64,000 nt of DNA. Source: Flavobacteriales bacterium. GTDB taxonomy: Bacteria; Bacteroidota; Bacteroidia; Flavobacteriales_F; PHOS-HE28. Below are positions 1-64,000 of this stretch, piece after piece. Position numbers and translations under genes: made by a program. The stretch is from assembly GCA_016788295.1 (NCBI GenBank), contig JAEUSY010000004.1, forward strand, positions 124,001-188,000, read 5' to 3'. Under the pieces are notes generated by a model, which was not told where the DNA came from, did not search any database, and was given only the letters and a program-made list of their open reading frames with translations. Within the stretch, counting starts at the first letter, position 1. The number at the start of each line of letters is the position of its first letter.

Positions 1-728
1 CCCGTGATCACATACAGCATCAGCACGCGTTTGCTGCCGAGCAGCGGCTCCAGTTGCAGGCCCACCATCAGCAGCGCATACATGTTGAAGAGCAGGTGGA
101 TCACCCCGATGTGCACGAAACAGCAGGTGAGCAGGCGCCACCACTCGCCGGACATGGTGACCGCGCGGTAGTTGCCACCCCAGGTGAGCAGGTCCTCGCC
201 GGTGGGCGACATGAAGTGTACTCCCGTGGCCACCATCAGGATGTACACGAGCACGCTGATGTCCAGCAACAAGGGCGTGGCGAAGAAGTCGCGGCGCGGA
301 ATGAACACGGAACCGATGTCCTTCCAATGGAACTCGTTGGCGTGAGAGGTGCTGGCATCCAGCTGCATCACACCGCTCTCCTCCAGTTCCTTCAGTTCGG
401 CGGCCATCACTTCGGGCGTGGTGGAAACGCGTGCCAGGGCGAAGGCCTCGATCAGTTTGTCGAGGTTGACCTGATGACGCTTCTTCTTGGCAAATGGGCT
501 CCACTCCGATGGTTTGCTCAAGGCCGTGAAGCCATGCTCATCGAATTCGATCACCACATCCTCTCCTTTGGCGAAGCCCGTGGCCGGGGTCTTGGCCACC
601 ACGCGCATGGGGTGCAGGTGCTCCACGCCCCAGTTCAATGCGCGGAACGCTTGGAACAACAGGACGATGACCTCGGCCCGCGAAAGGCCTTCGGTGGAAT
701 AGCGGATGGTGGGGCGTTCAGCGGCCAT
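1..728 (-). CDS. Rhomboid family intramembrane serine protease (3' end outside window)
   Basis: The reading frame opens at the ATG at 728 and runs off the left edge, leaving about 242 residues. The first ~150 residues are a soluble region (start MAAERPTIRYSTEGLSR). They are followed by a membrane segment (LLLDISVLVYILMVATG) and then the rhomboid-type block WWRLLTCCFVHIGVIHLLFN, where the family's WR motif and HxxxN motif can be seen. The catalytic GxSG serine and the last helices would lie beyond position 1, so activity cannot be judged. Rhomboids cleave membrane proteins within the bilayer; no substrate can be inferred. It lies 41 bases downstream of pdhC and may be read through from that operon. 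Confidence 0.8.
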   Translation of the reverse strand, partial: MAAERPTIRYSTEGLSRAEVIVLLFQAFRALNWGVEHLHPMRVVAKTPATGFAKGEDVVIEFDEHGFTALSKPSEWSPFAKKKRHQVNLDKLIEAFALARVSTTPEVMAAELKELEESGVMQLDASTSHANEFHWKDIGSVFIPRRDFFATPLLLDISVLVYILMVATGVHFMSPTGEDLLTWGGNYRAVTMSGEWWRLLTCCFVHIGVIHLLFNMYALLMVGLQLEPLLGSKRVLMLYVIT

Positions 729-769
729 GGTCGGTCAAGATAGGCAACCGACAGAACGACGGCAGCACC

Positions 770-2053
770 TCAGATCGCCCCGAGGCCCAGCAGCAATGCC
801 GGTTCCTCCAGCAACTGCTTGAAGGTGTTGAGGAAGGCTGCGCCCGTGGCACCGTCCACCACGCGGTGGTCGCAACTCAGGGTCACCTTCATGGTGTGAC
901 CGGGCACGATGGCACCGTTGCGCACAACGGGTTTCTCCACGATGCCGCCCACCGCCAGGATGCACGCATCGGGCGGATTGATGATGGCCGTGAACTCCTC
1001 GATGCCGAACATGCCCAGGTTGGAGATGGTGAAGGTGTTGCCTTCCCAATCCGCAGGCTGGAGCTTTTTCTCCTTGGCCTTCTTCGCGTAGTCGCGCACC
1101 TCGGCACCAATGGTGCGCAGGGGCTTGCCATCGGCAAAGCGCACCACCGGCACCAGCAATCCCTCCTCCACCGCCACAGCCACACCGATGTGTACGTGGT
1201 GGTTGGTGCGGATGCGGTCGCCGAGCCAGCTGCTGTTCACCTTGGGATGCTGTTTCAGGGCCACGGCAGCGGCCTTGATCACCAGGTCGTTGAAGCTGAT
1301 CTTGTCCGGCGCGATGTGCTTGTTGATCGCCTCGCGGGCGTCCATGGCACGGGCCATGTCGATCTCCAACGTAAGATAGAAGTGCGGTGCGGTGAACTTG
1401 CTCTCCGCGAGGCGACGGGCAATGGTCTTGCGCATCTGGCTCACGGCCACTTCCTCAAAGCTCTCCACCTGCGGACCGGCGTAGGCCATGCCGCCACCAG
1501 TGTATCCTTCCACATCGCGCTTGGTAATGCGGCCCTCGGGACCACTGCCCTTCACACGAGCGATGTCGATGCCTTTCTCTTCGGCCAAGCGGCGCGCGAG
1601 CGGACTGGCATGCAAGCGGCCATTGGAGGCCACAGCGGGCGCAGGCGCAGCCACCGGTGCAGGACGCGGAGCTGCAACTGGTGCAGGCGCAGGTGCCGCG
1701 GCCACAGGAGCAGCAGCGGGCGCAGGAGCAGGAGCAGGAGCAGGTGCAGTTGCCTCAGCCGCGGGAGCCGGAGCGCTCTGTGCGGCATCGGCCAGCAACG
1801 CCGTGATGTCCTCACCGGCCTTGCCCAGCACGGCCAGCACGCTATCCACGGGAGCGGCCTTGCCCTTCTCCACGCCGATGTGCAACAGCACACCGTCGGT
1901 GAAGCTCTCGAACTCCATGGTGGCCTTGTCGGTCTCGATCTCGGCGAGCACCTCGCCGCTCTTCACCTTATCCCCCACCTTCTTGTGCCACGCGCTCACC
2001 ACCCCTTCGGTCATGGTGTCGCTCAACTTGGGCATGCGTACGATCTCGGCCAT
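770..2053 (-). CDS. pdhC: Pyruvate dehydrogenase E2, dihydrolipoamide acetyltransferase
   Basis: A 427-residue protein that transfers acetyl groups from lipoyl-lysine to CoA in the pyruvate dehydrogenase complex. Residues 1-80 form one lipoyl domain with the lipoylation lysine at K43 (ETDKATMEF). Residues ~85-145 are a long Ala/Pro linker. A peripheral-subunit-binding domain follows (ASPLARRLAEEKGID to KRDV). The rest is the catalytic domain ending with the active-site motif DHRVVDG (H396, D400). There is a single lipoyl domain, whereas many Bacteroidota E2 proteins carry two. It starts 33 bases after pdhA and is probably co-transcribed with it. The E1-beta gene is not in the window. A branched-chain or 2-oxoglutarate E2 is less likely given the adjacent E1-alpha. 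Confidence 0.92.
   Translation of the reverse strand: MAEIVRMPKLSDTMTEGVVSAWHKKVGDKVKSGEVLAEIETDKATMEFESFTDGVLLHIGVEKGKAAPVDSVLAVLGKAGEDITALLADAAQSAPAPAAEATAPAPAPAPAPAAAPVAAAPAPAPVAAPRPAPVAAPAPAVASNGRLHASPLARRLAEEKGIDIARVKGSGPEGRITKRDVEGYTGGGMAYAGPQVESFEEVAVSQMRKTIARRLAESKFTAPHFYLTLEIDMARAMDAREAINKHIAPDKISFNDLVIKAAAVALKQHPKVNSSWLGDRIRTNHHVHIGVAVAVEEGLLVPVVRFADGKPLRTIGAEVRDYAKKAKEKKLQPADWEGNTFTISNLGMFGIEEFTAIINPPDACILAVGGIVEKPVVRNGAIVPGHTMKVTLSCDHRVVDGATGAAFLNTFKQLLEEPALLLGLGAI
1722..1745. repeat. GCAGGA hexanucleotide repeat inside the pdhC linker
   Basis: Three GCAGGA units and one GCAGGT unit sit head to tail in the segment coding for the Ala/Pro linker of E2. Each unit adds an Ala-Pro pair on the minus strand, so copy-number change would lengthen or shorten the linker without shifting frame. 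Confidence 0.7.
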
Positions 2054-2086
2054 GTCTAAAACGCCGTAGCCCGGCGCAGGTGTTGG

Positions 2087-3133
2087 TCAGTCCTTCTCGA
2101 ATGGGTAATCCTTCTCGAAATACACGTCGTTGTAAAGTTCCTCCTCTGTGGCCATGGGGCTCTCCTCGGCGAACTTCACGGCCTCTTCCACCTCCTGCTT
2201 GATGGCCTCATCAATGGCCTCCAGCTCGGCTTCCTTGGCCCATTTGTTCTTCAGGATGGTGTCGCGCACGCCCTCAATGGGGTCCTGCTTCTTGTATTCC
2301 TCCACCTCTTCCTTGGTGCGGTACTTCTGGGGGTCGCTCATGCTGTGCCCCTTGTAGCGGTAGGTCTTGATGTCGAGCAGGTACGGTCCGTTACCGGCGC
2401 GCACATGTTCGCAGGCCATGGCAATGGCGTCGTGCACATCCTCGCAGCGCATGCCGTTCACGCCCAGTCCGGGCATGTCGTAGCTCTCGCCCAGGCGGCT
2501 CAGGTCGTGCACGTTGCTGGTGCGCTCCACGCTGGTGCCCATCGCATAGTTGTTGTTCTCCACGATGAAGATCACCGGGAGCTTCCACGTCATGGCCATG
2601 TTGAAGGTCTCGTGCAGCAGCCCCTGACGCACGGCACCATCGCCCATCATGCACAGGGTCACATGGTCCTCGCCGCGGTACTTGTCGGCGAAGGCGATGC
2701 CGGCCCCGAGGCCGATCTGCCCGCCCACGATGCCATGTCCGCCAAAGAGGTTGCGCTCCTTGTCGAAGTAGTGCATACTGCCGCCCTTGCCCTTGCTGGT
2801 GCCGGTGAGCTTACCGTAGAGCTCGGCCATCACGTTCTTCGCTGGCACGCCGAGCATGAGCGGATGGGCGTGGTCGCGATAGCCGGTGATGATGCGGTCG
2901 GTCTTACGGATGGAGGTGCTCATACCCGCCAGGATGGCCTCCTGCCCGATGTAGAGGTGGCAGAACCCACCGAACTTCTGCATGGTGTACAGCTGGCCGC
3001 ACTTCTCCTCGAAGCGGCGCATCAGCATCATCTCCTTGAACCAATGCAGGTAGGTGGCCTTGTCGAAGCTGCCCTTGGCAGGTCCGTCAGCGGTCTTGTT
3101 CGGCTTCTTGGGCGAAGCGGTCTTGGTGGTCAT
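2087..3133 (-). CDS. pdhA: Pyruvate dehydrogenase E1 component, alpha subunit
   Basis: A 348-residue thiamine-diphosphate-dependent subunit that decarboxylates pyruvate with E1-beta. The N-terminal ~25 residues are Lys/Pro-rich and variable. The body carries the family landmarks YRDHAHPLMLG, the glycine-rich stretch GGSMHYFDKERNLFGGHGIVG, and the diphosphate-binding motif starting GDGAVRQG and ending NNNYAMG. The C-terminal phosphorylation-loop-like YRYKGHSMSDPQKYR is typical of E1-alpha. It is the first gene of a pdhA-pdhC unit, with a -7 promoter element 23 bases upstream of the ATG. Confidence 0.93.
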   Translation of the reverse strand: MTTKTASPKKPNKTADGPAKGSFDKATYLHWFKEMMLMRRFEEKCGQLYTMQKFGGFCHLYIGQEAILAGMSTSIRKTDRIITGYRDHAHPLMLGVPAKNVMAELYGKLTGTSKGKGGSMHYFDKERNLFGGHGIVGGQIGLGAGIAFADKYRGEDHVTLCMMGDGAVRQGLLHETFNMAMTWKLPVIFIVENNNYAMGTSVERTSNVHDLSRLGESYDMPGLGVNGMRCEDVHDAIAMACEHVRAGNGPYLLDIKTYRYKGHSMSDPQKYRTKEEVEEYKKQDPIEGVRDTILKNKWAKEAELEAIDEAIKQEVEEAVKFAEESPMATEEELYNDVYFEKDYPFEKD

Positions 3134-3155
3134 GCAGCACGCGTTCGTGAGGGGG

Positions 3156-3163
3156 CAAATATA
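3156..3163 (-). promoter_or_regulatory. Candidate -7 promoter element for pdhA
   Basis: Read on the minus strand it is TATATTTG, a full match to the Bacteroidota -7 box TAnnTTTG. The predicted start of transcription leaves a leader of only ~15-20 bases before the pdhA ATG. No clear -33 TTG was seen at the usual spacing. Confidence 0.5.
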
Positions 3164-3191
3164 GACCGCAGCCCGCCAGCACTGCGCCCGA

Positions 3192-3674
3192 TCAAGGGTT
3201 CAGGAAGGTGGCGTCGAACGAGAAGGGCAGCAGGTCCTTGGCGCTGGCCAGTTCCACCACGGGACCACCCGGAACGGCCATCAGCAGCCGCATGGGGCCG
3301 CCCTGCCTGAACTCCTGCTCCAATAACGCCTGCCGGCAGATGCCACAGGGCGCCACGGGGCGTTCGCCTTTGGCCGCGGGAACGATGATCGCCATCACCT
3401 CCACCCTGCCATCGGCCTGGGCGGACATGGCGGCGTGCAGGGCGGTACGCTCGGCACAGATGCCCGCCGGAAAGGAGGCGTTCTCCTGGTTGTTGCCGGT
3501 CACTTGTCGGCCGTCGGCCATGCGCAACGCAGCTCCCACCATGAATCGCGAGTACGGTGCATAGGCCCTCAGCGCGGCAGCATGGGCCTCATCCACCAAG
3601 TGCCGGTCGGCGGCCGAAAGTGCATCGGCGCTGGTGTGCTCGGTGTAGTTGATCGTCACAGTACCGTGCTTCAT
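3192..3674 (-). CDS. cdd: Cytidine deaminase
   Basis: A 160-residue zinc deaminase that converts cytidine and deoxycytidine to uridine and deoxyuridine in pyrimidine salvage. The two zinc-site motifs are present: CAERTALHAA (C73, catalytic E75) and PCGICRQ (C110, C113). The open frame extends upstream to 3728, but those residues overlap a promoter-like element. The ATG at 3674 gives a normal length and a short leader, so it was chosen. It stands alone between pdhA and the divergently read VTC gene. Confidence 0.92.
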   Translation of the reverse strand: MKHGTVTINYTEHTSADALSAADRHLVDEAHAAALRAYAPYSRFMVGAALRMADGRQVTGNNQENASFPAGICAERTALHAAMSAQADGRVEVMAIIVPAAKGERPVAPCGICRQALLEQEFRQGGPMRLLMAVPGGPVVELASAKDLLPFSFDATFLNP

Positions 3675-3695
3675 GGGCGTTTGGGCAAAGGGCGT

Positions 3696-3703
3696 CGAAT
3701 TTA
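3696..3703 (-). promoter_or_regulatory. Candidate -7 promoter element for cdd
   Basis: The minus-strand sequence is TAAATTCG, matching TAnnTTTG except for C at the sixth position, a variant that recurs in this window. It lies 22 bases upstream of the chosen cdd start. Confidence 0.4.
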
Positions 3704-3759
3704 CACCCTGCGCCAATGAACCCTGCACCTACACCAACGTCCCAACACCTCGCGAACCT

Positions 3760-3767
3760 TAGTTTTG
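3760..3767 (+). promoter_or_regulatory. Candidate -7 promoter element for the VTC-domain gene
   Basis: TAGTTTTG is a full match to TAnnTTTG. It covers the upstream TTG codon at 3765, so translation more plausibly starts at the GTG at 3786. Confidence 0.45.
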
Positions 3768-3785
3768 GCAGCCTTGTTCCCACCC

Positions 3786-4538
3786 GTGACCGACCTCAAC
3801 GGCATTCTCCAGCGCTTCGAGCCCATCTCACTGACCGAGATGGACAGCGTGAAGCTGCAGAACCGGGTGGACACCAAGTACGTGTTCGCCACTTGCACAT
3901 TGCCCGGTCTCTTGGAGGCCATGGCACACGACTACCGGCTGTTGCATGTGAACGGCTCGTCCGGCAGCGCGTACCGCAGCCTCTACTTCGACACGCCGGA
4001 ACTGCAGCATTTCCGCGACCACCACAACCGCCGGACGTTCCGGAGCAAGGTGCGGTTCCGCGAGTACATCGGCAGCGACCTGGTGTTCCTGGAGGTGAAG
4101 CGCAAGACCGGCGGCGGACGCACCGACAAGGCACGCATCCGCGTGGGATCCATTCCCGAGCAGCTATCCGCCGAGCAACTGGCCTTCATACACAAGGCCA
4201 CGGGCAAGCAGGAAGAACTGGTGCCTTCGCTCTGGAACCATTTCACGCGCTACACCTTCGTGAACCGCCACACGCCCGAGCGGCTCACCATGGACATCGG
4301 CCTCAGCTTCACCGATCCGCAGGCGAAGCGCCAATTGGGCGATATCGTTGTGGCGGAGCTGAAGCAGGAACGCGCGGACCGCAGTTCGCCCTTCGTGAAG
4401 TTGATGCGCGAGCGTGGCATCCGTCCGGCCGGAATGAGCAAGTATTGCGTGGGCATGCTCCTGCTGGAGCGGCCGGTGAAACACAACGCCTTCAAGGAGG
4501 TCCTCCTCAAATTACAGCGGCTGCGCAACGCGGCCTGA
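3786..4538 (+). CDS. VTC-domain (polyphosphate polymerase-like) protein
   Basis: About 250 residues, almost wholly a VTC domain, the fold of the yeast vacuolar polyphosphate polymerase Vtc4. Family signs are the basic tunnel strands LQNRVDTKYVF, YRSLYFDTPEL, RRTFRSKVRFREY and FLEVKRK, and a late VAELKQ strand with an acidic residue. No transmembrane segment is present. It is followed after 23 bases by a DUF4956 membrane protein, a pairing often seen for bacterial VTC proteins. This suggests a polyphosphate or nucleotide-phosphate function at the membrane. Catalysis is not proven by sequence alone. The start is uncertain: GTG at 3786, TTG at 3765 or ATG at 3840. Confidence 0.82.
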   Translation: MTDLNGILQRFEPISLTEMDSVKLQNRVDTKYVFATCTLPGLLEAMAHDYRLLHVNGSSGSAYRSLYFDTPELQHFRDHHNRRTFRSKVRFREYIGSDLVFLEVKRKTGGGRTDKARIRVGSIPEQLSAEQLAFIHKATGKQEELVPSLWNHFTRYTFVNRHTPERLTMDIGLSFTDPQAKRQLGDIVVAELKQERADRSSPFVKLMRERGIRPAGMSKYCVGMLLLERPVKHNAFKEVLLKLQRLRNAA

Positions 4539-4561
4539 ACCCCAAGAACGAACGAATCGTG

Positions 4562-5212
4562 ATGAAGATCTTCGGAATGCCCGTGTTCCACAACGATATG
4601 TGGGAGCTGTTGTTCAAGTTCGGGCTGAACACCCTGGTGCTGTTCATCCTTATCCGGGTCATCTACTACCCCATCCACCGGAAGAAGGACTACCTCTTCA
4701 CCTACTTCCTGTTCAATGTGCTCATCTTCTTCCTGTGCGTGCTGCTCAACAGCGTGAAGCTCAGCATCGGCTTCGCGTTCGGCCTGTTCGCCATTTTCGG
4801 TGTGCTGCGCTACCGCACCGAACAGATCAGCATCAAGGACATGACCTACCTGTTCGCGGTGATCACCATTGCGGTGATCAATTCACTGGCGAGCAAGAAG
4901 GTGAGCGTGGCCGAACTGGTGTTCACCGACGGCATGATCCTGGTGATGACCTACGCGCTGGAGCACCTGTGGCTCACGCGGCACGAGGCCATGAAGCAGA
5001 TCATCTACGAGCGCATCGAGCTGATCAAACCGGCCAATCGCGTTCAACTATATGCCGACCTGCACGAGCGACTGGGCGTGAAGGTGAGCCGGGTGGAGAT
5101 CGGCAAGATCGATCTGCTCAAGGACACGGCGCAGTTGCGTGTGTTCTACTTCGAGGATGAACAGGGCCACGGCTCATTCACCGAGCTGGCGCCGGACAAC
5201 GGTGATGATTGA
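4562..5212 (+). CDS. DUF4956 membrane protein
   Basis: A 216-residue protein with about four hydrophobic segments in residues ~14-130 (for example LVLFILIRVIYY and LFTYFLFNVLIFFLCVLL), followed by a soluble C-terminal domain of ~85 residues. The block GFAFGLFAIFGVLRYRTE and the following ISIKDMTYLF match what is known of DUF4956. It is paired with the VTC-domain gene just upstream and probably co-transcribed. A role as membrane partner or channel for the VTC protein is inference. It ends back-to-back with ispF: its TGA is directly followed by the TCA that is ispF's stop codon on the other strand. Confidence 0.82.
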   Translation: MKIFGMPVFHNDMWELLFKFGLNTLVLFILIRVIYYPIHRKKDYLFTYFLFNVLIFFLCVLLNSVKLSIGFAFGLFAIFGVLRYRTEQISIKDMTYLFAVITIAVINSLASKKVSVAELVFTDGMILVMTYALEHLWLTRHEAMKQIIYERIELIKPANRVQLYADLHERLGVKVSRVEIGKIDLLKDTAQLRVFYFEDEQGHGSFTELAPDNGDD

Positions 5213-5692
5213 TCAGGCGCGACGCTGCACCAGGGCGACAGCGTAGGCACATACACCCTCCTCGCGGCCCACAAAACCCATCTTCTCGTTGGTGGTGGCC
5301 TTGATGCTCACGGCATCCTCGCCCACGTGAAGGAGCGGGGCCATGGTGGCACGCATGGCAGGCACGTGGGGCATGATCTTCGGGCGTTCCAGCACAAGAG
5401 TGGCGTCCACATTGCCCACTTCCCAACCGCGCTCGTGCAGCAGGTCCACCACGGCTTTCAACAACACCTTGCTATCAGCGCCTTTCCAGCGCTGGTCCGT
5501 ATCGGGGAAGTGGAAGCCGATATCGCCCAGGGCCACGGCGCCAAGCAGCGCGTCGCAGACGGCATGCAGCAATACATCGGCATCCGAGTGCCCGAGGGCA
5601 CCCACGGTATGCGGAATGAGAACACCGCCCAACCAGAGCTCCCGGCCCTCGGTAAGGCGGTGCACGTCGTAGCCGAAGCCTACACGGACCAT
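5213..5692 (-). CDS. ispF: 2-C-methyl-D-erythritol 2,4-cyclodiphosphate synthase
   Basis: A 159-residue enzyme of the MEP isoprenoid pathway that cyclises CDP-methylerythritol phosphate. The metal ligands are visible: DVH near the N-terminus (D9, H11) and H43 in the block HSDADVLLHAVCD. The GDIGFHFPDTD substrate loop and a late TTNEKMG motif are also present. Its ATG overlaps the porV stop (TAATG), so it is read with porV. Its product feeds the carotenoid operon at 25-32 kb through IPP/DMAPP. Confidence 0.95.
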   Translation of the reverse strand: MVRVGFGYDVHRLTEGRELWLGGVLIPHTVGALGHSDADVLLHAVCDALLGAVALGDIGFHFPDTDQRWKGADSKVLLKAVVDLLHERGWEVGNVDATLVLERPKIMPHVPAMRATMAPLLHVGEDAVSIKATTNEKMGFVGREEGVCAYAVALVQRRA

Positions 5693-6990
5693 TATTCAGC
5701 CGTGGGCTTCTTCTTGCCCTTATCGAAACGGAAACCGAGCGTGAACCGCAACGTGTTGGCCAGCGGGCTTCGGGCCGTGTTCGCGATCAGGTAGCTCAGG
5801 TCGAGCGAGAACACGTTATAGCGGACACCAGCACCCAGGGTCACGTACTTGCGGTTGCCCTTGGTGTAGTGCTCCCAGAAATAACCCGTGCGGAAAGCGA
5901 ACTGATCGGCGTACCAATATTCAAGACCGCCTCCGATGTTGATCTCGCGCAGTTCCTCGCGCAACCTGCTTCCGTCCTCCACAATGATGTTGCCGTTGTC
6001 ATCGTAGCTCACGTTGCCCGGAGCGTCGGAGAAGGATTGGATCATGCCGGTGGCCACACCCACGTTAGGGTTCTTGCCGCTGGCGATAACGTATTCACCT
6101 GTTGCGGGATCGAGGATCAGGGCACCGTTCTCGTCCAACTGGTAAACGGGCGGCGTGGGCACCAACAGCTTGTTCACGTCGAAAGCGAAGGTGAGCTTGT
6201 TGTACTTGTCCAGGTCCAGCGTGAAGGCAGGGCCCAAACGCAGGTTGATGGGAATGAAGTTCTGCGCAGCGGTCTCCGAGTAGGACATCTTCGCCCCGAT
6301 GTTCGAGACGTTCACACCGAAGCTGAAGGTCGCGTCCTTGTCGCCCACCTGCATGTCCGGCTTGGTGTAGAACAACGACACATCGGCAGCAACGCTCTGG
6401 CCCGCCTTGGTGTTGGCGCCCTGCACGCTGATGCCACCAGTGAGGTTGCTGTTGATGTAGCGAATGGCCACTCCACCGGAGAAATTCTCGCTGAACTGCT
6501 GCGCGAACACGAGGTCAACAGCGAACTCGGCCGGCTTGAAATCCCGGATGGTGGAACCGTTCTGGTCGGTGAAGAGGATGCTGCCCAGGTTGAAGTAGCG
6601 CAGCGAGCCCCCGATGGCGCTCTTCTTATTGCTGAGCCGCTTGTAGCCGGCCAGATAGGCAAGGCTCATATCGGGTACCAGGTTGCGCAACCACGGACTG
6701 TAGCTCATGGTGAACTCGCCATCGTGTTCGGCAAAGGCCAGTTTGGAAGGGTTCCAGTGGATCGCGTTCGCATCCGCGGAAACGGCCACGCCTCCATCGC
6801 CCATGCCACCTGCGCGGCTGTCGGGCGAGATCATGAGGAAAGGCACCGCCGTAGTGATCGTGTTGATCTGGTCATTACACTGCTGGCCACTGGACCGGAA
6901 CTGCGGATCGCAGGGTTGGGCCACCAGGCCCGCCGGCAAGGCGAGCGCGATGACCAGGAGGGTCCGTTCGAAAAGGGTGTTCAACAGCAT
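5692..6990 (-). CDS. porV: Type IX secretion outer-membrane protein PorV (LptO)
   Basis: A 432-residue FadL-like beta-barrel. In the type IX system PorV shuttles cargo from the translocon to the PorU sortase complex. The chosen ATG at 6990 gives a signal peptide (MLLNTLFERTLLVIALALPA, cleavage after AQ). An in-frame start at 7020 falls inside the promoter element. The N-terminal ISPDSRAGGMGDGGVAVSAD followed by HWNPSKLAF is the conserved PorV/PorQ signature. Alternating amphipathic strands continue to the C-terminus. It lies directly downstream of porU but has its own promoter, and is followed by ispF with a one-base stop/start overlap. Confidence 0.9.
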   Translation of the reverse strand: MLLNTLFERTLLVIALALPAGLVAQPCDPQFRSSGQQCNDQINTITTAVPFLMISPDSRAGGMGDGGVAVSADANAIHWNPSKLAFAEHDGEFTMSYSPWLRNLVPDMSLAYLAGYKRLSNKKSAIGGSLRYFNLGSILFTDQNGSTIRDFKPAEFAVDLVFAQQFSENFSGGVAIRYINSNLTGGISVQGANTKAGQSVAADVSLFYTKPDMQVGDKDATFSFGVNVSNIGAKMSYSETAAQNFIPINLRLGPAFTLDLDKYNKLTFAFDVNKLLVPTPPVYQLDENGALILDPATGEYVIASGKNPNVGVATGMIQSFSDAPGNVSYDDNGNIIVEDGSRLREELREINIGGGLEYWYADQFAFRTGYFWEHYTKGNRKYVTLGAGVRYNVFSLDLSYLIANTARSPLANTLRFTLGFRFDKGKKKPTAE

Positions 6991-7017
6991 AACAGGCAGG
7001 TCTGGTGCAAAGGACCG

Positions 7018-7025
7018 CAAATATA
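7018..7025 (-). promoter_or_regulatory. Candidate -7 promoter element for porV
   Basis: TATATTTG on the minus strand, a full TAnnTTTG match, in the 64-base gap between the porU stop and the porV start. It suggests porV can be transcribed independently of porU. Confidence 0.5.
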
Positions 7026-7054
7026 CGCGGGAAGGTGGGGGCTTATTGTGCTGA

Positions 7055-10000
7055 TCACCTCAGGATCACCAGCTTCTCGAACTTATCGGCATTCTCGCCA
7101 TCGGGTGTGGTCACGCTCAGGCGGTACACATAGACCCCTCGGCCCAGTTTGTCGCCGAAATCATCCCGTCCGTCCCACTCCATGGGTTCGCTCCGGAATC
7201 CTTCGCACGCCAATTGCCGGTTCAATGTTTTCACCAGGCGGCCGCTCACGGTGAACACCTGCACCTGCACGTTCAACGTGGTGCATGGGCGGTTGTGCTC
7301 GAAGAAGAACTCCGTTCGGGTGGTGAAGGGGTTCGGGTAGTTGAGCACATGGTCCAAGGCCAGTTCCGCACTGGAGGCCACCACGAACTCGGTGGATACC
7401 TCGTTGGAATTGTTGTGCACATCCCATGCCTTCAGGCGCAGCGTATGCGTGCCCTCGGCCAATTTGCTCAAACGGTATCGTACCGAGCCGCTCTTGTAGG
7501 TGTCCAGATCGGCCTCATAGAGGTCGTTCAGCACAATGGCCTGCTCGGTGTTCTCGTCGAGCACTGCCAACAGGTCGTGACCGATGCTGCTTCCTACGGT
7601 ATTGATGCCATTCTCGTCGAACAGCTTGCCCAAGAGCAGCGGGGTCTCATTGGTCATGCCCCCACGCACGAAGAGCTCATCGTTCATGAACAGTTCAATA
7701 CGAGGTCCGACCTCATCGGCAATGATGTTCGTGGCGGTGCCTCCAACCTTGGGTGTATTGGTGTAGCCGACGGCATTGGTGTTCCAACTCTCCGCATAGC
7801 AGCTTACACGGCCAGCGCCCACGGTGTAGTTGATGTCCTTAGGCACCACGAACGTGAAGCTGAACTGGCCATTCGTTACGGTGGCCTTTCCTCGGTAAAG
7901 GATGTTCTTGTAGATGCGGAAATTGAAGGGGTTGCCGCCGTCGTTGGCGAGTGTGCTTTGCTGCTGGTCCTTGTCGTAGACCGTGGGCACCACCAGACCA
8001 TTGAAATCAGCAACAGGCTGGCCGCTACCATTATCCACGAAGCCCGTGATGCGCACGGTGGCCAAGGCCTTCAGGGTATCCACAACATTGCCCAGAGTAT
8101 CCGTAATGGATGTGATGCGCGCCGTGAGCCGTGGCATGGCCAGGCGCATGCTGGGGTCTCCGATCAGCGCGAAGCTGCGGTGGTTCGTGAAGGTGGGGTA
8201 GGCCGTGGACATGTCCACCTTGGTCTTGCGGTATATGTCGCCCAACGCCTGCGGACGGCCCTGCTCGTCGGTCTCATCGAAAACATGGTCGTAGAAGTCA
8301 CGACCCAGATCGAAGTTCTGACCTGAATACGCGAGTCGTGTGGTGGTCATCAGGCCGATACCGCCGCCATTGGGATTGAGCATCACGTACTCACCTGCCG
8401 ATGTACGCCCGGGATCATCCCAACGTGTGAATTCACAAGTGGCCGTCATGAAAAGCGGTGCACGCTCCCTGTTCGTCCAGCCCAGGATGGTGCCATTGTC
8501 CAACAGGCGTTCGTGCGCCCAACCCACTTCACCGCCATGACCAACGTAGTTCACCAACAGGCACCCCTTCTGCACTTTATCGCGCAGCTCTGATTGGGCC
8601 TGGGGATACCGCTCACCACCGGGTGTGCTTACCTGCTGATAGGCGTCCATGTAGATCTTGTCCACATTGAAGCGCGGATGCTCCGTCTCCACCCGACGTG
8701 CAAGGAAATCGCTCTGGTCCATGTGAATGATGCCTTCAAAGCCATCGCCTTCCTGGTCGTCCGAAACAAAGAGGACATGTGCACGCCAATCAGCTATCCC
8801 ACCATCGCCGGAGGATGTACAGTTGCTGCTGCCAGTGGACAACAACTGTAGCTGATCGTAGGCCAGCAATTTGGAGACCATCTCGCGCGCCATTTGCTGA
8901 CTGGAAACGGGTATCCGACCGATCCCGATATCCACCAGGTCGCCAGGGATCTCGCTCTCGTTGGTATCCAACAATCCGAAGTAATCATCGGATGTGTAGG
9001 AGCGTCCGGGATCGAGACTGTTATCGGTCTGGTAGCTGGGGATCAGGTTCTGGTTGGTGGTGTTCCAAGAGAGGTTGTTGAACGAGCCATCCCCGAAGAG
9101 GAGGAGGTAACGTGGCATCAGTTCGGGATCGGCGCCAGCGCGCTCATACAGCATGCGCATGTAGCGCTTGATGGCAGTGGCATCGCGAGAGCCGCTGGAG
9201 AACTCATTATAGACCTGCTGTGGGCTCACCACCAATACGCTCAACCCTTCACTTGTGCGACGGTCCACCAGTGGTTGCAGCGCCGAGCGATACTCAGGAG
9301 GTGAAACAATGACCAGATCGGTCGGCAGTTGCGTGGCATGCAGGTCCTGATTAGGGACCCGACCCACGCGCACAGGGGTCACATAATTGGCATCGCGGAA
9401 GGCAATGAACTCCCGAAGGCTATCGGTCGCTGCGCGGAACAGCTTTCTTGTTCCATCGGTGGTGAAGGCCACCTCACGCACGTTGGTCGGATCGGTCACT
9501 TCCCAAATACGTGATACGGCGTTCGATTGCTCAAGCCGGTACTCTGCGATCTGGCCCGCCCCCACCGAAGCGAGGTGGCGGAACCCCAGTTGATCGCCCG
9601 CAAAACGCAACTCGCGTACACAGTTCAGCTCCAGCCAGTTCATCCAGCCCAAGGAGCTTACCGGATCGAACTTGTTGAAGGTGACCGTCAACGGAATGGC
9701 ATTGCCGGATGCGCTCCAGCAGAAACTGTTGCGTGCTGCCCTTGCATAGGCCCCCGTGTAACTACCGGAAACCCCAGTGATGGACATGGTCCCATTGAGG
9801 CCGGTCGGCGACGTGATCACGAACGAACTGGAATTAAAGACAACGCCACTGTTCAAGGTCCGCGCAGCGACATCCATTACGATGCACGCCTGTTCGGAGC
9901 TGACCAGGTTCGGTGTATCGAACGCGTAGTTGTAGGTGGTGGTCAGGTCGTAGGTTTCGCCGAACCAGGTGCGGCCGGATTTAAGGAAGTTCACCAGATC

Positions 10001-10990
10001 GCGATCGATGAACTGCCGATCATTGAAGGTGGTAATGGTGGTGGTCGGTGGGTCCTGCGAAAGCTGAGCAGGGGTAACGCGCTTGGGCGGGTCCACGCCG
10101 ATGCCCACGAAATAGGAAGCGCTATCGCTGTAGGCGTTCTTGGTGTGCGAGAACCGGCCGTCCACGAGGTCCCAGCGATGTGGTCCGGTAGCATAGAAGA
10201 TCAAGTTGTCGCCTGGGCCGAACACTCCATCGCCGCCGTCATTCACCTGGATGGCGTTCAATAAGAGGTCGGTCGGGCGCTCCACCGAATTGGCATATGG
10301 CAGTTGCCCGAAGTGGTTGCCATAGATATTGATACTGGACGAGGACAGGTTGTTCACGTCAACGCCCAGATCACGCAGGAACTCGTAGGTGATCCGGCAT
10401 ACCCCATCACGACCTACCGTAAAGCGGAACCAATTGCCGCTGGCCAATTTGGAAGTGGCCGGGTAATCCTTCGGCACCCCTCCGCCACCACCACGGGTCT
10501 CTACAAGCTCCAACCGGAAACGCAGTAGTTTCTCCACTTGCCCTGTTGCACTGTTCCTGCGGAAGGGATCGATGCTGATATAGGCGTAGGGGCGTTTGCG
10601 CATGAGCGACACCCGGGACAACACTTGGGGTTCGGCGCCAACACTGGTGGCGGCCGGCCATGCCGCGCGCTCGGCTTCGGTCAGTGGTGCATACTCGGCA
10701 TCCTGCAGGTTCACCGCAACGGCGGTCACCCCTGGATCAAGTGGCAACACTTCATTATAGAACGGCAGTCCATCACGCTCCGGATCGAACCGGGCTCCGT
10801 CGAAGGCTTGCACCACCGGGGTGCGCTCGGAGGTGGTCGATTTTGCATTGGCGGCGGTCCCAGGCTTCCCGGAAACGGGTTTCTCAGCGACCGTAGGCCA
10901 CGTCAAAAGCCGCGTCCACCGGTCTTGTGCGACCATTTGACCTGCCAACGTGAGGGCTAGGAAAACGAGGGTTGGGCGATAACGGTTCAT
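7055..10990 (-). CDS. porU: Type IX secretion sortase PorU (C25 peptidase)
   Basis: A 1,311-residue cell-surface cysteine peptidase that removes the C-terminal sorting domain of type IX cargo and attaches cargo to the cell surface. It has a signal peptide (residues 1-~21, ending MVAQ), a long N-terminal beta region, then a gingipain-like C25 domain around 560-930. The catalytic His is in VNYVGHGG (H818) and the catalytic Cys in MTATCEFTRWDD (C852). The C-terminus is itself a sorting-type domain with LNYPNPFTTRTEF, WDGRDDFGDKL, GVYVYRL and a final KLVILR. The ATG at 10990 was preferred over the TTG just before it. porV follows; PorP/SprF and gldJ lie divergently upstream. Confidence 0.92.
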   Translation of the reverse strand: MNRYRPTLVFLALTLAGQMVAQDRWTRLLTWPTVAEKPVSGKPGTAANAKSTTSERTPVVQAFDGARFDPERDGLPFYNEVLPLDPGVTAVAVNLQDAEYAPLTEAERAAWPAATSVGAEPQVLSRVSLMRKRPYAYISIDPFRRNSATGQVEKLLRFRLELVETRGGGGGVPKDYPATSKLASGNWFRFTVGRDGVCRITYEFLRDLGVDVNNLSSSSINIYGNHFGQLPYANSVERPTDLLLNAIQVNDGGDGVFGPGDNLIFYATGPHRWDLVDGRFSHTKNAYSDSASYFVGIGVDPPKRVTPAQLSQDPPTTTITTFNDRQFIDRDLVNFLKSGRTWFGETYDLTTTYNYAFDTPNLVSSEQACIVMDVAARTLNSGVVFNSSSFVITSPTGLNGTMSITGVSGSYTGAYARAARNSFCWSASGNAIPLTVTFNKFDPVSSLGWMNWLELNCVRELRFAGDQLGFRHLASVGAGQIAEYRLEQSNAVSRIWEVTDPTNVREVAFTTDGTRKLFRAATDSLREFIAFRDANYVTPVRVGRVPNQDLHATQLPTDLVIVSPPEYRSALQPLVDRRTSEGLSVLVVSPQQVYNEFSSGSRDATAIKRYMRMLYERAGADPELMPRYLLLFGDGSFNNLSWNTTNQNLIPSYQTDNSLDPGRSYTSDDYFGLLDTNESEIPGDLVDIGIGRIPVSSQQMAREMVSKLLAYDQLQLLSTGSSNCTSSGDGGIADWRAHVLFVSDDQEGDGFEGIIHMDQSDFLARRVETEHPRFNVDKIYMDAYQQVSTPGGERYPQAQSELRDKVQKGCLLVNYVGHGGEVGWAHERLLDNGTILGWTNRERAPLFMTATCEFTRWDDPGRTSAGEYVMLNPNGGGIGLMTTTRLAYSGQNFDLGRDFYDHVFDETDEQGRPQALGDIYRKTKVDMSTAYPTFTNHRSFALIGDPSMRLAMPRLTARITSITDTLGNVVDTLKALATVRITGFVDNGSGQPVADFNGLVVPTVYDKDQQQSTLANDGGNPFNFRIYKNILYRGKATVTNGQFSFTFVVPKDINYTVGAGRVSCYAESWNTNAVGYTNTPKVGGTATNIIADEVGPRIELFMNDELFVRGGMTNETPLLLGKLFDENGINTVGSSIGHDLLAVLDENTEQAIVLNDLYEADLDTYKSGSVRYRLSKLAEGTHTLRLKAWDVHNNSNEVSTEFVVASSAELALDHVLNYPNPFTTRTEFFFEHNRPCTTLNVQVQVFTVSGRLVKTLNRQLACEGFRSEPMEWDGRDDFGDKLGRGVYVYRLSVTTPDGENADKFEKLVILR

Positions 10991-11024
10991 CAACAGGGAT
11001 CAACAGGTTTTCAACAGTTCGGAA

Positions 11025-11041
11025 CGAAAATACTACCTTCG
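11025..11041. promoter_or_regulatory. Divergent candidate -7 elements between porU and PorP/SprF
   Basis: The minus strand reads TATTTTCG (11025-11032), facing porU. The plus strand reads TACCTTCG (11034-11041), facing the PorP/SprF gene. Both are one base away from TAnnTTTG. A second plus-strand candidate, TATACTTG, lies at 11127-11134, nearer the chosen PorP/SprF start. Confidence 0.35.
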
Positions 11042-11168
11042 ACCCTTGCGTTCCGGAACACCGGTCCAACGGCATCTGTTCAGAGATATTGCCAATGGGC
11101 AGAGAACCGTAATGCAATGGGTTGCGTATACTTGGCGCTGGCTCATGGGCCGTGAACGAATTGAGAGC

Positions 11169-12146
11169 ATGATGGATCGGACTGTTTGGCGAGCGGCCTT
11201 GTGCCTTCTTCTGGGCGTGGTCTTGACCTTGAGCGCATCCGCTCAGGACCCGCAGTTCACACAATTCTATGCGAACCCGCTCTACCTGAACCCCGCGTTC
11301 GCCGGTACTGCGCGCTGCCCCCGCGTTGTGATGAACTACCGGAACCAGTGGCCTGCGCTCACCGGTACGTTCGTGACCACCAGTGTCAGCTACGACCAGC
11401 ATGTGGACGGGCTCCAAGGCGGTCTGGGATTGTTGGTCACCCACGATCAGGCCGGCAAGGGCACGCTGAACACCACACGTGTCAGCGGTATCTATTCCTA
11501 CCAACAAGCGCTCACAAAGAAATTCTCGATCAAGGTCGGCTTCGAGGCCACCTACTTCCAGAAATCGTTGGATTGGAGCAAGCTCACTTTTGGCGACCAG
11601 ATCGACCCGCGCCGGGGCTTCATCTACAATACCCAGGATGTTCCTCGTGGCGGCAATGTGGGTAATGCTGATTTCAGCGCCGGTATCCTCGGCTACACGG
11701 ACATCTTCTTTGTGGGCTTCGCAGCGCATCACCTCACCGAGCCGAACGAATCGCTCATTGTGGGCAACAGCGACCTGCCGATGAAGTTCACCGCACATGG
11801 TGGTGCAGCCATCCCCATCGGCATGCAGGGAAAATATGGTGAGCCACGCACCCGGATCTCGCCCAACGTACTATATCAGCAACAAGCTTCGTTCAGGCAG
11901 TTGAACCTAGGCCTCTATATTGACCACGGTCCCATAACGGCCGGCGTATGGTATCGTACGCAGGACGCGTTCATTGCCTTGATCGGTTTCCATACGGACA
12001 AGTTCAAGTTCGGATACAGCTACGACCTCACCACCAGCAAGTTGACCACCCGTACCGCAGGGTCGCACGAGATCAGCCTGCAGATGCAGTTCAACTGCAA
12101 AGCCAAGAAAAGAAGGTTCCGCGTGGTAGCCTGCCCCACGTTCTGA
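11169..12146 (+). CDS. PorP/SprF family type IX secretion membrane protein
   Basis: About 325 residues with a signal peptide (MMDRTVWRAALCLLLGVVLT, cleavage near SAQ). The family hallmark DPQFTQFYANPLYLNPAFAG follows at once. The rest is a predicted outer-membrane beta-barrel with Gly/aromatic-rich strands, ending GSHEISLQMQFNCK. PorP/SprF proteins sit in the outer membrane and often partner a secreted adhesin or the type IX machinery. Here the gene stands between porU and gldJ. The open frame extends upstream to 11046, but only the ATG at 11169 (or 11172) gives a signal peptide at the N-terminus. A specific symbol (porP or sprF) cannot be assigned. Confidence 0.85.
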   Translation: MMDRTVWRAALCLLLGVVLTLSASAQDPQFTQFYANPLYLNPAFAGTARCPRVVMNYRNQWPALTGTFVTTSVSYDQHVDGLQGGLGLLVTHDQAGKGTLNTTRVSGIYSYQQALTKKFSIKVGFEATYFQKSLDWSKLTFGDQIDPRRGFIYNTQDVPRGGNVGNADFSAGILGYTDIFFVGFAAHHLTEPNESLIVGNSDLPMKFTAHGGAAIPIGMQGKYGEPRTRISPNVLYQQQASFRQLNLGLYIDHGPITAGVWYRTQDAFIALIGFHTDKFKFGYSYDLTTSKLTTRTAGSHEISLQMQFNCKAKKRRFRVVACPTF

Positions 12147-12175
12147 GCCAACGAACAACGAACCAGCACAAGACC

Positions 12176-13936
12176 ATGAGCCTTGTAAGGAATATCGGAA
12201 CCCTCACCGCCGCAGCGGCACTGTTCAGCAGCTGCCAGTTCGAGAAGAGCGGTGCTACAGGATGGAACTACAACGACTCCAAGAACGGCGGCTTCGAGAA
12301 GACCGCGTTCGAGGAGCAGGAAACGGGCCCCGGCCTTATCTTGGTGGAAGGTGGCCAGTTCACCATGGGCCGCGTGACCGACGACCTGCGCCACGAATGG
12401 GACATGATCCCGCGCTCGGTGACCGTTTCATCCTTCTATATGGATGAAGTGGAGGTGACCAACTTCTATTGGCTGGAATACCTCTACTGGTTGGAGCGCG
12501 TGTTCGTGGCCGACTACCCCGAGATCTACAAAAAGGCCCTGCCCGACACCCTGGTGTGGCGCAGCAAGTTGGCCTTCAACGAGCCTTATGTGGAGTACTA
12601 CCTCCGCCACCCGGCCTACCGTGACTACCCTGTGGTGGGCGTGAACTGGCTGCAGGCGAACGACTATTGTGCCTGGCGTACGGACCGTGTGAACGAGGTG
12701 ATCCTGATCCGCGAAGGCCTGTTCGAGCACTATCCCAACCAGATCAACGAGGACCATTTCACCACGGACGCCTATCTGGCCGGCCAGTATGAAAGCGGTA
12801 AGAAGGTGGATGGCGTGACCGACTTCAACCCCAACAAGGACACGCGTAACATCAAGATGGAGGACGGCATCCTCCTGCCCCGCTACCGCCTGCCGACCGA
12901 GGCCGAATGGGAATACGCCGCGTACGGACTGGTGGGCAACACCGTGGATGAGCGTATCGTGGAGCGCCGCATCTATCCTTGGAATGGCCACTGGGTGCGT
13001 TACGACAGCCGCAAGAAAGGTGGTGCCTTCTACGGTGACTTCCGTGGCAACTTCATGCGCGGACGTGGTGACTACATGGGTGTTGCCGGCAGCCTGAACG
13101 ACAATGCCGATGTGACCGCTCCTGTGTTCAGCTACTGGCCGAACGATTACGGCCTGTACAACATGGCCGGCAACGTGAGCGAGTGGGTGATGGACGTGTA
13201 CCGCCCACTGAGCCCCGAGGACAAGGATGATTTCCGCCCCTTCCGCGGAAACGTGTTCAAAACGAAGGTGCTGAACAGCGACGGTGCCGTGCAGGACAAA
13301 CATGATATCGTGGTCTACGATGTGGACGGCATCAAGTACTACCTCACCGAGTTCCAAACGGCCATGCAGGGTCGGGCTACGGATGAGGAAGCCGCGCTAA
13401 TTGACGAGCTGCTCACTGCCATCGATCAAAGCATTGAGTTCAATAACACCCGCAAGCCCGATGCGGCCATGCAGCGTGTGCAGGACATGGTCGACCTGAT
13501 CAAGAGCAAGGACCTCGATATCTGTCCCAAGCTTTTGAGCGGTATCAGCGACTATCAGGCCGACCAACCGGGTGACGTTCGAAATCGCAACGTCACGGTG
13601 GAAGAGAACATCGACCGCCGCAACTATCGCCAGAGCGACAACATTGACTTCCGCGATGGTGATGTGGAAAGCAGCATCTACTATGAGCAGCCTGATTTCG
13701 AGGGCAACGCGATGTACGACTGGGGGAAGACCACCTTGGTTAACGATCGCAGCCGCGTGTATAAGGGTGCCAGCTGGGCCGACCGCATCTACTGGGCCAA
13801 TCCGGCCACACGTCGCCACCTTGACGAGCGCCAGAGCACGGCCACCATCGGTTTCCGTTGTGCGATGACGCGCGTGGGCAGTCCGAAGGGCATGGGCGAC
13901 GACAAACGCCGCAAGAAATTGGAGACCAAGCGCTGA
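12176..13936 (+). CDS. gldJ: Gliding motility lipoprotein GldJ
   Basis: A 586-residue lipoprotein needed for gliding and for stability of the type IX motor in flavobacteria. The start gives a lipoprotein signal with lipobox LFSSC (C20). The mature part is a formylglycine-generating-enzyme-like (SUMF1) domain. Typical pieces are LVEGGQFTMGR, VEVTNFYWLEYLYW, YPVVGVNWLQANDYCAWR, RLPTEAEWEYAAYG, NMAGNVSEWVMDVY and a C-terminal KGASWADRIYWANP followed by IGFRCAMTRVG. The FGE catalytic cysteines are not expected in GldJ. It follows PorP/SprF by 29 bases and is closed by a strong terminator. The order porV-porU / gldJ-murF matches what is known in flavobacteria. Confidence 0.92.
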   Translation: MSLVRNIGTLTAAAALFSSCQFEKSGATGWNYNDSKNGGFEKTAFEEQETGPGLILVEGGQFTMGRVTDDLRHEWDMIPRSVTVSSFYMDEVEVTNFYWLEYLYWLERVFVADYPEIYKKALPDTLVWRSKLAFNEPYVEYYLRHPAYRDYPVVGVNWLQANDYCAWRTDRVNEVILIREGLFEHYPNQINEDHFTTDAYLAGQYESGKKVDGVTDFNPNKDTRNIKMEDGILLPRYRLPTEAEWEYAAYGLVGNTVDERIVERRIYPWNGHWVRYDSRKKGGAFYGDFRGNFMRGRGDYMGVAGSLNDNADVTAPVFSYWPNDYGLYNMAGNVSEWVMDVYRPLSPEDKDDFRPFRGNVFKTKVLNSDGAVQDKHDIVVYDVDGIKYYLTEFQTAMQGRATDEEAALIDELLTAIDQSIEFNNTRKPDAAMQRVQDMVDLIKSKDLDICPKLLSGISDYQADQPGDVRNRNVTVEENIDRRNYRQSDNIDFRDGDVESSIYYEQPDFEGNAMYDWGKTTLVNDRSRVYKGASWADRIYWANPATRRHLDERQSTATIGFRCAMTRVGSPKGMGDDKRRKKLETKR

Positions 13937-13952
13937 CCTGAAGGTCCGCCCC

Positions 13953-13960
13953 TATTTTCG
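13953..13960 (+). promoter_or_regulatory. Candidate -7 promoter element for murF
   Basis: TATTTTCG, one base from TAnnTTTG, ends at the first bases of the gldJ terminator stem. Transcription from it would begin inside the hairpin and reach the murF ATG after ~28 bases. Confidence 0.35.
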
Positions 13961-13992
13961 AGCCCCCGGAGACCCCGGGGGCTCGCCTTTTT
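13959..13992 (+). terminator. Rho-independent terminator after gldJ
   Basis: An 11-bp GC-rich stem (CGAGCCCCCGG at 13959-13969 with CCGGGGGCTCG at 13975-13985), a five-base loop, then a run of five T at 13988-13992. It ends one base before the murF ATG. Confidence 0.85.
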
Positions 13993-13993
13993 C

Positions 13994-15274
13994 ATGACCA
14001 CCATCGCCACCCTTCACGCACGCTTCCGCGAATGCTCCGGAGCCTGCACCGATACACGGGACATCACACCGGGCAGCCTCTTTTTCGCGCTGAAGGGGCC
14101 GAACTTCAACGCCAACGCATTCGCCTCTGAGGCCTTGGCCAAGGGCAGCCGCTTCGCCGTGGTGGACGATCCCCGTGTTGTACAGGACGAACGTTTCCTG
14201 CTGGTGCCCGACGTGCTCTCTGCATTACAGGAGCTGGCCCGTCAACACCGCAGGCAATTCGACATACCCGTGATCGGCATTACGGGCACCAACGGGAAGA
14301 CCACCACCAAGGAATTGGTAAACGCCGTTCTCGCTGCCGACCGTCCCACCCTGTCCACGACCGGCAACCTGAACAACCACATCGGCGTGCCCCTTACCCT
14401 GCTGCGCCTGAACGCCGAGTATCGCATCGCCATCATCGAGATGGGTGCCAACAAGGTGGGCGACATCGCGGAACTGGTGGCTATCGCCGAGCCCACGCAC
14501 GGACTGATCTCCAACATCGGGCGGGCTCACTTGGAGGGTTTTGGCAGTTATGAGGGCGTGATCACCGCAAAGACCGAGATGTACAGCTTCCTGGGCACAC
14601 ATGGTGGTATGCTCTTCGTGAACGCGGACGATGCATTGCTCCTTGAGAAAAGCGCCAGTATGCCGCGTGTGACCTACGGCCGCCAGCCCGATGCCGACAC
14701 CGCAGGCGACACGGCCTCCACCGGGCCTTTCATGGAACTGGTGTTCGCAGGACGCGATGGGCAGGCCTACCACGTGAGCACGCACCTGATCGGCGATTAC
14801 AACCTGCCCAACGCCTTGGCTGCCGTGGCGATCGGCCAATACTTCGGTGTGCCCGATGAGCGTATTGCAGAGGCACTTTCCGCATACGTGCCCAGCAACA
14901 ACCGATCACAATTCTCGGACACGGGCCGCAATCAACTGATCCTGGACGCGTACAACGCCAACCCCACGAGCATGGCGGCGGCCCTGCGCAACTTCGCGGC
15001 CATGGCCACCGACCGGCCCAAGCTGGCCATCCTGGGCGACATGCGCGAACTGGGGTCAGAGAGCGCTGCGGAGCACTCTGCCATCGCGGCATTGGTGCGC
15101 GAACTGGGCTTGCACGCCCAATACGTGGGTCCCGAATTCCAGCGGTCCACACCAGCGTTCGCGAGCGCGGCGGACCTGCTTACACACCTGAAGAACGAAC
15201 CCCTCACTGGGCACTTGGTGCTGGTGAAGGGTTCACGGGGGATCAAACTGGAAACGGTGGTGGAGGCGCTGTAG
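13994..15274 (+). CDS. murF: UDP-N-acetylmuramoyl-tripeptide--D-alanyl-D-alanine ligase
   Basis: A 426-residue cytoplasmic Mur ligase that adds D-Ala-D-Ala to the peptidoglycan precursor. The N-terminal substrate domain has DTRDITPGSLFFALKG. The ATPase centre is GITGTNGKTTTKE (residues 95-107). The Mur middle domain shows IEMGANKVGDIAEL and SNIGRAHLEGFGSYEGV. The C-terminal domain contains DAYNANPTSMAAAL and LGDMRELG. The ATG is right after the gldJ terminator. The gene ends before an inverted repeat shared with the convergent acyl-CoA dehydrogenase. Confidence 0.95.
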   Translation: MTTIATLHARFRECSGACTDTRDITPGSLFFALKGPNFNANAFASEALAKGSRFAVVDDPRVVQDERFLLVPDVLSALQELARQHRRQFDIPVIGITGTNGKTTTKELVNAVLAADRPTLSTTGNLNNHIGVPLTLLRLNAEYRIAIIEMGANKVGDIAELVAIAEPTHGLISNIGRAHLEGFGSYEGVITAKTEMYSFLGTHGGMLFVNADDALLLEKSASMPRVTYGRQPDADTAGDTASTGPFMELVFAGRDGQAYHVSTHLIGDYNLPNALAAVAIGQYFGVPDERIAEALSAYVPSNNRSQFSDTGRNQLILDAYNANPTSMAAALRNFAAMATDRPKLAILGDMRELGSESAAEHSAIAALVRELGLHAQYVGPEFQRSTPAFASAADLLTHLKNEPLTGHLVLVKGSRGIKLETVVEAL

Positions 15275-15348
15275 CCATCGGTAACCCGCAACTGTTCTGC
15301 AGTACCTATGGTGCGCCAGCATTCTGTAGGACCAACTGATGGAATACA

Positions 15349-15397
15349 GATCGCACCTGTAGGGCGACCCGATTGGTCGACGCTACGGGTGCGGATC
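15349..15397. repeat. Long imperfect inverted repeat between convergent genes
   Basis: Arms at 15349-15369 and 15375-15397 (starting GATCGCACC and ending GGTGCGGATC) can fold into a ~21-bp stem with a few mismatches and a five-base loop. It lies in the 151-base gap between the convergent murF and acyl-CoA dehydrogenase genes. There is no T-run, so it could be a bidirectional transcription end, an mRNA 3' stabiliser or a dispersed palindromic repeat. Confidence 0.6.
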
Positions 15398-15425
15398 TGA
15401 AATGTTGGTGCGAACCGGAACTGGT

Positions 15426-16595
15426 TCAGCCCTTGAGGACGGACCGGCTGATCACGATGCGCTGAACTTCGCTGGTTCCCTCGTAGATCTGCGTGATCTT
15501 GGCGTCGCGCATCAGGCGCTCCACGTGGTACTCTTTCACGAAGCCGTAGCCACCGTGCACCTGCACCGCCTCTGTGGTGGTCTTCATGGCCACCTCGCTG
15601 GCGAAGACCTTGGCCATGGCGCTGGCCTGGTCGTAGTTCATGTGCTGGTCCTTCAGCCAGGCGGCCTTCAGGCACAGCAGGCGCGCGGCTTCGATCTCGG
15701 TGGCCATATCGGCCAGCTTGAAGGCGATGGCCTGGTGCTCGCTGATGAGCTTGCCGAAGGCCTTGCGCTCCTTGCTGTAGGCCAGCGCCAGTTCGTAGGC
15801 ACCACTGGCGATACCGAGGGCCTGTGAGGCGATGCCGATGCGGCCACCGCTCAGGGTCTTCATGGCGAAGGTGAATCCGAAACCATCCTCGCCGATGCGG
15901 TTCTCCTTGGGCACCTTCACGTCATTGAACATCAGCGTGTGGGTGTCGCTGCCGCGGATGCCCATCTTATCCTCCTTCGCGCCCACCACGAAACCGGGCA
16001 TGCCCTTCTCCACGATGAGGCAGTTGATGCCCTTGTGGCCTTTGGCGGCATCGGTCTGGGCCATCACCAGGTAGGTGCTGGCGCTGCCGCCGTTGGTTAT
16101 CCAGTTCTTGGTGCCATTGAGCAGGTAGTGGTCGCCCATGTCGATGGCGGTGGTGCGCTGGCTGGTGGCGTCGCTGCCGGCCTCGGGCTCGCTCAAGCAG
16201 AACGCGCCGATCTTTTCGCCTTTGGCCAGTGGCACCAGGTACTTCTGCTTCTGCTCTTCGTTGCCGAAGGTCTCGAGGCCCCAGCATACGAGCGAGTTGT
16301 TCACGCTCACCACCACGCTGGCACTGGCGTCCACCTTGCTCAGCTCCTCCATCACCAGCACGTAGCTGATGGTGTCCATGCCGCCACCGCCGTACTTGGG
16401 GTCCACCATCATTCCCAGGAAGCCGAGCTCGCCGAGCTGCTTGATCTCCTCGGCGGGAAAGCGCTGTTCGCGGTCGCGTTCGATGACACCGGGCTTAAGC
16501 ACGTTCTGTGCGAAATCACGTGCGGCGTCGCGCGCTGCGATCTGCTCTTCAGAGAGTTCGAAATTGAGGCCTGCGAGGGTAGCGGTATGGGACAT
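15426..16595 (-). CDS. Acyl-CoA dehydrogenase (short-chain/butyryl type)
   Basis: A 389-residue FAD enzyme that makes the trans-2-enoyl-CoA double bond in beta-oxidation. Motifs seen: FCLSEPEAGSDA and WITNGG of the FAD site, RIGIASQALGIASGAYE, and QVHGGYGFVKEYHVERLMRD. The catalytic base is in IYEGTSEVQ (E372). This Glu position is that of short- and medium-chain enzymes, and overall similarity is to butyryl-CoA dehydrogenases. Chain length and electron acceptor cannot be read from the sequence. The ATG at 16595 was chosen over 16610 because of the promoter position. It stands alone, divergent from anmK. Confidence 0.9.
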   Translation of the reverse strand: MSHTATLAGLNFELSEEQIAARDAARDFAQNVLKPGVIERDREQRFPAEEIKQLGELGFLGMMVDPKYGGGGMDTISYVLVMEELSKVDASASVVVSVNNSLVCWGLETFGNEEQKQKYLVPLAKGEKIGAFCLSEPEAGSDATSQRTTAIDMGDHYLLNGTKNWITNGGSASTYLVMAQTDAAKGHKGINCLIVEKGMPGFVVGAKEDKMGIRGSDTHTLMFNDVKVPKENRIGEDGFGFTFAMKTLSGGRIGIASQALGIASGAYELALAYSKERKAFGKLISEHQAIAFKLADMATEIEAARLLCLKAAWLKDQHMNYDQASAMAKVFASEVAMKTTTEAVQVHGGYGFVKEYHVERLMRDAKITQIYEGTSEVQRIVISRSVLKG

Positions 16596-16617
16596 GGACG
16601 TGCTTTTCAAGGGAGCG

Positions 16618-16625
16618 CAAAAGTA
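16618..16625 (-). promoter_or_regulatory. Candidate -7 promoter element for the acyl-CoA dehydrogenase
   Basis: TACTTTTG on the minus strand, a full TAnnTTTG match, 22 bases upstream of the chosen ATG. A weaker plus-strand TAACTTGG at 16631-16638 faces anmK. Confidence 0.5.
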
Positions 16626-16642
16626 CGGGGTAACTTGGCGCC

Positions 16643-17710
16643 ATGGAAGTGCTGGAACGCGACCATTTCGAGGTGATCGGAGTCATGAGCGGAAGCTCGT
16701 TGGACGGCCTTGATCTGGCCTGGGTGGAACTTGTGCACGACGTAGGCGACTGGAGCTTCAACATCCGGGAAGCGCGCACTGTTCCCTACGACGACCCATT
16801 TCAGCAACGCTTGAGGGACGCCATGCATGGTAGCGCGATGGAACTGGCCCGTCTGGACCGCGACCTCGGAGACCTGATCGGCACCGCCTGCAAGGAAATG
16901 CTGAACGGCAGGCAGGTGGACCTGATCGCCTCCCACGGACACACGCTCTTCCACAAGCCCGCGGAAGGTCTGACCACCCAGATCGGCCACGGGGCACGGA
17001 TAGCAGCCGCTGCAGGCACTACCACCGTGTGCGACTTTCGCACCATGGACGTGGCACTCGGCGGCCAAGGCGCCCCCTTGGTGCCTTTGGGCGAACGGAT
17101 GCTCTTCCCGCGGTACAAGACCTTCCTCAACATCGGCGGTATCTGCAACATCGCGCTGCATGGTAGAGAGCGGGTCATCGGCTACGATGTTTGCATCGGC
17201 AACCAGGCACTGAACTTCCTGGCCAACGAGGCCGGTCTACCCTACGATGCCAATGGAGACCTGGCCCGCGCTGGCCAGATCATCCCGGAACTGCTGGCTG
17301 CCCTGAACGCGCTACCCTTCCACCACCAGCAACCACCCCGCTCCTTGGGCCGCGAGTGGTTCGATGAAGCGGTGAAGCCCTTTATCGCTACACAGACAAA
17401 TGCCCTTGCCGACCGGATAGCAACCGTGGTGGAACACATCGCCCAGCAATTCACCGCAGCCCTTGCATTTGCCGATGGTCCGGCCTTGGTCACTGGAGGT
17501 GGCGCGCACAATGCCTTCCTGCTGGAGCGGCTCCGCAGCCAATGCGCCACTACCATCGAAGTGCCGGACCAGCTCACGGTGGACTACAAGGAGGCGCTGG
17601 TGTTCGCATTGTTGGGCGCTCTGCGGATACGTGGTGAGGTGAACTCCCTGAGCAGCGTGACCGGGGCCGGGAGGGATAGCGTGGGGGGAGCAGTGTACCG
17701 GGCCTATTAA
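16643..17710 (+). CDS. anmK: Anhydro-N-acetylmuramic acid kinase
   Basis: A 355-residue ATP-dependent kinase that opens and phosphorylates 1,6-anhydro-MurNAc during cell-wall recycling. The signature GVMSGSSLDGLDLAWVEL is at the N-terminus. IASHGHTLFHKP, CDFRTMDVALGGQGAPLVP, a catalytic-type NIGGICNIAL and a C-terminal VTGGGAHNAFLLERL are all typical. The ATG lies very close to the divergent acyl-CoA dehydrogenase promoter, so its own leader must be very short or transcription starts inside the neighbouring gene. Confidence 0.94.
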   Translation: MEVLERDHFEVIGVMSGSSLDGLDLAWVELVHDVGDWSFNIREARTVPYDDPFQQRLRDAMHGSAMELARLDRDLGDLIGTACKEMLNGRQVDLIASHGHTLFHKPAEGLTTQIGHGARIAAAAGTTTVCDFRTMDVALGGQGAPLVPLGERMLFPRYKTFLNIGGICNIALHGRERVIGYDVCIGNQALNFLANEAGLPYDANGDLARAGQIIPELLAALNALPFHHQQPPRSLGREWFDEAVKPFIATQTNALADRIATVVEHIAQQFTAALAFADGPALVTGGGAHNAFLLERLRSQCATTIEVPDQLTVDYKEALVFALLGALRIRGEVNSLSSVTGAGRDSVGGAVYRAY

Positions 17711-17767
17711 CAGCGCACCGGGAAAACCTGCACAAGGATGACCCCGAAAGGCCGGAACCGGTCGGGT

Positions 17768-17775
17768 TACCTTCG
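17768..17775 (+). promoter_or_regulatory. Candidate -7 promoter element for the Glu/Leu-type dehydrogenase
   Basis: TACCTTCG, one base from TAnnTTTG, ends 23 bases upstream of the ATG at 17799. Confidence 0.4.
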
Positions 17776-17798
17776 CCCCACCTGCAACCGGACCTGCC

Positions 17799-19022
17799 AT
17801 GCGTGATGCCCTGCGCCGCTTTGAAGAGCGTGCCCCCGAGATCGTATTTGAATGGAACGACGCCCCAACCGGAGCCAAGGGCTGGGTGGTGATCAACAGC
17901 CTGCGTGGCGGCGCGGCCGGTGGTGGCACCCGCATGCGCAAGGGCTTGGACAAGCGCGAAGTGGAGAGCCTGGCGAAGACCATGGAAGTAAAGTTCAGCG
18001 TGTGCGGACCGGCCATCGGTGGTGCCAAGAGCGGCATTGACTTCGACCCCGCTGACCCGCGCAAGAACGCCGTGCTGGACCGCTGGTACAAGGCCGTGAT
18101 GCCCTTGCTGAAGACCTACTATGGCACCGGCGGCGACCTCAATGTGGATGAGCTCCACGATGTGATCCCCATCACCGAGCGCTACGGTCTGCGCCACCCG
18201 CAGGAAGGCGTGGTGAACGGCCACATCGGCACCCAGGAGGATGTGAAACTGCAGGCCATCCAACAGTTGCGCACCGGTGTGAGCAAGATCGTTGACGACA
18301 CCACCTACGTGCCTGTTGCCGGCAAGTACGCCGTGGCTGATATGATCACCGGCTGGGGCGTGGCCGAAAGTGTGCGCCACTACTACCGCGTGTATGGCGG
18401 CGACCTGAAGGGCAAGAAAGTGATCGTGCAAGGCTGGGGGAACGTGGCCGCAGCCGCTGGTTACTACCTGGCCCAGGAAGGCGCACGTATCGTGGGCATC
18501 ATCGACCGCGTGGGCGGCATGCTGCTGCCCGAAGGCCTCACCGCCGACCAAGTGCGCCAACTGTTCATGGACAAGGCCGGTAACGCGCTTCGCATGCAGG
18601 ACATGCTGCCCTTCGACGAGGTGAACGCCAAGATCTGGGATATCGGCGCGGAGGTCTTCCTGCCATGCGCCGCCAGTCGCTTGGTGACCCAGGACCAAGT
18701 GGACCGCATGGTGGCCGCAGGACTTGAAGTGATAAGCAGCGGGGCCAACGTGCCGTTCGCGGACAAGGAGATCTTCTACGGCCCCATTGCCGAAAAGGCG
18801 GATGGACAGGTGAGCGTGATCCCCGACTTCATCGCCAACTGCGGCATGGCGCGCGTGTTCGCCTACTGCATGCAGCCCGGCAACGCCCTCACGGACAAGG
18901 CCATCTTCGAGGATGTGAGCACCGTGATCGGCAAGGCCCTGGAGGATTGCCATGAGAGCAGTGCAAGCCGCACCCACGTTACCCGCACCGCCTTCGAGAT
19001 CGCCCTGGCCAAACTGAACTGA
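17799..19022 (+). CDS. Glu/Leu/Phe/Val dehydrogenase family protein
   Basis: A 407-residue NAD(P)-dependent amino-acid dehydrogenase. The N-terminal dimerisation/catalytic half holds GGAAGGGTRMRKGLDKREV, the conserved CGPAIGGAKSGIDFDP and GTGGDLNVDELHDVIPI. The C-terminal Rossmann half starts near KGKKVIVQGWGNVAAAAGYY (GxGxxA-type). It is shorter than typical hexameric GDH and has an unusual N-terminus, so substrate preference (Glu, Leu or Val) cannot be assigned. It is the first of five genes facing right (exbB, exbD, tonB and folC follow), but a 49-base gap separates it from exbB. Confidence 0.85.
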   Translation: MRDALRRFEERAPEIVFEWNDAPTGAKGWVVINSLRGGAAGGGTRMRKGLDKREVESLAKTMEVKFSVCGPAIGGAKSGIDFDPADPRKNAVLDRWYKAVMPLLKTYYGTGGDLNVDELHDVIPITERYGLRHPQEGVVNGHIGTQEDVKLQAIQQLRTGVSKIVDDTTYVPVAGKYAVADMITGWGVAESVRHYYRVYGGDLKGKKVIVQGWGNVAAAAGYYLAQEGARIVGIIDRVGGMLLPEGLTADQVRQLFMDKAGNALRMQDMLPFDEVNAKIWDIGAEVFLPCAASRLVTQDQVDRMVAAGLEVISSGANVPFADKEIFYGPIAEKADGQVSVIPDFIANCGMARVFAYCMQPGNALTDKAIFEDVSTVIGKALEDCHESSASRTHVTRTAFEIALAKLN

Positions 19023-19071
19023 CATACTTCAGCGGGCGAAGACCCCGTTCCATTCCAACCTGAACCATCCG

Positions 19072-19785
19072 ATGCAATTCCCGCTCTTCACCCAGATCGA
19101 ACAGGCTGCCCGCGACGTCATCGAGCAGCAAGCGGCCACTCCCACCGAGCCCGTCATCGAGACAATTTCCATCTGGCAGCTCATCGTTGATGGTGGGTGG
19201 TACATCATGGGTCCGTTGGGCATCATGTCGCTCATCGCCATCTACATCATCATCGAGCGCAGCATGGCCATCCGTCGCGCCCTACGCGAGGAAAAGGACT
19301 TCATGAACAAGATCCGCGACTACATCCACGAGGGCAAGATCGACAGCGCCCGCAACCTCTGCGCTCAGACGGCATCACCCGTGGCCCGTATGCTGGACAA
19401 GGGCATCAGCCGCATCGGTAAGCCCCTGAAGGACATTGAGGTGAGCATTGAGAACGCCGGCAAACTGGAAGTGTACCAACTGGAAAAGGGGCTCAGCGTG
19501 CTGGCCACCATTTCGGGTGCTGCACCCATGATCGGCTTCCTTGGCACTGTGATCGGTATGATCGTGACCTTCCACACCATGAAGATCAGCGGGGCCGGTG
19601 TGGAGATCGCGCAGCTCAGCGGCGGCATCATGCAGGCCATGGTGACCACGGTGGCCGGCCTGGTCATCGGTATCATCGCCTACGTGGCCTACAACACGCT
19701 GGTGGCCCGTGTGGGCAAGGTGGTACAGAACATGGAGGCCACCACCATCGCCTTCATGGACGTGCTGGAATCACCCGCCAAATAA
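19072..19785 (+). CDS. exbB: MotA/TolQ/ExbB proton channel protein
   Basis: A 237-residue inner-membrane protein that uses the proton gradient to energise TonB (or TolA) with its ExbD partner. Three membrane segments are visible: ~42-66 (GPLGIMSLIAIYIIIER), ~143-170 and ~184-212. The last two form the conserved block GAAPMIGFLGTVIGMI followed by AMVTTVAGLVIGIIAYVAYN. exbD follows after six bases, then tonB, so an Exb rather than Tol function is favoured. Confidence 0.92.
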   Translation: MQFPLFTQIEQAARDVIEQQAATPTEPVIETISIWQLIVDGGWYIMGPLGIMSLIAIYIIIERSMAIRRALREEKDFMNKIRDYIHEGKIDSARNLCAQTASPVARMLDKGISRIGKPLKDIEVSIENAGKLEVYQLEKGLSVLATISGAAPMIGFLGTVIGMIVTFHTMKISGAGVEIAQLSGGIMQAMVTTVAGLVIGIIAYVAYNTLVARVGKVVQNMEATTIAFMDVLESPAK

Positions 19786-19791
19786 GGCACC

Positions 19792-20187
19792 ATGGGACTG
19801 CGAAGCACACACAAGGTGGACGCGGGGTTCAGCATGAGCTCCATGACCGACCTCGTCTTCCTGCTGCTGATCTTCTTTGTGATCGTGAGCACGCTGGTGA
19901 GCCCCTATGCCCTGCCGGTGGACCTGCCGAAGAGCGCCAACAAGACCAAGGAAAAACCCAAGGTGGCGGTCCGCATTGATGCCGACCAGCACTACAGCGT
20001 GAATAACCAGCTGATCGAACCGACCGAGCTGGAGGGTGTACTGAAGAGCGAGATGAGCAAGCACCCTGCCGACCAGGCCATTGTGATGCACGTGGACCAG
20101 AGCGTGCCCACGGGGACCACTGTGAGCGTGCTCGACATCGCCAAGCGGAACAAGTGGAAGATCATTCTGGCCACGAAGCCTGAATAG
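19792..20187 (+). CDS. exbD: ExbD/TolR biopolymer transport protein
   Basis: A 131-residue partner of ExbB with a short cytoplasmic tail, one membrane helix (~14-37, SSMTDLVFLLLIFFVIVST) and a periplasmic domain. The helix contains the essential proton-carrying aspartate D20. The periplasmic part resembles ExbD/TolR (VAVRIDADQHYSVNNQ, VMHVDQSVP). It lies between exbB and tonB in one transcription unit. Confidence 0.92.
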   Translation: MGLRSTHKVDAGFSMSSMTDLVFLLLIFFVIVSTLVSPYALPVDLPKSANKTKEKPKVAVRIDADQHYSVNNQLIEPTELEGVLKSEMSKHPADQAIVMHVDQSVPTGTTVSVLDIAKRNKWKIILATKPE

Positions 20188-20201
20188 AACGGACCAGGGT
20201 C

Positions 20202-20951
20202 ATGAGCACGATCGTCATTGAGCAACGCGAGAAGGACAAGCGCATCAGCGCCATCCTGACCATCCTGTTCCATGCCCTGCTCGTGATCCTGTTCCTGTAC
20301 TTCGGCCTGCAACAACCCAACCCGCTGCCCGAAGAGCAGGGCATCGAGCTCTCCTTTGAGGATGCGGGCGGCCTCACAGGTGGCAACCCCGACCCCAACC
20401 CCGGTTCGCCCCAGGAAAGCGCAACGCCCGTGACGGCACCAAGCCAGCCCGAGGATGTGGCCACGGACGATGCCAGCGAGGTGGAGATGCCCAAGCCGGT
20501 GAAACCTCAGCCCAAACCGCCCAAGCCCGAGACCCCGAAGCCACCCAAGCCGAACCCGAACGCCCTGTTCAATCCTTCCACCAACCCGAGCACCAACCCC
20601 ACTACCGGCCCTCCCGGTGGGAACAAAGAACCGGGTACGCAGCCCGGCGGCGGCGGCATCGGCGACTTCAGCGGCAAGGGGTTCAATGGGCGTTTGGTGG
20701 GGCGTGGCTTCATGAAAGGGCCAAGCATTACCGAAAAGCCCAATGAGGGCGGCAAGGTGGCACTCGACATCTTCGTTGACCGTAATGGGAAGGTGACCCG
20801 CGTGGCCTTCAACTTGGACCGCAGCACCACCACCAGCCAGGTCCTCTTCAACCTGGCCAAGAAGGCCGCATTGCAATGCACCTTCTCGGCCAAGCCCGAT
20901 GGTCCGGCCGAGCAGAAGGGTGAAATGACCTTCGTCTTCATTCTCGAATGA
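20202..20951 (+). CDS. tonB: Energy transducer TonB
   Basis: A 249-residue protein with one N-terminal membrane anchor (~16-38), a long Pro/Lys/Asn-rich periplasmic spacer including KPVKPQPKPPKPETPKPPK and an Asn-Pro-Ser/Thr repeat stretch, then a Gly-rich hinge and a C-terminal TonB-like domain (KVALDIFVDRNGKVTRVAFN). It transmits energy from ExbB-ExbD to outer-membrane TonB-dependent receptors; one such receptor is encoded at 22.5-24.9 kb. Its TGA overlaps the folC ATG by four bases. Confidence 0.9.
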   Translation: MSTIVIEQREKDKRISAILTILFHALLVILFLYFGLQQPNPLPEEQGIELSFEDAGGLTGGNPDPNPGSPQESATPVTAPSQPEDVATDDASEVEMPKPVKPQPKPPKPETPKPPKPNPNALFNPSTNPSTNPTTGPPGGNKEPGTQPGGGGIGDFSGKGFNGRLVGRGFMKGPSITEKPNEGGKVALDIFVDRNGKVTRVAFNLDRSTTTSQVLFNLAKKAALQCTFSAKPDGPAEQKGEMTFVFILE

Positions 20952-22165
20952 CCTACGCGGAGACGCTGGCGTACCTCTACGCGCAGCTCCCCATGTTCCA
21001 GCGCATCGGCCAGGCCGCTTACAAGGCCGACCTCGGCAACACGCATGCATTGATGGAGGCTTTGGGCCACCCGGAGCAGGGCCTGAAATGCGTGCATGTG
21101 GCCGGCACCAATGGTAAGGGCAGCACCAGTCATCTCATCGCAAGCACATTGCAGGAGGCCGGCTACACAGTGGGCCTCCACACTTCGCCACACCTGAAGG
21201 ACTTCCGGGAACGGTTCAGGATCAACGGCGCCATGGTGAACGAGAACACGGTAGTGGAATTCGTTGAGCGCTACCGCAACGTGTTCGAGCCGATCCAACC
21301 CTCGTTCTTCGAATGGGGCGTGGCCTTCGCCTTCTGGTGGTTCAGGGAACAACGCGTGGACATTGCGGTGCTGGAGACCGGCATGGGCGGCCGATTGGAC
21401 AGCACCAACGTGGTGAGCCCCGAAGTGAGCGTGATCACCAACATCGGCTGGGACCACATGCAGTTCCTGGGCGATAGTCTCCCCGCCATTGCGCGTGAAA
21501 AGGCCGGCATCATCAAGCATGGAACACCCGTGGTCATTGGTGAGGCGGAAGGTGAAGTGAAAGAGGTATTCCGTTCGGTGGCCGCGGAACACCAAGCCCC
21601 GATCACCTTCGTTGACCAACACCAACCGCTCCCCTACCCGAGCGCCTTGCCCGGCCAGCACCAGGAACGGAACGCACGCACAGCACTATCCGCATTGCTG
21701 GTGCTTCGCGACCGCGGCTGGAAGATCCCTGAGGAAGCTATTAACGCCGGTTTCCGGAACGTGGTGGACAACACCGGGCTGATGGGCCGTTGGCAAGTGC
21801 TGGGCGAACGACCACGCACCATCGCGGACGTTGCGCACAACGTGGATGGCATCCGGGTGGTGCGCGCCATGCTGGAACGGGAACACTACGACCGCCTGCA
21901 CATCGTGCTGGGCATGGTGAACGACAAGGACCTGTCGAAGGTGTTGTCCGAACTGCCCGACCAAGCCACCTACTACATCTGCAAGGCCGATATACCGCGC
22001 GGGCTGAACGCCGATCTGCTGAAGGAACAATGCGCGGCACATGGCCTTACCGGAAGTGCTTACCCCACGGTGGCCACCGCCTATCGGGCCGCGTGCACGG
22101 ACGCCCAACCCGATGACCTGGTGCTCGTGACCGGCAGCGTGTTCGTGGTGGCGGAGGTGGTGTAG
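20948..22165 (+). CDS. folC: Folylpolyglutamate synthase / dihydrofolate synthase
   Basis: A 405-residue Mur-ligase-family enzyme that adds glutamate to dihydropteroate and to folates. The ATP site VAGTNGKGSTSH is at residues ~51-62. LHTSPHLKDFRERFRING, VLETGMGGRLDSTNV, ITNIGWDHMQFLG and the C-terminal DVAHNVDGI are diagnostic. It overlaps tonB by ATGA and is read with it; the metabolic link to tonB is not obvious. A bidirectional terminator follows. Confidence 0.94.
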   Translation: MTYAETLAYLYAQLPMFQRIGQAAYKADLGNTHALMEALGHPEQGLKCVHVAGTNGKGSTSHLIASTLQEAGYTVGLHTSPHLKDFRERFRINGAMVNENTVVEFVERYRNVFEPIQPSFFEWGVAFAFWWFREQRVDIAVLETGMGGRLDSTNVVSPEVSVITNIGWDHMQFLGDSLPAIAREKAGIIKHGTPVVIGEAEGEVKEVFRSVAAEHQAPITFVDQHQPLPYPSALPGQHQERNARTALSALLVLRDRGWKIPEEAINAGFRNVVDNTGLMGRWQVLGERPRTIADVAHNVDGIRVVRAMLEREHYDRLHIVLGMVNDKDLSKVLSELPDQATYYICKADIPRGLNADLLKEQCAAHGLTGSAYPTVATAYRAACTDAQPDDLVLVTGSVFVVAEVV

Positions 22166-22193
22166 CCCGATGGGGGGCGGAACTGCCGGAACG

Positions 22194-22220
22194 AAAAAGC
22201 CCCGCCGAGGCGGGGCTTTC
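22194..22220. terminator. Bidirectional terminator between folC and the valine tRNAs
   Basis: A hairpin with GCCCCGC / GCGGGGC arms and a CGAG loop, flanked by AAAAA on the left and TTT on the right. It can stop folC transcription from the left and the tRNA transcript from the right. Confidence 0.8.
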
Positions 22221-22221
22221 G

Positions 22222-22296
22222 TGGGACGTACTGGATTCGAACCAGTGACCTCATGCGTGTGAAGCATGCGCTCTAAACCAGCTGAGCTAACATCCC
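22222..22296 (-). tRNA. tRNA-Val (anticodon CAC)
   Basis: A 75-base cloverleaf. The acceptor arms GGGATGT / ACGTCCC pair with one G-T. The D-arm is GCTC/GAGC. The anticodon stem CATGC/GCATG holds loop TTCACAC (anticodon CAC). The T-arm ACTGG-TTCGAAT-CCAGT is followed by discriminator A. No CCA is encoded. It decodes GUG. Confidence 0.9.
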
Positions 22297-22354
22297 AAAA
22301 TGACAAACCGAGCGGAGCGAAGCCTTTACGGCTTGGCCCTGAACGGGTAGAGGG

Positions 22355-22429
22355 TGGAGGCAGCCGGATTCGAACCAGCGACCCTCTGCTTGTAAGGCAG
22401 ATGCTCTGAACCAGCTGAGCTATGCCTCC
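22355..22429 (-). tRNA. tRNA-Val (anticodon TAC)
   Basis: A 75-base cloverleaf with perfect acceptor arms GGAGGCA / TGCCTCC, D-arm GCTC/GAGC, anticodon stem TCTGC/GCAGA with loop CTTACAA (anticodon TAC), and discriminator A. No CCA is encoded. It is transcribed first; the CAC tRNA follows 58 bases downstream. Confidence 0.93.
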
Positions 22430-22439
22430 GAAGGGGCGG

Positions 22440-22447
22440 CAAATATA
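22440..22447 (-). promoter_or_regulatory. Candidate -7 promoter element for the tRNA-Val pair
   Basis: TATATTTG on the minus strand, a full TAnnTTTG match, ends 11 bases upstream of the first tRNA base. That is the spacing expected for a stable-RNA promoter. It sits just past the stop codon of the TonB-dependent receptor gene. Confidence 0.55.
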
Positions 22448-22467
22448 GAAGTTCCGCCGATATCCGA

Positions 22468-24873
22468 TCAGAACTCCACCATGATACCGATACTGGGTAT
22501 CACCGTAGTGCCATCATTAGGCACCAGCTTCACCACATAACGCGAGGGATCCGAGGGGTCCACCTGCAGCTGGCCGCTGGCATCGCGCACCACATCGAGG
22601 AAAGGCGCACCGGGCAGTTCGCTGGCCAGCACGTTCTCCACATCGAAGTAGACGTTGAGCGTCCAGCCCTTGAAATAGTAACGTTTGTCCACCCGTACGT
22701 TCAGTTGGGTGAAAATGCGCAACCGCTCCGTGTTGATCAGGCTGTAGTCGAGCACGCCTTGTTGGGTGGCATCCCAGACCGGGATCAGCGAAGATGTTGG
22801 GATATCGTACGGTGTGTAGGGCCCACCGCCTTGGAGACGCCAGTTCAGGCCCACCTCCCAATCCTTGGGCAGCCGTTTGCCTCCGGTCAGGTTCAGGATG
22901 TGGCCGTAGTCCCAGCTGCTGGGGGCATACCGTGTGTCCGCATTGGTGAATTCGCTCTTCACGAAGGTGTAGGACAGTATCCCGTAGAATCCCTTGTAGA
23001 GCTTCTGTTGGATAAGGAACTCCACCCCGTAGGCCCTGCCTTGGGAAGTGGGCGCTGCGAGCTCGTTACCGATCACCCCGAAATCGCCGCCCAGATTGGC
23101 CAAGCTGATCCCCTTGTCCACCAACAGCGGGTACTTGTCGTACCACTTGTGGAAGCCTTCCACGGACACCTTGCCGTTGTTACGGGTGAAGTACTCAACC
23201 CCGGCCACGACATGGTCCGCCTGGATGTAGCGGATACCGTTGTTCAGGTTCAACAGGTCGCCGGACCCATTGCGGAAACCCAGAACGGTGTAGGGCGGCA
23301 GCTGATGGAACCGGCCCACGTTGGCATTGATGTTCACGGCATCGCTGACGGCGAAGGACAGCGAAAGGCGCGGAGAGATCTGCTCCAAGGGATCGCTCAT
23401 GGTACCACCGAGCGTGTTCCAATCGGTCCGCACGCCCAAGGAGGTGGACAGCTTGCCGAAGGTGCGACTAAGCTGACCGAACACGCCGAACTTGTCCATG
23501 CTGAGGCTGCTCTCGTAGTCCACGATCACAGGCAGACCAGCGATCACGCGCTGTGTGTAGGTATCGGTGCCATAACGAGCAAGTTCGTAGCCCGCCCCGC
23601 CCACAAAACGCCAGGGCCCATAGTTCATCACGGCCTCGTAACGCACCTTGTTCTCCTCCTCGGTGCTGCCATAGCGCAGAAGTAGGGCCGCTGGATCGGC
23701 ATCGTCGTTGTTCCGGTACTTGCTGGCCTCATTGAAGAGGTGGCTGCGGCTCACCACCACGGTATGGAAACCTTTCTTCACGAACCTGTCGTAACGGGCA
23801 CCGACGGTGTAGTTCCACTGATCGTTATCAGGCAGGTTGCCGAGGATGTAGCGGTTGCGCTCGAAGGTGGCCTGATCAGTGACACCATCATTCGCCGCAG
23901 GGTTCAGGTCCACGTTATCGAAAGCGCCAAGGCCGATGAAGGTGAGACGGCTGTTCTTGCCGAGCTGGATGCGGTGCTTGATCTGTGCATCATTATAGAT
24001 GGGCAGGAAGGGCAGCTTCAGGGCCTGGAAAAGGAATTGCAGGTACGAGCGGCGCACCGATACGATGGTCGTTGCATTGCGTCCGGTGGGCCCATCGAAG
24101 GTGAACCCGAGGTCGCTGCTGCCCAACATGAAGGTGTAGGTCGGTTTCTCCGCGTTGCCCTCGGGCTGCTTGAACTCGAAGACCGAGCTCAGCGTGTTGC
24201 CGCGTGCAGCGGGGAAGGCGCCCGTGATCACATCCACCTCGCGGATGAAGTTCACATTGATCATGCCCACGGGTCCGCCGCTGGAACCCTGTGTACTAAA
24301 GTGATTAATGGTGGGCACCTCGATGCCGTCCAAGTAGAAGCGGTTCTCATTCGGCGCGCCTCCACGGATGATGATGTCGTTGCGGAAACTGGCCGTGCTG
24401 GCCACACCCGGTAGCGCACGTATCACCTTACTGATATCCCGGTTGCCGCCCGGGTTGCGCATGATCTCCGCAGACCCGATGGTGCGCACGCTGAGCGGGC
24501 TTTCCTGCGTACGCACGAACGGCTGGCGGGTGATCTCCACCTCCTTCAGCTCGGTTGCGGACGGCTCCAATTGGATGGTCAGCTCCACCGGCTTGGCCGT
24601 GCCCACCATCACTTCGGGCACCACACGACGCTGGTAACCGACCGAGGACACGATGACATTGTAAAGACCGGGCGTGACCTCCGTGATCACAAATCGGCCG
24701 TTCTCATCGGTGGTGGCTCCCGTGGTTGTGCCTTCGAGCAACACGTTCACGAAAGGTAGTGGCTCTCGTGTGCGGGCATCCGTAACGGTACCTGATACCT
24801 GGCCTTGGGCAAGAATGCTCAGCGGTAAGAGCACGACCAGGACGGTCTGGAGGATGCGAAAAGGACTCAACAT
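22468..24873 (-). CDS. TonB-dependent receptor with carboxypeptidase-regulatory-like domain
   Basis: An 801-residue outer-membrane receptor. It has a signal peptide (MLSPFRILQTVLVVLLPLSI, cleavage near LAQ). A CarboxypepD_reg-like domain spans about 25-110 (VSGTVTDARTREPLPFVNVL). The plug domain contains RTIGSAEIMRNPGG, VIRALPGVAST and RGGAPNENRFYLDGIEVP. A ~550-residue barrel follows, ending GIMVEF with the usual terminal Phe. The ligand is unknown, and no SusD-like partner lies next to it. It is divergent from the ECF sigma / carotenoid operon. The open frame continues upstream to 25053, but the ATG at 24873 is the one that gives an N-terminal signal peptide. Confidence 0.9.
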   Translation of the reverse strand: MLSPFRILQTVLVVLLPLSILAQGQVSGTVTDARTREPLPFVNVLLEGTTTGATTDENGRFVITEVTPGLYNVIVSSVGYQRRVVPEVMVGTAKPVELTIQLEPSATELKEVEITRQPFVRTQESPLSVRTIGSAEIMRNPGGNRDISKVIRALPGVASTASFRNDIIIRGGAPNENRFYLDGIEVPTINHFSTQGSSGGPVGMINVNFIREVDVITGAFPAARGNTLSSVFEFKQPEGNAEKPTYTFMLGSSDLGFTFDGPTGRNATTIVSVRRSYLQFLFQALKLPFLPIYNDAQIKHRIQLGKNSRLTFIGLGAFDNVDLNPAANDGVTDQATFERNRYILGNLPDNDQWNYTVGARYDRFVKKGFHTVVVSRSHLFNEASKYRNNDDADPAALLLRYGSTEEENKVRYEAVMNYGPWRFVGGAGYELARYGTDTYTQRVIAGLPVIVDYESSLSMDKFGVFGQLSRTFGKLSTSLGVRTDWNTLGGTMSDPLEQISPRLSLSFAVSDAVNINANVGRFHQLPPYTVLGFRNGSGDLLNLNNGIRYIQADHVVAGVEYFTRNNGKVSVEGFHKWYDKYPLLVDKGISLANLGGDFGVIGNELAAPTSQGRAYGVEFLIQQKLYKGFYGILSYTFVKSEFTNADTRYAPSSWDYGHILNLTGGKRLPKDWEVGLNWRLQGGGPYTPYDIPTSSLIPVWDATQQGVLDYSLINTERLRIFTQLNVRVDKRYYFKGWTLNVYFDVENVLASELPGAPFLDVVRDASGQLQVDPSDPSRYVVKLVPNDGTTVIPSIGIMVEF

Positions 24874-25103
24874 GGGGTTCCGGTGAAAGAGCAAAGGGAA
24901 CAACCCTGATCGGAATATGTTCCGGCAGGCTCGGTAGCGCCTGCATAAACACCTGAATGTCTGTCGATTGACAAAATTCAATGCGTTCTCGGAGAGAGGT
25001 CGATCGTCACGAAAAATCATTTTGTTCAACTTTTTCTTGGAAACATCAGACAACTTAGTTCACCTTTGTTCAGTCTTTCGTCCATAACATTAAACATTGC
25101 GTC
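24874..25103. promoter_or_regulatory. AT-rich divergent promoter region between TonB receptor and ECF sigma gene
   Basis: The 230-base gap contains a clear local drop in GC over 24950-25100, unlike the surrounding DNA. A small hairpin (GCAGGC at 24925-24930 with GCCTGC at 24939-24944) lies in the receptor leader. On the plus strand, TTTG near 25066 followed about 22 bases later by TTAAACATTG resembles a -33/-7 pair for the sigma gene. No operator can be named. Confidence 0.4.
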
Positions 25104-25613
25104 ATGTCCACACTCGAGTTCCAACAGCAACTGGTCGGACTGCGACAGCAGTTGTACTACTTCGCCCTCAGCCTGACCAAAGACCGCGACAACGCCCTGG
25201 ACCTTCTTCAGGAAAGCCTGATGCGTGCGTTGACCTACCGCGACAAGTTCCAGGACAATACCAACTTCAAGGCTTGGCTCTACACCATCATGAAGAACAC
25301 CTTCATCAATGACCACCGCCGCGCCAAGCGGACGAAGGCCCTGATGGACACCGTGGACCGCGAGCGCGATCAGGTGCGCAGGGTGCAAACTCCGGCCAGT
25401 GCTGAAGCCTCTGTGAAAATGAGCGAGATCAGCCGTAGCTTGGAGCGGTTGGACCCAGCGTTCCGAACGCCATTCACCATGCACCATGAAGGCTACAAAT
25501 ACCACGAGATCGCCGATCACATGGGCATCCCCATCGGCACGGTGAAAAGCAGGATCTTTCAGGCACGCCAGCGCTTGATGGAGATGCTCAGCGACAAACA
25601 CATCAACAACTAA
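25104..25613 (+). CDS. ECF-type RNA polymerase sigma factor
   Basis: A 169-residue extracytoplasmic-function sigma factor made only of regions sigma-2 and sigma-4. Region 2 shows LYYFALSLTKDRDNALDLLQ and FKAWLYTIMKNTFINDHRR. Region 4 shows a helix-turn-helix in HEGYKYHEIADHMGIPIGTV followed by KSRIFQARQRL. No anti-sigma gene lies next to it. Its TAA overlaps the crtI ATG, so it heads the carotenoid/photorepair operon and probably regulates it (inference). The signal (light, singlet oxygen or other) cannot be read here. Confidence 0.9.
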   Translation: MSTLEFQQQLVGLRQQLYYFALSLTKDRDNALDLLQESLMRALTYRDKFQDNTNFKAWLYTIMKNTFINDHRRAKRTKALMDTVDRERDQVRRVQTPASAEASVKMSEISRSLERLDPAFRTPFTMHHEGYKYHEIADHMGIPIGTVKSRIFQARQRLMEMLSDKHINN

Positions 25614-27100
25614 TGCCGCACGCGATCGTCATCGGCTCGGGCTTCGCAGGCCTTACCGCCGCCGCTTCACTGGCGCGGAAGGGCTACAAAGTGACCGTGC
25701 TAGAGAAGAACACCGAGCCCGGCGGTCGTGCGCGCACGTGGAGCGAGCAAGGCTTCACCTTCGACATGGGTCCCAGCTTCTACTGGATGCCCGAGGTCTT
25801 CGTGCGCTTCTTCAACGCCATGGGCGAGCGCGTGCAGGACCACTACAAGCTTGAGCGTCTGGACCCCTCCTATAGCGTGGTCTTCGGTCCCGGTGAGAAA
25901 TGGGCCATCCCAGCCGACCCCATTGCCCTGCGCGCCTTCTTCGACAGCAAAGAGAAAGGTGCCGGCGCGCAGTTGGACCGCTTCCTGGCCGAAGCCAAAC
26001 TGAAATACGACCTTGGCATGGGCGAGCTCGTCTACCGCCCATCCTTGAGCTGGGGTGAGTACATGCACCCGGGCCTGATCGGCGGCCTGCTGAAGACCAA
26101 AGTGTTCCGCAGCCTCCGCAAACATGTGCAAGCGCACTTCAACGACGCGAAGCTGCGCCTGCTGATGGAGTTCCCGGTGCTCTTCCTGGGTGCAGCGCCG
26201 CAGAACACGCCCGCGCTGTACAGCCTGATGAACTACGCCGACATGGAACTGGGCACCTGGTACCCCATGGGCGGCATGGGTAAGGTGGTGGATGCCTTCG
26301 TGCGTGTGGCCGAGAAGCAGGGTGCGACCATCCGCTGTGGCTTGCCCGTTAAGCGGATCGTGGTCGAGAATGGAAAGGCCGTGGGCGTGGAAACGAGCGA
26401 AGGCGTGCTGAAGGCCGACATCGTGGTGGCCGGCGCCGACTACCACCACGTGGACCAGGAGCTGATGCCCGAGGAGGCACGCGGCTACAACAAGGACTAC
26501 TGGAGCAAGCGCACCATGGCACCCAGCGGCCTCCTGTTCTACCTGGGCTTCGATCGCCGCCTGCCCGACCTGGAGCACCACACCCTTTTCTTCGACGAAT
26601 CGCTGGACGCCCACAGCGCCGAGATCTACGACAACCCGGCGTGGCCCAGCAAACCGCTCTTCTACACCAGCTGCGCCAGCAAGACAGACCCCAGCGTGGC
26701 GCCCGAGGGCAAGGAGAACATGGTGATCCTCATCCCCATCGCCCCCGGCCTGGACGACCGCGACGAAACGCGCGAACGCTACTACAACGTGGTGATGGAG
26801 CGCTTGGGCAAGCACCTCGGCTTCGACCCGCGCCCGCATGTGGTGGTGAAGCGCAGCTACAGCATCAACGACCTGAAGCAGGACTACAACGCCTTCCGCG
26901 GAAACGCCTACGGCATGGCCAATACCATCATGCAAACAGGTCCACTGCGGCCCAGCATGAAGAGCCGCAAGGTGAAAGGCCTCTATTACACAGGCCAGCT
27001 CACTGTGCCCGGTCCCGGCGTGCCGCCGGCGATCATCAGTGGCGAAGTGGTGGCCGATCTGATCGAAAAGGAATACGCGCCCAAACCCATCAAGGCATGA
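25613..27100 (+). CDS. crtI: Phytoene desaturase (CrtI type)
   Basis: A 495-residue FAD-dependent desaturase that converts phytoene to lycopene or a related polyene. The N-terminal dinucleotide fold is IVIGSGFAGLTAAASLARKG with LEKNTEPGGRART. The C-terminal bacterial phytoene-desaturase signature is visible in GLYYTGQLTVPGPGVPPAII followed by SGEVVADLI. Its start overlaps the sigma stop (TAATG) and its stop overlaps the crtB start (ATGA), so all three are translationally coupled. Confidence 0.94.
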   Translation: MPHAIVIGSGFAGLTAAASLARKGYKVTVLEKNTEPGGRARTWSEQGFTFDMGPSFYWMPEVFVRFFNAMGERVQDHYKLERLDPSYSVVFGPGEKWAIPADPIALRAFFDSKEKGAGAQLDRFLAEAKLKYDLGMGELVYRPSLSWGEYMHPGLIGGLLKTKVFRSLRKHVQAHFNDAKLRLLMEFPVLFLGAAPQNTPALYSLMNYADMELGTWYPMGGMGKVVDAFVRVAEKQGATIRCGLPVKRIVVENGKAVGVETSEGVLKADIVVAGADYHHVDQELMPEEARGYNKDYWSKRTMAPSGLLFYLGFDRRLPDLEHHTLFFDESLDAHSAEIYDNPAWPSKPLFYTSCASKTDPSVAPEGKENMVILIPIAPGLDDRDETRERYYNVVMERLGKHLGFDPRPHVVVKRSYSINDLKQDYNAFRGNAYGMANTIMQTGPLRPSMKSRKVKGLYYTGQLTVPGPGVPPAIISGEVVADLIEKEYAPKPIKA

Positions 27101-27939
27101 ACACCATCGGACTTTACGATAAGGTCTGCCTGAAGGCCAGCAGGCACACCACCTACAGTTACAGCACCTCGTTCTCCTTGGGCATCCGCTCGCTGGACAA
27201 GCGTTTCCATTCGCCGATCCACGCCATCTACGGCTTCGTGCGCTTCGCCGACGAGATCGTGGACACCTTCCACGGCTTCGATAAGAATGATCTGCTGAAG
27301 CGCTTCCGGGAGGACACCTATCGCGCCATCAACGAGGGAATCAGCCTCAACCCCATCCTGCACAGCTTCCAGCGCGTGGTGAACGAGTACCGCATCGAGC
27401 GCGAACTCTACGACACTTTCCTGGACAGCATGGCGATGGACCTGACGGACACCGCCCACGACCAGCGCAGCTACGAGACGTACATCCTGGGCAGCGCCGA
27501 GGTAGTGGGTCTCATGTGCCTGCGCGTGTTCTGCGAGGGCGACGATGCGATGTACCAGGAGCTCAAGCCCGCAGCCATGAAGCTGGGCGCGGCCTTCCAG
27601 AAGGTGAACTTCCTCCGCGACCTGAAGGACGACCACCAGAATCTGGGCCGCACCTACTTCCCCGGCATCGACCTGAGCCAGTGGGGCGAAGAGACCAAGC
27701 GCGCCATCGAGGCCGACATCCAGGCCGACTTCGATGCGGCGTTGATCGGTATCCGCGAACTGCCGAAAGGCGCGCGCTTCGGGGTGTACATGGCGTACAT
27801 CTACTACGTGAACCTCTTCCGCAAGATCAAGGCGCTGCCCGCGAGCCGCATCATGCAGGAGCGTGTGCGGGTCCGCAACCGGCGCAAGATCGCGCTGCTC
27901 ACCACCAGCTACCTGCGGCACAGCTTCGGCATGCTCTAA
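27097..27939 (+). CDS. crtB: Phytoene synthase
   Basis: A 280-residue squalene/phytoene synthase family enzyme that joins two geranylgeranyl diphosphates. The first Asp-rich motif is FADEIVDTF and the second is LRDLKDDHQNLGRTYFP. YSTSFSLGIRSLDKRFHSPI is the usual N-terminal block. It begins with an ATGA overlap with crtI and ends six bases before idi. Squalene synthase is a formal alternative, but the operon argues for phytoene. Confidence 0.94.
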   Translation: MNTIGLYDKVCLKASRHTTYSYSTSFSLGIRSLDKRFHSPIHAIYGFVRFADEIVDTFHGFDKNDLLKRFREDTYRAINEGISLNPILHSFQRVVNEYRIERELYDTFLDSMAMDLTDTAHDQRSYETYILGSAEVVGLMCLRVFCEGDDAMYQELKPAAMKLGAAFQKVNFLRDLKDDHQNLGRTYFPGIDLSQWGEETKRAIEADIQADFDAALIGIRELPKGARFGVYMAYIYYVNLFRKIKALPASRIMQERVRVRNRRKIALLTTSYLRHSFGML

Positions 27940-27945
27940 TTGGCC

Positions 27946-28488
27946 ATGCAAGACCACGCATTGAACGAGGAACAGGTGGTGTTGGTGAACGAGCACGACG
28001 AGGCCATCGGCACCATGGGCAAACTGCGCGCGCACCAGGAATGCGCGCTGCACCGGGCGTTCAGCGTGTTCCTCTTCGATGATCAAGGGCGCCTGTTGCT
28101 GCAACGGCGCGCTGCGGGCAAGTACCACAGCGCAGGTCTTTGGACCAACACCTGCTGTAGCCATCCACGTCCCGGCGAGCACCTGGTGGATGCTGCGCGC
28201 CGTCGGCTGATGGAGGAGATGGGCATCGACGCCGAGGTGGAGCACCGCTTCAGCTTCCTCTACAAAGCTGGCTTCGACAATGGCCTGTACGAGCACGAAC
28301 TGGACCACGTCTTTTTCGGCGACTACTACGGCACGCCACAACCTGCGCCCGACGAAGTGGACGACTGGAAATACCTGCACCCCGATGCGCTGGAGGCCGA
28401 CATGGCCGCGCATCCTGAGCAATACACCGTGTGGTTGCGTGAATGCTGGCAACGCGTGCGCGCCGAACTGGCCTTGAAGGCCGCTTGA
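27946..28488 (+). CDS. idi: Isopentenyl-diphosphate delta-isomerase (type 1)
   Basis: A 180-residue Nudix-fold enzyme that interconverts IPP and DMAPP, balancing precursors for geranylgeranyl diphosphate. The active-site Cys motif TNTCCSHPRPGE, the Nudix-like AARRRLMEEMGI and the catalytic Glu region YEHELDHVFFG are present. The ATG at 27946 was preferred over a TTG at 27940. It lies six bases after crtB. Its presence fits with MEP-pathway supply (ispF at 5.2 kb). Confidence 0.95.
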   Translation: MQDHALNEEQVVLVNEHDEAIGTMGKLRAHQECALHRAFSVFLFDDQGRLLLQRRAAGKYHSAGLWTNTCCSHPRPGEHLVDAARRRLMEEMGIDAEVEHRFSFLYKAGFDNGLYEHELDHVFFGDYYGTPQPAPDEVDDWKYLHPDALEADMAAHPEQYTVWLRECWQRVRAELALKAA

Positions 28489-28510
28489 GAACAACCCGAC
28501 CCTCCACAAC

Positions 28511-29194
28511 ATGTTGATGAAGAAGAATGGCGCGGTGATCCCGTTCGCCCTGCCCATCGAAGATCTTGAGCCCGAACAACACGCGGCATCCATCGATACA
28601 CCAATGCGCGCTGATGCGTTCGCACTGGCACCCGATGAGAAGATCGCTCGTATCGAGAAGCACTTCCGTGGCATCATGGAAACACTGGGCCTCGACCTTA
28701 CGGACGACAGTCTGCAGGGCACACCCAAGCGCGTGGCCAAGATGTTCGTGAACGAAGTGTTCAGCGGACTGGATCCCGAGACTCGCCCCGAGCCCACGCT
28801 CTTTGCCAACAAATTCGGCTACAAGGGCATGCTGGTGGAGCGCGACATCACCGTACACAGCTTCTGCGAACACCACTTCGTGCCCATCATCGGAAAAGCA
28901 ACCGTGGCCTACTTCAGCAGCGGGCAGGTCATCGGCCTGAGCAAGCTGGACCGCATCGTGAAACACTTCGCCGCACGGCCCCAAGTGCAGGAGCGCCTCA
29001 CCGAGCAGATCGCAGCCGAGCTGAAGCGCGTGCTGCGCACCGACGACGTGGCCGTGCTGGTCGATGCCGAGCATATGTGTGTGAAACTGCGCGGCGTGAA
29101 GGACGAATGCAGCAGTACTGTTACCACGCACTTCAGCGGTCGATTCGAGGATGCCGAGGTGCGGAATGAATTCCTGATCTACCACAAACGCTGA
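28511..29194 (+). CDS. folE: GTP cyclohydrolase I (FolE type)
   Basis: A 227-residue enzyme that makes 7,8-dihydroneopterin triphosphate from GTP, the entry to folate and other pterins. The zinc/active-site motif HSFCEHHFVPIIGKATVAYF, the VIGLSKLDRIVKHFA-RPQVQERLT block and the C-terminal VDAEHMCVKLRGVKD are complete. It has a ~40-residue variable N-terminal extension. It sits inside the carotenoid operon and is followed one base later by the photolyase. A pterin supply for the photolyase antenna or for photoprotection is a reasonable inference. Confidence 0.95.
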   Translation: MLMKKNGAVIPFALPIEDLEPEQHAASIDTPMRADAFALAPDEKIARIEKHFRGIMETLGLDLTDDSLQGTPKRVAKMFVNEVFSGLDPETRPEPTLFANKFGYKGMLVERDITVHSFCEHHFVPIIGKATVAYFSSGQVIGLSKLDRIVKHFAARPQVQERLTEQIAAELKRVLRTDDVAVLVDAEHMCVKLRGVKDECSSTVTTHFSGRFEDAEVRNEFLIYHKR

Positions 29195-29195
29195 A

Positions 29196-30542
29196 GTGGA
29201 GGTGAAGCCCCGCATCAGCATACACTGGTTCCGGCGTGACCTGCGGCTGGAGGATAACCATGGTTTCTTCCGTGCCCTGAGCGAGCATGGCGATGTGCTG
29301 CCGTTATTCATCTTCGATTCGGACATCCTCAGCAAGCTGGAGGACAAGCACGACCGCCGCGTGGACTTCATCCACCGCGCATTGCAGGGCATGCAGGCCA
29401 GGCTGGTGAAGCATGGCAGCAGCCTGCTGGTAGAGCATGGCAAACCCATCGGGGTCTGGAAGCGCCTGCTGGAACGGTTCGAGGTAACGGCCGTGACCAC
29501 CAACCACGACCACGAGCCCTATGCCTTTGCACGTGACAAAGCCATTGGGGAACTGCTTGCAACACGTGGCATCCCCTTACACAGCTTCAAGGACATCAGC
29601 ATCTTCGAACGTGGCGAAGTGGTGAAAGACAACGGCGGACCGTACACCGTGTACACGCCGTACATGAAGAAGTGGCGCGCGCACTTCACGCGTGAAATGG
29701 CGGCACCCTTCCCCAGCGAAGGCCACCTGCACCGCCTGTGGAAAAGCGCTCCCCTGCCGCTACCGAGCCTGGAGGACATCGGCTTCCAATCAACCGACCT
29801 GCAGGCACCGCCCAACACCTTGAGCGAGGAGATCCTGCGGAACTATGCGGAAACGCGTGACATCCCCAGCATCGTTGGCACCAGCCGTATGAGCACCCAC
29901 CTGCGCTTCGGCACGGTGAGCGTGCGCGAGCTGGTGCGTCGCAGCCTGAGGTCGAGCCCGAAATATCTCAACGAGCTCATTTGGCGTGAGTTCTTCATGC
30001 AGATCCTGTGGCACTTCCCCCACCCCGAGAAGTCCTTCAAGCCCAACTACGACAACATTGAATGGCGGCATGACGAGGCTGCGTTCAAGGCCTGGTGCAG
30101 CGGACGCACGGGTTACCCCTTGGTGGATGCCGGCATGCGCGAACTGGCCGCAACGGGCCTGATGCACAATCGGGTGCGCATGGTGGTTGCCAGTTTCCTC
30201 ACCAAGCACCTGCTGCTGGATTGGCGGTTGGGAGAGGCCTGGTTCGCTGCCAAACTGCTGGACTTCGAGCTGAGCAGCAACAATGGCGGGTGGCAGTGGG
30301 CCTCTGGCTCGGGCTGTGATGCGGCCCCGTATTTCCGGGTATTCAACCCCCGCCTCCAACTGGAAAAATTCGATCCTCAGTTAAGATATGTGAAGAAGTG
30401 GGTGCCGGAATACGGTTCGGCAAACTATGTGCAGCCCATGGTCGTTCATGAAATGGCACGCCAACGAGCCCTCGACACCTACAAGAAAGGTCTGGAGGGC
30501 GGGCTGGCCAAGGATCAACGACAAACCAAACTCTTCACATAG
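29196..30542 (+). CDS. Deoxyribodipyrimidine photolyase / cryptochrome family protein
   Basis: A 448-residue flavoprotein. The N-terminal antenna-binding domain begins ISIHWFRRDLRLEDNHGF. The C-terminal FAD domain has TRMSTHLRFG-like SRMSTHLRFGTVSVRELVRR, WREFFMQILWHFP, GYPLVDAGMRELAATGLMHN and the SSNNGGWQWASGSG stretch followed by YFRVFNP. This fits class I CPD photolyases, which repair UV-induced pyrimidine dimers using light. A cryptochrome-like signalling role is possible but less likely. Translation starts at GTG 29196, one base after the folE stop; no ATG fits better. Confidence 0.92.
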   Translation: MEVKPRISIHWFRRDLRLEDNHGFFRALSEHGDVLPLFIFDSDILSKLEDKHDRRVDFIHRALQGMQARLVKHGSSLLVEHGKPIGVWKRLLERFEVTAVTTNHDHEPYAFARDKAIGELLATRGIPLHSFKDISIFERGEVVKDNGGPYTVYTPYMKKWRAHFTREMAAPFPSEGHLHRLWKSAPLPLPSLEDIGFQSTDLQAPPNTLSEEILRNYAETRDIPSIVGTSRMSTHLRFGTVSVRELVRRSLRSSPKYLNELIWREFFMQILWHFPHPEKSFKPNYDNIEWRHDEAAFKAWCSGRTGYPLVDAGMRELAATGLMHNRVRMVVASFLTKHLLLDWRLGEAWFAAKLLDFELSSNNGGWQWASGSGCDAAPYFRVFNPRLQLEKFDPQLRYVKKWVPEYGSANYVQPMVVHEMARQRALDTYKKGLEGGLAKDQRQTKLFT

Positions 30543-30544
30543 CC

Positions 30545-30706
30545 ATGCCACGCAAAAAGAAAGTCCTCGTCCTCAGCCAACCCGTCAAGGAAGGTATCAA
30601 GGCCATCAAGGTCCGGTTGGATGCACGCACCATCATCACTGTAGCCAGCCAAAAGGCCTTGGAATTCTGGCGCCAGCGCTATCCCAAGCTGGAGGTCATC
30701 GGATAA
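30545..30706 (+). CDS. Small basic protein of unknown function (53 residues)
   Basis: A frame from ATG 30545 to TAA 30706, two bases after the photolyase stop and six bases before the SRPBCC gene. The protein starts MPRKKKVLVLSQPVKEG and ends WRQRYPKLEVIG. It is basic, has no membrane segment, no Cys and no metal motif; the middle (IKVRLDARTIITVASQKALE) could form strand-helix. The tight packing in a co-directional operon and normal codon use support a real gene. I do not recognise the family. Confidence 0.65.
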   Translation: MPRKKKVLVLSQPVKEGIKAIKVRLDARTIITVASQKALEFWRQRYPKLEVIG

Positions 30707-30712
30707 CCACAC

Positions 30713-31189
30713 ATGTCACAACACGTCCTCGAACGCAGCCAGCTACTGCCCATCTCTCTTGATGAAGCCTGGGCTTTCTTCAGCAGCCCACGCAACTTGG
30801 CCAAGATCACACCGCCCGATATGGGCTTTGTGATCCGCGAGCCGTTCGATGACAATCCCACCTATGCCGGGCAGCGGATCACGTACACGGTGAGCCCGTT
30901 GCTCGGCATTCCGCTTAAATGGGTCACGCTCATCGCCGAGGCCGAAGGACCATATCGCTTCGTGGACACCCAGGTGGAGGGCCCTTACAAGCGCTGGTGG
31001 CATGTACACACGTTCGAGGCCGTAGAGGGCGGAGTGCTCATGAAGGACCGGGTGGAATATGAACTACCCCTTGGGCCCTTGGGCGAACTGGCACACACTA
31101 TTTTTGTAAGGCAGCGCTTGAAGGCCATCTTCGATTTCCGCTTCGCGACCCTTGAACGGTACTTCAAGGAAAACAAGCGAACCAAGTAG
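30713..31189 (+). CDS. SRPBCC (START-like) ligand-binding family protein
   Basis: A 158-residue single-domain protein with the Bet v1/START-like fold expected from ISLDEAWAFFSSPRNLAKITPPDMGF at the N-terminus and a long C-terminal helix (RQRLKAIFDFRFATLERYF). Such proteins, often named cell-division-inhibitor-like, recur near photolyase genes. The fold binds hydrophobic ligands, but no ligand or catalytic residue can be assigned. It lies between the 53-residue unknown and crtZ in the operon. Confidence 0.8.
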   Translation: MSQHVLERSQLLPISLDEAWAFFSSPRNLAKITPPDMGFVIREPFDDNPTYAGQRITYTVSPLLGIPLKWVTLIAEAEGPYRFVDTQVEGPYKRWWHVHTFEAVEGGVLMKDRVEYELPLGPLGELAHTIFVRQRLKAIFDFRFATLERYFKENKRTK

Positions 31190-31211
31190 GCCGGGCGCCT
31201 GTTCGAGAATC

Positions 31212-31694
31212 ATGAGCATTTGGGCGATCATCGGCATCGTGCTGGGCACTGCCATCGTGATGGAATTCGTGGCTTGGGCCACACACAAGTATGTGATGCA
31301 CGGTTTCCTCTGGAACCTGCACGCCGACCATCATAAGAAGGACCACTATGGCTTCCTTGAACGCAACGATGCCTTCTTCCTGATCTTCGCCATTCCTTCC
31401 ATGATCCTGTTCATCGTGGGGAGCTTGAAAGGTCTTCACACGCCCTACCTCTGGATCGGCCTGGGTATTCTCATCTATGGCCTGTTGTACTTCTTCGTAC
31501 ACGAGGTGTTCATCCATCAACGCATCAAATGGTTGCGGCGCACCAACAACCCCTATTTCCTCGCGATCCGCAAAGCGCACAAGGTGCACCACAAACACCT
31601 CGGTAAAGAGGACGGCGAATGCTTCGGCATGTTGGTGGTCCCCTTCAAGTATTATCGGGAGGCGCGCAAGGCCCTCGCGCAGCAGCGCTCCTGA
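31212..31694 (+). CDS. crtZ: Beta-carotene 3-hydroxylase (CrtZ-like)
   Basis: A 160-residue di-iron membrane hydroxylase of the fatty-acid hydroxylase superfamily that adds 3-hydroxyl groups to beta-ionone rings, giving zeaxanthin-type xanthophylls. The His clusters are HKYVMH, HADHH, HEVFIHQ and HKVHHKH, with membrane helices between. The ATG at 31212 starts a hydrophobic helix directly. It is the last gene of the operon. No lycopene cyclase gene lies in the window, so the cyclase must be elsewhere. Its TGA abuts the stop of the convergent SafE-like gene. Confidence 0.92.
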   Translation: MSIWAIIGIVLGTAIVMEFVAWATHKYVMHGFLWNLHADHHKKDHYGFLERNDAFFLIFAIPSMILFIVGSLKGLHTPYLWIGLGILIYGLLYFFVHEVFIHQRIKWLRRTNNPYFLAIRKAHKVHHKHLGKEDGECFGMLVVPFKYYREARKALAQQRS

Positions 31695-32414
31695 TCAGGG
31701 CATGCCCGGTGCCGGGCAGTTCGCTGCGGGCGAATTCGGCTCAGGAAGGTCTGGGCTGATGTAAGGTATGCCCAGATCGAGCCCGCGCAGGATGAAGAGC
31801 ACTGCCATTAACACGTACGCTACGGGAGCAATGCGACGAATGGTGGTGCGCACCGATGGCGAGATATAGCTGCTGCTCACCTTCAGCCCGACAAGGGCCG
31901 GCCATGTCCCCAGGCCGAAGAACACCATGAACAGGGCGCCCGCGCCCCATCCATCCTGGGCCAGCGCCCCTGCGAGGCCCAGATAGACCATGCCGCAGGG
32001 CAGCAATCCGTTCAACACACCCGTGAGGAAGAGGCCTTCGGGCGAGGTACGCTTCAGTTGCCGGGCCATGAGCCCTTGTGCACGCATGACCAGCAGCGCA
32101 GGTCCCTGCGACAACCGCAGTCGTGACAACAAACGCGGAGCGATCAACCCGATGAGGATGGCCACTCCAAGTCCAATGGACACCACCTGCTGAAAACCGG
32201 CCAACTGAAGCCCGCGTCCGAAAAGCCCGGATGCAGCGCCCAAGAGCGCGTAGGTGATCACCCGCCCGCCATTGAGCAGCAATGCACTGGTCAAGCGTTG
32301 CAGGAAGGAATTACGAGGTGATGGTATCGCCAGTGCCAAGGGTCCGCACATACCGATGCAATGGGCACTGCTGAGCAGACCCAGTACGAAGGCCGTACCA
32401 GCCGCAACGGTCAT
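31695..32414 (-). CDS. Sulfite exporter TauE/SafE-like membrane protein of the cco cluster
   Basis: A 239-residue protein with about six membrane segments. The N-terminal motif LLSSAHCIGMCGPLALAI is diagnostic of the DsbD-like/SafE branch commonly found after ccoGH. NGLLPCGMVYLGLAGAL is a second conserved helix with a PCG motif. Proteins in this position are thought to help metal (copper) handling or oxidase maturation; this is family context, not shown here. Its ATG overlaps the ccoH stop (ATGA). It is the last gene of the cco operon. Confidence 0.85.
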   Translation of the reverse strand: MTVAAGTAFVLGLLSSAHCIGMCGPLALAIPSPRNSFLQRLTSALLLNGGRVITYALLGAASGLFGRGLQLAGFQQVVSIGLGVAILIGLIAPRLLSRLRLSQGPALLVMRAQGLMARQLKRTSPEGLFLTGVLNGLLPCGMVYLGLAGALAQDGWGAGALFMVFFGLGTWPALVGLKVSSSYISPSVRTTIRRIAPVAYVLMAVLFILRGLDLGIPYISPDLPEPNSPAANCPAPGMP

Positions 32415-32854
32415 GGAATGTGGATGCGGTCCTTGCTCAGGTAATCCACGCTGTCGGCGCGCCACTCCAACACGGCGTTGTACGCACCCTTCATGCGGTC
32501 CTCGATGGGAACATGCATGCGGCCGAGGGAATCAATGGCCACGGCGATACGAGCATCGGCGCGTGAATCGGAAGGCCGTTGTAGGTAAAGCTCCCCGCTA
32601 ACGGACTTTCCGTGCACTTCCGCAGGGAAGGAGATCACAAGCTGGTTGCCGACCACTTCCATGCGCACTGCCTCTGCGAGCTCACCGGTGCGGTTCAGCT
32701 TGTCGATCTGTTGCTGGTACTTGATCTCCTGCTCGTAATAGTTGTCCGCTACGAGCTCCTCCTGATTGAACGCTGCGCGGTACATGAACGAGGCCATGAG
32801 CAGCACAAAGGCCGTCATGACCAGAAAGATGGCCTTACCCCAGGAGAACTTCAT
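32411..32854 (-). CDS. ccoH: FixH/CcoH family cytochrome oxidase assembly protein
   Basis: A 147-residue membrane-anchored protein with one N-terminal helix (AIFLVMTAFVLLMASFMY) followed by YRAAFNQEELVADNYYEQEI, the typical FixH start. The rest is a periplasmic beta domain. FixH/CcoH is needed for assembly or stability of cbb3 oxidase. It overlaps ccoG by four bases on one side and the SafE-like gene by four on the other. Confidence 0.88.
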   Translation of the reverse strand: MKFSWGKAIFLVMTAFVLLMASFMYRAAFNQEELVADNYYEQEIKYQQQIDKLNRTGELAEAVRMEVVGNQLVISFPAEVHGKSVSGELYLQRPSDSRADARIAVAIDSLGRMHVPIEDRMKGAYNAVLEWRADSVDYLSKDRIHIP

Positions 32855-34278
32855 TTTGCACTACGTATCGGTCCCACGAAGGTAGTGTTGACCTCTTCGA
32901 TGAGACGGTCGCCGGAGTAGACACCAATGGTGAGCTTGGTCTTCGTTCCCTTCACTTCCGAGGGGTCGAGCAGAATGAACATGGCCCCTTGGCCCAATGC
33001 GGCCTTCTCCAGAAACACTTCCTTACCCACAAGCTTGATCTCACCTTTCACTCCTTCAAGACGGAACTCCAGCGGCAGATCACGCGAGGTCTTGTTCACC
33101 ACCTTGTAGTTGTACAGGTTGCTGATAAGGCCGTCCTCTGTTTGTTGGAACAACATGCCCGGTGTGCGCAGTACGGTCGCCTCCACATCGCTACGCAGTA
33201 CGATCAACGTGATGATGATACCTACCAGCACCGACAGCACGGCCGTGTACGCCTTCATGCGCGTTGTGTAGCGCCATGGCTGTTTCTCACTGATCTGTGT
33301 CTCACTGGCAAAGCGGATCAGTCCATTGGGCAGGTCCACGCTCTCCATCATGTGGTTGCATGCATCAATGCATGCCGTGCAGTTCACGCATTCGAGCTGA
33401 GTGCCGTTCCGGATATCAATACCGGTGGGACATACATGCACACAGGCCTTGCAATCAATACAATCACCCTTGCCCAAGGCCGCACGGTCCTCGCCCTTGC
33501 GGAACTTGGCACGGCCCTCACCGCGGACGTGGTCGTAAGCCACGACCAGGCTCTGGCGATCGAGCAGCACGCCCTGCAAGCGGCCATAGGGACACATGGT
33601 GGTGCAGACCTGTTCACGCAGGAACGCGAAGACGCCATAGAACAGGAAGGAGAACACCATCATGGCCACAAAGCCCCCGAAGTGCTCTGATGGCGGCGAG
33701 GTGATGATCTCGATCAGCGCATCGCTGCCCACGATGTAGGCCAGGAAGGTGTTGCCAATAAGGAACGCGATCCCGAAGAACAGGATGTGCTTCACCGTTT
33801 TACGGATCAGCTTATCGGCATTCCAAGGACCTTTGTTCAGCGCTTGCTGCTGCTTCCAATCGCCTTCGATCCAATACTCGATACGGCGGTAAACGAGCTC
33901 CATGAACACGGTCTGAGGACAGACCCAACCACAGAACAGGCGACCGAAGACGACCGTGAACAGCGCGATGAAAATGACGCCCGCGATGAACGCCAGAACG
34001 AACAAGTGGATATCCTGGGGCCAGAAGGTCTGACCGAAGATCACGAAGCGCCTGCCCAGCAGATCGATCTGCAACAAGGGATCACCACCAATGCGCAGGA
34101 AGGGTCCCAGGAACAGGAACACCAGCAGGCCGTAACCCACCAGTGCCCGTTTGTTGAACCATTTACCAGAAGGTTTCTTGGGATAGACCCAAACGCGCTT
34201 ACCGCGTTTGTCCACCGTTGCGATGGAATCCCTGAAACTCTCGTCGCGTTGTTGACCGTTCGGTCGCTCTGTGTCCAT
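32851..34278 (-). CDS. ccoG: Cytochrome c oxidase accessory protein CcoG (polyferredoxin)
   Basis: A 475-residue membrane ferredoxin implicated in Cu reduction for cbb3 assembly. Motifs: FCGWVCPQTVFMELVYRRIE, CTTMCPYGRLQGVLLD, two 4Fe-4S sites CIDCKACVHVCP and CVNCTACIDAC, about five membrane helices, and a C-terminal Ig-like domain (YNYKVVNKTSRDLPLEFRLE). A GTG start at 34284 would overlap the ccoP stop by ATGA-type coupling; the ATG at 34278 was chosen. Confidence 0.92.
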   Translation of the reverse strand: MDTERPNGQQRDESFRDSIATVDKRGKRVWVYPKKPSGKWFNKRALVGYGLLVFLFLGPFLRIGGDPLLQIDLLGRRFVIFGQTFWPQDIHLFVLAFIAGVIFIALFTVVFGRLFCGWVCPQTVFMELVYRRIEYWIEGDWKQQQALNKGPWNADKLIRKTVKHILFFGIAFLIGNTFLAYIVGSDALIEIITSPPSEHFGGFVAMMVFSFLFYGVFAFLREQVCTTMCPYGRLQGVLLDRQSLVVAYDHVRGEGRAKFRKGEDRAALGKGDCIDCKACVHVCPTGIDIRNGTQLECVNCTACIDACNHMMESVDLPNGLIRFASETQISEKQPWRYTTRMKAYTAVLSVLVGIIITLIVLRSDVEATVLRTPGMLFQQTEDGLISNLYNYKVVNKTSRDLPLEFRLEGVKGEIKLVGKEVFLEKAALGQGAMFILLDPSEVKGTKTKLTIGVYSGDRLIEEVNTTFVGPIRSAK

Positions 34279-34280
34279 GT

Positions 34281-35447
34281 TCACTTGACTACTGCAACGG
34301 CCGTCGAATCCGTTGCAGATGCGGACGCGCTGTCAGCAGGTGAGGCAGAACCTTCGGGAGCCCAAAGCTCGCCCTGTGGGGCCTTCGCGTTGGCGGGATT
34401 GCTGCCTTGCAGCGATAGGATGTAGCTGGCCACTTGTTGGATCTCCATCGGCTTCAGGTCCTTCTGCCAGCTCTGCATGCCCTTTTCCACCACCCCGTAC
34501 TTGATGGTGGTGAAGACATGGTTGATGCTTCCGCCATGGAGCCAGTAGGTATCCGTGAGGTTGGGTCCTACCGCATTGCCTTCGCCGTTCTCGCCATGGC
34601 AGGCCTTGCAATACGTCACGAAGGTGTTCTTACCGGCAGCGAGGGCGGAGGCATCCGTGAGGGCCACAACGGTCTTTTCGTCCACTGCGGCAGCTGACTT
34701 GGCGAGGTAAGCAGCAACATCGGCCTTGGCCTGCGCCATTTCCTGCTCGTACTCATCGGCCTGGTGCAACCACGTGCCCGATACATGCACATTGAAGATG
34801 TACACTACGCTCCAAATGATGGTGCCGTAGAACAACCACAGCCACCACGGAGGAAGCACGTTGTCCAGTTCGCGGATGCCATCGTACTCGTGGTGCATCA
34901 GGATGTCCTGTTCCTTCTCCACCTTCACCGTACGGGTGAGCTTGTTGAGGATCGCATCCGCGAAGGAGTCACCCTCCTTGGCCTTGCGAGCGGCTTCCTC
35001 CTCAGGACCACTGAGCGCGCGCACCATGCCGCGCACCACCGATAGCTGGGCTACAATGATGACGAAGAAAATGATGTTGGTGCTGATGAGCCAGTACATC
35101 AGCGTCTGCGTGGTCACCATGGCCAGACCGGGAATGGCGGCCTGTGCGTCCAACGAGGATGCGGCGAATATGACCAGCAGTACCATGGCTGCACGGCGGC
35201 CTTTCAGGTAATCAGCCCATACCGTACCTGTTCCGCCCAAGGTCTTCATGATCCCTGAGAGGGTGAGGATGATGACCACTTGGAGCACGGCCATGGCCAG
35301 CAGGATGTAGTTGGTCTCCATGGTCGGGTTCTCCAACAGGCTGGCCGCAGAAGCCGCAGCAGGGGCCGCGTCCTGAGCAAGGACCGGTGCGGCGGCCAGG
35401 CCACCGACAAGGAGAAGGGCAAAGGGGAGGATGTTCCGTAGACGCAT
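34281..35447 (-). CDS. ccoP: cbb3 oxidase subunit CcoP, single-haem form
   Basis: A 388-residue membrane cytochrome c subunit. There is a signal-like N-terminus (LPFALLLVGGLAAAPVLAQ), two or three extra membrane segments, then the CcoP signature HEYDGIRELDNVLPPWWLWL and its helix. A single cytochrome c domain carries CKACH (C280-H284) and a late methionine region. Classical CcoP has two c-type haems; only one CxxCH is present here, as in other Bacteroidota. An Ala/Ser-rich tail follows. The extra N-terminal ~150 residues look like an added membrane module. Confidence 0.9.
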   Translation of the reverse strand: MRLRNILPFALLLVGGLAAAPVLAQDAAPAAASAASLLENPTMETNYILLAMAVLQVVIILTLSGIMKTLGGTGTVWADYLKGRRAAMVLLVIFAASSLDAQAAIPGLAMVTTQTLMYWLISTNIIFFVIIVAQLSVVRGMVRALSGPEEEAARKAKEGDSFADAILNKLTRTVKVEKEQDILMHHEYDGIRELDNVLPPWWLWLFYGTIIWSVVYIFNVHVSGTWLHQADEYEQEMAQAKADVAAYLAKSAAAVDEKTVVALTDASALAAGKNTFVTYCKACHGENGEGNAVGPNLTDTYWLHGGSINHVFTTIKYGVVEKGMQSWQKDLKPMEIQQVASYILSLQGSNPANAKAPQGELWAPEGSASPADSASASATDSTAVAVVK

Positions 35448-35465
35448 GGTGGTTCGGATGTGCGT

Positions 35466-35645
35466 TCAGGCTTGTTCGTTCTCGGAAAGAGGCAGCTGTT
35501 CCATGTGGGAAATGCGGCTGCGGTCGGTGGTCAGTATATACCAAGAGGCCACGATGAAGATGCCCACGAACAGCACGAAGGCCGCGACCGGATAGATCTC
35601 GATATCGGAGATCGACGTCATGTGGTGCTTGATGAACTTCAGCAT
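35466..35645 (-). CDS. ccoQ: CcoQ-like small cbb3 oxidase subunit (59 residues)
   Basis: A short frame between ccoNO and ccoP, from ATG 35645 to TGA at 35466-35468. The protein starts MLKFIKHHMTSISDIEIYP, has one membrane helix (AAFVLFVGIFIVASWYIL) and an acidic tail ending SENEQA. Size, one-helix topology and position match CcoQ/FixQ, which stabilises the oxidase complex. Gaps are 9 bases to ccoNO and 18 to ccoP. Confidence 0.82.
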   Translation of the reverse strand: MLKFIKHHMTSISDIEIYPVAAFVLFVGIFIVASWYILTTDRSRISHMEQLPLSENEQA

Positions 35646-35654
35646 GGCAGTGGG

Positions 35655-37787
35655 TTATTGGGCTTGCACGACCTGCGTGGCGGGCTTCTGCTTGATGTCG
35701 GTACCCATGCGCTGCAGGTAGGCGATCAGGGCGATGATGTCCTTGTTCGCGTCCGCCTCGATACCGTCCTTCTTCAGGTTGGCGGCCACTTTGGCGGCCT
35801 GCGCCTCCAGGTCGGCAACGGCAAGCTCATCGAAGCCCTCGGCATAGGGCACACCCAGCTTCTGCATGGCGCGGATCTTGGCCGGAATGGTGACCTTATC
35901 TATCTCGTTCTCGTACATGTGCGGGTAGGGCGGCATCAACGAACCTGCGCTCATGCTGGTGGGGTCGTACATGTGGTAGTAGTGCCAGCTATCAGGGTAC
36001 TTGCCACCCACACGGTGCAGATCCGGACCGGTGCGCTTGCTACCCCATTGGAAGGGGTGATCATAGATGAACTCGCCGGCCTTGCTGTATTCACCATAAC
36101 GTTCGGTCTCGCTGCGGAACGGACGTATCATCTGGGAGTGGCAGGTGTAGCACCCTTCCTTGATGTAGATATCCCGACCGTACAGTTCGAGCGGCGTGTA
36201 GGGCTTCACCTCGGTGATCGTGGGCACGTTGCTCTTGATCAGGAAGGTGGGCACCAGTTCGATGAGACCGCCGATGGCAACGAGCACCAGGCTAACCACC
36301 AACATCATGATGGGACGACGCTCGATGGCGCGGTGCCAGTAACCACCGCTTTCGCCCTTATAGTTCTTCTCCAGTGCGGGAGCTTCAGCATCCTCGTTGG
36401 CGATGAGCTTGCCGCTGGCGATGGTCTTCCAAACGTTCACCACCATGAGCAGTGCACCGATGAGGTAGAGCGAACCGCCCAAGCCGCGCATCCAGTAGGC
36501 ATACTTGATCTGCAGTACAGTGTCCAGGAAGTTCTTGTACACCAGGTAACCATCTGGCGTGAACTGCTTCCACATCAGGCTCTGCGTAAAGCCGGCGAAG
36601 TAGAGCGGAATGGCGTAGAACACGATGCCCAGCGTTCCGATCCAGAAGTGTGCATTGGCCATACCCTTGCTGTAGAGCTTGGTGCCCCACATGCGTGGAA
36701 CCAACCAGTAGATCATACCGAAGGTGAGGAAGCCGTTCCAGCCGAGGCCGCCAACGTGCACGTGGGCAATGGTCCAGTCGGTGAAGTGGCTGATGCTGTT
36801 CAAGAACTTGGTGCTCAGCAGGGGGCCTTCGAGCGTGGACATGCCGTACGCCGTGATGGCCACCACCATGAACTTCAGCACGGGCTCATCACGTACACGG
36901 TCCCATGCACCACGCAGGGTGAGCAGACCGTTGAGCATACCACCCCAGCTGGGTGCGATGAGCATGATGCTGAACACCGTACCGAGGCTCTGCGCCCAAT
37001 CAGGCAGCGAGCTGTACAGCAGGTGGTGCGGGCCGGCCCAGATGTAGATGAAGATCAGTGCCCAGAAATGGATGATGGAGAGCTTGTAGCTGTACACCGG
37101 TCGGTTGGCGGCCTTCGGCATGAAGTAGTACATGAGGCCCAGGTAGGGAGTGGTGAGGAAGAAGGCCACCGCGTTGTGACCATACCACCACTGCACCAGT
37201 GCATCCTGCACCCCAGCGTACCAGCTGTAGCTCTTGAAGAGCGTTACAGGCATCTCGAAGCTGTTCACGATGTGCAGCATGGCCACGGTGACCCATGTGG
37301 CGATGTAGAACCAGATGGCCACGTACAGGTGACGCTCGCGGCGCTTCAGGATGGTGCCGAACATATTAATACCGAACACCACCCAGATCAGCGTGATGGC
37401 GATATCAATGGGCCACTCCAACTCGGCATACTCCTTACCGGTGGTGAAACCAAGTGGCAGCGAAATGGCCGCGGCCGCGATGATCAATTGCCAGCCCCAG
37501 AAATGGAGCCAGCTCAGCCCATCGCTGAACATGCGGGCCTTCAACAGGCGCTGCAGGCTGTAGTAGATGCCTGCGAACATGCCGTTGCCCACGAAAGCGA
37601 AGATCACGGCATTGGTATGCAGTGGGCGCAAGCGGCCGAAGGTCAGCCACTCGGCAATGTTCCAACTGGGTATCACCATTTGGAAAGCAGCCGTAAGGCC
37701 AACAAGCATCCCTACGATGCCAAAAATGATCGTGGCCATGATAAAGGCCTTCACGATCTTGTTGTCGTACTGGAAACGTTCGATCAT
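35655..37787 (-). CDS. ccoN: cbb3 cytochrome oxidase, fused CcoN-CcoO subunit
   Basis: A 710-residue fusion of the catalytic subunit I and the mono-haem c subunit II. The N-terminal ~470 residues form the haem-copper oxidase core with twelve helices; metal-site regions include WYGHNAVAFFLTTPYLGLMY and WAGPHHLLY. The C-terminal part (~485-700) is CcoO, with IYIKEGCYTCHSQMIRP (haem c site from C546) and GSKRTGPDLHRVGGKY. It is a high-affinity terminal oxidase for low oxygen. The ccoN-ccoO fusion is known in Bacteroidota. It begins four bases after ccoS. Confidence 0.95.
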   Translation of the reverse strand: MIERFQYDNKIVKAFIMATIIFGIVGMLVGLTAAFQMVIPSWNIAEWLTFGRLRPLHTNAVIFAFVGNGMFAGIYYSLQRLLKARMFSDGLSWLHFWGWQLIIAAAAISLPLGFTTGKEYAELEWPIDIAITLIWVVFGINMFGTILKRRERHLYVAIWFYIATWVTVAMLHIVNSFEMPVTLFKSYSWYAGVQDALVQWWYGHNAVAFFLTTPYLGLMYYFMPKAANRPVYSYKLSIIHFWALIFIYIWAGPHHLLYSSLPDWAQSLGTVFSIMLIAPSWGGMLNGLLTLRGAWDRVRDEPVLKFMVVAITAYGMSTLEGPLLSTKFLNSISHFTDWTIAHVHVGGLGWNGFLTFGMIYWLVPRMWGTKLYSKGMANAHFWIGTLGIVFYAIPLYFAGFTQSLMWKQFTPDGYLVYKNFLDTVLQIKYAYWMRGLGGSLYLIGALLMVVNVWKTIASGKLIANEDAEAPALEKNYKGESGGYWHRAIERRPIMMLVVSLVLVAIGGLIELVPTFLIKSNVPTITEVKPYTPLELYGRDIYIKEGCYTCHSQMIRPFRSETERYGEYSKAGEFIYDHPFQWGSKRTGPDLHRVGGKYPDSWHYYHMYDPTSMSAGSLMPPYPHMYENEIDKVTIPAKIRAMQKLGVPYAEGFDELAVADLEAQAAKVAANLKKDGIEADANKDIIALIAYLQRMGTDIKQKPATQVVQAQ

Positions 37788-37791
37788 CGCG

Positions 37792-37983
37792 TCAAGCGTT
37801 GGGGTTCGTGGTCGAGTTGCTGGAAGATTCGATCGGCTTCACCGGACGGGCATCGCCCAGGATACGCACTGAGGGCGAGCGATCATCGTCGAACTGTCCG
37901 CTGCGCACCGCCCACGTGAAGGCCGCGAGAAAGAGCACGGCGACCACGGTACTGGCGGTGATCAGGAGGAAGATGACATTCAT
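37792..37983 (-). CDS. ccoS: cbb3 oxidase assembly protein CcoS
   Basis: A 63-residue protein with one N-terminal membrane helix (FLLITASTVVAVLFLAAFTW) followed by the family motif AVRSGQFDDD and a short polar tail. CcoS is needed for putting the haem/copper cofactors into cbb3 oxidase. It lies between ccoI (68-base gap) and ccoNO (4-base gap). Confidence 0.9.
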   Translation of the reverse strand: MNVIFLLITASTVVAVLFLAAFTWAVRSGQFDDDRSPSVRILGDARPVKPIESSSNSTTNPNA

Positions 37984-38051
37984 GTGACGATACTTTCGAG
38001 GGCCAAATGTGGCGGGTGTGCCATGACCGATCCATGACCTTGCTCAGTCGT

Positions 38052-40475
38052 TCAGCTGACTTTCGTCATGTTCCGATCACTTCGCCATGCGCGGAGAGCG
38101 GCCCAAGTGGTGGCCAGCGTAACGAACCCTACCACGGTCACCGAGCTCAACGGCATTAGTATCGCCGCGATCAGCGGAGTGAGCTTGCCGGCAACGGCGA
38201 AGGACACGCCGGTAACGTTGTACATGAGCGATAGGCCCAGGCTCATCTTCACGATGGTGCGTGCCTTGCGCGTAAGCCAAAGTGCCTTGGGCAGATGTCC
38301 CAAGCTGCGTGCATCCAGAATGGCATCGCTGGCGGGCGTCAATGCCGCGCTCGATTCGCTCACGGTCATGCCCACATCGCTCTGTGCCAGGGCACCCGCA
38401 TCATTGAGGCCATCGCCCACCATCATCACACGGTGCCCCTCCTTCTGCAAGTCGGCCACATAGGCCGACTTGTCGGGCGGCGTGCAACCCACCCGCATGG
38501 TGGCCTCACCGAACGCTGCGGCCACTTCGGCATCCACGTTCGAGTCGCCGGTGAGCAGGTGCGTGGAGGCCATGCCCTTCATGCCCGCAATTGCGGATGA
38601 CATTCCCGAGCGGGCCCGTTTGCGCACCACGAAATAGCCCCGGTGCATACCACCGATGGCCACGTGCACCTGTGCCTCGCCCGGCACCAGTTCAACGCGC
38701 TCGCCTTGTGTATACGTTGCGGATCCAATGCGCAGTGCAAGCCCGCGCACCACGCCCGAGACGCCCATACCGGCGACCTCCTCCACCTCTATCGCATCGC
38801 TCACCTCGGCCTTGATGCCGTTATACAGCACCGCGCTCAATGGATGTGCGCTGTTGCGGGCCAGTGAGCGCACGCGCTGTTCCTCATCGGGTGTCAAGGG
38901 CACGCCGACGAAGCGCATCTCATAGGCCTCTCGTGCTGTGAGGGTGCCTGTCTTGTCATACACTACGGCGTCCACGCGTGCCATGCGTTCCACCACCTCG
39001 GCATCGCGCAGGAAAACACCATGCTTGCCCAGCAGGCGCATGGTGTGGCCATAGGCGAAAGGCATGCTCAAGGCCAATGCGCACGGGCAGGCCACGATCA
39101 GCACAGCAGTGACCACCGGCCACACCATGGCCGCATCCTTGCCCGCCCAGTAGATACCCGCCGCGGCCGAGATCAGCAGCACCGCGATGGTGAAGCGCTG
39201 CGCCACCGCATCGATCATGCGCGGCATGGCTGGCCTGCGTTGTGCGGAAGTACCTGCATGCTCTTCCCACAAACGCTTCAAGTGGCTTTGTTGGAAGGGG
39301 CGCAATACCTCCAGCTCAATGGCGGCGCCGCGCTGGCGACCACCGGCACGCACCGTATCACCCACCGCACGGCGCACCGGCAAAGGCTCACCGGTGATGA
39401 AGCTGTTGTCGATGTTGCCAATGCCCTCGCGAAGCACGCTGTCCACCGGCACCAGCTCCTGGTCGCGCACAACAATGCGATCGCCCTCTGCCAGATCACC
39501 CACACCCACGGCCTCCTCCACTTCGCCCTTCTTCCGGATCACCACCAGTGGAAGGAAATCGCTGAGGTCGCGATCGAAGCTGAGCGCCTGATAGGTGTAT
39601 GCCTGATACCAACGCCCCACCAACAGGAAGAACACCAGACCGGCAAGCGAATCGAAATAACCCGGGCCGATATCGAGGATCACGTCCGCTGCACTGCGGG
39701 CGAACAGGGCCACGATGCCCAACGCTATGGGCTGATCGATGTTGACCTGGCGCGTGCGAATGCCGGCCCATGCCGACGTGAAGAAATCGGTACTGGAGAA
39801 CAGGAGGACCGGCAACGAGAACACCAGGCTCAGGTACTGGAATCCCTTCAGCAAAAGATGATCACTGTCATCGGCACCCAAGTACTCGGGAAAGCTGAAA
39901 AGCATGATGTTGCCGAATGCAAAGGCGGCGATGCCCAGCTTCACATACAGGATGCGCGGCACACCTGGTCCACGGCGGGCCTTCTTGTCGCGATCGGTGT
40001 TCAGCAGCGGTGGGTAACCGATGCGGCGCAGCAGCTCCACCAGAGCGCGGAGGCTCAACCGGTCCTCACGGAAGGTGATGCTGAGCTCCTTCTCTGAAAA
40101 ACGCACCCGAGAACGGATGATGGCCGGCTCGACACGTTGCAGGTTTTCCAGCAACCAGATGCAGCTGCTGCAGTGCATCTGTGGCACCGAAAGAGTCACT
40201 CTTGTGATACCATCCTCACTGTACTCCACCAGCTTGTCGCGCACCTCGGCGATCTCGAACAGCTCGGGGCGTAGTTCCGAGGTATCGCGCTCCTCCTTTA
40301 CGCCCGGCTTCTCGGCCAGTTCGTAATAGTCGCAAAGTCCGCTCTCCTGCAACAGACCGTAAACGGCCCGGCAACCCTGGCAACAGAAGTCCTTTTCATC
40401 GAACCTAAGGTGCTCATCGCGGCAGGTATCGCCGCAGTGGTAGCACGTCAGCAGGGGTATGGTCACTCTCTTCAC
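38052..40475 (-). CDS. ccoI: Copper-type P1B ATPase CcoI/FixI
   Basis: An ~807-residue metal ATPase that supplies copper for cbb3 assembly. The N-terminus has a Cys-rich metal-binding domain (LTCYHCGDTC and FCCQGC), followed by an HMA domain with MHCSSCIWLLE. The membrane ion site is VACPCALALSMPF, the phosphorylation motif YDKTGTLTA and the hinge GDGLNDAGAL. The frame is open up to 40559. GTG at 40475 (or 40466) puts the Cys-rich domain close to the N-terminus as in relatives, and a near-match -7 box (GACTTTTG on the minus strand, 40480-40487) lies just upstream. It heads the cco operon. Confidence 0.9.
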   Translation of the reverse strand: MKRVTIPLLTCYHCGDTCRDEHLRFDEKDFCCQGCRAVYGLLQESGLCDYYELAEKPGVKEERDTSELRPELFEIAEVRDKLVEYSEDGITRVTLSVPQMHCSSCIWLLENLQRVEPAIIRSRVRFSEKELSITFREDRLSLRALVELLRRIGYPPLLNTDRDKKARRGPGVPRILYVKLGIAAFAFGNIMLFSFPEYLGADDSDHLLLKGFQYLSLVFSLPVLLFSSTDFFTSAWAGIRTRQVNIDQPIALGIVALFARSAADVILDIGPGYFDSLAGLVFFLLVGRWYQAYTYQALSFDRDLSDFLPLVVIRKKGEVEEAVGVGDLAEGDRIVVRDQELVPVDSVLREGIGNIDNSFITGEPLPVRRAVGDTVRAGGRQRGAAIELEVLRPFQQSHLKRLWEEHAGTSAQRRPAMPRMIDAVAQRFTIAVLLISAAAGIYWAGKDAAMVWPVVTAVLIVACPCALALSMPFAYGHTMRLLGKHGVFLRDAEVVERMARVDAVVYDKTGTLTAREAYEMRFVGVPLTPDEEQRVRSLARNSAHPLSAVLYNGIKAEVSDAIEVEEVAGMGVSGVVRGLALRIGSATYTQGERVELVPGEAQVHVAIGGMHRGYFVVRKRARSGMSSAIAGMKGMASTHLLTGDSNVDAEVAAAFGEATMRVGCTPPDKSAYVADLQKEGHRVMMVGDGLNDAGALAQSDVGMTVSESSAALTPASDAILDARSLGHLPKALWLTRKARTIVKMSLGLSLMYNVTGVSFAVAGKLTPLIAAILMPLSSVTVVGFVTLATTWAALRAWRSDRNMTKVS

Positions 40476-40575
40476 GTGACAAAAGTCAAAGTCGGTAACA
40501 AGAGCGGACCTGACGAACATCAGCCTGTTGATGCACATTGGCGGAACACGCCGATGCATGGCGAATGCTGCGGGC

Positions 40576-40583
40576 TACTTTTG
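40576..40583 (+). promoter_or_regulatory. Candidate -7 promoter element for the methyltransferase gene
   Basis: TACTTTTG, a full TAnnTTTG match, ends 20 bases before the ATG at 40603. It excludes the in-frame upstream start at 40528. Confidence 0.5.
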
Positions 40584-40602
40584 CCATGCACCACAGCGAG
40601 CA

Positions 40603-41391
40603 ATGAGCGATCAGATCAGACAACTGGGCAGTTACCTGGGCCACTTGGTTAAGGCACGCACGCGGCACGGTGTGCACAGCCCGTTCGTTTACGACCTCAT
40701 TTCGCAAGTGCTCCGCCCCAGCAACGAGCTGCCGGAGTTCGCGCCCATGGAGAAGCTGCGCGAAGACCTGCTGCACAGCGAGCAGACCATCCGAGTGAAC
40801 GACCTCGGCGCCGGTTCGCGCGTATTCGACCTGCCGGTACGTCGTGTTGCGGACATCGCCCGTTCGGCCATGAAACCGCCACGGCAGGCTCAGCTGCTGT
40901 TCCGCCTGGCCCGCTACTTCCGAACGGAGCATGTGCTTGAGCTTGGCACCTCCTTCGGCATCAGCACGCTTTACCTGGCCAAAGGCGCGGAAGAAGGACA
41001 GGTGACCACCATTGAAGGCTGCCCACAGACCTGCCGCATCGCGCAGCACCACTTCGAGCAACTGAAACAGCGGAACATCCTGCCGGTGTTGGGCAGTTTC
41101 CGAACACGCCTGCCCGAAGTGCTGGGCCGCATGGAACGGATCGACCTGGCCTTTATTGATGGCCACCACGCCAAGGAACCCACCCTGGAGTATTTCGAGC
41201 AATGCCTCGCCAAGGCCCACAACGATACGGTGTTCGTGTTCGACGACATCCATTGGAGCCGTGGCATGGAAGAGGCCTGGGAGGCGATCAAGGCGCATGA
41301 GCGCGTCACCGTCACCATCGACCTCTACAACATGGGGCTGGTGTTCCTCCGTCGCGAACAAGTGCCCCAGCACTTCGTTCTGCGCTACTGA
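40603..41391 (+). CDS. Class I SAM-dependent methyltransferase (O-methyltransferase-like)
   Basis: A 262-residue protein. Residues ~20-80 hold a helical region with RTRHGVHSPFVYDLISQVLR, common in Bacteroidota members. The SAM fold follows: VLELGTSFGISTLYLAKGA (motif I), VTTIEG (motif II acidic residue), IDLAFIDGHHAKEPTLEYFE and VFVFDDIHWSRGMEEAWEAI. The DxH pair resembles metal-dependent O-methyltransferases. Substrate unknown. It is divergent from the cco operon and 50 bases upstream of the cobalamin adenosyltransferase. Confidence 0.85.
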   Translation: MSDQIRQLGSYLGHLVKARTRHGVHSPFVYDLISQVLRPSNELPEFAPMEKLREDLLHSEQTIRVNDLGAGSRVFDLPVRRVADIARSAMKPPRQAQLLFRLARYFRTEHVLELGTSFGISTLYLAKGAEEGQVTTIEGCPQTCRIAQHHFEQLKQRNILPVLGSFRTRLPEVLGRMERIDLAFIDGHHAKEPTLEYFEQCLAKAHNDTVFVFDDIHWSRGMEEAWEAIKAHERVTVTIDLYNMGLVFLRREQVPQHFVLRY

Positions 41392-41441
41392 ACGAGGCAC
41401 CGAACGCGGTTCCTTCCTTACTTCGTGGCCCAACCCACACC

Positions 41442-41993
41442 ATGAAGATCTACACGCGCACCGGCGATGGCGGGCAGACCAGCCTGCTGGGCGGCACCCG
41501 GGTACCCAAGGACCACCTGCGCATTGAGGCCTACGGCACCGTTGACGAGCTCAACAGCCACCTCGGCATGCTGCGCGACCTGAGCCGCGTACACCACGGC
41601 GAGCGCATCATGGTCATCCAGCAGACGCTCTTTTCCATCGGATCGCGCCTGGCAGCAGGCTCCGAGGAAGAGGCCGAACGCTTCAAGGTACCGGCGGTGG
41701 GCGAAGAGGACATCGCCCAGCTGGAAAAGGACATGGACGCCATGGACACCGAGTTGGAGCCCATGCGCAACTTCATCCTGCCCGGCGGCCATCCCGCAGT
41801 ATCGCAGGCCCACATCTGCCGCACCGTGTGCCGCAGGGCCGAGCGCCGGGTGGTGCAACTGGCCGCCCATGAGGCCATTCCCGAAACGGTGGTACGCTAC
41901 CTCAACCGGCTCTCGGACCTGCTCTTCGTAATGGCCCGCCACTTGGCCAAGGTGAACGGCGTGGCCGATATCCCTTGGCGGCCAAGGGCTTGA
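41442..41993 (+). CDS. Cob(I)alamin adenosyltransferase, PduO type
   Basis: A 183-residue enzyme that makes adenosylcobalamin from ATP and cob(I)alamin. Motifs: the N-terminal ATP site TRTGDGGQTSLLGGTRVPKD, IEAYGTVDELNSHLGMLRD, and the C-terminal FILPGGHPAVSQAHICRTVC followed by RRAERRVV. No B12-dependent enzyme or other cobalamin gene is nearby. A near-match -7 box (TTACTTCG, 41418-41425) precedes the ATG at short distance. Confidence 0.93.
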   Translation: MKIYTRTGDGGQTSLLGGTRVPKDHLRIEAYGTVDELNSHLGMLRDLSRVHHGERIMVIQQTLFSIGSRLAAGSEEEAERFKVPAVGEEDIAQLEKDMDAMDTELEPMRNFILPGGHPAVSQAHICRTVCRRAERRVVQLAAHEAIPETVVRYLNRLSDLLFVMARHLAKVNGVADIPWRPRA

Positions 41994-42067
41994 GCCCGGA
42001 ACAGGGCCCGCCGCCACCGGCAATCCCAACGGTTGATAAATCTGCGTTCGCCGCATGGCGATCCGGC

Positions 42068-42075
42068 TATATTTG
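42068..42075 (+). promoter_or_regulatory. Candidate -7 promoter element for the DUF2795 gene
   Basis: TATATTTG, a full TAnnTTTG match, ends 36 bases before the ATG at 42112. It rules out the in-frame start at 42055. Confidence 0.5.
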
Positions 42076-42111
42076 CCGCCGATTTCACGGACCCTAACAC
42101 GGCCATATAGC

Positions 42112-42333
42112 ATGTACTGGACATTGGAACTCGCCTCGTACCTGGAGGACGCCCCCTGGCCCGCCACCAAGGATGAGCTTATCGATTTCGCCATGCGCAC
42201 CGGCGCTCCCCTCGAAGTGGTGGAGAACCTGCAAGGCATTGAGGACGACGAGGAGGTCTTCGAGACCATCGAGGACATCTGGCCGGACTATCCATCGAAG
42301 GAGGACTTCTTCTTCAACGAGGACGAATACTGA
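42112..42333 (+). CDS. DUF2795 domain small acidic protein
   Basis: A 73-residue protein starting MYWTLELASYLEDAPWPATK and continuing DELIDFAMRTGAPLEVVENL, both highly typical of the Bacteroidota DUF2795 family. The C-terminal half is very acidic (DDEEVFETIEDIWPDYPS and a final FFNEDEY). No membrane segment. Function unknown; the fold is related to a short helical domain. It has its own promoter and is closed by a terminator before secA. Confidence 0.88.
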   Translation: MYWTLELASYLEDAPWPATKDELIDFAMRTGAPLEVVENLQGIEDDEEVFETIEDIWPDYPSKEDFFFNEDEY

Positions 42334-42352
42334 ACCGACCCGAACTGCAACG

Positions 42353-42380
42353 AAGCCCCCTGCGCACCAGGGGGCTTTGT
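42353..42380 (+). terminator. Rho-independent-type terminator after the DUF2795 gene
   Basis: A 10-bp stem (AAGCCCCCTG at 42353-42362 with CAGGGGGCTT ending at 42377, allowing the loop CGCAC) followed by TTGT. The T-run is short, but the stem is perfect. Confidence 0.75.
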
Positions 42381-42450
42381 CGTAAAGACCGGCACCTGTC
42401 GCAATGGCAGGCGCACCGGAGCGGCCCGGTCTGTGCTAAATCGCAGCCGC

Positions 42451-42458
42451 TACCTTTG
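42451..42458 (+). promoter_or_regulatory. Candidate -7 promoter element for secA
   Basis: TACCTTTG, a full TAnnTTTG match, would give a ~55-base leader before the secA ATG at 42520, the longest of the candidate leaders in this window. Confidence 0.5.
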
Positions 42459-42519
42459 CCATCCTTCCAAAAACCGGCACGGCCACAACAGCCGCCGCCC
42501 ATTCCACACCTCCCCGACC

Positions 42520-45906
<3,387 letters not shown>

Positions 45907-45930
45907 GCACCCCAACTCCCGTTACAACAC

Positions 45931-45960
45931 CGAAGGCCCTTGATCGCTCAAGGGCCTTCG
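45931..45960. terminator. Hairpin terminator between secA and the convergent TonB-C gene
   Basis: A perfect 13-bp stem (CGAAGGCCCTTGA / TCAAGGGCCTTCG) with loop TCGC, located between two converging genes. There is no downstream T-run on either side, so termination strength is uncertain. Confidence 0.65.
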
Positions 45961-45985
45961 GGCTTATGGTGTATGTAATTGGGTT

Positions 45986-46684
45986 CTAGAACTGGACCGG
46001 CAGGCGCACTTGCACGCGCACGGGTACACCGCGCTCTTCGCCGGGTGTCCATGGTGAGGTGGCCTTGATGGCCTGCACCACCTCGCGACCGAGCTGTTCA
46101 TCCGCACCGTCCACCACCTTCACTTCGGTGAGCTCGCCGCTCTTCTCCACAATGAAGCTGGCGGTCACTTGGCCTTTGAACGGACGACCCTCTGGCGCCT
46201 TCACTTTATCATGGATCACACGCACCAGAGCTTTTTCCCCACCGGGGAACTCGGGCATGGTCTGGGCACGGGTGTATACGATGTTGGCCAACGCCTCGGG
46301 ATCGTAGACCTTCTCGGCCAGCGGGCGCCCCCACTGATCGAACCGCTGCCAAACACCGGCTTTCATGCCCATGACATAATCGCCCTGGCTCTCCACCTTC
46401 CCATTGGGATGGTAGAACGTGAAACGGCCATGCTCAATGGTCAGTGCGGCATCGGCATACGTGCCTTCGGCTTTCAGGCGGCCGTCCATGGCAAAGGTCT
46501 TGCCCATGTACAGTTCGCCCTCCTTGCCGTTGGCGGTACGGTAGTAGCTGGCGTTCTTCTTGGTGGTGAGCGCGAGCACTTCGCTCAAGTACTGACGCTC
46601 GGCCGGCTGGGCCTGTGCGAAGGCGCCTATCGCGCTGCCGAACAGGCTCAGGAACAGTGTTGCAGAAAATGCGAGGTGCTTCAC
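45986..46684 (-). CDS. Secreted protein with MORN-like repeat and TonB C-terminal domain
   Basis: A 232-residue protein from a GTG start with a signal peptide (LAFSATLFLSLFGSAIGAFA, cleavage near AQAQ). Residues ~50-130 resemble a MORN/toxin-repeat strand pattern (GRFTFYHPNGKVESQGDY and MKAGVWQRFDQWGRPL). Residues ~140-232 are a TonB C-terminal domain (TMPEFPGGEKALVRVI, then GQVTASFIVEKSGELTEVKV). It has no retained membrane anchor or Pro-rich spacer, so it is unlikely to act as a classical energy transducer. Such proteins are common in Bacteroidota and their role is unknown. Confidence 0.8.
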   Translation of the reverse strand: MKHLAFSATLFLSLFGSAIGAFAQAQPAERQYLSEVLALTTKKNASYYRTANGKEGELYMGKTFAMDGRLKAEGTYADAALTIEHGRFTFYHPNGKVESQGDYVMGMKAGVWQRFDQWGRPLAEKVYDPEALANIVYTRAQTMPEFPGGEKALVRVIHDKVKAPEGRPFKGQVTASFIVEKSGELTEVKVVDGADEQLGREVVQAIKATSPWTPGEERGVPVRVQVRLPVQF

Positions 46685-46749
46685 GGTGCCGTTGGCGTAA
46701 GTGGGTTCGGCCCGTGATACGCCGAAGGTCCCCGCCGGGTTTCAAAAGT

Positions 46750-48288
46750 TCACGCGGCCCAACCCTCGCGGTCCAAACTGCGGTACTGGATGGCCTCTGC
46801 CAGATGCTCGGTGCGGATGTCGGGGCTACCGGCCAGATCGGCGATGGTGCGCGCCACTTTGAGAATACGGTCGTAGGCCCGTGCACTGAGTCCAAGGCGG
46901 TCCATGGCCTTCTCGAGCAGGGCCTTGCCGGTGGCATCGATGCGGCAGATCTCGCGCAGTTCCTTGCTGCCGATCTGAGCGTTGCTGTGGATGTTGCGAC
47001 CGGCATATCGCTCCTGTTGCACACGGCGCGCCGCGATCACCCGTTCGCGCATGTCGGCACTGCGTTCCGTGGGCCGCTCGGCGCTCAATTCGCTGAAGGG
47101 TACGGGCGTCACTTCGATGTGGATGTCGATGCGATCGAGCAGCGGACCACTCACTTTGTTGAGGTACTTCTGCACCACGCCGGGCGCGCACACGCACTCC
47201 TTATCGGGGTGGTTGTAGTAGCCGCACGGGCAAGGGTTCATGGCGGCCACGAGCATGAAGCTGGCCGGGTATTCCACCGTGAAGCGCGCGCGGCTGATGG
47301 TGACCAAGCGGTCCTCCAACGGTTGGCGCAGCACCTCCAGCACCTGCCGTTTGAACTCGGGCAGCTCATCGAGGAAAAGCACGCCATTGTGCGCCAGGCT
47401 GATCTCGCCGGGTTGTGGGAAGGAACCGCCACCCACGAGCGCCACATCGCTGATGGTGTGGTGCGGGCTGCGATACGGACGCACGCTGAGCAGGCTGTCC
47501 TCCTTACGTAGTTTGCCGGCCACGCTGTGGATCTTGGTGGTCTCCAGCGCCTCATCGATGGTGAGCGGCGGCAGGATGGTGGGCAGGCGCTTGGCCAGCA
47601 TGGTCTTGCCGGCGCCTGGCGGACCGATCAAGATGATGTTGTGCCCGCCGGCCGCAGCGATCTCGAAGGCGCGCTTGATGTTCTCCTGGCCCTTCACGTC
47701 GGCGATGTCCACCGGATAGCTCTGGCTGCTGTTGGCGAACTCAGCGGCAATGTCCACCACGGTGGGCTGCACGGTGGGTTGTCCCTTCAACAGGTCCACC
47801 ACTTCGCGCAGGTGCTCCACGCCATAGATGGTGAGGCCATGAACGATGGCGGCCTCGCGGGCATTGGCTGCGGGCAATATCACGCCCTCGAACCCGGCCT
47901 TCTTCGCCTCGATGGCGATGGGCAGAGCGCCTTTGATGGGCCGCACGCCACCGTCGAGGGAGAGCTCGCCCATCACCAGGTAACGTTCCAACATTTCGGC
48001 AGGCACCTGATCGGTGGCGGCCAGCAGTCCAACGGCCAGAGGCAGATCATAGGCAGTGCCTTCCTTCCGGATATCCGCCGGTGCAAGGTTGATGGTGACA
48101 CCCTTGCCGCGTGGCGCGTAAAGGCCGTTGTTGCGCAGTGCGGCGTCCATGCGTTGCTGGCTCTCCTTCACAGCGCTGTCCGGCAGGCCTACTAAAAAGA
48201 AATAAGCGCCGGTCTCCACGTTCACCTCGGCGGTGACAATGGTGGCGTTGATGCCGAAGACGGCGGCTCCGTAGACCTTGACGAGCAT
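46750..48288 (-). CDS. comM: YifB/ComM family Mg-chelatase-like AAA+ ATPase
   Basis: A 512-residue protein. The N-terminal Lon-like domain ([20 protein letters not shown]) is followed by the AAA+ core with Walker [21 protein letters not shown] and Walker [11 protein letters not shown] zinc-like Cys set follows ([17 protein letters not shown]). The C-terminal Mg-chelatase domain has [19 protein letters not shown]. ComM is a helicase that extends branch migration in natural transformation in other bacteria; its role here is inferred by family. Confidence 0.93.
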
Positions 48289-48432
48289 CTGTCAATTACG
48301 CTTTAGCAGCTATGCGGAACATCCAAATGAGCATAGAGGACCGTGAATGGAAGCGCATGACAATGATTGTGGTCCCGGGGAGTTCCATTGCCGTGAATTC
48401 GTATCCATTTACGGTTGAACTGAACCAGCTTA

Positions 48433-49032
48433 TCAGTACCTGTCCTTGCGCGCTGGTTCGGCCATGGCGCGTTCAATGTGATCGATGAAGGCGTGGATGA
48501 TCTTGATGTGCACCTCCTGCACACGATCGGCATAGCCGTGGTGCGGCACCCTCACCTCCACAGTACACAGGTCGGCGAGTTTGCCACCATCCTTGCCAGT
48601 GAGGCCGATCACATGCATCTGCTTGGCACGGGCCACCTCGGCAGCACGCAGCACATTGGGGCTGTTGCCGCTGGTACTGATGGCGAGGAGCACATCGCCC
48701 TCGCGGCCATGCGCCTGCACGAAGCGCGCGAACACCTGTTCGAACCCGTGGTCGTTGCCCACACAGGTAAGGTGGCTGGGATCGCTGATGCTGATGGCCG
48801 CGATGGGGTCGCGATCATCGCGGTAGCGGCCGGTAAGCTCCTCTGCGAAGTGCATGGCATCGCACATGCTGCCGCCATTACCGCAGCTGATCACCTTGGC
48901 GCCCTGTTTCAGGCAATAGCTCATGAAGGCCGCGGCCTGTTCCACTGCGGCCAGGTTGGCGGGATCGGCCACGAAGCGCTGAAGCACGTCGGCCGCTTCG
49001 GTGAAATGGGATCGGATGCGGGTGTCGCTCAT
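48433..49032 (-). CDS. gmhA: Phosphoheptose isomerase, SIS domain
   Basis: A 199-residue SIS-domain enzyme that converts sedoheptulose 7-phosphate to D-glycero-manno-heptose 7-phosphate for lipopolysaccharide core or S-layer glycan. Motifs: [56 protein letters not shown] and a late [13 protein letters not shown]. The other heptose genes are not in the window. The 144 bases downstream, before comM, show no gene or hairpin. A near-match -7 box overlaps the end of the preceding ORF6N gene. Confidence 0.92.
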
Positions 49033-49047
49033 ATTGCCAAAGATGCA

Positions 49048-49578
49048 TCAAACGGGATCGCCACCGCGGTAACCGATGCGCAGGCGGTCGCCGGTGGGGC
49101 GGTCCAGTAGTTGTTTCACGGCCTCGAAGAGCTCGACCACCGCAGCATCGGTGTGTTCTTGCCTGCTTTCCATGCGCTCCATGCGCAGTTGCAGCTCCAG
49201 GTCGTTCTGCAACAAGCGGTTCAACCGCACGAACACCCGCACGATCCGGATATTCACCGCAATGGCACGGTCGCTGTTGAGCACGCTGGAGAGCATGAGG
49301 ACACCGTGTTCGGTAAATGCATAGGGAAGCTGCCTCCGACCACCCCAGGATCTTGATATCGCAATTTGCGATGTCAAGTTCGCCCACTCCTCATTCGTAA
49401 GGGGGAACATAAAATCCTCAGGGAACCGCGACAGGTTCCTTTTGACCGCCTCATTCAGGCGAAAAGTAGGCACACCATACATCGTTGCAAGGTCGTGGGC
49501 CAACATCACCTTCTGACCGCGGACCCAGTGGACCTTCGCGGCGATCGCTTCATCGGGGAAAACGCTTTCCTGTTCCAT
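49048..49578 (-). CDS. ORF6N-domain (phage antirepressor-like) DNA-binding protein
   Basis: A 176-residue protein. Residues ~10-95 are an ORF6N domain: VHWVRGQKVMLAHDLATMYG, VPTFRLNEAVKRN, RFPEDFMFPLTNEEW, and RRQLPYAFTEHGVLMLSSVL. The C-terminal half is a coiled-coil-like helix (RLLQNDLELQLRMERMESRQ) ending in a short basic tail. ORF6N proteins come from phage and mobile elements but are also common as lone chromosomal genes in Bacteroidota. No integrase, phage or toxin gene adjoins it. Function is unknown; DNA binding is by family. Confidence 0.88.
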   Translation of the reverse strand: MEQESVFPDEAIAAKVHWVRGQKVMLAHDLATMYGVPTFRLNEAVKRNLSRFPEDFMFPLTNEEWANLTSQIAISRSWGGRRQLPYAFTEHGVLMLSSVLNSDRAIAVNIRIVRVFVRLNRLLQNDLELQLRMERMESRQEHTDAAVVELFEAVKQLLDRPTGDRLRIGYRGGDPV

Positions 49579-49693
49579 TGCACATCCACCCTGACGAATA
49601 TCCTGTCATTAGGCGGACGCACAATATGACAACGGATCGACGGAAAAGCAAGCACGCGCTATCAGCGCACACGACCAGGGTCGGGGATCACTA

Positions 49694-51751
49694 TCAGCGG
49701 CTGGCCTGGCTGCCGAGCACCTGCATGCCTTGCAGGCCGCGCTCGAGGAACGCCTTGTACTCCTCCACGGCCGGCGTATAGCCCACGGGATCGGTGAGCA
49801 GCTTGCCATCGGGGCTCAGCAGCGCATACAAGGGTTGCGTGGCGCTCTTGAAGTTCTCGGTCTGCAAGGTGGCCCACTTGTTCCCCACAGTGAGGATGGG
49901 CTTCTTGCTGCCGTTGCTCGTCTCGAAAATGAACTGCTCATCCTTCGGCAGTTCGGCCTTGGCATCCACGTAGAGCGAAACGAGCACGTACTCCTGATCG
50001 ATGAGGCGATTGATGTCCGCGACCGGCCAAACGTAGTCCTCCATCTTACGGCAGTTGGCGCAACCGTAACCGGTGAAGTCGACCAGGAGCGGTTTGCCGG
50101 TGCGCTTCGCTTCGGCCATGCCGCTTTCCAGATCGTGGTAGCAGGTGAGACCGGCAGGACATTCAGTGGGGAAGATCCAGCTGTACCCGGGCGAAGGCGA
50201 AATGCCACTGAGCAGACCCACGGGAGCGAACGTGCCCGCCTTGTCATCGAAGCGGAAGCCGAAGGCCATGTAAACCGTGAGCGCAGAGAAGGCCGTGATG
50301 AAGAACACGCGCGAGGGAGCGAACTTCTTCACCGGGCTATCGTGCGGGAACCGGATCTTGCCGAACAGGTAGAGCACGATACCAATGCCGCAAATGACCC
50401 AGATGGCGAGGAAAAGCTCGTAAGGAACAAGGCCCCATTTCATTACCAGGTCGGCCATGCTGAGGAACTTGAACGCAAGGGCCACTTCCACAAAGCCAAG
50501 CACCACCTTCACGCTGTTCAGCCAGCTACCACTGCGGGGCAGGCTGTTGAGCCATCCGGGGAAAAGAGCGAAGAGGCCGAAGGGCAACGCGAGCGCGAAA
50601 CCGAAGCCGCCCATGCCCGCCGTAAGCTGCCATGCACCACCATCGGCGGTGAGGGCACCGGCCAACAACGAACCCAGGATCGGGCCTGTGCAGCTGAAGG
50701 AGACCAGCGCCAACGTAAGCGCCATGAAGAAGGTGCCGATCAGCCCGCCGAATTTGCTGGCGTTGCTGTCCATCTTGTTCACCCAGCTACTGGGCAGGGT
50801 GATCTCGAAATAGCCGAAGAACGAGATGGAGAAGACGATGAAGATGACGAAGAAAAAGAGGTTCAGCCAAGGGTTGGTGCTGATCTCGTTGAAGATCTCG
50901 GGGTTCACGCTGCCCAGCAAGTGGAAAGGCAGACTGAAGATTAGGTAGATGAGCAGGATGAAGCCGCCGTAGGTGAGCGCGTTCTTGAGGCCGGTGGCGC
51001 GATCTGTGCTGCTTTTGGTGAAGAAGCTCACCGTGAGCGGGATCATGGGGAATACACACGGCGTAAGCAGGGCCACCAGGCCACCGATGAACCCGAGCAT
51101 GAAGATCCACAACAGCGAATTGCGGTCCTCGGCACGCTTGCCTTCGTCGCGTACCACGGGGTTATCCAGGTCCACGGCGGGAAGCTTCAGTTCAGACACA
51201 TCGCTCTTCGTGGCGATGCCAGCGAACTTGGGATCGTTCGGGTCGAAGGAGACATCACCCAGCTCGTAGGTGCCTGAAGAAAGACCGAGGATATAGTAGA
51301 CCGTGGATGGCGGCAGGCACATTTCATCGTTACAGGTCATGTACTCGAACAGGCCGGTGATGGGCGTGGCCGGATCGACGACCGCAATGCGCTGCGTGAA
51401 CGTGGCGCCTCCTTTGAACTTCTTCACGGTCATGTCGAACACGACATCGTGCCCATCGACCACCTTCTTTCCGGTCTCGGAAGCACGGCCCATGACCGTT
51501 ACTCCCGTGATGGAATCCACCTTGATGGAGGTGGGCCAGGGACCCATGTCGCCATAATTCTCCTGTGAATACACCGACCAGCCCTCTTCAATGTCAGCAT
51601 GGAACACCACATCCCATTGTCCATTGCCCGCATCGGTGGTGGTAATGGTCCACTTCACGGGTTCCGGGGCCCCGTTGCTTCCACCCGGCTGGGCGAACAC
51701 GGAAAGGACCAACATCACGCCCAGCAGGGCCGCGTACACACGTTCCTTCAT
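49694..51751 (-). CDS. dsbD: Thiol:disulfide interchange protein DsbD
   Basis: A 685-residue membrane protein that carries electrons from cytoplasmic thioredoxin to the periplasm. It has a signal peptide, then an N-terminal periplasmic domain (residues ~25-170) with the redox pair in MTCNDEMCLPPS. About eight membrane helices follow, with LLTPCVFPMIPLTVSFFTKS and the second Cys in SFSCTGPILGSLLAG. The C-terminal thioredoxin domain has YGCANCRKMED. It supports cytochrome c maturation or copper handling, relevant to the cco cluster. Its start overlaps the stop of the DsbD-N-like gene (TAATG). Confidence 0.92.
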   Translation of the reverse strand: MKERVYAALLGVMLVLSVFAQPGGSNGAPEPVKWTITTTDAGNGQWDVVFHADIEEGWSVYSQENYGDMGPWPTSIKVDSITGVTVMGRASETGKKVVDGHDVVFDMTVKKFKGGATFTQRIAVVDPATPITGLFEYMTCNDEMCLPPSTVYYILGLSSGTYELGDVSFDPNDPKFAGIATKSDVSELKLPAVDLDNPVVRDEGKRAEDRNSLLWIFMLGFIGGLVALLTPCVFPMIPLTVSFFTKSSTDRATGLKNALTYGGFILLIYLIFSLPFHLLGSVNPEIFNEISTNPWLNLFFFVIFIVFSISFFGYFEITLPSSWVNKMDSNASKFGGLIGTFFMALTLALVSFSCTGPILGSLLAGALTADGGAWQLTAGMGGFGFALALPFGLFALFPGWLNSLPRSGSWLNSVKVVLGFVEVALAFKFLSMADLVMKWGLVPYELFLAIWVICGIGIVLYLFGKIRFPHDSPVKKFAPSRVFFITAFSALTVYMAFGFRFDDKAGTFAPVGLLSGISPSPGYSWIFPTECPAGLTCYHDLESGMAEAKRTGKPLLVDFTGYGCANCRKMEDYVWPVADINRLIDQEYVLVSLYVDAKAELPKDEQFIFETSNGSKKPILTVGNKWATLQTENFKSATQPLYALLSPDGKLLTDPVGYTPAVEEYKAFLERGLQGMQVLGSQASR

Positions 51752-52200
51752 TACTTCTTGGGTTCTGTGGCAACATCCACCCTGAAGGGCACACCAACAG
51801 GCGGCAGGCAGGTCTTATCGTTGCATAACATGAATTCCACTTCACCTTCCACCACCAGCGGCGCCTTGGTGTTCGGCTTCAGGACCAGCACGAAGCTTGG
51901 CGTGCCCGAATGGTGGCGCACCACCATGGCGAAATTGGGATCGTACTCCTCCACCGGCTTGGGCTCCTGCAGGGCAACAAGTGCGAACGCATGGGGATCC
52001 TTCAACCGGATGGAGGTCGGGATGGGGCCCTCATCGGAGGGCAGCTTGGTGGCGTACAAGTGCCAACCCTCTTCCAAGGTGGCCTGGCAATGAAGCTCTA
52101 CCATGCCATCTGAGCGCTGCATGGCCGAGAACGACCACTGGGCCGGTGAACCTGCGATGGCCACGGACATCCAAAGGGAAAGCAGTGCGCTGTAGATCAT
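51751..52200 (-). CDS. Stand-alone DsbD N-terminal-like periplasmic protein
   Basis: A 149-residue protein with a short signal peptide (MIYSALLSLWMSVAIAG). It has a single domain that parallels the N-terminal domain of the following DsbD: LEEGWHLYATKLPSDEGPIP matches EEGWSVYSQ of DsbD, and MLCNDKTCLPP matches its MTCNDEMCLPP redox site. It looks like a tandem duplicate of that domain, perhaps a soluble electron acceptor from DsbD. The target is unknown. The promoter element lies so close that the mRNA would be nearly leaderless. Confidence 0.82.
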   Translation of the reverse strand: MIYSALLSLWMSVAIAGSPAQWSFSAMQRSDGMVELHCQATLEEGWHLYATKLPSDEGPIPTSIRLKDPHAFALVALQEPKPVEEYDPNFAMVVRHHSGTPSFVLVLKPNTKAPLVVEGEVEFMLCNDKTCLPPVGVPFRVDVATEPKK

Positions 52201-52208
52201 GGACAGGC

Positions 52209-52216
52209 CAAAACTA
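52209..52216 (-). promoter_or_regulatory. Candidate -7 promoter element for the DsbD-N-like / dsbD unit
   Basis: TAGTTTTG on the minus strand, a full TAnnTTTG match, ends eight bases upstream of the ATG at 52200. A hairpin (CCACCC / GGGTGG, 52222-52245) just upstream may end the transcript of the preceding gene. Confidence 0.45.
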
Positions 52217-52284
52217 ACCCACCACCCGCCTCGTGGACCGGGTGGTTGGCCGGATCATTGCGATCCTATGAAGCCGCGCCGCTG

Positions 52285-52575
52285 TTAAGGAATGTCAATG
52301 CTCACCACCCTCGAAACGGGGATGGTGGTACCGTATTTGAGCACGATGTTCTCCGGATCGTAGGTCCAGATGGTGGTCTCCACCGCTTTGAGGCCTTCAT
52401 CATCCTGGAAAACGATGCGGCACTTGCCCCGTTCGGCGTTGCCCAAACGCATGGCATGTTGTAATCCATGCAGGATGGAACTGCGCTGATCGTCGCTCAG
52501 ATGCACGGGTTGGCGAGGAAAGCGCAACGCGGGAATGTGCTCTTTGGGAATGATGGTGGCTCCGTTAAAATGCAT
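52285..52575 (-). CDS. Small conserved-looking protein of unknown function (96 residues)
   Basis: The frame starts MHFNGATIIPKEHIPALRFP and ends IPVSRVVSIDIP. It is soluble, of mixed charge, with a predicted strand-helix-strand arrangement (HLSDDQRSSILHGLQHAMRL as helix; GKCRIVFQDDEGLKAVETTI as strands). No signal, membrane or metal motif is seen. It has normal codon use and its own near-match promoter box (TACCTTTTG, minus strand, 52595-52603). The open frame upstream to 52662 overlaps tilS and was rejected. I do not recognise a named family. Confidence 0.7.
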   Translation of the reverse strand: MHFNGATIIPKEHIPALRFPRQPVHLSDDQRSSILHGLQHAMRLGNAERGKCRIVFQDDEGLKAVETTIWTYDPENIVLKYGTTIPVSRVVSIDIP

Positions 52576-52645
52576 GGTCAGGGAGGTTGGGGACCAAAAG
52601 GTAATACCGAAAATGCCGGAATGGTACTCTTGGCTCCCGATCCAC

Positions 52646-53977
52646 CTACTGGACCAACACATCGCCGCGCCACTGGAGAATTATTGCCCCTGGCGTACCG
52701 GGAGCGACCACGACACCCTCTGCCACACGCAGGCCACAGGCCCAAATGATGCGCCCACCACTGATGAGGACATACGCGTTGCGCTTCCGGTGGAGCGGCA
52801 CTTTGGCATCCACCAGGATATCGCTGATCAACTTGCTGCCGCCAAGGCCGGCTGGTCGCATGCGATCACCCACCTGCCACGGACGCAGTTCAAGCGGAAA
52901 CTCGATCGCTTCGGCATCCACACTCACCACTTCCCTCCCGTTCGTTGCCTCGCTGGCTGCATCGGTCGGGTCCAACACACGCAACGGAACCTGCTCTGGC
53001 AGTTCATACCATGAGCGGATGGTCCAATGGGGAAGCTCCTGCCCTGCCGGGGCGATCACCAGTCCATTGCGGTCCACGAAGACCTCTTTTGCTCCGGCAG
53101 GGAAGCGCGCACCAACGTGACCTTCCTCCAAGGCTTGCAGCATATCGTCCAAGCGATCGGGATGCAGCCCCAGACCGTGCAGCACATGATGCAATACGAG
53201 GTGCGGCATTCCGGACCCAAGAACGGTGCTTCGTGGAACATGCACTGCTCCGAACGCATCGCACACCAAGTGACCGACCACTGCGGCCAATTGCTGTTGA
53301 ACGGCCACGTCCATTTCGCGGGCAAGCACCATGTCGCGTTGCATCACGGTTCGACTGCCTGCACGCATGCTTTCCAATAGGGGAAGCAGCTCGTGGCGTA
53401 CACGGCTCCTGAGGTATACCGGATCGCGGTTGCTCGCATCCTCGCGAAAGGGAACCGCGTATTGCAGTGCGTATTGATGAATGGAAGCACGGTCCACTTC
53501 GAGCAGCGGGCGGATGAACGGACCGCTGCGCATGGGAATGCCGGCCCGGCCGCGCGCACCCATGCCCTGCAGGGCCTGAATGAAGAAGGTCTCCACGGCA
53601 TCATCAGCGTGGTGCGCCATGGCCAGTACTACAGGTCCTTCCTCTGTGCATCGTTTGAATACTTCATACCGCAATGCACGGGCCGCCATCTGCGTGGAAA
53701 AACCCGTGGTTGCTGCGTGGGCCTTCACATCCACACGCTCCACCACCAACGGCACACCGAGAGACCCACAGTACGAGCGGACCAATTGGGCATCAGCATC
53801 GCTCTCGACGCCGCGAAGCCCATGGTCAATGTGCACGGCCTTAACCGGATGCCCCAATGACCAGAGCACATGCAGCAGCACCATGCTGTCCACGCCTCCG
53901 CTCACGGCCACCCACACGGGCGCAGCAGGCGGCAGCAAGCCATGCGACCGAATTGTGCGTTGGACCCGATCACGCAT
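52646..53977 (-). CDS. tilS: tRNA(Ile)-lysidine synthetase
   Basis: A 443-residue enzyme that converts C34 of the CAU-anticodon tRNA-Ile to lysidine so that it reads AUA. The PP-loop is VAVSGGVDSM (residues 24-33). VKAVHIDHGLRGVESDADAQ, AMAHHADDAVETFFIQALQG and EDASNRDPVYLRSRVRHELL are the usual conserved blocks. The C-terminal TilS domain has LRPWQVGDRMRPAGLGGSKL and SDILVDAKVP. The ATG at 53977 overlaps pabB by eight bases; a start at 53989 is possible. It lies in the lnt-pabB-tilS unit. Confidence 0.94.
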   Translation of the reverse strand: MRDRVQRTIRSHGLLPPAAPVWVAVSGGVDSMVLLHVLWSLGHPVKAVHIDHGLRGVESDADAQLVRSYCGSLGVPLVVERVDVKAHAATTGFSTQMAARALRYEVFKRCTEEGPVVLAMAHHADDAVETFFIQALQGMGARGRAGIPMRSGPFIRPLLEVDRASIHQYALQYAVPFREDASNRDPVYLRSRVRHELLPLLESMRAGSRTVMQRDMVLAREMDVAVQQQLAAVVGHLVCDAFGAVHVPRSTVLGSGMPHLVLHHVLHGLGLHPDRLDDMLQALEEGHVGARFPAGAKEVFVDRNGLVIAPAGQELPHWTIRSWYELPEQVPLRVLDPTDAASEATNGREVVSVDAEAIEFPLELRPWQVGDRMRPAGLGGSKLISDILVDAKVPLHRKRNAYVLISGGRIIWACGLRVAEGVVVAPGTPGAIILQWRGDVLVQ

Positions 53978-55205
53978 GGCCCAATGCATCAAGTACGGAA
54001 CGCGCCTTCACTTCGCACTCCTCCCACTCCATTTCGGGATCGCATTGAGCAGTAAGCGCACTGCCTGTGGAGAGCGAAGCGAGGCCCTCGACCCTGTCAT
54101 AAAGCAGCGTGCGGATCACCACGTTCAGATCACCCGTTCCATCGGGAGCGAAGAAACCTAGCGCGCCACTGTACAGGCCACGTGCCTGGTCCTCGGCATT
54201 GTCAATGAGCTTCATGGCGCTGATCTTCGGTGCACCGGTCATGCTGGCCATGGGAAAAGCTACCCGCACCATGTCGAAGGGTGAACGGCCACGTTTGATA
54301 CGTGCCGCTACTGTGCTCACCATCTGGTGTACGCGCGGATAGCTGCGCACCTGGCACAACCCCTCCACCACCACGGAGCCACTGGCCGCCATGCGCGAGA
54401 GGTCGTTGCGCATCACATCCAAGGCCATGATGTTCTCACTACGCTCCTTGGCATCGGCGGCCAATTCTTCGCGGAGCAGGGCATCCTCCGCTGCGTTCGC
54501 GCCCCTGCGTCGTGTGCCCTTCATCGGTTCGCCCGTGCAGCGATCGCCGTTGAACGACAGAAAACGCTCGGGACTTGCGCACAAAGCGAACCGTTCACCG
54601 TTCCGAAAGAAACCAGCGAATGGCGCATCGGTGCCTTTGAGCAATCGCGCGAATGCGGCGAAAGGGTCGAGGTCCGGCCAGTGGGTATGACGCTCGGTGC
54701 AGTAGTTCACTTCGTAGATATCACCACGATGGATGTGGTGAAGCAGCTTGGCGGACTGCTCCAGATAGCGCTCGCGGTTGGTGCTGCACGTCCACTCCGG
54801 CACAGGACCGAGCGCAACGTCATGGATCCCATTGGACAACTGAGCCATCAGTACCTGCGCATCTTCCAAGTACTCTTCGCGTGCGTGGAGGAAAGCCTCG
54901 TCGCCGCGCCATTCGATCACCCAAAGTGGTATGCGCCATTGCGAATGCGCCCAGTGCGAAGGATCGTAATGTCGAGAATCAAGTCCGTAGGTATGCTCCT
55001 TCCACTCGTAGGAAAGGTGGCCGTAGGTCCAATCCTCTACAACGGCGCCATTACTGAAGTCCGGCGTATCGCTCACCTTGAGCGACCCAATGAACAGCAG
55101 CGCACGGTCCTGATCGGCCAACCGGCGGAAGAGGAAGTGGTCCTGTCCACGCAAGACCTCGGGAATGAACGGGATGCCACGCCCCAGTGGAATTCGCTGT
55201 CGCAC
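53970..55205 (-). CDS. pabB: Aminodeoxychorismate synthase component I
   Basis: A 411-residue chorismate-binding enzyme that forms 4-amino-4-deoxychorismate for folate. The catalytic-lysine motif GEPMKGTRRRG (K229) is of the PabB type. Other blocks: GDIYEVNYCTERH, FALCASPERFLSF, RSENIMALDVMRNDLSR, VAFPMASMTGAPKISAM and LYSGALGFFAPDG. It starts at GTG 55205, 33 bases after lnt. The partner amidotransferase pabA is not nearby. Confidence 0.92.
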   Translation of the reverse strand: MRQRIPLGRGIPFIPEVLRGQDHFLFRRLADQDRALLFIGSLKVSDTPDFSNGAVVEDWTYGHLSYEWKEHTYGLDSRHYDPSHWAHSQWRIPLWVIEWRGDEAFLHAREEYLEDAQVLMAQLSNGIHDVALGPVPEWTCSTNRERYLEQSAKLLHHIHRGDIYEVNYCTERHTHWPDLDPFAAFARLLKGTDAPFAGFFRNGERFALCASPERFLSFNGDRCTGEPMKGTRRRGANAAEDALLREELAADAKERSENIMALDVMRNDLSRMAASGSVVVEGLCQVRSYPRVHQMVSTVAARIKRGRSPFDMVRVAFPMASMTGAPKISAMKLIDNAEDQARGLYSGALGFFAPDGTGDLNVVIRTLLYDRVEGLASLSTGSALTAQCDPEMEWEECEVKARSVLDALGHA

Positions 55206-55238
55206 GGTGCCAAGATACCTGACCGCTGGAGCATGGGA

Positions 55239-56906
55239 TCACGCCAACGCCCTGCGGCGCTGCACGGCGGCGAACACCAACAGGATCAGGGCCACCATCG
55301 CTGCGGCATGTCCGAGCAGATCGCCATAACGAACAAAAAAGGTGAGGTCCTCATTGAGGTACACCGTTGTTCTGAAGGCATCGGGCCGCCACCATTCGGT
55401 GCGTTGGTGAATGACGCCGCGTTGATCCACCATGCACGAGATGCCGGTATTGGCCGAACGGACGATCGAGCGCCGCGTTTCGATGGCACGGATGGTCGCG
55501 AAGGTGAGGTGCTGCCTGTATCCGGGTGAATCGGCCCACCAACCATCATTGGTCATGATGGCAATAAGATTGCCGCCATTGCGCACGTGCGCCGCCACAT
55601 GTTCACCGAACACCGACTCGTAGCAGATGGCCGGCACGATCCTTAGGCCAGCATCGCCGTAGTGCAACACCGCACGCTCCTTCTGCTGCCCCAGCGAACC
55701 CGTTGTGCCACCCAGGTCCACGGACAATGCGCTCAACGGACCCAATACCGATTCAAATGGCATGAGCTCCACCCCCGCCACCAGTTTCGACTTGTGGTAA
55801 TGCTGCACAGCGGTATCAGGAACCAGATATATGGCCGCGTTGTAGGCCTCGTAGTACAGATCGGTGCCACCGATGGGCCGTGCCGTTACCGGCAGATCCG
55901 AGGCATTGGTCGGGAACAGGTACGCCGATGACATCCCCGAAAGCACGGACACGCGCGGGTGTTCCTGCTGGAATGCACGGATACGTTGGGCACTGCGCGA
56001 TCGCTCCAGATCATTCTCCCACAGTCCGTTGAGCACAGGGCGTATGCCGTGCAGGTCCACCGTGGCGTTCTCCTGCAACGCCGTTTCGGGCAGCACCAGC
56101 AGCACCGTGGAATCCGTCACTACGTTCTCCGCTTGTTGCAGCATGCGGTCCAGTTGGTCAAGCGGATCCACCCCGCCGAACTTCTCGCTGTAGGGATCCA
56201 CGTTGGGCTGCACCACCACCACTTCCACCGGAACACCACGCTCGAAACGATAGTGGTTGAAGCGCCACATACTTAGCACGATGGGTAACATTACAAGGAC
56301 GAACGGCGGCACGATCCGAATGACGTTGTGCACTAACGCCCGTGATCTCCAGCCCTTCACCATGCGGTCGAAATGCAGGTTCAAGAGCAGCACCCACAAC
56401 GTGCCGCCCATCATGCCGGTCCACTCATACCACTGGATCCAAACAGGATGGCCGGCGAACACATTACCCAAGGAGAACCACGGCCATTGCAGGTCCCACG
56501 CGTGGTGCAACCGTTCGAAGGACATCCAGAAGGCCACGAACGCCCAGCCCGCCAGGTGCACATCCGACCATTTGTGCACCACGCGTCGCAGCCACCATGG
56601 CAGGGCCATCAGCAAGGTGTTCACCACCATGGGCGCCAGGCCACTTACCAACCGCGTCGAAAGCGGCTCGCTGACCATGAAGAACCACCAGGAGGTAAGC
56701 GCGTTCCAGAAGAAAAGACCAATGAGCGCATAGGGAACGAAGGCGCGCTTTCGCCCAGCGGTGCGCTGGTCATGCAGGCGCTCGGCATGGAACAGAGGCA
56801 GCCAAGCCACGAAGGCGAGCCATGCCATGCCACCGATCCCCGGCCAGGCCAGGGCCCATAGCAGCCCACTGAGCGCGGACCATGCAGCAATGCGGAGGCG
56901 TTCCAT
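55239..56906 (-). CDS. lnt: Apolipoprotein N-acyltransferase
   Basis: A 555-residue membrane enzyme that adds the third acyl chain to lipoproteins. The N-terminal ~215 residues hold six or more membrane helices. The nitrilase-like domain has the catalytic triad E274 (LVLPETALQE), K372 (YHKSKLVAG) and C428 (ICYESVFGE). A last helix near the C-terminus returns to the membrane. It is the first gene of lnt-pabB-tilS with its own promoter, directly after the C25 peptidase gene. Confidence 0.94.
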   Translation of the reverse strand: MERLRIAAWSALSGLLWALAWPGIGGMAWLAFVAWLPLFHAERLHDQRTAGRKRAFVPYALIGLFFWNALTSWWFFMVSEPLSTRLVSGLAPMVVNTLLMALPWWLRRVVHKWSDVHLAGWAFVAFWMSFERLHHAWDLQWPWFSLGNVFAGHPVWIQWYEWTGMMGGTLWVLLLNLHFDRMVKGWRSRALVHNVIRIVPPFVLVMLPIVLSMWRFNHYRFERGVPVEVVVVQPNVDPYSEKFGGVDPLDQLDRMLQQAENVVTDSTVLLVLPETALQENATVDLHGIRPVLNGLWENDLERSRSAQRIRAFQQEHPRVSVLSGMSSAYLFPTNASDLPVTARPIGGTDLYYEAYNAAIYLVPDTAVQHYHKSKLVAGVELMPFESVLGPLSALSVDLGGTTGSLGQQKERAVLHYGDAGLRIVPAICYESVFGEHVAAHVRNGGNLIAIMTNDGWWADSPGYRQHLTFATIRAIETRRSIVRSANTGISCMVDQRGVIHQRTEWWRPDAFRTTVYLNEDLTFFVRYGDLLGHAAAMVALILLVFAAVQRRRALA

Positions 56907-56926
56907 TCAGGCGGGAGCGAAGGTCA

Positions 56927-56934
56927 CGAAAGTA
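56927..56934 (-). promoter_or_regulatory. Candidate -7 promoter element for lnt
   Basis: TACTTTCG on the minus strand, one base from TAnnTTTG, 21 bases upstream of the lnt ATG and just inside the gap after the C25 peptidase stop codon. Confidence 0.45.
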
Positions 56935-56942
56935 GGCGGGGC

Positions 56943-59900
56943 CTACCGCAACAGGTACATCTTGCCGATGCCCTTCGTGAAGTACTCCGAAGCCTTGGTC
57001 TCGCGGATCTCCAGGTCCTGGCCGTTCAACTGCGCGATCACACGGTAGAGATAGACACCACGTGCCAATCGATCACCGAACTCATCGGTGCCATCCCACG
57101 CGAACTCCGTCTTGTTGCGCCCAACGCGCACCGGGCCGATCTCGTGCATCTTCACTTCGCGGACCACCTTGCCCGTAACGGTCATGATCTGGATCTTCAT
57201 GTTGGTGGGCGGTTCGGTACCGGTCACGGTGAACACAAATCGGGTACTGGTGGTGAAGGGGTTCGGGTAATTCAGAACTTCGGTGATGGTGGGCCTGTTC
57301 ACCACCTCGAAATTCACTTTCAGGTCATGATCGCCCGAGCGGTTGTTGCTGCGGTCCGCGGCCTGCACGATCAACTGGTACTTGCCATCCACCGGGAAGT
57401 TGGGGCGGTACATGATGTGCGACTCGTTCGCAGGTCCGTTCGCCGGAATGAACTGCATCACCTCATTGCCCACGCCATCACGGAAGAAGATGCGCTTCAC
57501 CACATTGTCCGGGCTGCGCAGGAAGATCTTGAACAAGGCGGTATCGGCCGGTGAGTCGAGCAACAGCACCGTGTTCTCATCGTTCAGGCTGACCTGGATC
57601 TCCGGCCGCGACGAAACAATGTCGCCGTCCAGGATGTGCACACCATCGAAGGTGACATACACCATCGGGTTCTCTTGGTCGACCTCCACGTTGAAGCGCC
57701 ACTGGGCAATGTTGTTGAAGTGGTATTGCTCCAACTGGTGGTAGAGGCCCGTGATGGTATCGAGGGGGTTCGCTTCCAAGATCAAGGTGTTGGGGCCTCC
57801 GAACTGCTGCGTGTTGAAACGCACCGTATCGATCAGCACGGCACCTACGGGTAGCGGGGCGTTCAATTTGTAGTGGATGCGGTGCCGAACATTGGCGCGG
57901 TCCACCACCCACGCGGTCATCAGCAGGCTGTCCATGTCCACGGACCCGATGTTCCGCACGGCAACGGCCACCGATGCCTCCTGCCCTTGGAACCAACCAT
58001 CAAGGGCCTGTACATAGCCAGCGGCAGGATCAATGGCACATTCAGGCGCCGGTGTGCACAAAAGCTGCCAACGCTTCATTTGGGCAGGATCGGGCACGGG
58101 CACATCCTCGTCAAAGAAATGGCCACGTATGCGCAGCCGCGGGTACTGTTGTGCATTGGCCACGGTGCTCAAATAGGTCACCGAATCGAGCGTGGAAGGC
58201 AGATCGAACAACTCCACCACCTGACCGAAAGGAGTAATGCCCTGAAGGATGATGCGCGTACTATCCGCCTCGTTACGCGGCGTCTCATCCCAGTAAAGTG
58301 CCTGCCATGCTGAGGCCGGTCCAGCATCCACCGTGGTCATCAGACCCTGGTCCGCGAGCAATACCATGTCGGCACTGAAGGTCAGCACCTCATTGATACT
58401 GCTGGCAATGGTATCGCTGAAGGTCTCTGGGAAGCCCTTTCGCACGTAGAAGATGTAGGGCACACTATCCGGCAGGTTGTCGATGTCGGGTACACCGAGC
58501 GCCTCCATGGCGGAAACAAGCCCGGGACCGTTCGCATACATACCATCCTTGTCGAGGTACAACCACGTGTAGATCAATATGTGGTGCCCATCAGGTATGC
58601 GGTTGGTGATCATGTCCTGCATGCCCGCCAACTGCGCCGGTTGGTTGGTGAAGAAGGTGAAGTACTTCTGCACGCGTGGCCTGCATTGAGAGAGGTTGTT
58701 CGCATTGCCGAACTCGTTCTGTGGATTGAACTCGGCACCATTGCCTGCAATAAAGTGCGTGCCCCAGGGCTCCATGGTCACGGGATCGATCACGGCCACG
58801 TGCCACCCAGGCCAAGGACCGCAGCCACTGTAATCTATGGCCGTGAGATCGATGTCGTAGCCCGTATCACCGAACGGGTTGTTGCCCGATACGCTGGCCC
58901 TGATCTGCCGCACACCGCCGGAATAATCGAATTCGCGCTCCGGGCGATCGAAGAGGATACCGTTGTAGCTGTTCTCCTTGAACTGGAAGAAGTGCGATTG
59001 TCCCCAGCCATTGCGCTCGGGTATGTACTGGAAGGAGCGCTCGTACCAATTGTAGCCTTGGTTGCCCGTGCTATCGATGCTGCACCGCCAGTAGAACACG
59101 GTGCTATCCCGCAATGCGTTCAATCCGAAGATGGAGCTGGGCTGCCAGGTGACCACACCACCGGGCGCGTTCACAGTGGCGGTCTCACGCACCGGACTGT
59201 TGAAACGGTCGGTGGTGTCGATCTGGAAGACGTATGTGCGCACAGGCGCCAGAGGATCACCGGTGCTGGCCTTCAGTACCGGTGTGGGGTCGGGAATAAT
59301 GGCGTAGTTGAATGGGAACACCGGAATGATATCGCCACTGCTGATGAAGAGCGCGGAGTTGCCGACGTTGTTCGCGGTCTCCTGCAGCTCAGCGATCGCG
59401 TTGGGATCCATGTCCACGCGGGCCTGGAAGGCGTTGATGCCCGTGCCGCCAGCAAATGCCTTGGTGGGCACACGGAACACGGCCGTGTCGCGGAAGTGCA
59501 TGTTGGATACCGTGGTGAGATAGCCCTGCGTGGGAGGCGGGAGGTTCGGGTTCACGCGATCCAACGCCACGGTCATGGTGGCATTGGTGGCGCGGCCTAT
59601 GTTGGTGATGGCCACCTTCACTTGGAAGGTGTCCACATCGGCGTTCACGTTCTCGGGCAGGAACAGGATGTCCTGGTCGCGTACCACGAAGTCGGGCTCC
59701 GGCGGGGAATTAAGCTTCAGCAAGGGATCGCCTTGCAAGGTGAACGTATGCACATGGAACAGGGCCGGCAGATTGCTGTTGTTGGACAACATGCTAAAAG
59801 CAGCGAACCGCATGTGATCACCGATGGTACCACCATAGTTCACTTGACTGAAGCTGCGGTAGAAGCGGCTCGTGTAGTCATGCAACATCGGCGTCACGCC

Positions 59901-62105
59901 CTGCTTCACAGAGGCCAGGAAGGCGTTGGGCCCCGCGTTCGTGAGGCCCACCCAGTTCTCACTGGCGCTCAGCGATCCGTTCTGGTGGATGTTGCCGATG
60001 TAGCACGAGTTGGCGATCACCATCGGGTGCTTGCCGTTCCACTCGTAGTTGGCGGGATCATCGATGGTGATGTCGAAGTTGCTTGAATAGGCGTGTGCGA
60101 AGAAGGTCATCAGCGTAACGCCCTCATCCTCTATCAGCTGCTCCACTGCTGCTGCCGGGGCCTGTTCAAGCACCTGCGAGGAATTGCGCAGGAAGGTGTG
60201 AACGTTACCACCAAAGGAGGTGTCGGTGGCAGTGACCTCATAAGACCGCAGATGATTCGCCAACAGGGTCTGTTCCTGCTCCGTAAAGCCGCCTCCGAAG
60301 TGCATGATGTTCTTCATCCATGCTGCGGGCAGTTGTGCCTCCGCGGCCTGTACTTTGGCGAGATAATCCAGTACATCCTGCGCATTGTTGGCGCTCAACC
60401 GGCCCACAGGGATCTCCACCCGCCGCGGGTCGAAGCGTAGGCCGATGGTGAAGCACTGATCACAGTTGGGAGCGCCATAGGTAGGTACCAAACAGCGCGC
60501 ATAACCACCATTGATATCTGGACGCGTGCCGTCCGGGTCGCCCAGGCGCGGCGAGGTGTTCACCGATTTACCGATCAGGAACAGGCCGCGCGGGTCAGAT
60601 GGGAAGGTCTGCAATGTGTAGTTCGCAAAGCGGCGAATGGCATGAGGGTGCTTTGGCACTCCACCTCCGAACTGGTCATAGAGCTCATCCACATCGGCAA
60701 GCACCGTGGGGTAGCGATTGTAGGGGTTGGTGCGGCGGTAGTCCTTGTACTGCTGGGCACCGGCCATCAACGAGGAATGCGTAACAATGAGCATGGCCGA
60801 ATCCGCCGCCTGCTCAGTGAAATCGGTGAAGTAGCCAGTAACGTTCACTGGTGCAAGTGCCGTGATCGCCGTGATATTGCCCTGGCCCAGCGCATACAAG
60901 TAGGTGCTGTCGGCGGCCGTGTTATTGGGAACGAGTGCATTCCATTGACCACCGATATTCACGCCCACCACGCGGCAAACAGAGTCACCAAAGGCATAGA
61001 TCACGGGCGCTTCCCACGTGGCCTGGAAAGCCAGACGAGCGGGTTGACCATTGGCGTTGGCCGGCGTCCATAGCTCAACTGGGGCACTTGCCTCAAGTAC
61101 AGGCACCCGCGCATAGTGCACCTTCAGCGCATGCACGGTCTGGAACTCGCGGTACCCCGGATTGATCGAGCCGATCTGCCCAGGTCCATCAAGATCGTGC
61201 GGCACTTTGAATCTCAGGTTGAACAGGCCCGACCCATTGTTGATGTCCGCATGCGGCACCAGGAAACGCCCATTGATCACCTGAGAGCCTCGGAAGATGG
61301 TATCGAAGGCCATTGTAGCGAAGCCCGGACCATACATCACTTGTAAATGATGGTCATCGTAGGTGCCATAGCCCACACTGTTCTGCGCCGAACTGTGTGT
61401 GAACACCCGGGCCTGCGGTGCATTGGGCCCATTGTAAACAGCCGGTGTGCTTACTACAGCGTTCATCTCGCCATCCGCCCCGTCGGATACCAGGAACGGT
61501 CCACCCCAGCCTTCGCCATTCACCATGAGACCACTGGTGGCCACTACGTTCAGGGAGGTCCAATAGTAATGGTCCAACATGCCCTGCCAATAGTAGTCCG
61601 TGTAGGAGCGAACGCCCTGGCCCCAAACCCATGGGAGCGGCACCTGCTCTTCAATACCCGGCGGGTCGTACGCGCTCACCCTGGACTTTGGCGCCACTGG
61701 GTCCCAGGTCAGGAAATAGCGGATGGTATCGTTGTGAATGCTGTAGTACGGGTTGGGGTTCTGGGAAGGCAGCGGGTACATCTGCGAATCCAGCCAACCA
61801 TCGTTGCGACGCCCGATGAACTCAATGAAGTCACCGGTATTGAATACGCCGTCAGCGCCGCCCGAGATGAAGAGCGGCACCTGCTGCTCACGCGCGAAGA
61901 GCATAAGATCGCGGGGATCCACGGAACTTACCGGGAAACCCGCAGAGGCCAATGCGGCCGAGTCGATGCGGTAGATCCCGTCCCGGTGGATGTTGAAGCG
62001 CCAGTACTGCCGATCGTGATCGACCCATTCATTGCCGTAAGTGCCTTGGGCAAGGCCAACGGCGGCGTTCAGGAATACCAGGACGAGGAGTACCGCTCTG
62101 ATCAT
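56943..62105 (-). CDS. C25 family cysteine peptidase with type IX sorting-like C-terminus (PorU2-like)
   Basis: A 1,720-residue secreted protein. It has a signal peptide (MIRAVLLVLVFLNAAVGLAQ) and then a PorU-like N-terminal region (YWRFNIHRDGIYRIDSAALA). A gingipain-fold domain spans ~440-800, with catalytic His in MTFFAHAYSSN (H671) and Cys in IANSCYIGNI (C701). A long stretch of Ig/CARDB-like repeats follows. The C-terminus resembles that of PorU: LNYPNPFTTSTRFVF, WDGTDEFGDRLARGVYLYR and a final MYLLR. It is translationally coupled to the PorV/PorQ-family gene (ATGA). It may be a second sortase (PorU2) or a secreted surface protease. Confidence 0.85.
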   Translation of the reverse strand: MIRAVLLVLVFLNAAVGLAQGTYGNEWVDHDRQYWRFNIHRDGIYRIDSAALASAGFPVSSVDPRDLMLFAREQQVPLFISGGADGVFNTGDFIEFIGRRNDGWLDSQMYPLPSQNPNPYYSIHNDTIRYFLTWDPVAPKSRVSAYDPPGIEEQVPLPWVWGQGVRSYTDYYWQGMLDHYYWTSLNVVATSGLMVNGEGWGGPFLVSDGADGEMNAVVSTPAVYNGPNAPQARVFTHSSAQNSVGYGTYDDHHLQVMYGPGFATMAFDTIFRGSQVINGRFLVPHADINNGSGLFNLRFKVPHDLDGPGQIGSINPGYREFQTVHALKVHYARVPVLEASAPVELWTPANANGQPARLAFQATWEAPVIYAFGDSVCRVVGVNIGGQWNALVPNNTAADSTYLYALGQGNITAITALAPVNVTGYFTDFTEQAADSAMLIVTHSSLMAGAQQYKDYRRTNPYNRYPTVLADVDELYDQFGGGVPKHPHAIRRFANYTLQTFPSDPRGLFLIGKSVNTSPRLGDPDGTRPDINGGYARCLVPTYGAPNCDQCFTIGLRFDPRRVEIPVGRLSANNAQDVLDYLAKVQAAEAQLPAAWMKNIMHFGGGFTEQEQTLLANHLRSYEVTATDTSFGGNVHTFLRNSSQVLEQAPAAAVEQLIEDEGVTLMTFFAHAYSSNFDITIDDPANYEWNGKHPMVIANSCYIGNIHQNGSLSASENWVGLTNAGPNAFLASVKQGVTPMLHDYTSRFYRSFSQVNYGGTIGDHMRFAAFSMLSNNSNLPALFHVHTFTLQGDPLLKLNSPPEPDFVVRDQDILFLPENVNADVDTFQVKVAITNIGRATNATMTVALDRVNPNLPPPTQGYLTTVSNMHFRDTAVFRVPTKAFAGGTGINAFQARVDMDPNAIAELQETANNVGNSALFISSGDIIPVFPFNYAIIPDPTPVLKASTGDPLAPVRTYVFQIDTTDRFNSPVRETATVNAPGGVVTWQPSSIFGLNALRDSTVFYWRCSIDSTGNQGYNWYERSFQYIPERNGWGQSHFFQFKENSYNGILFDRPEREFDYSGGVRQIRASVSGNNPFGDTGYDIDLTAIDYSGCGPWPGWHVAVIDPVTMEPWGTHFIAGNGAEFNPQNEFGNANNLSQCRPRVQKYFTFFTNQPAQLAGMQDMITNRIPDGHHILIYTWLYLDKDGMYANGPGLVSAMEALGVPDIDNLPDSVPYIFYVRKGFPETFSDTIASSINEVLTFSADMVLLADQGLMTTVDAGPASAWQALYWDETPRNEADSTRIILQGITPFGQVVELFDLPSTLDSVTYLSTVANAQQYPRLRIRGHFFDEDVPVPDPAQMKRWQLLCTPAPECAIDPAAGYVQALDGWFQGQEASVAVAVRNIGSVDMDSLLMTAWVVDRANVRHRIHYKLNAPLPVGAVLIDTVRFNTQQFGGPNTLILEANPLDTITGLYHQLEQYHFNNIAQWRFNVEVDQENPMVYVTFDGVHILDGDIVSSRPEIQVSLNDENTVLLLDSPADTALFKIFLRSPDNVVKRIFFRDGVGNEVMQFIPANGPANESHIMYRPNFPVDGKYQLIVQAADRSNNRSGDHDLKVNFEVVNRPTITEVLNYPNPFTTSTRFVFTVTGTEPPTNMKIQIMTVTGKVVREVKMHEIGPVRVGRNKTEFAWDGTDEFGDRLARGVYLYRVIAQLNGQDLEIRETKASEYFTKGIGKMYLLR

Positions 62106-63205
62106 GAGGACGGCTTCTTGAAGAGGTCGAACTTCAGGGAGAAGATGTTGGAGTACAACGCAACGCTGTTGTCACCGATGTCCGTGAGGGCGTAGTCCAA
62201 CGAAACGCTCTTGATCTTCAGGCCCAGGCCGATGTTGGGCTGCACCGTGAGCGAGCGCTTGTCACTGATGTCCGTAACGTACTGCATGTTGGCGATGCCG
62301 GTACGCACGTAAACGATACCCGCATACCCCAATTCAACACCCAAGCGCGGATCAATGCTCACGAAGTCCGACTGGATCAGTGTATTGCGCCGACCATCGA
62401 AGGTGTTCTCCAGGTCCAGGGCGGCAATGAGCTCGACCTTCTGTCCGAACTTGAACTGGCGGGCGGCGCCCAGCATCAGGCGGGGCAGTGTCACCTCCAC
62501 ACTGTTCACGGGGATGTCGTTGCCGGTCTGCTGGAACACATCAATGGTGCGCTGGTCCAGGGTATAGTTCCATGCGTTGAATGTGCCGGTAATGTCGCGG
62601 GCAACGGCGGAAAAGCGCCAGCGGTCGCGCTGGTAGGTGGCACCGGCATCGAGCCCGAAGCCCCAGGCCGTGGCGAAGCTGCCCACTTTGCGGTAGATCA
62701 CCTTGGCATTGCCGCCCAGTTGCAGGCCGGGCACGCTCAGTTTGCGCGCGTAGCTGATGATGAACGCATGATCGGCCGAGCTGAAGGAAGTGATCCGATC
62801 GTAATCGATGTTCCCCGAGGGATCGATCAGATCGATGGTGTTCGGGATGTTGTCGATACCGAAGCGCACGAAGGTGAAGCCGATGGAACTGAGCGAATCG
62901 ATGGGCTTGGCCAGGCCGATGTAGTCGTACTTGGCGATACCGGCGAAGTACTCGCTATGCATGGCCCCCACCTGCAGGTCGCTGCGCACGCCCAGCAGGC
63001 CGGCCGGGTTCCAGTAGCCGCTGGTCACATCGTTAACCACGGCGGTATATGCACTGCCCATGCCCAAGGCACGCGCACCCACTCCGATGGCCAGGAACTC
63101 GTTGCTGTACTTGGGCGCATCCTGTGCCATGGCCGTCCCGCAGGACATCACGGCGATCATCACGGCCCAGAGGCTGCGCATACCCTTCACGCTCACGGTC
63201 TTCAT
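62102..63205 (-). CDS. PorV/PorQ family outer-membrane beta-barrel protein
   Basis: A 367-residue FadL-like barrel with a signal peptide (SLWAVMIAVMSCGTAMAQ). The family signature is NEFLAIGVGARALGMGSAYT followed by DVTSGYWNPAGLLG. Amphipathic strands run to a C-terminal SLKFDLFKKPSS. It differs clearly from the PorV at 5.7 kb (shorter, different loops). It is followed by the C25 peptidase with a four-base overlap, so the two are probably made together and may form an outer-membrane pair. PorQ identity cannot be excluded. Confidence 0.87.
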   Translation of the reverse strand: MKTVSVKGMRSLWAVMIAVMSCGTAMAQDAPKYSNEFLAIGVGARALGMGSAYTAVVNDVTSGYWNPAGLLGVRSDLQVGAMHSEYFAGIAKYDYIGLAKPIDSLSSIGFTFVRFGIDNIPNTIDLIDPSGNIDYDRITSFSSADHAFIISYARKLSVPGLQLGGNAKVIYRKVGSFATAWGFGLDAGATYQRDRWRFSAVARDITGTFNAWNYTLDQRTIDVFQQTGNDIPVNSVEVTLPRLMLGAARQFKFGQKVELIAALDLENTFDGRRNTLIQSDFVSIDPRLGVELGYAGIVYVRTGIANMQYVTDISDKRSLTVQPNIGLGLKIKSVSLDYALTDIGDNSVALYSNIFSLKFDLFKKPSS

Positions 63206-63258
63206 TCGTTCATGCTATTGACGCAGCTTCTAACTCCTGGTGGCCTTCATTATTGCCC

Positions 63259-63266
63259 CGAATTTA
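63259..63266 (-). promoter_or_regulatory. Candidate -7 promoter element for the PorV-like / C25 unit
   Basis: TAAATTCG on the minus strand, one base from TAnnTTTG, giving a ~47-base leader before the ATG at 63205. Confidence 0.4.
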
Positions 63267-63314
63267 TCCCAACTTCGACCCCGCAAGGTCTCGGCCCTGC
63301 CTATTCACCCTTTC

Positions 63315-64000
63315 ATGGCCCGCCTGCCCCGCTTACCGGACGTGCTGACCACCGCGAACCTAGCGTGCGGCACGGGTTCCATTCTGTTGGCCTCCCAAGG
63401 ACAGCTAACACTGGCGTGTTGGCTGGTGTTCGCCGGGGCGGTGTTCGATGTGTTTGATGGGCTGGCCGCCCGTGCCTTTGGGGGCGGCTCGCCACTGGGT
63501 GCCCAACTGGACAGTTTGGCGGACATGGTGACCTTCGGGGTGGCGCCGGCAGTGATCCTCTGGTGCGGCCATTTATCGCACACCTGGAGGAAATACCTGC
63601 TCTTCGTGGACCAGGACGGACCCGCAACTGAATTGGCACCCGATCCGATATATGCCATCGCTACAGTGATCCTTGTTATCGCCTCCTGCTGGCGTTTGGC
63701 CAAATTCAATGTGGATACGCGCCAAAGCAGTGGTTTCCTCGGCTTGGCAACACCGGCGAATGGTCTTTTCTGGGTCTCATCGGTATTGGCAGCCTCGGGT
63801 GAAGCGCTCCATGGCGGCCCCGGTTCAGACTTCTTGTTGGGGGCGGACCGGAATCTGCTGGGCAGTCCAGAAGCCCTTTTCGCAGCGGCCGTGGGCATGG
63901 CTGTCCTCATGCTCTCGGAACTCCCCCTCCCCTCACTGAAATTCAAGCACTTCAGGTGGCCCGGCAACCAGGTGATCTACCTGCTGGGTGGGATCGGGGC
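63315..64000 (+). CDS. pssA: CDP-diacylglycerol--serine O-phosphatidyltransferase (3' end outside window)
   Basis: The frame starts MARLPRLPDVLTTANLACG and runs off the right edge with 228 complete codons. The CDP-alcohol phosphotransferase motif is complete: DVFDGLAARAFG followed by GAQLDSLADMVTFG (DxxDGxxAR-x8-GxxxD-xxxD). Several membrane helices follow. The PNLxxx-type N-terminus and the motif spacing favour phosphatidylserine synthase, the first step to phosphatidylethanolamine, over other CDP-alcohol enzymes. The true C-terminus cannot be seen. Confidence 0.88.
   Translation, partial: MARLPRLPDVLTTANLACGTGSILLASQGQLTLACWLVFAGAVFDVFDGLAARAFGGGSPLGAQLDSLADMVTFGVAPAVILWCGHLSHTWRKYLLFVDQDGPATELAPDPIYAIATVILVIASCWRLAKFNVDTRQSSGFLGLATPANGLFWVSSVLAASGEALHGGPGSDFLLGADRNLLGSPEALFAAAVGMAVLMLSELPLPSLKFKHFRWPGNQVIYLLGGIG

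Follow-up and report, generated by a model that had tools for sequence, protein, structure and literature searches.

A family of small, basic proteins in Bacteroidia with a conserved member in an ECF-sigma/carotenoid operon

The stretch of DNA analysed here (the window, 64,000 nt from a Flavobacteriales bacterium) carries an operon that begins with the gene of an ECF-type sigma factor. Then follow crtI, crtB, idi, folE, phr, a small gene of 53 codons, the gene of an SRPBCC-type protein and a crtZ-like gene, for the last of which neither Pfam nor NCBIfam gives a match (Table 1). The sigma gene directly adjoins crtI, and on its other side lies a divergent 861-codon frame. The initial annotation had drawn attention to the small gene as a tightly spaced member of an operon of light-stress genes, and the Pfam and NCBIfam names of the phr, crtI, idi and folE neighbours bear this out. 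The operon resembles the light-inducible crt operons of non-phototrophic bacteria which are controlled by CarH/LitR or by an ECF sigma factor, as crtI, crtB, a crtZ-like gene, idi, folE and phr are shared and stand behind an ECF sigma gene. A crt operon from another GTDB family (f84, stretch L200) adjoins a divergent MerR and B12-binding regulator, as well as a SOUL gene. Compared with these known systems, the small gene is an additional conserved gene in the operon of the window.

Table 1. Genes of the operon and further features of the window (positions in the window).
Feature	Position	Strand	Basis
ECF-type sigma factor, first gene of the operon	25104..25613	+	NCBIfam search; orthologues in relatives
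crtI, phytoene desaturase	25613..27100	+	NF058655, above cut-off
crtB, phytoene synthase	27100..27939	+	named by eye, from position and similarity to other crt operons
idi, isopentenyl-diphosphate isomerase (IPP isomerase)	27940..28488	+	NCBIfam search
folE, GTP cyclohydrolase I	28511..29194	+	Pfam and NCBIfam searches
phr, photolyase, upstream neighbour of the small gene	29196..30542	+	Pfam DNA_photolyase, FAD_binding_7
Small gene, 53 residues	30545..30706 (stop included)	+	coding constraint, codon usage, homologues
Residues 1-20 of the small protein: basic tail (net charge +5) for which no secondary structure is predicted	30545..30604	+	
Residues 21-52 of the small protein: predicted beta-beta-alpha-beta mini-domain	30605..30700	+	E21-24, E30-33, H36-45, E50-52
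SRPBCC-type protein, downstream neighbour of the small gene	30713..31189	+	Polyketide_cyc2, E 0.0006, below gathering cut-off
crtZ, beta-carotene hydroxylase-like	31212..31694	+	inferred from position and 52-58% identity to the crtZ-like genes of another family
Methyltransferase and cobalamin adenosyltransferase	40630..41978	+	56% and 63% identity to the L129 genes; Pfam names

Upstream of the sigma gene (window 24990-25104) the words TTGTTCA and TAAACA are repeated. They are present in many relatives too but absent from more distant ones. These words could be operators of a CarH/LitR-type regulator. The chromophore of the CarH/LitR light sensors is adenosylcobalamin.

The frame of the small gene comprises 53 codons from the ATG at 30545 to the TAA at 30704-30706. 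The stop codon of phr ends at position 30542 and leaves a gap of 2 nt (CC), and a gap of 6 nt (CCACAC) precedes the start of the SRPBCC gene at 30713. The coordinates thus agree with the complete, closely spaced short frame of the initial annotation. As the window contains 104 ATG open reading frames of 45-65 codons, the length of the frame is by itself no evidence for a gene. By codon-usage log-odds, with eight genes of its own operon as the reference, the small gene ranks second among these 104 frames; the frames ranked first and third presumably encode CcoQ and CcoS. In 153 pairwise comparisons among 18 operon copies, a set that omits the tandem second copies and the copy of 52 codons in L016, the pN/pS ratio in frame is 0.18, a sign of strong purifying selection. 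The other two forward frames give 1.20 and 3.20 and the three reverse frames 1.25, 0.37 and 3.46, the third positions of the 0.37 frame mirroring those of the small gene. At the first, second and third codon positions 29, 14 and 49 columns, each out of 53, are variable. A homologous frame is found in all 45 genomes analysed from the genus. The small gene is a genuine protein-coding gene; the pN/pS ratio, the codon-usage rank and the homologues in the genus rule out a chance open reading frame. The comparison of synonymous and non-synonymous changes, which the initial annotation had proposed as a check, therefore finds the coding constraint present.

From the gaps of 2 and 6 nt we infer that the small gene shares a transcript with phr and the SRPBCC gene and is coupled to both in translation. 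If so, its product would be made while the response to light and photo-oxidative stress is on, such light control being suggested by the gene content of the operon.

An alignment of 79 homologous sequences reaches down to about 29% identity with the window protein. The members are about 50 residues long. All 79 have a pI above 9 (median 10.6), and they carry a mean net charge of +8.1, to which the first 20 residues contribute about half. M1, T29, W42 and P47 are invariant, and D26 and Y46 are conserved in at least 90% of the rows. AlphaFold2 with the 79-row alignment gave a model with a mean pLDDT of 79.3 and a pTM of 0.46. A second model, computed from a 68-row alignment with a distant member first, has the same order of elements (mean pLDDT 76.9, pTM 0.46), its last strand being too short for listing. 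With Foldseek and VIA-align 2 the first model had no significant match in the PDB (best E 1.4, best Z 2.4); nothing was found at E 0.001 for a domain that spans only about 33 residues. Fragments of topoisomerase II/IV, a designed EEHE mini-protein and the C-terminal domain of lambda Ea22 came up as weak fold matches and were set aside. The conserved residues look structural and would fit a hairpin turn (LDxRT), a hydrophobic core (W/Y) and a helix cap (YP). As the family has no conserved His or Cys and a single conserved acid, D26, catalysis appears unlikely judging from the sequence.

The family is unnamed and in none of the searched libraries. Nothing credible was found for it in Pfam and NCBIfam (best E 0.027 and 0.013, respectively), the PDB sequences, PHROGs (30 members of alignment A1; best E 0.028, set aside as chance) and PADLOC (two family members). 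The Pfam, NCBIfam and PHROGs results are in keeping with the earlier statement that the protein has no recognisable motif. The C-terminal DNA-binding domain of MvaT/H-NS (PF22055) is matched by one of the 79 members at E 0.078, which is not significant, the other 78 being without a match at E 0.1. The Venus-flytrap domain of BvgS (PDB 3mpk) aligns over 28 residues at E 0.0038; with a chain of 267 residues against a protein of 53, this is most likely chance. A search of plasmids, phages and viral contigs with the single window protein gave no homologue, nor was there a match that would speak for a defence origin.

Among the papers listed first in literature searches, titles and abstract openings contain no description of such a gene, a scope in which a differently named gene would be missed. 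The nearest published hint comes from Chryseobacterium lacus, one example of a species with a light-inducible crt operon, where crtB and crtZ flank a gene, RS06200, that is induced by light and annotated as a 'hypothetical protein' (PMC7064467). Its position resembles that of the small gene. The authors state that this strain has no genes of the car or lit operon (PMC7064467).

The 45 genomes analysed from the own GTDB family, all of one genus, contain 110 matches, one to five in each. The search of the order returned the same genomes, and all 43 with a completeness of at least 70% matched. In a draw of 395 genomes from the class, 90 have a match at E 0.01, 16 of them from the own genus, and 305 have none; the matches spread over 36 of 196 genera. 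One of the 90 is doubtful (G646, E 0.0089): a later search did not confirm it and it is probably chance. The family is found in a minority of the genera drawn from the class Bacteroidia. When 395 genomes were drawn from the phylum, two matched, the own genome counted, and 393 did not.

A 75%-identical copy stands in a Patescibacteria MAG (L019:4930-5400; also L202:9850-10380), between genes that by eye are mnmA-like and alaS-like. It is followed by a second small frame, similar by eye, and by a terminator-like hairpin. This island has about 50% GC versus 36% in the surrounding stretch. It is possible that the copy was transferred from Bacteroidota. In a draw from the phylum of this MAG two of 286 genomes match, the MAG itself and a doubtful one; the match in G946 (E 9e-4, 24 residues inside a longer frame) is probably chance. 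In one genome of the own genus, a family match with an in-frame TGA (G043:C13:23354-23494, in L168) is probably a decayed copy.

The initial annotation had suggested that the small protein is a partner of the photolyase or of the SRPBCC protein, and had called for conservation next to their genes in relatives. Such conservation exists. In 29 of the 45 genomes a family copy lies on the same strand within 600 bp of phr and/or the SRPBCC gene, in 25 of both. A first scan yielded 24 loci, 17 of which (L001-L017) have phr, SRPBCC or crt genes adjoining. Several operons carry a tandem second copy, e.g. L002, L003 and L006, and most of these second copies group inside the crt part of a weakly resolved tree. 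An obligate partnership is not supported, however, as 10 of the 45 genomes match neither phr (E 1e-30) nor the SRPBCC gene (E 1e-10), yet every one of these 10 contains a family member. In six genomes where phr is matched, no copy lies within 600 bp of it or of the SRPBCC gene, and in G013, G032 and G039 these two genes share a contig without a copy beside them. In G005 and G006 the small gene stands behind crtB, with idi adjoining in G006, and there is no match to the sigma gene, phr or the SRPBCC gene.

The operon copy is linked most strongly to the sigma gene, which has a match (E 1e-35) in 37 of the 45 genomes. In 30 of these the small gene follows on the same strand 137-5,183 nt downstream, at 137-380 nt in seven genomes and within 5.2 kb in 23 more. 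Among the seven sigma matches without a linked copy, five are divergent sigma genes (45-53% identity), and in G001 and G044 the sigma gene is on a different contig from the small gene. For crtB no match (E 1e-20) was found in eight of the 45 genomes. Six of these, 95-100% complete, have this sigma gene, and in all six the small gene lies 137-205 nt behind it, which speaks against a partner of the photolyase or the SRPBCC protein; G019 and G020, also without crtB, have neither this sigma gene nor a crt-linked copy. In the crtB-less loci that were read, the sigma gene and the small gene are followed by a methyltransferase and a cobalamin adenosyltransferase (Pfam names, the L129 pair). Since homologues of this pair lie in the window (Table 1), these loci are probably versions of the window locus that lost the enzyme genes or never gained them. 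As the operon copy stays when phr, the SRPBCC gene or crtB is missing, our comparison shows it to be tied to the ECF-sigma/carotenoid locus and not to the photolyase.

A comparable arrangement occurs in another GTDB family, f84, where 10 of 46 genomes have 11 matches. At seven of these 11 loci, from six genomes of one genus, idi precedes the small gene, crtZ and a lycopene-cyclase-like gene come after it, and crtB is upstream. In L206 and L211 a gene for an SRPBCC protein 46-49% identical to that of the window follows directly, and to this extent the suggested SRPBCC partnership gains from a second family; the other five crt loci have no SRPBCC match beside the small gene. Eight of the 14 genomes of this genus are without a match to the small gene. 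Neither the f84 crt loci that were read nor the L200 stretch of 18 kb matched the phr query. The order small gene, (SRPBCC), crtZ is common to two GTDB families, be it by descent, transfer or separate recruitment.

Within the genus we distinguished 102 copies, 41 in a crt context, seven behind the sigma gene alone and 54 elsewhere. The latter are found in the vicinity of yajQ and an ABC transporter (20), between Sua5-like and GH3 genes (9), at lipoprotein-like (6) and desaturase-like (6) genes and in other surroundings (13). The paralogue in the own genome (L026) lies ahead of a fatty-acid-desaturase-like gene; a CsbD-like label for the small frame in front of this paralogue (L026:1279-1482) was dropped, there being no Pfam match at E 0.01. 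A tree of the copies (53 columns, 101 rows, one copy with unknown bases dropped) requires 17 changes of the context label versus a mean of 55 after shuffling, so that groups retain their own neighbours. As 49 of its 93 inner branches are below 80% support, the tree supports only the clustering of contexts. Outside the genus 40 loci were read. One (L100) is in a crt operon and 39 are elsewhere, a further point against a dedicated partner of photolyase or SRPBCC. Recurring across GTDB families are ClpB (f73, f87, f93), yajQ (f1, f74) and crt genes (f1, f84) as well as a convergent gene that weakly matches ATP10 (f8, f60, f87), all of which we list without claiming enrichment. GAPDH-, EF-P-, SerC- and YaaA-like neighbours were named by eye. 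In f73 and f93 (L091, L095, L099, L083) the small gene follows clpB on the same strand after 31-91 nt, measured to the stop-to-stop frame.

The upstream region of the crt operon with its TTGTTCA and TAAACA words differs from that of the stand-alone copies. In three groups of the latter, selected after the word had been noticed, 26 of 33 copies have GGCA[CT]G at a distance of 30-90 nt before the start, versus three of 33 at -160 to -220. By group, the word is found in 12 of 18 yajQ, eight of nine GH3 and all six lipoprotein-like copies (e.g. L128, L141, L149). It is rare elsewhere, with 2/5 at the desaturase, 2/10 in other surroundings, 3/41 in crt and 1/7 in sigma contexts and 3/48 outside the genus. 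The element TTTGGCACG of the stand-alone copies was considered as a sigma-54 promoter of the -24/-12 type and set aside, as several copies lack one base of the expected spacing and the GH3 group varies in it.

Taken as a whole, the explanation which we tentatively prefer, with rather less than even confidence, is a real gene, a member of the sigma/crt locus, that encodes a small nucleic-acid-binding stress protein. For the mechanism alone, a nucleic-acid-binding stress (photostress) microprotein comes first and is put forward still more tentatively; a regulator linked to the sigma factor comes second and a helper of an enzyme complex third. RMF, SRA and the small nucleoid proteins are small basic stress proteins associated with nucleic acids or the ribosome. 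The protein of the window is like them in size, in charge and in several stress-linked neighbours, but unlike them it has no credible library match and its predicted order of elements is beta-beta-alpha-beta.

We suggest that binding could proceed as follows. The Lys/Arg tail together with the basic hairpin (K22, R24, R28) would contact RNA or DNA, at the ribosome, on mRNA or in the nucleoid. The beta-beta-alpha-beta unit, held by L25, W42, Y46 and P47, may serve as a scaffold or as a dimer surface. Under other conditions, this activity would be provided by the paralogues elsewhere in the genome. Against this, a high pI is common among very small proteins, so the charge is weak evidence for nucleic-acid binding. 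The searched libraries hold no homologue of known function, and the class-wide neighbours are mixed (ClpB and YajQ by Pfam) and indicate no single process. The absence of a significant PDB match for the fold and of the family from most of the genomes drawn, including eight of the 14 in the f84 genus with crt-linked copies, counts against the proposal as well.

Alternatively, the small protein could work with the ECF sigma factor of the operon, as a co-factor or a non-canonical anti-sigma factor, and tune the photostress regulon. The copies retained directly behind the sigma gene in all six crtB-less genomes argue for such a role. No obvious anti-sigma gene adjoins the sigma gene in the window, its neighbours being crtI and the divergent frame, and a single clade of the crt and sigma copies is not rejected (p-AU 0.562, where a value above 0.05 proves no clade). 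However, G005 and G006 keep the small gene with crtB and have no match to this sigma gene, and as far as the loci were read no sigma gene adjoins the yajQ, GH3, lipoprotein-like and desaturase copies or the 40 loci outside the genus. In addition, the window protein contains no Cys or His, by eye has no transmembrane segment, and Pfam gives no anti-sigma family at E 0.1. We regard this role as rather unlikely.

It is also conceivable that the small protein aids the SRPBCC protein or the enzymes of the carotenoid pathway, for instance as a peptide that docks idi, CrtZ or SRPBCC to the membrane or helps them to assemble into a complex. The like position before (SRPBCC-)crtZ in two GTDB families would fit, as would the close SRPBCC spacing in the window and in L206 and L211. 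Yet the small gene is retained without crtB in six genomes, 54 of the 102 copies within the genus and 39 of the 40 loci read beyond it are not at a crt or sigma locus, and most of the f84 crt loci have no SRPBCC match beside it. Such assistance thus seems unlikely to us.

The many contexts, the several matches per genome, the tandem pairs within the crt operon and the Patescibacteria copy in its GC-richer island might suggest a semi-mobile passenger which duplicates into operons and has a role tied to none of them. The GGCA[CT]G word, common to three stand-alone groups that were picked afterwards, could be read in the same way. Set against this are the neighbours that the groups retain in the tree, the plasmids, phages and viral contigs without a copy in the single-protein search, and the strong purifying selection on the operon copy; a mere passenger is quite improbable. 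Most improbable of all is a dedicated photolyase partner, for which the 2 nt gap in the window and the distances of 5-43 nt, match to match, from phr to the nearer copy in relatives would speak, since the family occurs in genomes without phr or SRPBCC matches, is not found near either gene in six genomes with a phr match, and accompanies f84 crt genes in loci without a phr match.

A wider and more speculative proposal is that these basic microproteins of the beta-beta-alpha-beta type, spread over many lineages of Bacteroidia, serve as adaptors of gene expression under stress in general. The copy in the operon would be a dedicated component of an ECF-sigma photostress switch, with the sigma factor, RNA polymerase or the transcripts of the photostress response as its target, and copies elsewhere would act likewise at other stress loci. 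We give this generalisation a low probability.

In summary, our analysis brings to light a conserved protein family of Bacteroidia that had no label. An operon for light protection, otherwise made up of enzymes and a regulator, gains an extra conserved component. It also illustrates that annotation libraries overlook short genes even within a well-known type of operon. Should the small protein prove to act together with RNA or the sigma factor, this would raise the question of how non-phototrophic Bacteroidia tune photo-oxidative stress.
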